A DNA stretch of 30,806 nucleotides from Spirogloea muscicola (taxonomy: Eukaryota > Streptophyta > Zygnematophyceae > Spirogloeales > Spirogloeaceae): assembly GCA_009602725.1 (NCBI GenBank), contig WELB01000054.1, positions 118,393 through 149,198 on the forward strand, written 5' to 3'. Positions within the stretch are counted from its first letter, which is position 1, and each line of letters opens with the position of its first letter. A program made the position numbers and the translations under genes. Positions 1-30,806 of the stretch are shown piece by piece. The notes under the pieces were generated by a model. That model saw only the letters and a program-made list of their open reading frames with translations. It was not told the DNA's origin and did no database searches.

Positions 1-622
<622 letters not shown>

Positions 623-2385
623 NTGGCGGCTGCGCGGGCGGCCCGGCCTCGGCCCGCGTGGCAGGGCCGCGGCCACCTCGGCGCCGCGCTGCAGCTGCAA
701 CAAGGCGAGCATTTCGGCAGCCCCCCATTGGTTGCGATGAGTGGAGGGGGATACTCAAAGTCCGACATTTCAGCTCCTCAACCCTGGACTGCGGATTCAA
801 TTGCGGAAGCGCAGAAGCCCGCGAGCCTCAGCCCCAGCTCGAGGTCCAGGACTGTGCGGGCAGCGTGGACTTGGCACCGCTTGTTACAGGGTCGGGACTA
901 AGCATCCCGCAAGCACTGCTCCCGTTGAGCTTGTCGAAGTGGAAAAAATATTGGTGAAGGGGTTAGGCAGCTGCGCTTCTTGTTTCGCTCGGCAACTCAT
1001 CACTGACGTCCATTGCATGCAAGCTCCTGTTGCGGCTGTACAGGGGAGCGGTGGCGCTGCCGGGCGGCTGGCGGACGGGTCCAGGCTTCCCTCCTTGGCG
1101 TTGGCGCCCCAGAGGCCCTCGTCATTGCTGTTGTGGCGCTGCTCGTCTTCGGGCCCAAGGGCCTAGCCGAGGTGAAGCTTTTGTTGCAGTATGCGGAGCA
1201 CAGACCCACCGCTGCTGGCTTGGAGCTTGAAAGTCTCTGGGGTTTGCGACTTATTTGTTGGGCATTGTCTTGGGGTCGCTCACAGGTGGCTCGGAATCTG
1301 GGAAAGACATTACGAGCGTTCCAGCCCACGATACGAGAGCTGCAGGTAAGGCAGAACCCACATAGTGCCCGCCGCAGGTCGTGGGTGCAATTTATTCCTT
1401 CACACACAGGAGGCAAGGTTGCACGTGGAGCCACCATGCACCAGCTTGACGTGCGGCTGCTTGTCCTACCAAAAGAGCTCTGGCTTCCGCTAAGACTTTG
1501 TCATCTGTAGTGGCGTTCTTGCTCTCCTTGCTGACTGCCACTCACACTCTTCATCCTGCCGAAACAGCAAGTATCAGCCGAGTTTCGTAATACTCTCGAG
1601 CAAGAGATTGGGCTCGACGAACTCCGCAACCCTCCGCGGAGCTCCACTTTGCCTCCTCCCTCTTCCTCCACAGCGTCAGAGAGCCCCACGGCTTCATCAG
1701 TCGCTGATGCTTCAAAGCCGCCCTCCCCAGAAGGTCTTGTTGCGAGTGCCCTAAGCATGTTGTGCATGTTGCTTATGCTGTTCCATCCGTACCTCACTTC
1801 AGAGGTCACCAGGTCAAGAATTACTGTTTTTGTCCAAGCTTCTGTGCAGTATGAATTTACGCATTTAGCTCTCATAGCAACCGTGCTCGTTCAGATTTTG
1901 TAGAGCTTATGCTTGAATTGCATCAGTCGGTGACTGGGTGGAGATTTTGGACAGCTTGCGACCAGCGACCTGACGGTTGCTGCAGCGGTGGTCATGCAGC
2001 TTACACGCCCGACGACTACGCCCGGAAGACCGAGCAGCAGCTGCAGAGCCTCTCAGAAGAGGCGAGGAGAGGTGAGGGTGCGTCTTACATTGAGCAATGT
2101 GCCTACTGGAATGCGAGTCCACTTGTCTAGATCTTCGTCGCAGTTATTTTGAGTGCCGAAGACCTGAAGACTGGACTTGCAGTTAGCTTGCATTGAGCTC
2201 TACCAGCTGCTTGCGCCCTGCCCTCATGGGCATACCTTGTTTCTGCTTGTGCCATGGCCACAGCGTCGGAGCTGGCAGCATGGGGTGGCAGTCCGCCCAA
2301 GGAGAAGGAAAAGGTGCAGGAGCCAGCAGCGGCCCCTTCTGCTGCCAATGCAGAGCCGCAGCTGCCGCCTCCTAAGAATTCCTAA
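623..2385 (+). CDS. HCF106: Chloroplast Sec-independent translocase subunit Hcf106 (TatB)
   Basis: Hcf106 is the TatB subunit of the thylakoid Tat translocase, which with cpTatC forms the receptor for folded twin-arginine precursors. Supported exons are 1085-1171 (VGAPEALVIAVVALLVFGPK, the membrane helix with the conserved Glu and FGP hinge), 1286-1345 (amphipathic helix, VARNLGKTLRAFQPTIRELQ), 1568-1733 (EFRNTLEQEIGLDEL, typical of Hcf106 rather than Tha4), 2000-2071 and 2264-2385 (acidic, Pro-rich tail ending PPPKNS, TAA). Phases agree at every junction. Exon 1 is less certain. Bases 624-626 on read as the second half of an ATG if the N at 623 is A, giving an Ala/Arg-rich transit-like peptide. 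Exon 1 may end at 853 (joining 1085) or at 890 (joining an acceptor before 1044), giving 245 or 271 residues. The 114-base intron 1172-1285 has no stop and is a multiple of three. Confidence 0.85.
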
Positions 2386-3369
2386 TGTCCTGGAGCGCCC
2401 TTGGGATCACGCGCGCCTCGCTCTGGCTGCCAGTTGGACTGCTCTGCAAGCAGCCCAGGTACGGAGAACACGTGAGCGTGCCGCTTGATGAGCACCTTCA
2501 TGAACCTCAGTGTAGATCATGTCAGACCCTGATTTGCAGAATGGTAGCTTGAGCAGCCTCAGTATGGGTACACTATGGTCTTATGAGAAGCTGAGACCCT
2601 GCAGGCCAGGCTTGAGCTCGTCGTAAAGACGAGCCCCTACCCCCGCCAGGGCAAGTTGTCCTGGCTGGACGAGGTCCTTGTGATGTAGTGAGCCAAGATT
2701 GAGGGTTTTTGCAGTTGATGGTTGATGGCCCTAAGCTCCAGAGAAAAATTTGAGATGCCTCATTCATGGCTAACACAAGGCATCACTGTTGTGATGAGTT
2801 GGGGGCAAGGAGGCTTGAGCCAGAGAGGAGCTCCTTTCCAGGACATGTGGTGTCTGTGCAGGCAGAAGAGAAGTGACAACAGTAACTTAGTATCTTTTCT
2901 ATGATTAGTGGTCGCATGTCCATTGCCTGTGAGAGGGAGGATCGTAGGAGTTTAGCAGAAGAAGCAACAGCTCTTCTGATGTAAGGCAGGGGCTCTTACG
3001 AAGGTGGTTGTCGCTGTGAAGGGCTTGCTTATACATGCCTTACCACCTGACAGGGTGGCCATGATAACAGCAGAGAAGGGCAGACAAGGAGCAGGACGTG
3101 CAGGAAGAGCAGGTGGAGGCTTTTTCATATACTGGCGGCTGTGACTGCCAGTACAGAAGGAATTTACAAGGTCTGAGAAGGCCGGAAGGCGCATAGAAAT
3201 TCACGAAACCAAATAAAAATCAGTGGTAGGTGTAGTGCCAGTGGGGTTTTCCCTAAACGACTTTAGACGAAGTAGAAGGGTTTTAGGTGCTTAGTAACGC
3301 GACCCATTGAGTGACAGTGGCGCGTCCTGCGCCTGGCGGAGCCTCGAGCGCGCTTCCCGTCGCCGGCAT

Positions 3370-3406
<37 letters not shown>

Positions 3407-3468
3407 NGAGGCGCAGCCCGGGAGCGGCAGCGCTGCGGGCGCCGTCGCCGCGGCGGCCGGCCGCCGTC
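2386..3468. other. Intergenic: Hcf106 3' flank and bL17m 5' flank
   Basis: No open frame here resembles a known protein. TGTAA at 2980-2984 is the first such motif after the Hcf106 stop codon and is a possible poly(A) signal, which would imply a 3' UTR of about 600 bases. From about 3300 the composition turns GC-rich, as expected for the 5' region of the next gene, and contains a (GGC)n tract at about 3370-3406 followed by an N at 3407. Confidence 0.6.
3370..3407. repeat. (GGC)n microsatellite with unresolved base
   Basis: About 12 GGC units end at an N (3407), some 60 bases before the bL17m start codon. The N probably marks a low-confidence join, so the repeat length may be wrong. A second (GGC)-rich tract lies in the first intron of the gene at about 3560-3600. 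Confidence 0.8.
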
Positions 3469-5288
3469 ATGAAGCACCGCCACTCGATGCGCAAACTCGG
3501 GCGCACCAGCTCGCACCGCTGGTCCATGCTGAGGTGCGCGCCCCGCCGCCCTGCCGCCGCGGCGGTGGCGGCGGCGGCGGCGGCGGCGGCGACGGCGGCA
3601 ATTGCTGGCCCTGACTTGCGGCACCTCGCGGTGTACACCGCACAGGACCATGGTGTCGCAGCTCATCGAGCACGAGCGCATCGAGACGACGGTGCCCAAG
3701 GTGAGCCAGGCAGACCCTCCACACGGCCAACTCTAACGTGGCCTGAAGCCAGTCCCTTTCCCCGAGCTTTAGCGGCCCAGTTGATGTTCAAGAAGAGAAG
3801 GTCGTCCATGGCTGACAGGCGGATCATCCACATTCTTAAACCCTGCACTACATCCGCAATATTAGCAGAACCACTAATAACTCAAATGTTATACTCCTGC
3901 CCTTGCTGGTGCCGCTGTTGCCTCCTGGGCCTCCAGTGCCATCGTTGCCATGGGCGGCTCTGCCTGCTTGCCTGTCGCTCTTCTGCTGGTTGCTGCCATT
4001 TGATGGGTGCATGCTGGAGCTGCCGAGGGAGCCTGCCATCATTGAGCCAGTCAAGTTGTGCTGTGCTGAGCCTCAGCTCTGTGTGAACGCGGCTCTGCAG
4101 GCCAAAGAACTGCGGCGGGTGGCTGACAACATGGTGCAGCTCGGCAAAGAGGTGAGGCTTGCCTCCACAGCAGTCCTCCATCAGCCCATCAGCCCATTGG
4201 GCCGAATGCCGTTGGCCAGAACCGTGTTCTCAAAATGCCGCAAGCTCTCAAAGTCAAGGGATAGGCGAGCTCCCACTCTGCAGTCTACGAATCCCTCTGT
4301 ATGCACTTGGCTGGCTTTCACGGCCGCCCCTTTCCATCAGCAGCTTCTTCTCTCCTACTCTTGTGAAGGGGAAGGAATGCTGGGGGCTTGCCTGCCTGCT
4401 GCACTGCTGAGGGCAGCCATGGAGGCAGCTGCACTGCTCTTGCTTGGCCTGTTGCAGCAGGTTTTAGGATTGCATGCAGACTTGCACGCCTAAGGTCGAC
4501 AACCTGCTGCTGCTCAAGACAGGGAACGTTGGCAGCCAGGAGGCGAGCAGCGGCGGTTGTGCGGGGGGATGCAAACCTCCACAAGGTCTTCACTGAGCTC
4601 GCCCTGCGATACCAGTAAGCAACCTGGAAGCTGCCTGCAGCACTGGTTTGCTCGCTTTGCATGCATGTTCATCCTGCACGTGGCTGCTATATACGCTGAG
4701 CATGCCCGTGGCTGGGTTGCTTATGGAGTGCATCCAGCACTGATCCGCTTGAGCAGCGCCGGTCATTCGCGCTGGCCCTGTAGTAGCCTCCTGAGATGAG
4801 GCAACGATGCCGCAGGAGCATGAGACAGGCCACTGTGGTAAGTGGACGGTTTGTCTGTGCGTGGCCATGCAGGGATCGGGCGGGGGGGTATACACGGCTG
4901 CTGCCAACACGGGTGCGCCAGGGCGATGCGGCTCCCATGGCCTTCATTGAGTGAGCTCGTCGCGTGCATGATCCACAGCAGTCCAGGGCGCAATGTTGTC
5001 AGCATGCTCTCTGCTTTCGGGCCCCCTTAAAGTGCTTGTCAAAAGAATCCTCAGAAGCTATGTACAGTATCCCTTCCAAGTGCAACCTTTGCTCGCTCAT
5101 ATCTCGAGTTGCATAACGGCAAGCCAAGAAGCTGGGCTGACGATGCTCTGTCTTCATGGCCACCCAATAGATTGGTGGACCGGCCAAACGAGCTGCGGCA
5201 GTCTCGTCCAGCAAGGACGCCGCCGGTGGAGAAGGTGCCGCTGCCGCCCTGGCTGCAGGCCCGTTATGCTCGCTGCTGGGCCCCCTGA
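3469..5288 (+). CDS. MRPL17: Mitochondrial large-subunit ribosomal protein bL17m
   Basis: bL17 is a protein of the large ribosomal subunit. Six exons join in phase: 3469-3533, 3646-3700, 4101-4151, 4523-4614, 4873-4950 and 5171-5288, giving 152 residues. Motifs in order: [20 protein letters not shown], then [58 protein letters not shown] with [10 protein letters not shown], and [13 protein letters not shown]. The phrasing ([21 protein letters not shown]) follows the plant mitochondrial type, not the plastid one. The start was chosen because the family begins directly at M-[RK]-H. The frame is open upstream, but only through the (GGC) repeat. The C-terminal extension after the bL17 core is Pro-rich and short. 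All introns are GT-AG. TGTAA lies about 250 bases past the stop codon. Confidence 0.93.
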
Positions 5289-5535
5289 CTAACAGGCATT
5301 TGAGCGAGCAAGGAGGCTTAGTAGCTGCTCAAGTACTTGGAGCTTGGATGCAGTGCTAGAAACCACTGCCCAAGCTCTGATTTGACTTTAGGTTGTAGAG
5401 CACAATAGTTTGCCTCTTGAGATGCATTGAAAGCTACCAATAATTGCATCACTTCTAGACGGGCTCTGCTGCAAAACGTGCCAATTTGGCCTGCTCCATT
5501 CATGGGGCTTTTTGTCCTCTAGTACCTGCGGGCAG

Positions 5536-5540
5536 TGTAA
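5536..5540 (+). terminator. TGTAA poly(A) signal for bL17m
   Basis: TGTAA, the usual green-algal polyadenylation motif, lies 248 bases after the bL17m stop codon and just upstream of a 16-bp perfect inverted repeat. The distance suits an algal 3' UTR. Confidence 0.55.
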
Positions 5541-5565
5541 GGCACAGTGCGCTTGAATGCGCCAC

Positions 5566-5602
5566 TTTGAGCTTTCACATGTGCTACATGTGAAAGCTCA
5601 AA
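5566..5602. repeat. Perfect 16-bp inverted repeat between convergent genes
   Basis: TTTGAGCTTTCACATG at 5566-5581 is followed by a 5-base loop and then its exact reverse complement at 5587-5602. With a one-base bulge, four further flanking bases also pair. It lies between the 3' ends of bL17m (+) and the GFA gene (-), so it could form a hairpin in either transcript. Confidence 0.9.
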
Positions 5603-5829
5603 TGTGGTCGGACGGGCAAAGGTCACACAGGGCCCGAACCTTGGCCAGTTTCATTGACTGGTCTCAATAGATGCACACAAGGATCTGGCTGGCTGTTACC
5701 CTTCTGCTACTGCATAGCTACGGAGCATTGCGCAATCAGTGCGCCACACGGCATGGTAGAATTGCTACCAGTCCAGTGGTTTAAATCGCATCGAATTGCC
5801 AGCATCCACCAACTCGATGCTAATTGCCG

Positions 5830-6817
5830 CTACAATGGAACCTCCATGCCAGTACGCTGGTGCCACTGTGCGATGCTTTCCTCAGGGTACTCGTCAAACT
5901 GCTTGTCTTTGGACCCGATGGCGGGCTGCACCCAGCTGGCTTTGGAGCCGAGCATGAGATGCGTTTGCTCTGGCGCCTGTGGCAGGTCGCTGTCAATGGC
6001 TGTCGCAAACGGGTGAACAAGCTCCGGCCACGTGGGGTCATAGAGGAACAGAGCGGAGCCGCAGAGCTTGCAGAAAGCGCGGTATGCTGTGCTCGGCTGC
6101 CACGGCAGCAACGCAATTGACACAACATGGGCAAGTTTGTGAGGCTCACTTGGCAATATGGACATTGGACGTCGCTGAGAGACAAGGTGCTGAGATAGCT
6201 GCCCAACTCAGAAAGCCTACTCAAGAGCGCGCCAGCAAGTGGGCTCCCTGGATCCAGCACCTGCGGTAGAACTGCAGAGCCGTAGCTCGCACGCCAGTGG
6301 CGTACAGAAAGCTGGGGGAAGGGACCCACCTCGGGCTTGTCTTGGCCGGGCCGCTGGATGATGGCGTGGTAGCGACCGACGTGCTCCTCGCCGTCAAGCT
6401 GCGGAGCGGCGCCGCCGCCGTGAGCACGCCATGCATGGGGAGAGCTGCCGCAGAGCTGCCAAGGTCCGGACGCCGAGGCGGCGGCGACCACTGGTGCGCT
6501 GGCCACGACGGCGGCGGTGGAGCGTCCGCCTCCCACCTTCAGCGTGCCATAGTCGCCAGCGAGGTTGATGGCGGAGCCGCCGCCGCCGGACTTGCAGCAG
6601 GGTGTGCAGTAGCAGAGCTGCGAGCGGGCGAGCGGAGGAGACGAGGGGCCCAATACATAAATTCCGCAGGCGTGCTAGCCGCCGCCGCAGCCGCCGCCGC
6701 CGCCGCCGCCGCTGCGGGCGCCGGAGCCGCCGCGTCGAGTACCTGGTACGGCACTGGGTGCTGCGAGTTGACCTCGAACGTGACGGCCTGGCAGTGGCAG
6801 GACCCCTTGAGCAGCAT
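5830..6817 (-). CDS. GFA/CENP-V family zinc-binding protein
   Basis: The family includes bacterial glutathione-dependent formaldehyde-activating enzyme homologues and eukaryotic CENP-V-like proteins. They share a small zinc fold; most members have no proven substrate. Exons on the minus strand are 6817-6743, 6617-6537, 6398-6330 and 6096-5830, all GT-AG and phase 0, giving 163 residues. Visible motifs are MLLKGSCHCQAVTFEV (C7, C9), LCYCTPCCK (C27, C29, C32 or C33), HVGRYHAIIQ, FCKLCGSALFL (C84, C87), then HPFATAID and an aromatic-rich tail ending GMEVPL. These cysteine groups match the expected zinc ligands. The start at 6817 was chosen because bacterial members begin with the same M-L-L-K-G-S-C-H-C. 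An in-frame ATG at 7027 would add an Ala-rich extension through a (GGC)n repeat. Formaldehyde metabolism should not be assumed. Confidence 0.9.
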
Positions 6818-7110
6818 CTTCCGCAAGGCCCCGGCGGCGGCGGCGGCGGCGGCGGAGGTCGCGGCGGCGAACGCGGCGGCTGTCGCGGGGGACACGGCCC
6901 CACGGCACGGAGGTCGTCCAGAGCCTGACGCCCAGTGGGCTGTGACAGACTCCAAATAAAAACCCTGCACCCAAAAAACCTCGACTCGGCCCAAAAACGA
7001 GAAAAAGCTCGTCCAATCCCGCAGCATACGTGTGTATTAAGAGATGGGGAGGCCATGTGCGGCCAAGTACAAAGGTAAGTACATTGACAAATGTACGTCA
7101 CCTGCTGCTA
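6818..7110 (-). other. 5' flank of the GFA gene, GC-rich
   Basis: The region holds imperfect (GGC)n at about 6833-6880 and then a more AT-balanced stretch. It is the likely 5' UTR and promoter of the minus-strand GFA gene. No TATA-like element or other site could be assigned with confidence. Confidence 0.4.
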
Positions 7111-7129
7111 AGCTGACCCGGTCAGTAGA

Positions 7130-7388
7130 GAGAAGGCGCGCGGTGCGCATGAAATTGAAAGGGAGGCCAATTCTAGCCTTACAAATGTCCTGTTAACTGG
7201 GTAATGAGCTGGCTAAGGGGGACGCTAATATCCCCGAGTAAGCACATGCATATCTGACAAGCTATACTGAGGAGCCGAACCACCTCCACGGAAGCCATTA
7301 GCCTGGGCTAATGCACGACCAGCACGCTGGTGAATCGCGAGTGCTTGGGAGCGCTGCAGACTCAATGATAGCCTCATCCTATAACATG
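7130..7388 (-). repeat. SDLRLLTRGY repeat, copy R1
   Basis: The minus-strand frame 7388-7225 reads RMRLSLSLQRSQALAIHQ, then RAGRALAQANGFRGGG and SLSDMHVLTRGY with a TAG stop. It is the best-preserved minus-strand copy of the dispersed peptide-coding repeat. Against copy R6 many codons differ only at silent positions (AGG/CGC for Arg, TTA/CTC for Leu, TCA/TCG for Ser). A degenerate hairpin-like segment lies beyond the stop at about 7135-7180. Function unknown. Confidence 0.65.
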
Positions 7389-7482
7389 CAACGATGGCTT
7401 GCGGGACGCTAGAATGGCCTAAGCTACCCGCCCGACTACATCGGCGGGCATCAACATGCAGTGCCAGGCAATGGAACAATGG

Positions 7483-7650
7483 TCAGTAACCACGACTCAG
7501 CACATAGAGGTCGCTAGCTGATGCTCGAATACCGGACGGCAATCGACAAGCTCTTGAACTACCAGGAAAGGCTCGACCAGCTTTCTGGTGCAACGCATAA
7601 GCCTGAGCTCGCTGCAGACAAGCGGACACTCGACATCGCAGAAATGACAG
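7483..7650 (-). repeat. SDLRLLTRGY repeat, copy R2
   Basis: The minus-strand frame reads RCRVSACLQRAQAYALHQ, then KAGRAFPG and ASASDLYVLSRGY with a TGA stop at 7485-7483. It is arranged head to tail with copy R1, about 95 bases apart. It is more diverged in the middle than at the two ends, but the frame is intact. Confidence 0.6.
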
Positions 7651-9310
7651 ATAGGCTGCCGGCATACCCATCTGGGCTGGAATCATATCCTCGCGTCGTG
7701 CATATCCCAGACTCGCTATGTTCTCGAGTAGGGTATGGAAGCGAGGACCCAAGCAGCCAAAAGTGTCGATTGCGGCCGGGAGGAGGTTGTCGCTGCGGGG
7801 GTAGTCAGAAGTAGTCTAGGGAATGGGCGCGTTGCATATGAAATTGTGCATGAAATGAAAGAGAGGCCCAAAGCCAATGCACTTTCCAGGCAATGTAAGA
7901 CAAGGGCTGTGAGAGGCCAGCCCAAAGAAATGTACACAAGGGATAAAATTAGTAGTCCCACTAGTGACTGATCGTGCCATTGAGATAGTCTCTGGTCCTC
8001 CATGGCCAGTGACGCACCTTGGTGTTGCCTGCGCTCGGGTTGTATGCAGTAGAGAAAGCGCTTGTCACCGAGTGGCCATGACTCAATCCCACTGAGGGAT
8101 GCTTAATGTCAAACAGGAAAGATCTATTTAACCCCAATCATCAGCAGAAACACTGAGCAAGCAGGCACAAGCAATAAGTATAACAGCAAGCAACGTGCTT
8201 TTCACTCCTGCATCCTGTGCTTCCTGCTTGTGACGACGTGCAGCACTTAAGAATGACAAGGACGGTTCGGGTGATAGCAAGGCCTCTTTCTTCCTTGTTT
8301 TGGTCTGCAACTTGCTTGCATAATCGGCAATTGTAGAGCTGATTACAGAGCTCGCTGAATGGACCTTGTTTCTCAACAGCGAACATGCAAAAGGGAAGCA
8401 TGACTTGTCTATGATGGGTGCCGGAACTCGTGGTTGTTGCTCAAGGCTGGCTGCCTCCACTGTAGGCGCAGGGACAGGGTCTGGAGCCCAACCAATTATG
8501 GAACGTAGTCGTGGTCGCTAAAGAAAGCTTGTTCTTCTTACTTCAACATGCATAGCATGCTAGCCGCTTGTTGGCCAATTCAAGGTGCACTCATCGGACA
8601 TCATCAATACCCGTTTGAAAAGAACGTCAGAGTAGGCTGACACCGTGATCAGACACAACATGGTAGCCAGCCTCACTCTCCACATCTGACGTTCTTCAGA
8701 TTCTACAGCCACCAAGTAGTCAGCATCCCTCATCACTCGTTTAGTGACAGGAGTCGCTTACAATCACCCCGACCAATGAGAACGGACTAGGACGTGCGCG
8801 CGGAAGGAGCCGGACTCATGCCTGTCGAAGTGGCGCTCTCCCTCGACTGTGAAGCAAGTCACTCTTTACAGCATATGACAACTTTAAGGACAATTCTTGC
8901 CCTGAAGAACTTCAGCTCAACAAGCACTCTGTAGTAACTGTACAACTTGAAGTACCCAACCAAGAGCTGAATGTCAACCGATCTAGGTGACGAGCAACCC
9001 AACAGCACGCGCAAATCTTCGTTGCTACGACCATGTGCACGCATCTTGATATGCATTCACATGCTTACCTGCTGCTATGTTGGGTATGAAGAAAACAACA
9101 CATGACCTGCAGCAAACAGGGGTCTTCAGGCCAACTGTACGGTCCGTCACGATCTGTGCTTTCTGGGTTGGGGACCCCCCCACGCAGGCGATAAGGGAGT
9201 TACATTGAGTGCACCATTCAGAGAAAACGCTTAGGTGGGGGTCAACGAGCTAGCCGTACTTGCGGCCTGGAGATAGAGCAGCAGCTCTTCCGAGGGGGCG
9301 AGGGCCGTGA
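7651..9310. other. Gene-poor stretch with degenerate repeats
   Basis: No recognisable gene. A hairpin/CCAGCCCAAA segment typical of the dispersed repeat lies at about 7906-7937. A minus-strand frame at 8460-8128 (110 codons) ends in a hydrophobic stretch (LLAVILIACACLLSV) that could be a tail anchor, but it has no recognisable relative and no paired evidence, so it is not called as a gene. An imperfect inverted repeat lies at 8620-8696. Confidence 0.5.
8620..8696. repeat. Imperfect inverted repeat
   Basis: AAGAACGTCAGA near 8620 recurs inverted as TCTGACGTTCTT ending at 8696. Inside it GTAGGCTGAC pairs with a near-copy of GTCAGCCTAC, interrupted by a few unpaired bases. It could be a small foldback element or a remnant of one. 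Confidence 0.55.
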
Positions 9311-9475
9311 AAAGGAAGGGCTCGCCCATTGAGGATAGGGGCTGGACAAGCCAGCCCAAAAAAGATGATGAATAAAGTACGAGAAGGGGGCCAGGGGAAG
9401 CGCTGAGAAAGACAAGCACACAAAGAAACAAAAGCAGCTACGATTCCCTCAGTACCCCCTGCCGAAAAGCCAGTC
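9311..9475 (-). repeat. Hairpin-end repeat S1 (minus orientation)
   Basis: GCTCGCCCATTGAGGATAGG is followed by the GGGCTGG/CCAGCCC hairpin, an A-run and a purine-rich stretch. The copy matches 9623-9775 over about 150 bases in the same orientation. The peptide tail that normally follows is degraded here. Confidence 0.75.
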
Positions 9476-9510
9476 CACAAAAGGTGAACAAGGTCCTGGG
9501 GAGCCGGAAA

Positions 9511-9577
9511 GCTGTTTGTTCATTCTTTTTTGGGCTGGCTTGTCCAGCCCCTATCCTCAATGGGCGAGCCCTTTCCT
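9511..9577 (+). repeat. Hairpin-end repeat S2 (plus orientation)
   Basis: This is the reverse complement of the S1, S3 and S4 ends: GTTCATTCTTTTTTGGGCTG, hairpin, then CTATCCTCAATGGGCGAGCC. With S3 it forms an inverted pair with arms of about 55 bases and a spacer of about 45. Confidence 0.8.
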
Positions 9578-9622
9578 GAAAGCGCAGCGACCACTGAGGG
9601 GTGCCTCGCTAATCGAAGGAAG

Positions 9623-9790
9623 TGCTCGCCCATTGAGGATAGGGGCTGAAAAAGCCAGCCCAAAAAAGAATGAACAAAGCACGAAAAGGAGGCCAGGGGA
9701 AGCGCTAAGAAAGACGAGCACGAAAAGAAACAAAGAAGCTGCGAATCACTCAGTAAACCTTAGCCTGCTAAGCAGCCGCAGATCAGAGAT
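9623..9790 (-). repeat. Hairpin-end repeat S3 with degraded peptide tail
   Basis: Hairpin at about 9642-9661, AAAAAAGAATGAACAAAGC, about 85 bases of purine-rich sequence, then on the minus strand a readable tail SDLRLLSR at 9790-9760 that has lost the usual GY-stop. It shows that the hairpin and the peptide tail belong to the same element. Confidence 0.75.
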
Positions 9791-9838
9791 GCTAGGCTCC
9801 TGGAAGTGGGTCCCCTGGCCACTCCCTTCTCAGCAGGA

Positions 9839-9905
9839 GAAGGGCTCGCCCATTGAGGATAGGGGCTGGAAAAGCCAGCCCAAAAAAGAATGAACAATGT
9901 ACGAG
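9839..9905 (-). repeat. Hairpin-end repeat S4
   Basis: Near-identical to the first 65 bases of S3 (GCTCGCCCATTGAGGATAGG, hairpin, AAAAAAGAATGAACAA), then diverging. It lies about 450 bases before the first ABC gene. Confidence 0.8.
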
Positions 9906-9909
9906 AAGG

Positions 9910-10353
9910 GGGGCAGGAGGGGTGGTTTTGGGGAGAAGGATGGTGGTCATCGAGTAGCTCTGCGTTGACGCCTGGTCAGCCCAAGTCAACGACCAGCGCG
10001 GAGCGCACCCATTGGCCAACACGCCCGCTGGATGCGGCCGAGCGCCCCGGCCGGCAGATTCCCCTCCGTCGTCGGCGGAGCACCCCAGAGCCCGCCGCCG
10101 CCGCCGCCGCCGGGCATCGCGGCGCGCTCCGCGGCGTGCTCCGCGGCGCGCANGCGGCGGCGGCGCCTTCCGCGGCGGCGGCCTGGTCATCGATCACCGG
10201 AGAGCGTCAGACCAAGCGGTACTGCTGGGCACACTGTTGGTGGATCAGAGGAACAGATTGATACCAGCGTCATCTGAGACGATATTCCCATTGGGAATCC
10301 TGACGGCTGGGTGCTGACCCCGCTGCGGCGCGGTCGCCGGCGAGCGCGCTGCG
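9910..10353 (+). other. 5' flank of ABC copy 1 with N at 10153
   Basis: GC-rich with (CCG)n at about 10095-10117 and an unresolved base at 10153. GGCAGATTCCC at about 10053 recurs twice upstream of ABC copy 2, so the promoter region may have been duplicated with the gene. No gene is seen in this stretch. Confidence 0.45.
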
Positions 10354-13300
10354 ATGAGCGCCGCGGAGGCGGCGCCGCGGCCGCGCTCCGCGTCCCATGC
10401 CGCCGTCGACGACAAGGTGAGCCTTTCGGGCCGCTAGAGACTGTGCCTCGCTCTCTGTGGCACACTCAGGACCGGTCCGCCGTCAAGGCCTGCGCATCTC
10501 GGCGTGTGGCCGCAGGTAGCGGAGCTCGAGCCGCTTCCGGAGACGAGCCACCGGCACCTGCCGCGCCGCTTCTTCGACATCGCGAGCAGCTACTTTGTTG
10601 GCGATCAGCGGTGGAAGGCGCGCAGCCTCATGGCCGTGATGCTCGCCCTCACTGTCGGCAAGACCGGTGAGCAGTGTGGGCACGACTATGCAACTTTCAG
10701 CTTCGGACACCCTCGAGCACACAGGTCTCTCTCGCAGCTCCGCTGCTGCCTGCTCGGCATTTCAGCCTCGCAGAGTCCTCCCTGCAACCTGATGCCGTCT
10801 TGACTTCAGGCCAGGGGTCGTTGACTGTGCCTTGATATCTTCATGCTCTTTTGTTGGTGTGGCCAAAGGTGTCAGGGTGTTGATGTCATATACGCAGCGG
10901 GACTTCACCACTGCCATGGCAAAGAGGGACAAGGACGCGTTCTACTTCTCAATCGCCAAATACCTCGTCCTTGTCCTTGTTCTTTCGCCACTGGCTGCCT
11001 TGTACGACTACATGAAGGTGTGAACTTCGCCACCACATCTTGACGCTATGGCACTTCGCTCAGACTCCCTTCAGACCTGCATCGTCAATGGGCATGACGA
11101 GTGACTTGGTGGCCTTCGACAAGTTCAGGGCGTTCTGGTCCTGGAGTGGAGGGTGTGGCTGACAGAATCTATCTTGGCGCGGTATTTCGGTAAGTCCAAG
11201 GGTACAATGCCAAACCCCAGACCTTGCTGCTCAGTGCTTACTGATCATCAAAGCTGGAAGCTGAAATCTAGAATCAACACCTTGCACAAGCAGCAACAAG
11301 GGGAAGCTGCCACTGGGCTGGTCCGTAAGCTACCAGTAATATGCTATGTTCTCACTGGTGAAGCCAATAGGGCCTACTTTGAGGTCAAGATGAATGGGAA
11401 AATAGACAATCCCGATCAGCGCATCTGTGAGGACACCTCCAACTTCGTGCAGACAACAGTTAGCATCCTCATGATCCTTGCCGACAAGGTCTTGAACTTG
11501 GCAGCCTTTGCTGGGGTGCTCTGGTAAGATCAGCTTCTTGCTGCATCCATGTTTGATCAGCAAGCTCCAGGCTAGCCATGCAGAGTATGCAGCACTGTGT
11601 GTCATCCTTTATGTCAACCTGCGAGAGTAGATGCACTTCAGAGTTGCCATTTTCTTTTGACTTGAGAAGGTGCCACAACTCTATGACAACAGTTTCAGAC
11701 TCCTCACCATGCTGATTATAAGAGCAACTTTGCTCGGGCAGGTCAATCTCTCCGACACTTGTGTACTTCATCATGTCCTACTCTGTTCTGGGAACCATTG
11801 TGACAGTCCAGCTATTCGGCCTCAAGCTGATGAGCCTGCAATATGAGGTAATCAGAGCATGCACTTCAGCTCAGAAGTGGTGAAAGTAGGGGTTGCTTTA
11901 ATTGAGACGCAAAGTACATACCCCTGTGCTTTGACATTACCTGCTAGCAATAACAAGCCAGTCAGTCCTCCTGTCTCTGCTTACCATCTTGACACGTTGT
12001 CATTCACAGCGTTTCCAACGTGAGGCAGACCTCCGGTATTCACTTGTTCGCGTGCGCGACAGTGCCGAGTCCATCGCTTTCTACCGCGGCGAACCCAGGG
12101 AGCTGGCGTGTGTGACTGTGAGCTGTACAAGAACCTTGCAACCATACGGGCATGTCAAAGATGATGACCACATAAGATTGTGTGATTTCTATGCAGGCTT
12201 GGCTGACAACGTCTCCAAGTCCTAGATGTGGAGGCCTGTTTCTGACCCTGACAATTTGGAGCCAACTTCCTAAATTGCATGGAAATCTGTACGCAGCGCT
12301 TCCTGAGCCTGCTGGTGCAAAACACATGGGAGCGCTTACTGTGGCACCGGCACTTGGGCATATTCATTAATCTCTATGACCACGTGACAATCGTTGTCCC
12401 GTCCCTGATCATTGCCCGGCAGTACTTTGCGGGCGAGGTGATCATCCTCCCTGCAGCACAGCAAGCATCTCAGCATTTACATGTCAGGTCTGAAATTGGC
12501 AAGGCATGTCTCTGCTGGTCCTTCAGGGCGGGCCACACTTCATGGGGATGCCCTCTTTGATCCTGCAAAGGTGGTCTGGAACATGATTTGGAGCCTTGCT
12601 GGAAAGTCATGCAGCTGCTGCAGTCTACTTCGTCGGGCTTGGCTAAAAGGGCTGCTGATACTGCAGGTGGAGTTTGGCGTTGTGACCCAGACTGCTTATG
12701 CCTTCACTACTATTCTGCATGCACTCATGGTGTTTGTCACCAAGTTTGAGGATCTCAGGTCAAAGCTCACGAGAATACTAGAGGCATTTGTTCTCTTAAT
12801 GCTCATTGGTATGCATAGCAACAGCTCCGCATATATGACACTGCAGGCTAGCCTTGATACAAGTAGCTGTGCTGCAGCTATCTGAAGATGAGTTTAGCCT
12901 ATCCCCATTCAAGTCCCCATGTTGTCAGGGCACTAGCTCATCAGTCATACAATCACACATCCTGTGCTTTTGACTGAGCTGCAGTGGTCTGGCAGCCAAG
13001 ACGGAGCGCTTGGACGGCCTATTGCGGTCCTTGGGCTTCCAGTCAGAAGGTTCTTGCAGTGGTGACGCCACTGTGTTGGTCTCAGGGAAAGGGAATGATG
13101 CGGTGCATCTTAAGAAAGAGCCACCAGATAAGAGCGAGTTGGAGCTCTCCAAAACCGGAGGCTGGGTTGGAGACTCTGAACCTTTGCTCCACAGCGTTAT
13201 TCCCATCCAAGCTAATGAAGGTACGTGACTGCCCTCCTGCCTTGGTCCAAGAGTCTAAGTACCAATTAAGATCTGACTCCAACGGTTTGACCGGCCGTTC

Positions 13301-14815
13301 TGAACAAGTCTGTGACTAGAAGCATTGGGCACCAAACAGACAGGAGAGCTGAGGAGCTTGCTGACATCAATAGACAATCTTCTGCTTGGCGTCTTGAAGG
13401 AGGGGAGATTCTCCACGAGGAAGCAGACACGCTCTCGCTGCAGGGCGTGTCCCTTGCGACGCCAGACCGGCAGCACATCTTATTCGAGCAGCTGACATTC
13501 TCGCTTGGCAAGGGTGAGGCTCTGCTCATCATGGGCCCATCAGGATGCGGCAAGTCGTCGCTGCTGCGGGCCATCGCCGGGCTCTGGCGTGCCGGCGAGG
13601 GAGTGATAAGGCTGCCGCCTGCTGAGGAGGTCTTCTTCCTCCCGCAGAAGCCGTACATGCCTCAAGGATCACTCCGGACACAGGTCTCAGGCGAACCTGC
13701 AAATCGTCACTTTCCCCACAAGATTGCTAAATAGCCATACCATGCCTGGAAGTTCTAGCACAAGAATTACCATGTCCTCCACAAGTTTAGATTGCTGTGA
13801 AGGCAAAGCTGGCAAGCCTTGGGTGGCTCACTGGCAGCGCCGAGCTTCACATTGTCGACTAATTGGATCATTCTGTGGCCTCCTTGCGCAGCTGCTGTTC
13901 CCGAAAGAGAGTGTCAAAGGCAAGGAAGTGGATGATGCGGAACTGGTCAATGTGCTGGTCGATGTGGCTCTTGAAGCGCTGCCGAACCGCGTGGGGGGCT
14001 TGAATGCCAAGTGCAACTGGTCCGACATGCTGAGCTCCGGCGAGCAGCAGCGCATCGCGTTCGCCCGTGTTGTGTTGCATGCAAGTGCATGCAACCTCCT
14101 CCACGCTGGTCCATTCCTCATACACAGGATATTGCAGTGAATGGTCTGGTACTGAAGCCAATGTGTAGCTTGTAAGCCGAATAATTAGCAACATATAAGT
14201 GGTTGCAGTTGCACCTGGCACAGCTTTCAGGAGTTGCATAGGTGCTGCAAATCTGGCTGCAAATTCCGGCTTTGCTGTCGGAAAGTGGAGTCTGTCACCC
14301 ATGGAGACTGAGATCCCCCTTGTGGTACGCAGCGGCCTGCCATTGCGTTCCTGGACGAAGCCACGAGCGCATTGGACAGCGCAAACGAGGCGAAGCTGTA
14401 CAACCTTCTGCGGCAGCATGTGGGCAGCTACGTCAGCGTCGGTCACCGTCCGTCCCTCCTCCAATTTCACACACAGGTACCAGCTGCACTGCCACCAGCT
14501 TTGCCTCCAACTCATCGTGAGCTGGTAGATTGCTCCATCATGCAGTGCTCTTTGTAAAGGACGTACATTCTCTGCACAGTCAACATGCTTGTATACACGA
14601 TTGGTCGCCTGACAAGGACCCTGCGCTGGTGGCCAGAGTGCACTTTTCGCATTCTCATCCACAGTACCGCCACCTGAATTGGGCACCTCCTTCTCTGAGA
14701 GATGTGCCGCTTGGGTGCGTTCACATGCGAGCAGGTGCTGCACGTCACGGAGGACGGCCGCTGGAACCTCTGCAAGGCGGAGGAGTTTCAAGTGGCCCAG
14801 TCTCGAGCTCAATGA
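10354..14815 (+). CDS. ABC half-transporter, YddA/SbmA-BacA (ABCD2-like) type, copy 1
   Basis: Membrane domain followed by nucleotide-binding domain, working as a dimer; the family exports or imports varied cargo and the substrate here is unknown. Fourteen exons: 10354-10416, 10516-10666, 10869-11017, 11129-11189, 11364-11523, 11742-11847, 12010-12117, 12297-12437, 12667-12758, 12985-13220, 13400-13683, 13892-14080, 14333-14476, 14735-14815, giving 654 residues. Membrane domain: [14 protein letters not shown] (53-66), family motif NPDQRICED (157-165), helices near 173-195 and 200-220. NBD: Walker [10 protein letters not shown] (468-476), Q-loop Q505, signature LSSGEQQ (564-570), Walker B with D588-E589, H618. 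All are intact. Intron 12 has a GC donor (CAT, then GCAAGT). The N-terminus is short and not a clear transit peptide, so the membrane it serves is unresolved. Residues 344-423 are a variable linker. Confidence 0.9.
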
Positions 14816-15117
14816 GCCCACTCCTTTGGAGGATGCCAGAGTTTTGCAGGGAGCATCGCTTGCTCCCAGCTTGAAGAGAACTGGTGCCTTGGAGATTCCT
14901 TCTGTACTATGGAGACAGAGAGCTGCGCATTGTGCAGCTAGTGCCGGGCCCTTTGACTTGTACAGTCATGCTTATGATGCAATTGCTCGGGTCCGAGTGC
15001 AGAGCCTGAGTCTCAACACCTTTGCCAGGCCTCTGTTTGACAAGGACTCGGCTGACATTTTTGGCGCCTCATGGCAGCCCTTGCAGTGCACAGCGACAGG
15101 ATATTTGGAGAACCTTC
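14816..15117 (+). other. 3' flank of ABC copy 1, homologous to that of copy 2
   Basis: This stretch can be aligned with 21423-21720 after copy 2 (shared GGTGCCTTGGAGATTCC-like and TTTTTGGCGC blocks). The duplication therefore included DNA past the stop codon. It is probably 3' UTR. Confidence 0.65.
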
Positions 15118-15122
15118 TGTAA
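15118..15122 (+). terminator. TGTAA poly(A) signal for ABC copy 1
   Basis: TGTAA lies 303 bases after the stop codon of copy 1, at the far end of the block shared with copy 2. Confidence 0.5.
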
Positions 15123-15860
15123 CACAAACATTCCTTACTCATGGCACCATTGCCAACAGATAATTTGTAAGGAATACACTTGTCAAGCTAAAGTACCAGG
15201 TTTGCGACTTCGGAAATAACAGGAAGAGCTGCCACAGCTCACGAAAAAGTCTCCTATGACAGGCGTGGTTGGTGAGTGATGTAGTGAGGTGATCGTTACC
15301 AGTTGATTTGCGGATCGTGTCAGCCCAAGTGTGCCCCTGTGCCAGCAGGTTGAGCTTAGAAGCTTCACAATAAGGCAGTGGTAAGTATTCTTGGCTGCTA
15401 GCTACTCCGGGCTGCCGCTGTTCATCAGGGGTTGTTGATTACCCACTTGAAGTAGCCACATGCTAGCTGGTGGTTTGTGTCTGGCCCTTGGGACCGCTTA
15501 CATCCTGAGCTGGCCTTTCACACCCTCGCGCCCTGTGGAGGAGCTTCAGTCAGTAAGGTAGTACAAGCTCTGCCATCGCCGCCACCACCGATGGCCCGCC
15601 CTTTGACATACCCGCCGCCTCCTCCAACACCACGATCGCCTCAGCTGCAACTTTTTGGACTTCCGGCTGCTGACGACGATCAATGAGCGGCCATACGTGG
15701 TTGTCACTTGCTTTCCCAGGTAGACACGCTTTCCGGCTCCTTCAGATAGTCCTTCATATGGCTGGCATATCACAGCCATCGCCCCTTGGGAAGAGCTTTG
15801 CACCAGAAAGCCTGGACGAGCTCTAGTTGGTGGCAGAAACGAAAGTACTTCCCAAAAATG
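15123..15860. other. Intergenic, no gene recognised
   Basis: Short Pro-rich frames such as that at 15477-15686 have no recognisable relatives. A long minus-strand frame (16289-15546) runs through but derives its only familiar part from the repeat copy R3. Nothing else is supported. Confidence 0.5.
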
Positions 15861-15863
15861 GGT

Positions 15864-16110
15864 GATGGCTGTGAAAAGGCCAGTCCAATGATTGAGGGAC
15901 GAGGTCAAAGGGGCAGGAAAATGCTGCACCACAAAGCTACGCAAGTGGCTACTACGAATGGGTTGCTCACGACCCCTAGTCAGCAGCCGCAAGTCAGAAT
16001 AGGAAGCAGCCGGGATCTTCCCACTGCGGTAAGACTTGAGAGCAGCAGCCAACAGGCGAAACGCCAGCAAGTGCTTTTGCAAACGCCTGAAAGGGCTGGA
16101 GCGAGCCTTC
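15864..16110 (-). repeat. SDLRLLTRGY repeat, copy R3
   Basis: A degenerate hairpin (GGCTGTGAAAAGGCCAGTCC) lies at about 15867-15886. About 75 bases on, the minus strand reads AASYSDLRLLTRG preceded by RRLQKHLLAFRLLAAALKS. The usual Tyr-stop is replaced by Arg-Glu-Gln, so the frame runs on and forms part of a 247-codon open frame (16289-15546). The head is diverged from copies R1 and R6. Confidence 0.6.
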
Positions 16111-16310
16111 TTGACGCATGCCGACCACCTGACCGAGCAAACAGCGGCATCGAAGCCGGGCTGCCCGACTTGATGGTCTTGGCGTCGGCTGATCGCTCGC
16201 TCTGGACCTTGATTCTTCCTTTGTTGGCTGGCTTCCCTTGGCCCTTTGACCTTTGTTCGTTCTTTCTTCCGGGCTTTCAAGGCCCTCATCCCCTCTTCAG
16301 GCCTTGTACA

Positions 16311-16350
16311 TTCCTCTGGGCTGGCCTCTCACAGCCCTTGCTCTACACTG
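16311..16350 (+). repeat. Isolated hairpin-end repeat fragment
   Basis: CTGGGCTGGCCTCTCACAGC resembles the element hairpin in plus orientation, preceded by a GTACATTCC segment like the GTTCATTC of other copies. No peptide tail is seen upstream. Confidence 0.4.
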
Positions 16351-16480
16351 GAAAAGCCGTTTGTTTCTTTTGAGAGTAGCTGCTTCTTCTTCCTCGAATC
16401 CACGGATAAATTACTAACAGCCAGCCCGAGAGTCGGACGGCGATAACGACGATAGGAAAAGCGCGGCCAGATTGACTGGT

Positions 16481-16632
16481 GGCTGGGAAAGGCCAGCCCA
16501 AAGGGATGGACAAGGTCTGAAGGAGGCGGAGCGCGAAAGGACTAGGACTAAGACATCAGCCAGAGGACGCTCAGTAACCTTTAGTCAGGAGATGCAAGTC
16601 TGAGTGGCTAGCCGGCGGAAAGACGATAGGCT
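16481..16632 (-). repeat. SDLRLLTRGY repeat, copy R4 (tail only)
   Basis: Hairpin (GGCTGGGAAAGGCCAGCCCA) at 16481-16500, then 70 bases on the minus-strand tail PPASHSDLHLLTKGY with TGA at 16573-16571. The head is missing: the element is cut off where the GC-rich 5' flank of ABC copy 2 begins, so this may be a duplication breakpoint. Confidence 0.65.
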
Positions 16633-16707
16633 TCCGAGCTCTGCCATAAGTCAACACCGCAGCGTGGCGGAGATTCGCGGAGATTCGCAAAAGCGACGGC
16701 GGGATGC

Positions 16708-16770
16708 CGCCGCTGCCGGCCGGCAGATTCCCTCCACCCGCCGCTGCCGGCGAGCAGATTCCCTCCACCC
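16708..16770 (+). repeat. Two-unit tandem repeat upstream of ABC copy 2
   Basis: Two roughly 31-base units share GCAGATTCCCTCCACCC (about 16724-16739 and 16754-16770). The core GCAGATTCCC also occurs upstream of copy 1 near 10054. It is a possible promoter element or a byproduct of duplication; nothing shows binding. Confidence 0.5.
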
Positions 16771-16881
16771 CCCGCGAGAGGCCGGGGTTCAACTCTCCGG
16801 CGGTCCGCGGCGGCGTCGATGCGGCCGTGGCGGCGTCCATCTCCACAGCGCCACGGCTTCGGCTGGCGGCGCAGAAGCGCG

Positions 16882-19800
16882 ATGAGCGCCGCGGCGGCGG
16901 CGGCTCTGCGGCAGCGGCCTGCGCCCGGCGCCGCCGTCGACAACGACGACGAGGTGGCCCAGAGGCTGCGTCTCGTCTCGAACCATTGGCGCAGCGATGG
17001 TGTCCTCCATGGTGGTCTTGGGACCCGTCCGCCATTGAGGCCTGCGCCCGCTCGGCGTGGTTGCAGATGGCGGAGCTCGTGCCGCCGCCGAGTGCAAGCC
17101 AGCGGCGCCTGCCGCGCCGCTTCTTCGCCATCGCGAGCGGCTACTTCGTCGGCGACCAGCGGTGGAAGGCGCGCGGCCTCGTGGCCGCCATGCTCGTCCT
17201 CTCCGTCGCCAAAACCAGTGAGCAGTCCAACCATCGATCGTAAGACCTTCGAGCGCAGTGTCGCTTTCGCAGCCCCAGCGCAACCTGACTGAAAAGTATC
17301 AGCAGCCCTTGTATTCGTCTGCAAATGGATGCTGTCCTGACTCGAGATAAGGTGGTCAATTGGGCTGCACCACACGGGCTACCTGCACGGTACACAAATG
17401 CACGATCAACGGGGAGGCATTGTCCAGACGGCTGACAGAAATATCTCCATGCTCCCTGCCTGATGTGGCCGAAGGTATAAAGGTGTTGATGTCATACACG
17501 TCGCGGGACTTCACCAGTGCAATGGCAAAGATGGACAAGGACGCATTCTACTTCTCCGTTGGGAAATACCTTGTCATTATCCTGGTCGCTTCGCCGCTCT
17601 TTGCCTTAAACGACTACATGAAGGTGACTATGCCATCACGTCCTTGTGCTCTGTGACCGTCCAACTTGACTGACCTGAGACCATCTTTGTGTTACTATTA
17701 GTCTCGGTGGGCAGAAGAGTGAATCATCGGTCTTGTCAATGACAATCTGCTCTGCTTCTGTCACTGCAGGGCGTTTTGGTCCTGCAGTGGAGGGTGTGGC
17801 TGACGAAATCTATCTTGGTGCAATATTTTGGTGAGTCCAAGGAACGCAAAGCCGAGCCCCAAAGCTGCCACTCCCTGCTTACCAAGCAGCATGCCGAACG
17901 CTAGAATCTCCATCCAACAGCCCTGCACAAGCAGCTACAAGCTGGTCAAAGATCTGACAATATATTGTCACTCTCTATTTGGTGAAGCCAATAGGGCCTA
18001 CTTTGAGGTCAAGATGAATGGGAATATCGACAACCCTGACCAACGCATCTCTGAGGACACCTCCAACTTCGTGCGAACAACTGTTAGCCTCTTCATGATC
18101 CTTGTTGACAAGGTCTTGAGCTTGACAGCATTTGGTGGGGTGCTCTGGTGAGCACAGCCTCGTGCTGCATTTAGTTCTTCTCAGCTGCATTCAGGCTCCA
18201 GGCTGTCCCTTCAGGGCATGCAGGCGTGCTGACAAAGCAGCAACATGTGTCATCTATAATGTCAACTTGCAGAGAGTAGATGTGCTTTGGTATTGCAGCT
18301 CTTTGTGGGGTTGGGATAATGCGAGTGTCGACAGGATGATAACCGTTTTCAGACTGCAAGAGCATGCTGTTTGCCAATATTCTATTCTTGCTTTAGCAGG
18401 TCAATTTCTCCAAACCTTGTTTACTTCATCATTGCCTACTCCGTCCTCGGGACGTTTATGACAATCCAGCTGTTCGGCCTCAAGCTGATGAGTCTGCAGT
18501 TTGAGGTGAACACAGCATGTGCTTCAGGTCAGAATGCATGAAGCTAGGGATTGTTTTCCTGGTGCAAATTACCTACTCCTGTGCTCTGGAACCGTCGCTC
18601 CAGCAAAGCAAAAGCCAGCCAGTTAGTCTTCCTTTCTCTGCCTCTTACCTTCTTACCTTCTTGACACAAGGACTCACGTTGTCGTCACAGCGATTTCAAC
18701 GTGAAGCAGACCTCCGGTATTCGCTTGTTCGCGTGCGCGACAGTGCCGAGTCAATCGCTTTCTACCGTGGCGAGCCCAGAGAGCTGGCATGTGTCACTGT
18801 GAGCTGCACACTTCCTTTGCAAATGTGCAGGCATGTCAAAGATGATGACTGGGTAAGAAAGCGTAGTTTCTCTGGAAGGTCAGCTGACACATCAAATTTG
18901 GCTGGCTTTCCTAAAGGGCCTGCCTCTGAAAGTCGCAGCCCACCTTCCTGAGTTGCTCGGCTTTGCTTGATCCAGCGCTTCCTGAACCTTTTGGTGAAAA
19001 ATACGTGGGAGCGCTTATTGTGGCACCGCCATCTGGGCCTTTTCATTAGTCTCTATGACCACGCGACGATTGTTGTCCCGTCCCTGATAATAGCCCGGCA
19101 GTTCTTTGCGGGCGAGGTAATCCTCCCAAAGCACAGCAAGCAAGGAGCAGTGGATAGAATGTTTTCAGGTCTGGAAATGGCAGGCATGTCTCTGCTCCCC
19201 TTGTTTGAATACCCTCTCTGGTCCTGCAAGATGGTATGACAGGTGAGACCAAGCCTCGTTGAGTTCATGCAGCTGCTGCAGCCAAATGCAATCTACTGCA
19301 TTGGGATCGTCTGACAATACATTCGCTGCTAATGCAGGTGGAGTTTGGCGTGGTGACCCAGACTCGCTATGCCTTTTCTACCATTCTGCATGCACTCATG
19401 GTTTTTGTCACAAAGTTTGAGGATCTCAGGTCAAAGCCCATGAGAGCTGCTACAGGCTCTTCTTCTCTTTAGAGTCCTTGAATGCATTGCAACAGCACTG
19501 CATGCATGACAGTGCGCAGGTTACAGTTGCTTCAAGTAGCAAATTGGCGTCACCTAATGGAGATTGTGATAACCCCTCCTAAAGCCCCCATGTTGTCTAG
19601 CTCATCAGTCATATATTCACACCATCTGTACTCTTGACTGACTTGCAGTGGTTTGGCAGCTAAGACGAAGCGCTTAGACGGCCTATTGCGGTCTTTGGGC
19701 TTTCAATCAACAGACTTTGGCATTGGCGTAGCAACAGTCTTAGTCCCAGGGAAAAGCACTGTACCAGCTAAGAAAGAGCCCTCAGATAAGAGCGAAATGG

Positions 19801-21422
19801 AGCTCTCCGAAAGGGGAGGCTTAGTCGGAGAAGCTGAACCTTTGCTTCACAGTGCTATTCGAGTCACTGAAGGTACGCAAGTTGCTGCTGGAGACTCTGA
19901 ACCTTTTCTTATAGAAATTATAGAAGGTACGCTGATTACATTTGTTCTGTCCTGCTTGGCGCAAGTTTTCAAGACATGTTTTTCTCTAGGAACTCAGAAT
20001 GAAATACTGGCACTTTTGTTTCAACTGCGATGTCATGACTAGAAGCATCGTGCACCAAGAGACAGGAAAGCTGAGGGGCTTGCTGAGTTTGATAGATACT
20101 CTTCTTCTTACATTGTCGAAGGAGGACATATTCTTCACAAGGAAGCAGACACGCTCTCGCTGCAGGGCGTGTCTCTTGCGACGCCAGACTGGCGCCACAT
20201 CCTATTTGAGCAGCTGACATTCTCGCTGGACAAGGGTGAGGCTTTGCTCATCACGGGCCCATCAGGATGCGGCAAGTCATCGCTGCTGCGGGCCATTGCG
20301 GGACTATGGCGTGCCGGCGAGGGCGTCATCACGCTGCCGCCTGTTGAGGATGTCTTCTTCCTTCCGCAGAAGCCTTACATGCCCCAAGGATCACTCCGGA
20401 CACAGGTCTCGGGCAAGCCGCCTCCTCCTCAGCCTCAAAGATGCCAGTTAGCCATACAATGCCCGTTTTCTTGAAGCATGTATACACAAATTTTGTGAAG
20501 GCATCACAATGTCGACTCACATGTACCACTTTGTGGCCTCCTTCCACAGCTGCTGTTTCCAAAAGAAGGCAAGGAGGTAAACGATAAGGAACTGCTGAAT
20601 TTGCTGTGCGATGTGGCTCTTGGAACGCTGCCAGATCGCGTGGGGGGTCTGGACGCCAAGTGCAATTGGTCCGACATGCTGAGCTCCGGCGAGCAGCAGC
20701 GCATCGCTTTTGCCCGTGTCGTCCTGCATGCAAGTGCCTGCAACATCCTCCACCAGGGCTGATTAGCTGGGATTACAGACTCAGCTGCTGTTGTACCTGG
20801 CAAGCAGAAGTTGCAGTGTTGCAATGACAGTAATTTGCCTTCGCAGTAAGCCTTGCAACAGTAGGAGCTGGAACACGACACCCATGCAGATTGAGAATCT
20901 TCTTGTGGTGTGCAGCGGCCTGCCATCGCATTCCTGGACGAAGCCACAAGCGCAGTGGACAGTGTAAACGAGTTTAAGCTATACAGCCTTCTGCGGCAGC
21001 ATGTGAGCAGCTACGTCAGCGTGGGTCATCGCCTGTCCCTCCTCCAATTTCACACACAGGTAACAATGACCCTGCACAACGTCCTGGCTCTTCTCAGATC
21101 TGCTTGTAGGTTGGCATCCTTTCTCCATCATACACTGCGATCAAGGAGAGTGTTCTTAATGTGCTTGTGTCAAGCTGCTCACACAAATTGACAGGTTTCA
21201 CAAGTCGCCCAGCAAAGACTCAGCGCCAGCCAAAGTGGTTTTGCCCATTCTCATCTCAATACACTGCAACCAGAATCTATCCACCTGAATTATTAGTACA
21301 TTCGTTGAGAGTTGGGCTTTGGTGCTGTCGCATACGAGCAGGTGCTGCATGTCACGGACGATGGCCGCTGGAAGCTCTGCAGCGCAGAGGAGTACCAAGT
21401 GGCCCAGTCGCGAGGTCAATGA
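16882..21422 (+). CDS. ABC half-transporter, YddA/SbmA-BacA (ABCD2-like) type, copy 2
   Basis: Closest to copy 1, with the same 14-exon plan and phases: 16882-16953, 17067-17217, 17475-17623, 17770-17830, 17988-18147, 18400-18505, 18691-18798, 18976-19116, 19338-19429, 19649-19926, 20122-20405, 20550-20729, 20916-21059, 21342-21422, giving 668 residues. The linker exon has a second in-phase donor at 19873, which gives 650 residues. In the 47-residue exon 8 it differs from copy 1 at six positions. NPDQRI is present, followed by SED in place of CED. The NBD keeps GPSGCGKSS, the [11 protein letters not shown]-loop, [17 protein letters not shown] and the His of VGHR; the D-loop is SAVD where copies 1 and 3 have SALD. 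Exon 12 is three codons shorter than in copy 1. Intron 12 again uses a GC donor (CAT, then GCAAGT). All catalytic residues are intact, so it is probably functional; the substrate is unknown. Confidence 0.9.
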
Positions 21423-22041
21423 ATGAGCCAAATCCGGTGTGCAGGAGACCGGCTTACTGTGACGAGGACTGTTTGCTCCCGGCTGATTACAGTGGGAGCC
21501 TTGGAGCTTCCTTGCCGTACCTCCGTGCTGGACGTAGCAGCACACATGCTCCTAGTGCTGGGCACTTCAATTTGTACAGGCATCGTTTTGATGCAAATAT
21601 TTGAGCTCGAGTGCAGAACCTGCCTCCTCAATACCTCTGCCAAGCGCTTTGCTGACAAGCACTGGGCTGGATTTTTTGGCGCATCCATGGCAGCCCTTAC
21701 GCCGCACATTAGCAGCATCACTCAGCATCGTTCTACCGTCAGTTCCGAGCCATCTTCAGTCATGGCTATTGCTGACGGCTCAATCCTGAAGAGGTCTTCA
21801 TTCATGCATTCTACGATCTGGCACATCAGAATTGACAGTTCAAAGCTGAATACTGTGTGATACATGTGGCAGGTCAACCACCTCTACCCTATTAGGTTCA
21901 TGGTCACCCTCATTTCGTGAATGTGTCAGTCCCCAGTCTGCCCTGGGCCTGCACCAGCTTGAAGGCTTACAGAAAAGGCAGTGGAAGAGCAAGAGATTGG
22001 AAAAAGAAAGGCTACTGAAGGACAAGGCGATGGCTATAACT
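21423..22041 (+). other. 3' flank of ABC copy 2
   Basis: The first 300 bases align with the 3' flank of copy 1; the rest shows no gene. I found no TGTAA in this stretch, so the poly(A) signal is either variant or further away. Confidence 0.5.
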
Positions 22042-22280
22042 GGTCAGCCCAAGGAAAGACGGGGCCAAACACCCTTCGGTGAAGCACACAGAGACTCAAG
22101 TGGTCACTGAGTGCTCAACATCCTCTGGTGAGCAGCCGCAGGTCAGAGAAAATAGTCTCCGGGAAGAAGTCCCATGTCTATGACCAGAGGCTGCAGCCAA
22201 AGCGCGACCGGCACGTAGATGCAATGCGTGTGCCATCGACGGCTGCAGCGATTTTGACAGGCGCATGCGATACACCTGGA
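22042..22280 (-). repeat. SDLRLLTRGY repeat, copy R5 (frameshifted)
   Basis: The minus-strand head reads YRMRLSKSLQPSMAHALHL, then RAGRALAAASGHRHG. The tail FSDLRLLTRGC with TGA lies in another frame, so an indel separates head and tail and the copy is broken. A GTCAGCCCAA segment lies beyond the stop at about 22043, where the hairpin half is expected. Confidence 0.65.
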
Positions 22281-22625
22281 CGCGAGAGCCAGCTGCCTTC
22301 AAGTCAGCCTGCTCCCCTTGGTGAGGTTGGGAGACCGCGCTGCGCGCTAGCCAGTGCAGGAGCTCGAGCCACCGAGCGTGAAGTGCTCAAGAGGCTGTGC
22401 ATGGCCAGCCCAGAACATATCACATGCAAATTCATGGAGGTGTGACGGGCATGAGTCTCTAAGCCCCCATTGAAAGGGTAGAAGTGCTTCTGTACGAAGA
22501 GCTGTGGCTGATAGGCGGCCATCCTGCATAACATCAGCTGGGGCTTACTTTTACAAAAATGAGACAGCGCAGCAGCAATGATCAGTCAAGCGCGCCCACT
22601 TAACAGCAGTAGGACAATAGCCTGA
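22281..22625. other. Intergenic between repeats R5 and R6
   Basis: No gene or recognisable element is seen, apart from a CCAGCCCA fragment near 22405. Confidence 0.4.
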
Positions 22626-22920
22626 GATCGGATGCGCCTCTCTGTATCCCTGCAGCGGTCCATGGCCCACGCTCTGCATCTGCGAGCTGGCCGTGCTCTC
22701 GCTGCGGGCTCTGGCTTTCGTCAGGGTGATAGCTTCCCGGCCGCTTGTCTGTCGGATCTGAGGCTCCTCACTGGTACTTATTGAGTGATCCATCCTCCCC
22801 CTGTTTTACCATAGCATCCTCAGGCCCCTTTGTAGCTGCTCACCGCTCTTAGGCCCCTCTGAACCTTTGTGAATTCTTTTTGGGCTGGCTTTTCGCAGCC
22901 CTTGCCCCCATTGGGAGGTG
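22626..22920 (+). repeat. SDLRLLTRGY repeat, copy R6 (best preserved)
   Basis: The plus-strand frame 22629-22784 reads RMRLSVSLQRSMAHALHL, then RAGRALAAGSGFRQGDSF and PAACLSDLRLLTGTY with TGA. About 100 bases past the stop comes TGAATTCTTTTTGGGCTGGC and the hairpin partner GCAGCCC at about 22894. The order coding, stop, hairpin is the same as in R3 and R4 read on their own strand. An in-frame stop lies just two codons before the first Arg, so the coding block is short or enters through a splice acceptor. Confidence 0.7.
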
Positions 22921-22948
22921 CCACTTCTTTCTTTGATCGCTTGCCCAT

Positions 22949-23090
22949 GTGTTCCGCATGCGGCGATCCATGTCCTCCCAACGTTCCCAGGCTCACGCAT
23001 TGCACTTGCAGGCTGGCAGCGGTTTGGCATCACCACCACCATCACTCACGACACGCTCCATGCTCCTACAGCAGCCGCAAGTGGGAACAA
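22949..23090 (+). repeat. SDLRLLTRGY repeat, copy R7 (head only)
   Basis: The plus-strand frame reads FRMRRSMSSQRSQAHALHLQ, then AGSGLAS and a diverged remainder; a trace of the tail (CAGCAGCCGCAAGT-like, inverted relative to the head) follows. It starts about 45 bases after the hairpin of R6, so R6 and R7 are tandem. Confidence 0.6.
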
Positions 23091-23270
23091 CCAGCATACG
23101 ATACGAAGGCAAGTACAGAGTACAGAGAGCCAAGTACATAGAGACGACGAGCAAATGAGTAAATGTAAGGCCACCTGCTGCTCTACTAAGTAAGGAGTGG
23201 CGCGTGTATATCAAGTATGGCGTTATTAAACGAGGGGGGGTCGGCCAGGAGTTCATCCGCGGCGCCTGCG

Positions 23271-26200
23271 ATGAGCGCGGCGGCCGGCGCGGCGGCCGCG
23301 CCCGCCGCCGNGGAGGCGCCGCCGCCGCCGGTGTCCAAGCGGCGGCTGCTGCGCCGCTTCTTTGCGATCGCCGGCGCCTTCTTCCGCGGCAGCGCCCGCT
23401 GGAAGGCGCGCGGCCTCATGGCCGTCATGCTCGCACTCTCCGCGGGCAGCACCGGTGAGCGCGCCCTGGCCTCCGGCCCTCGCTCGCGGCGGCGAGCCGC
23501 CATTCCCAGCGAGCTCGCGCAGTGGCGGAAGCGGCGCTGGCCACGTGCGCAGCCCAGTCTGCAGGGAGCACAACGTCACTTCTAAAGCTCTAGATTTGCA
23601 GCATGGTGGGCCACGGCCTGGCCGTTACACGGCACAGGTGCGGGGAAGCTGCCAGGCCGTGGCCCAGTGTTTACACTGGCACTTCCGGCAGATGGATCGC
23701 TCCTTGTGCTGCTCGCGTTAAGCAGCAGACAGGCTCTCTCTTAAGTACTTCCTGTACTATCGCCATTAGTCCTAAACCACTGGAGTGTCGTTGAAAGCTG
23801 TCATCAATCCCGCTGTTGCTCTATACTGCCGCTGCAATAGGTATCATGGTGGTTCTATCGTACACGCAGCGGGACTTCTCCACTGCGATGGCTGCCAAGG
23901 ACAAAGAGACGTTCTATGTTGCAATCCTCAAGTTCCTTGGCATCGTCGCCGTGGCAGCGCCCCTGTTTGCTATGTACGACTACATGCAGGTGGAATGTGT
24001 TCTGTTGTCAGGACAGTCCTATATAGATTGTCCGCTGGAGTCATAATATAATCAGCATCTGCACCAATCTGCTCCTCCATTAGGATAAAAGACAGCTCCT
24101 GCTTCACTTTGTGAAGGCTGCAGCAAAGTTTGGGAGTGTTGAGTGCCAGCCCACTCTTGCGACCACTGGTGCAGGGTGTGTTGATCCTGGAGTGGAGGGT
24201 GTGGCTTACAAAGCGACTGATGGAGCAATACTTTGGTGAGTCTGGGTTGCTGGACGAAGGCCTCTAGCATTGGAAATAACACCACCAAAGAGCTCGCTGT
24301 ATACTGATGTTTGCGCAGTCTGCCCACCAGGGATGTGTTTCATAACTTGCTCCCAGTAATGCTTCGTATCTGGAATCCTAAGCTGTAAAATTGAAACCCA
24401 AAGCCCTAGAATTTAAACCCTAGACTTTTACTGTTTATCAGGGCCCAGTAGGTGCCTGATATCTGAATGGCTGTGGTCTTTCCTGCATGCGCTGGTGAAG
24501 CCAACAGAGCCTACTTTGCTGTCAAAATGGACGGCACGCTGGACAACCCCGACCAGCGCATCTGTGAGGACGCCGCCAGCTTTGCTGCCACGACTGTCAG
24601 CATCATCACCATCATCGTCAACAAAGTCCTGAACCTGGGCGCCTTTGCTGGTGTGCTCTGGTGAGCACTGCAGCTTGCTTAATCCTCCTTGAAAGCTCGT
24701 CTAAATTGCCACAAAGAGGAGCAAATATCTCAATTTAAGTGCCACTGATGACTTGCAATTAGCTTGTAGGGACTGGCTTCAAGGGCATTTGACATTTTGA
24801 TTATGACTGCCATCACACTGGACAAGCCCATGTATCCACTGTGAACAAATGGCATTGTTCGTGTTCGTGACAAATGTCAGAGACTGCTCAGACAGCTATT
24901 ACTCCATGCGGCGGCACTGGCAGGTCGATTTCCCCGCAGCTGGTATACTTCATAATTGTATACTCTGCTGTCGGGACCTTAATTACGGTCCGGCTGTTTG
25001 GCCTCAAGCTGATGGCATTGCAATTTGAGGTGATCATCACATGCTCTACATCCATTATTCGTGAAGCAAAGTGTTGTACTTCGAATGCAGCTCAGTGGAG
25101 GCCCACTCACTTTTCGCCTAGACTACCTTGCAAAGGCAGCCAGATTGTCTCTATCTTCATGTGTCAGAAGCTTGAGACTCACGTACTTTTCTCAGGGTGT
25201 GCAACGCGAGGCAGATCTCCGTTATTCGCTCGTGCGCGTGCGTGACAATGCTGAGTCGATTGCATTTTACCGCGGCGAAAGTAGGGAGCTGGCATCTGTC
25301 CAGGTGAGATGCATGTGCTCGGCAGCTGGGTAGCGCATCCTCCAATGAGACATACTCACCACCTCAAAAAGGAGTGAGATGCTGTTCTATGCTTTTGCAG
25401 GAAGGTGCAGAGTAAAGTTTGGGTCTTGTGCAGTACGGATCTGACATGTAAATCTCTGGTGATGCTGGAGTTCAGAGCTTTCTGAAGCGACTGGTGGAGA
25501 ACACTTGGAAGCGCCTGGTCTGGAGCCGGTATCTGAGTCTCTTCGGAAATGTATACGATTATGCAACTATCGTCATCCCATCTCTCATCATTGCTCCACG
25601 ATACTTCAAAGGCGAGGTAGTCCAAGAGTCTTGGCTTTCAGGCTAGCAGTGTTGGACTTGCAAAGCAGCTAGCAGTGTGTATGGACTGATTTTGTGACTT
25701 TTTTCCTGTGGCCAGCCTATTGCACCTCTAGATCTACCCATCAGATGTATGCAGGGTCACTTAAAGACATAGACCAATCTGTGCCGCTTATGTGAAGCAT
25801 TTGATACATCATAGGTGGAGTTTGGCGTCGTTACTCAGACTGGCTTCGCTTTCCGAACTATTCTTCATGCACTCACAGTCATCGTCAGTCGATTTGAAGA
25901 TCTTAGGTGAAGTCTGTGGTCACCTTGCCTTCACCTTGCACTGCTCCTGTCACATCGTTGGTGGGCTGTACCTTGTGACTGGGTGCTTCTGCATCAGCTT
26001 GGATGTGGCATGATGTGTAATATGCCAAACTTTTGTCAGTTATGGTCGTTGAGGTTGGGCCCTCAGCATGTACTGTACCTTCCATTTGTTACACCTCATA
26101 TGTGCTTGGTGCGCAGCCAAGCACTGTGAGACTGACCTCTTTATCAATCGAATGCAGTGGTCTGGCAGCCAAAGTGGAGCGCCTCGACGGCCTCCTGAAG

Positions 26201-28078
26201 TCGTTGGACTATCACTCTGGAAATGCCAGCAACCTCAATGCTTCAACCCCAATTGCGGGGAAGGTGGAGAGCAGGGCAAAGCTTCGGAGAAGGCTGTCAG
26301 AAAAGAAGGCCAACAGTGTTGAGCTTGCAGAGACACCTGCATCCAGGGCTGCAGACTCCGAGCCCCTGCTGCAAAGCGTGGTCTCCATGAGAGCTCCTGG
26401 TAGGCGAATGCCAAGCATGGCTATTGCTTAAACAGCAGATTGTCTGCCTTTGCCTCTGCTCTCCTAAATTAGCTCATGGCACAAGATAAGACACCCCTAT
26501 ACAAAATAAAAACCTGCAGACACTGGCCGCAGGATTCGAGGCCAAATCATGACGATACTTGTGATACCTTGATTCTTGTGGCCTTGCTCACAGGAATGAT
26601 CCTTCGCGAGATAGGGGACGTGCTCTCCCTGCAGGGCGTCTCCGTCATCACGCCAGACCAACGGCAGGTCCTCTTTGAGCAATTGACATTCACACTGGAT
26701 AAGGGTGAGGCGTTGCTTGTCATGGGCCCGTCCGGGTGCGGCAAATCATCCCTTTTACGGGCCATCGCCGGCCTCTGGCATACTGGCGAGGGTGTGATTG
26801 TGTCACCACCCCCCGAGGACGTCTTCTTCCTCCCGCAGAAGCCATACATGCCTCTTGGATCACTACGCACACAGGTTCACATGCCTCTCGCCTACTCTTG
26901 AGTTGAGCAGCTCTGCTCCCTCTTAGGCGTCCTATCAAGGCAACCAGAACGAAGGGCCTAGCATGTACTCTCGAAGCTGAGGTCAAAGTTGGTGTCAGAA
27001 TCTACAATCTCAGTAGTGATATCACTGCAGCTTTGTCGCTTCTGGTATGTCGAGGGTCACATTGGACGCACACAACCCACTTGTCTGCTTTCTACTGATG
27101 CCCTCAATGCAGCTTCTCTTTCCTGGGGAAGCCGAGAAAGTGAAGAATGTGGATGAAGCGCAGCTGCTCACAGTACTGGCTGATGTGGCACTTGAGTGGC
27201 TGCCGGGCCGAGTTGGCGGCCTGGACGCAGAATGCAACTGGGCTGATGTTCTGAGCACTGGCGAGCAACAGCGCATCGCATTGGCACGTGTCATCCTGCA
27301 TGTAAGTCTCTACATCAAGCCTCAGACTCCAGGTCCAATGTCCTAGGACGGAAGCATCACACTTGAAGCTCATCCCTAGCTACGCCACCTCAGGAAGATG
27401 GAGGCTGTTTGGCTTTGAGTGGTCAACTTTGAGTTAGAGAGCGTTTGGTGAGCGCTTGAAGGTATTGCGTGGTTACCCCACCGTCACGATACGGCCCAAC
27501 TGTCCATAGCACTTTGAACGTCGAGCCAGGCAGCATGTCAGCCAGCTGCCTACAAGAGGATGCAGGCATCCTGTATGGTAGTAATTGAGTCTCAAGCTAG
27601 ATTCCTGCTCGTGTGCAGCGGCCAGCCATTGCATTCTTGGACGAGGCCACAAGCGCGCTGGACGGTGCAAATGAGGCGCGGTTGTACACCCTGCTGAAGC
27701 AACATGTCGGCAGCTTTGTTAGCGTCGGCCATCGCACGTCTCTCCTGCAGTACCACACCCAGGCTTTGCTCTGCTGCAGCTAAATCTTGCACAAATCTGG
27801 GGTGATGCATGCATACTGAGTGGCGCAGTTCTTGGTCATCAAGGCATGGCAGAGGATGGGGTTCTAAGTTTGCTTGTCCAACCCGAGGAAACTTGCTGCT
27901 GTTATACTTGTGACTTCTACCTGTGCATATGTCAAGCAGTTGCACTCTTTGTACGTATCAACAGGTGCTGCAATTCACAGAAGGCGCTGGTTGGACGTTC
28001 CAAAGACCCCGAGAGCTTCAGGAGGCCCAGCGCGTGCCCAGGGAGCCAGAATGGGTGCCAGAGGGCAGCTCAACCTAA
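23271..28078 (+). CDS. ABC half-transporter, YddA/SbmA-BacA (ABCD2-like) type, copy 3
   Basis: The most diverged of the three. Thirteen exons: 23271-23454 (exons 1 and 2 fused, no intron 1), 23841-23989, 24175-24235, 24501-24660, 24924-25029, 25196-25303, 25476-25616, 25815-25906, 26158-26399, 26594-26874, 27113-27301, 27619-27762, 27965-28078, giving 656 residues. An N at 23311 leaves one codon unread. In the 47-residue exon homologous to exon 8 it matches copy 1 at about 29 positions. [49 protein letters not shown] and VGHR are all present. The intron that has a GC donor in copies 1 and 2 has GTAAGT here. The last intron instead begins GCTTTG; if it is not spliced the protein ends at 27783 after six extra residues (625 residues). 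The C-terminal exon is longer and more basic than in the other copies. Confidence 0.88.
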
Positions 28079-28701
28079 GAACCCGTGAGCCACTCGCGAT
28101 TGACATGCCGCAGACGCTTTTGCATACGTGTCTTGTGTTTTCAAATAGTGCCGGTTATACTGTCTTGGCATTGCAGGCTGGGGTGCTCAAACCACATGCT
28201 TGTGACACTTGCCGGAGGGTATTCGTGCAGTAGGAATTGGGCGTGTATACCATTGAGGGTGCAAACTCAGTGCCCATCTTCACCTACATTTGTGTATGCT
28301 CAGCTGCATTAGCTTCTTGAGCAGTTGATTACATTCGAAGTTTCGAAGCATTAGCCAAAACTGCCTATGCTTGCACAAGGTCTTGCAGAAATGTGGGGTG
28401 TGAAATGTTAGAGGATGGGGGCACATACATTGCGTAAGGAGATTTCCATGCCTACACACTGGGCAGGTGCCTGCTACTAACGATGTGCAACGAATGTTTA
28501 TGTACATCGCTTGCTAAGCTTTGCAGCCACTAAGTTGTTGCTCGGCTTGTCAAGGACTAACCTAAAAAGAATTGGAGGCCAGAGCAGAACCGCAGAGTCA
28601 GGGCACCTGAGCAAAGTTCTGGGCTCTGAAATGAGCCGCAACTCTGCGTCGGAGGCGCAACGCAAAGTGCTCTCTGAGGCAGGTGGCAACCAGCGCACCA
28701 G
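28079..28701. other. Convergent 3' ends of ABC copy 3 and the GUCD1-type gene
   Basis: No gene is seen. TTACA at 28329-28333 is TGTAA on the minus strand, 369 bases past the stop of the minus-strand gene, so the two 3' UTRs probably overlap. No TGTAA was found on the plus strand for ABC copy 3. Confidence 0.5.
28329..28333 (-). terminator. TGTAA poly(A) signal for the GUCD1-type gene
   Basis: It is read on the minus strand, 369 bases downstream of the stop codon at 28702. The distance is similar to those of the other two signals in the window. Confidence 0.4.
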
Positions 28702-30643
28702 CTAGGACGCCAAAGAGAATGAGAAGGGCGACGTTGGGGCCGTACGTCTAAGAGTGGTCGCTGCCACTGCGACGCCGACTGGCCACGCGGTCGCCTCGCC
28801 CTCACATTGCCGCAGCGTAGCTGCGGCGCGTCGGGTATCGAAGTCGTCCAGTGACACCTATGAGCAAGCCGCAGTACACAGGTGGACAGGTCAGTCAGTG
28901 GAGTCCTGGAATCCGACTTTGGGGTGCTAATCTATGGGGTCAACTGTTGCCGCAACTGTGGCAGCGAGCAGCAGTAGCCAGCCACTGTACCAGCAAGATG
29001 TCCTCATCAGTCCCAAAGGCTTTCCGTGCGTCCTCCAGCGCATCCAGTGAGACCCGACGGCGCTCGCTGCAGGCGGCAGAACCAAACCCACAGCGTCGCA
29101 GAGGATCATCAGGCGGGAACTTGCCAAGTGCCGGGCGGCAACATGCCCAAAGGAGGTCATCTCTGTCACAGCTGGGATTGGGCAGGGGGCCAGCCATGCA
29201 CCTGCCGCTGGCCGGGTCCCGGATCTCAAACTCCTCCCTCTCAGTGTCGTACCCACAAAGCACGACGTAGTGACCTGAGCAGATGCCAGGGGCGCAGCAG
29301 CAACGTCAAGTAGGACATCCCTCCTGCCACTACTGCAAGATAATTTGTAAAACAAGCAGCTGGCTGGCTTGTGCTGGCTGACAGCCCTGGAAGGTAAGGA
29401 GAGGAGGAAGGCGGGAGGATGAAGAATGGAGGAGAAGGGGAGGAGGTATGCCGAAAGCCTACCTGTGTAACCCGAGTGGAGGCCACAGCACTCAGGCAGG
29501 CAGAAGCCCTCAGTCCATGGGTGGCTGCACAGCCACCACAGCCATCGCCGCCGCTGTCAGCGTCATCAGCACGAGCCCGGTGACGGCAAGCCCAGCCGCA
29601 GCAACGGCAGCGCACCTGTCGGTAGTCAACAGCCACCGACACGGACGGCGTCGGACGCAGCAGGACGAGGAGGAGGGCTTCACCTCAGCTTGCGCTTGTC
29701 AACGAGTGCGATGACGAGGTAGTGGCCTGACAGAATGAGGGCCGAGAATTCCTCGCTGCTGAGCGACCGACGCTGCGAGAGGGGCGTGTAAATGGGTACA
29801 GTTGCTGCATGTGAGAGGCGGTGACAGCCTGTGCTACTGCACTGCTCTCATAATCGCTCTTAGCATCGCCACATCAGCAAGTAAAATAATGGGCAACTGC
29901 AGAGCATGCCGATAGCGGGACCGACCTGGATGCGGATGCCAGCCTGTGGCGCACGCTCGAAGAGCCAGTTGACGCGGCGCCGGTCTTCCTCCATCGTCTC
30001 CTGCAATCAACAGGTCCAGCCCCAGCGCTAGCAATCCAGGTAAGACCAGGGGAGTGGCAGGAGATGGCTGTGCCACGGCGGTAGCGGCAAAGCATCAGCG
30101 GCGTAACGGCAACGGCCTGGCGGCAGCAGCGAAAGCAGCGGCGGAGGCAGCGGCGGCGGCGGCAGCGACGGCAACCTTGTAGAAGGACTCGGCGACAAAG
30201 TGGGGGTTGGCGCCGATGGTCACAGTGAGGAAGGAGACGTCGACGGCGAAGCGCCGCAGCAGGTGCGCGAGGTCCACCGTCCAGATGCTGCCGGTGGGTC
30301 TCCAAGCCAGAGCAAACGCGGATATCTGTCAGCAACTATGCGGCCTTGCCGTCTCTGCCGCCGCCGCCGCCGCCGCTGCGGCGGCCGCGAGCGAGAGGGT
30401 GAGGAGAGGCCGGGGGCGGGACCTGGTCGTGGCGCAGAGGCGGCGCAGCGTGGAGAGGGAGCAGCCGTTGAGGCCGAGCGCGCGCAGCACCATGAGCACG
30501 CAGGCCAGGCCGCAGTCCCAATTGTACGCCTGGCGGACGTGCGGCACCTGCGGCGGCAGAACCGGCGGCAGAACCGGCGTCAGCGTTGGCAGCGGCGGTC
30601 GCAGGCCGTGGCGGCCCTTGCCTCTCCGCAGGAGCGCCGGCAT
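28702..30643 (-). CDS. GUCD1 / plant GC1-type protein (C39-peptidase-like fold)
   Basis: The family was named for a reported guanylyl cyclase activity in plants, but its fold is that of C39-like cysteine peptidases, so the activity is uncertain. Minus-strand exons: 30643-30423, 30287-30176, 30000-29926, 29772-29684, 29524-29463, 29274-29202, 29066-28991, 28857-28702, giving 287 residues. Motifs: VPHVRQAYNWDCGLACVLMV (33-52, with C44 and C48), SIWTVDLAHLLRRF (74 on), FLTVTIGANP, EEDRRRVNWLFERA, ILSGHYLVIALVDKRKLS, SGYTGHYVVLCGYD (H188), EFEIRDPAS (D206) and GTDEDILLVSLDD near the end. C44, H188 and D206 form a plausible triad. All junctions agree in phase. The start is the least sure part. The conserved region begins at 30547 right after a CAG, so an upstream exon could lie beyond 30643 or outside the window. 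A second acceptor at 28747 gives an alternative C-terminus. Confidence 0.87.
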
Positions 30644-30806
30644 GTGGGCACCCACCAAGAGGGAGGGAGGGGGGAGGAGGGAGGACGGGGCGGCCGCACC
30701 CAGACATACTGCTTCGCCGGCAGGATGGCCGGCCCAGTGGAGGCTGGCACCAGCGCCGGCGCCGGCGGCGCTGGTGTCGGCGGCGGCGGCGGCGGCGGCG
30801 GCGGCG
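30644..30806. other. GC-rich window end with (CGG)n
   Basis: This is the 5' flank of the minus-strand GUCD1-type gene. The window ends within a (CGG)n run from about 30776, so the sequence may break at a microsatellite. No gene can be assigned. Confidence 0.5.

Follow-up and report, generated by a model that had tools for sequence, protein, structure and literature searches.

The RLE-only clades of LINEs are CRE, R2, R4, NeSL and HERO (PMC4640811). CRE, R2, R4 and NeSL are mostly target-specific. Many HERO members are non-specific (PMC4640811), and membership in this clade is defined by RT phylogeny. Utopia, which belongs to the NeSL clade, carries ZF-RT-ZF-RLE in one protein and is tied to U2 snRNA genes; its reported hosts belong to Amoebozoa, SAR and Opisthokonta, with none in Archaeplastida (PMC4640811). 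In green algae, Dualen/RandI is an RLE-bearing LINE that adds an apurinic-type endonuclease (PMC4640811). Zepp, an L1-clade element of Chlorella and Coccomyxa, is described in PMC8226300 as nested, heavily 5'-truncated and represented mostly by 3' ends. We have analysed a window, by which we mean the whole stretch of 30,806 nucleotides, that holds a dispersed repeat with a conserved peptide tail. This repeat is almost certainly the 3' end of an RLE-type non-LTR retrotransposon (LINE) family, and its SDLxxLTRGY peptide is the C-terminus of the single large protein of the LINE.

The frame of the window copy R1 runs on upstream unbroken in four longer copies (L004, L005, L007 and L008). A longer parent open frame, which the initial annotation had proposed to look for, is present in L069 (1453 aa, ending SDLFVLTRGY-stop) and L071 (1488 aa, ending SDFLLLTRGY-stop), and its suggestion that the peptide might be the C-terminus of a mobile-element protein proved right. 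In the longest fully read element, of about 4.4 kb, a very short 5' leader precedes a single ORF, about 1420 codons long, in which an N-terminal CCHC zinc finger, the RT, a linker with the NALP motif and a zinc knuckle, the RLE motifs and a C-terminal extension follow in this order. The 3' UTR of the element measures about 100-130 nt and has a terminal block common to the copies. One listed 'open frame' of 8839 aa (C66) was rejected, as it contains a run of N. The other very long candidate frames listed were 1600 to 6921 aa in length.

Pfam searches recovered RVT_1 in both long ORFs (E 1e-14 in L069 and 3.9e-17 in L071) and no other domain at an E cut-off of 10, and no apurinic-type endonuclease was found in the two. 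When a profile of eight copies was compared with solved structures, R2Tg (9dou) and R2 (9nl3) were matched at 4.2e-6, with LINE-1 ORF2p (8uw3) behind at E 0.015; R2 is the closest solved relative of the RT of this element. With R2 and the RLE-only clades this family shares a zinc finger at the N-terminus of its only ORF, the RT in the centre, the NALP motif in the linker and, at the C-terminus, the RLE motifs (D..D and K-x2-K-Y), together with a putative knuckle. The arrangement in one protein is also that of Utopia, whereas the knuckle spacing and the high copy number distinguish this family from R2 and the RLE-only clades. The N-terminal finger reads CX2CX12HX3C in both long ORFs, and its region aligns with the R2Tg finger, although not significantly on its own. 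The putative post-RT knuckle is preceded by W-L-[NR]-A-L-P and has four ligands that are invariant in eight copies; it is spaced C-x1-C-x12-H-x3-C, unlike the CX2-3CX7-8HX4C given in PMC5678591. The RLE motifs described in PMC5678591 were present as D-x14-D (D1301, D1316), K-x2-K/H-Y (K1344-x2-[H/K]-Y1348, which reads KLHKY in L071) and H1260. The end motif of the RLE region, published as GXW, is G-x2-W in most copies, and L018 is without the G. By these motifs the region is assigned as a putative RLE; when it was searched alone by sequence, no solved nuclease was found, and the best match (E 0.84) was an unrelated protein. The C-terminal extension and the RT are conserved to about the same degree; judging from its conservation and position, the extension probably belongs to the endonuclease/RNA-binding half of the whole protein.

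We consider it unlikely that the family consists instead of APE-type LINEs (L1/Zepp-like or RTE) or of Dualen/RandI elements with their two endonucleases. The LINEs that PMC8226300 names for volvocine algae are L1 and Dualen, and Zepp likewise forms nested arrays of 3' ends, but the apurinic-endonuclease domain is absent from both long ORFs, the RLE motifs lie at the C-terminus and the best RT match is R2. Moreover, six copies have a common 5' boundary, which precedes the first ATG in frame in L069 by only about 45 nt and leaves no upstream room in this copy. Zepp is an L1 element, whereas the family here is RLE-type and its neighbouring tails have no orientation bias. Within 500 nt, 24 neighbours had the same orientation and 21 the opposite one, and therefore the Zepp-like head-to-tail self-targeting that we considered has no support.

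The dispersed repeat with a conserved peptide tail that was initially described is real: with up to 2 mismatches tolerated, the loose pattern S-D-[LMI]-x-x-L-[TS]-[RK]-G-[YC]-stop had 181 matches in 308 kb of fetched sequence plus the window, as against 0 in the same sequence reversed. These 181 matches do not give a density figure, since copies are over-represented in the fetched loci and several of these loci overlap. Among 15,510 first-look candidates, 150 genomic copies were scored with the tail peptide, all at E <4e-24. The window holds eight copies, which occur on both strands. The initial annotation had at least seven copies sharing head and tail, which was overstated, as only four of the eight have both parts, three of them intact and one frameshifted. 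The single-frame copies with head and tail are located at 7228-7380 (-), 7486-7638 (-) and 22629-22781 (+). The last of these is R6, a subfamily E tail with its 3' UTR (22621-22951, +; coding 22629-22781) that ends SDLRLLTGTY-stop; it is 82% identical to L070 over 22627-22951 and 90% identical to an E-type tail query over 51 aa. The frameshifted tail (22077-22386, -) has its head at 22168-22386 and its tail at 22118-22165 in another frame, the two together spanning 22118-22386.

The remaining copies are tail-only at 9758, 15969 and 16574 (all -), and one is head-only (+). The copy at 15969 (15841-15998, -) reads SDLRLLTRGR and has lost its stop. That at 16574 (16451-16625, -) is a subfamily C tail with 3' UTR that reads VFPPASHSDLHLLTKGY followed by a stop, and 16458-16613 shows 93.6% identity to a copy in L059. 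The head-only copy (22937-23032, +; head 22955-23032) is degraded and reads FRMRRSMSSQRSQAHALHLQAG. Around 9758, S3 (9617-9821, -) is a subfamily B tail with 3' UTR that ends in GTHFQEPSISDLRLLSR and has lost its stop. Other pieces of subfamily B lie nearby, namely one or more 3'-end fragments at 9284-9471 (-), including a repeat at 9315-9393, and a 3' UTR fragment at 9839-9917 (-). Another 3'-end fragment of subfamily B has the opposite orientation (9515-9573, +); with both 9620-9678 and 9840-9897, to which it is 95-98% complementary, it makes up an inverted repeat.

R1 is nested inside R2. R1 (7128-7480, -; homology 7127-7475) is a 5'-truncated copy of subfamily A, in which the coding part (7228-7479) ends SDMHVLTRGY-stop and is followed by a 97-nt 3' UTR with the end CGCGCGCCTTCTCTC; at its 5' junction, a few bases are without match. 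Seven other genomic copies match it over 344-350 nt at 96.9-98.8% identity, and the 3' ends of all eight agree within a few bases. R2 is a subfamily G tail (7480-7815, -; coding 7486-7809, ending SDLYVLSRGY-stop) with 71% identity over 108 aa to a copy in the sampled locus L075. R1 has split R2 from its own 3' UTR, which lies on the far side of R1 at 7023-7119 (-); the limits first drawn for the repeats were thus too narrow. The target-site duplication of R1 is TACTGACC on the minus strand (GGTCAGTA on the plus strand), with the 3'-side copy at 7120-7127 and the 5'-side copy, which overlaps the R2 stop codon, at 7481-7488. In L043, a paralogous empty site, the site is uninterrupted and the same 3' UTR sequence directly follows the stop; L043 differs at one of the 8 duplication bases.

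Copies of the family show variable 5' truncation and common 3' ends. The starts of 49 subfamily A copies, the reference itself excepted, lie at many different distances from the 3' end, between 265 and 2287 nt, and therefore there is no common start. It is highly improbable that the repeat is a SINE, a short non-autonomous element with a 3' end taken from the LINE. Short copies (265-350 nt) with the LINE 3' end were common among the fetched ones, but the 49 copies have no fixed 5' end, and the longer fetched copies extend the LINE ORF, with no separate non-LINE head found. A tRNA-derived SINE, considered from weak A-box/B-box-like words seen by eye in R1, was rejected, as R1 proved to be LINE ORF and 3' UTR. 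Flanking repeats of at least 7 nt were present in 15 of 47 testable copies, compared with 6.3% of 2305 shuffled pairs; for at least 8 nt, the values were 7 of 47 and 2.0%. In at least two of the 15 (L004 and L065), the match is only to the TCTCTCT with which the element itself ends. The other 32 copies were without a flanking repeat of 7 nt. Five of the 49 copies had no readable end, and the 3' flanks of the other 44 were all different, the first 8 nt included, so that insertion at one site, as in U2 snRNA or 28S rRNA genes, was not seen among them. The LINE family has no evident target specificity, in contrast to CRE, R2, R4 and NeSL, and its dispersed flanks differ from those of Utopia; the RLE-only HERO clade is alike in its many non-specific members.

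For such insertions, the LINE endonuclease would nick the DNA at a loosely chosen site, and the RT would prime on the nick and copy the element RNA from its 3' end. Usually, synthesis would halt early and the stump would be joined in, and the leftover tail would happen to hold the stop and the 50-110 codons before it. The window tails look like non-functional relics, dead ends of target-primed reverse transcription.

Silent codon differences predominate between the window copies, as was initially noted. Over 51 codons, pN/pS was 0.46 for R1 and R6, 0.60 for R1 and R2, and 0.56 for R2 and R6, and third codon positions diverged most. Between diverged ORFs, the pN/pS of the tail was 0.16-0.33. 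Purifying selection acts between the LINE subfamilies, and it is this selection on the parent ORF that makes silent changes prevail. The earlier argument from silent changes was correct, but the selection lies with the parent LINEs and not demonstrably with the window copies themselves. The short intact frames and the silent bias, such as that between R1 and R6, could also speak for a family of small host genes, each for a peptide of 50-85 aa, in line with the 'small multicopy gene' of the initial annotation. We regard this as extremely improbable, since the same frame ends the two long RT proteins, the 49 subfamily A copies begin at many points and have neither a start of their own nor a common 5' end, and, of the eight copies in the window, three consist of a tail only and one has a frameshift.

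In summary, the motif for which no family had been known belongs to a known kind of element, the RLE-type LINEs, and for the family itself there is still no description found. In open-licence PubMed Central papers we found neither the peptide motif nor a green-algal RLE-only LINE described, which is not proof of absence. With our result, a candidate 'unknown gene family' falls away, and several separate window repeats have one explanation. It is mildly notable that an RLE-only LINE has a high copy number and no evident target specificity in a probable green alga, and that its C-terminal extension is about as conserved as the RT. Tentatively, and with somewhat less than an even chance of being right, we propose that these copies represent an undescribed green-lineage lineage of RLE-only LINEs that has lost its target specificity, has been recently active and now numbers tens of thousands of copies in a genome of 153 Mb, a copy density that is a rough estimate from a small systematic sample. 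In such a lineage, the C-terminal extension, under about the same constraint as the RT, may represent a functional module new to RLE proteins.

Peptide tails of the SDLxxLTRGY type occur on both strands of the window. By motif, head and tail are found together at 7228-7380 (-), 7486-7638 (-) and 22629-22781 (+). A further copy at 22118-22386 (-) carries a frameshift, tails without a head lie at 9758, 15969 and 16574 (all -), and a head without a tail is located at 22955-23032 (+). The tail-motif pattern showed 181 matches in 308 kb of fetched loci, which were chosen for copies and partly overlap, together with the window, and no match in the same 308 kb reversed.

We searched the genome (153,112,186 bases in 471 contigs) with a 161-nt piece of R1, a window copy of subfamily A, and the best 40 matches scored, of 908 first-look candidates, showed 94-100% identity. 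Eight fetched copies have a common 3' end within a few bases. Six of them (L002 and L004-L008) extend upstream past the R1 start, and the reading frame passes this point uninterrupted in L004, L005, L007 and L008. When the next piece upstream was used as a protein query, related open frames were found, and two were examined in full: 1453 aa at locus L069, ending SDLFVLTRGY-stop, and 1488 aa at locus L071, ending SDFLLLTRGY-stop. Another listed frame, of 8839 aa, includes an N run. The longer parent open frame, for which the initial annotation had proposed a search, is present at both loci with the same type of end. Pfam RVT_1 was detected in both frames (E 1e-14 for L069 and 3.9e-17 for L071), and no other Pfam family was found in them at E up to 10. 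Against solved structures, L069 alone matched an R2-element protein (9nl2, E 0.006). A profile of eight copies matched R2 proteins best (9dou, 9nl3, E 4.2e-6; 9nl2, 0.063), followed by 8c8j, labelled RNA-directed DNA polymerase (0.008), and LINE-1 ORF2p 8uw3 (0.015). An NCBIfam match to group II intron reverse transcriptase (RT; E 2.6e-8 and 1.1e-6) was far under the model cut-off.

In the alignment, the protein shows an N-terminal finger CX2CX12HX3C, an RT carrying YADD, a linker motif E-W-L-[NR]-A-L-P that resembles the ..INALP of R2 elements, and a knuckle CX1CX12HX3C after the linker. Past the knuckle, we found H1260, D1301, D1316 and K1344-x2-[H/K]-Y1348, and the motif set ends with G-x2-W, except in L018. 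In the excerpted text of PMC5678591, the restriction-like endonuclease (RLE) has a variant PD-(D/E)XK core whose catalytic K belongs to a KX2KY motif of the second helix; a conserved H is placed at the first helix, and GXW follows the fourth strand. Every hallmark in that text appears to be matched here by motif, but the LINE differs in having G-x2-W and a different knuckle spacing. The tail peptide forms the last 50-odd residues of the protein, C-terminal to the endonuclease motifs. At the other end, 6 of 54 match rows begin at position 155-159 of the query L069:5000-5600 (minus strand). This common 5' boundary lies ~45 nt upstream of the first in-frame ATG of L069, indicating that there is no room upstream in L069 for a second endonuclease. 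From this boundary to the end of the 3' UTR, the L069 element spans ~4.4 kb. The 3' UTR of L069 is 133 nt long and that of R1 97 nt, and a 3'-terminal block ending ..CGCGCGCCTTCTCTC is common to subfamily A and the L069 subfamily.

In 49 distinct subfamily-A copies, the 5' ends lie 265 to 2287 nt from the 3' end, a range that leaves the reference copy itself aside, in a search to which copies shorter than the search peptide are undetectable; three starts at 2287 may be a reference effect. Both flanks were available for 47 copies. An identical word of at least 7 nt flanks 15 of them, compared with 6.3% of shuffled pairings (n=2305), and one of at least 8 nt flanks 7, compared with 2.0% of these pairings. 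In at least two of the 15 (L004 and L065), the word is the TCTCTCT end of the element itself. The remaining 32 copies showed no identical word of at least 7 nt, for which age, misplaced breakpoints or absent duplications may be responsible. All 3' flanks differ among the 44 copies whose 3' end was located. R1 is the clearest case, being flanked by TACTGACC at 7120-7127 and 7481-7488. It splits R2, a window copy of subfamily G, at the R2 stop codon, and the 3' UTR of R2 resumes beyond it. At locus L043, a subfamily-G copy lacks the insert and is continuous across the corresponding point, with 1 of 8 bases different. Truncation, flanking repeats and the nesting of R1 are marks of target-primed reverse transcription, by which, considering established LINE biology, the copies would have been made.

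The excess of silent codon differences among copies, pointed out in the initial annotation, was borne out by pN/pS calculations. For the tails of diverged ORFs, pN/pS was 0.28 (L069 v L071), 0.33 (L071 v L016) and 0.16 (L069 v L016, and likewise L069 v L018); the other parts of the L069 v L071 pair gave 0.33 (RT), 0.40 (linker), 0.51 (RLE) and 0.68 (N-terminal part). These ratios are rough, several of the comparisons having synonymous sites close to saturation. Close pairs, which are noisier, gave 0.36 (L069 v L026), 0.72 (L069 v L029) and 0.74 (L026 v L029) over the 54-codon tail, and 0.15-0.17 over the whole region for L069 v L026 and L069 v L029. Pooled by divergence class, 48 gapless 51-codon tails gave 0.11-0.49; selecting these copies by peptide similarity biases the values down. 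The constraint is best assigned to the parent ORF. Some families were active recently, as L026 and L029 hardly differ over 878 codons.

The tail peptide gave 15,510 first-look candidates in the genome, and the best 150 scored all had E < 4e-24. Ten regions of 2.4 kb were sampled at a preset position. Two consisted of N throughout, and the other eight, with 19.2 kb of readable sequence, contained ~8 tails, confined to two regions; the reversed sample contained none. This suggests a copy number of tens of thousands, with wide uncertainty. Within 500 nt, neighbouring tails had the same orientation in 24 cases and the opposite one in 21, which shows no bias.

The LINE tails of the window sit between and around three tandem, diverged copies of a multi-exon ABC transporter gene (10.3-28 kb; Pfam ABC_tran E 3.3e-10, 5.3e-10 and 1e-9), spaced ~6.2-6.7 kb apart. 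Rubisco small-subunit genes were seen at four genome places, each as two exon-like pieces (8 matches), consistent with a green alga or plant as the host. At 9284-9917, short subfamily-B 3' ends are clustered in both orientations, forming inverted repeats of 50-59 nt (95-100% complementary) that could form hairpins in a transcript. A 46-nt inverted repeat (7891-7936 and 16305-16350, 87% complementary), with matches in other loci, is possibly the 3' end of another LINE subfamily. 5' inversions (twin priming) are known from L1, and an apparently single LINE copy at L077, 1171-1299 (-) and 1333-1577 (+), resembles them in having its 5' part inverted relative to its 3' part.

According to the excerpt of PMC4640811, RLE-only LINEs comprise CRE, R2, R4 and NeSL, which are mostly target-specific, and HERO, with many non-specific members; Dualen encodes both endonucleases, and Utopia is known from three supergroups, Archaeplastida excluded. 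For volvocine algae, the excerpt of PMC8226300 describes L1 and Dualen, and it reports nested 3' ends for Zepp. No description of the present LINE was found in the open-licence literature searched. It shows all the RLE-LINE features tested, the exact knuckle spacing excepted, and it behaves like an RLE LINE. At L069:5638-6492 (-), a truncated subfamily-B copy lies in-frame inside another LINE tail, giving an open frame of 285 aa. Such in-frame LINE chimeras could be called genes by predictors.
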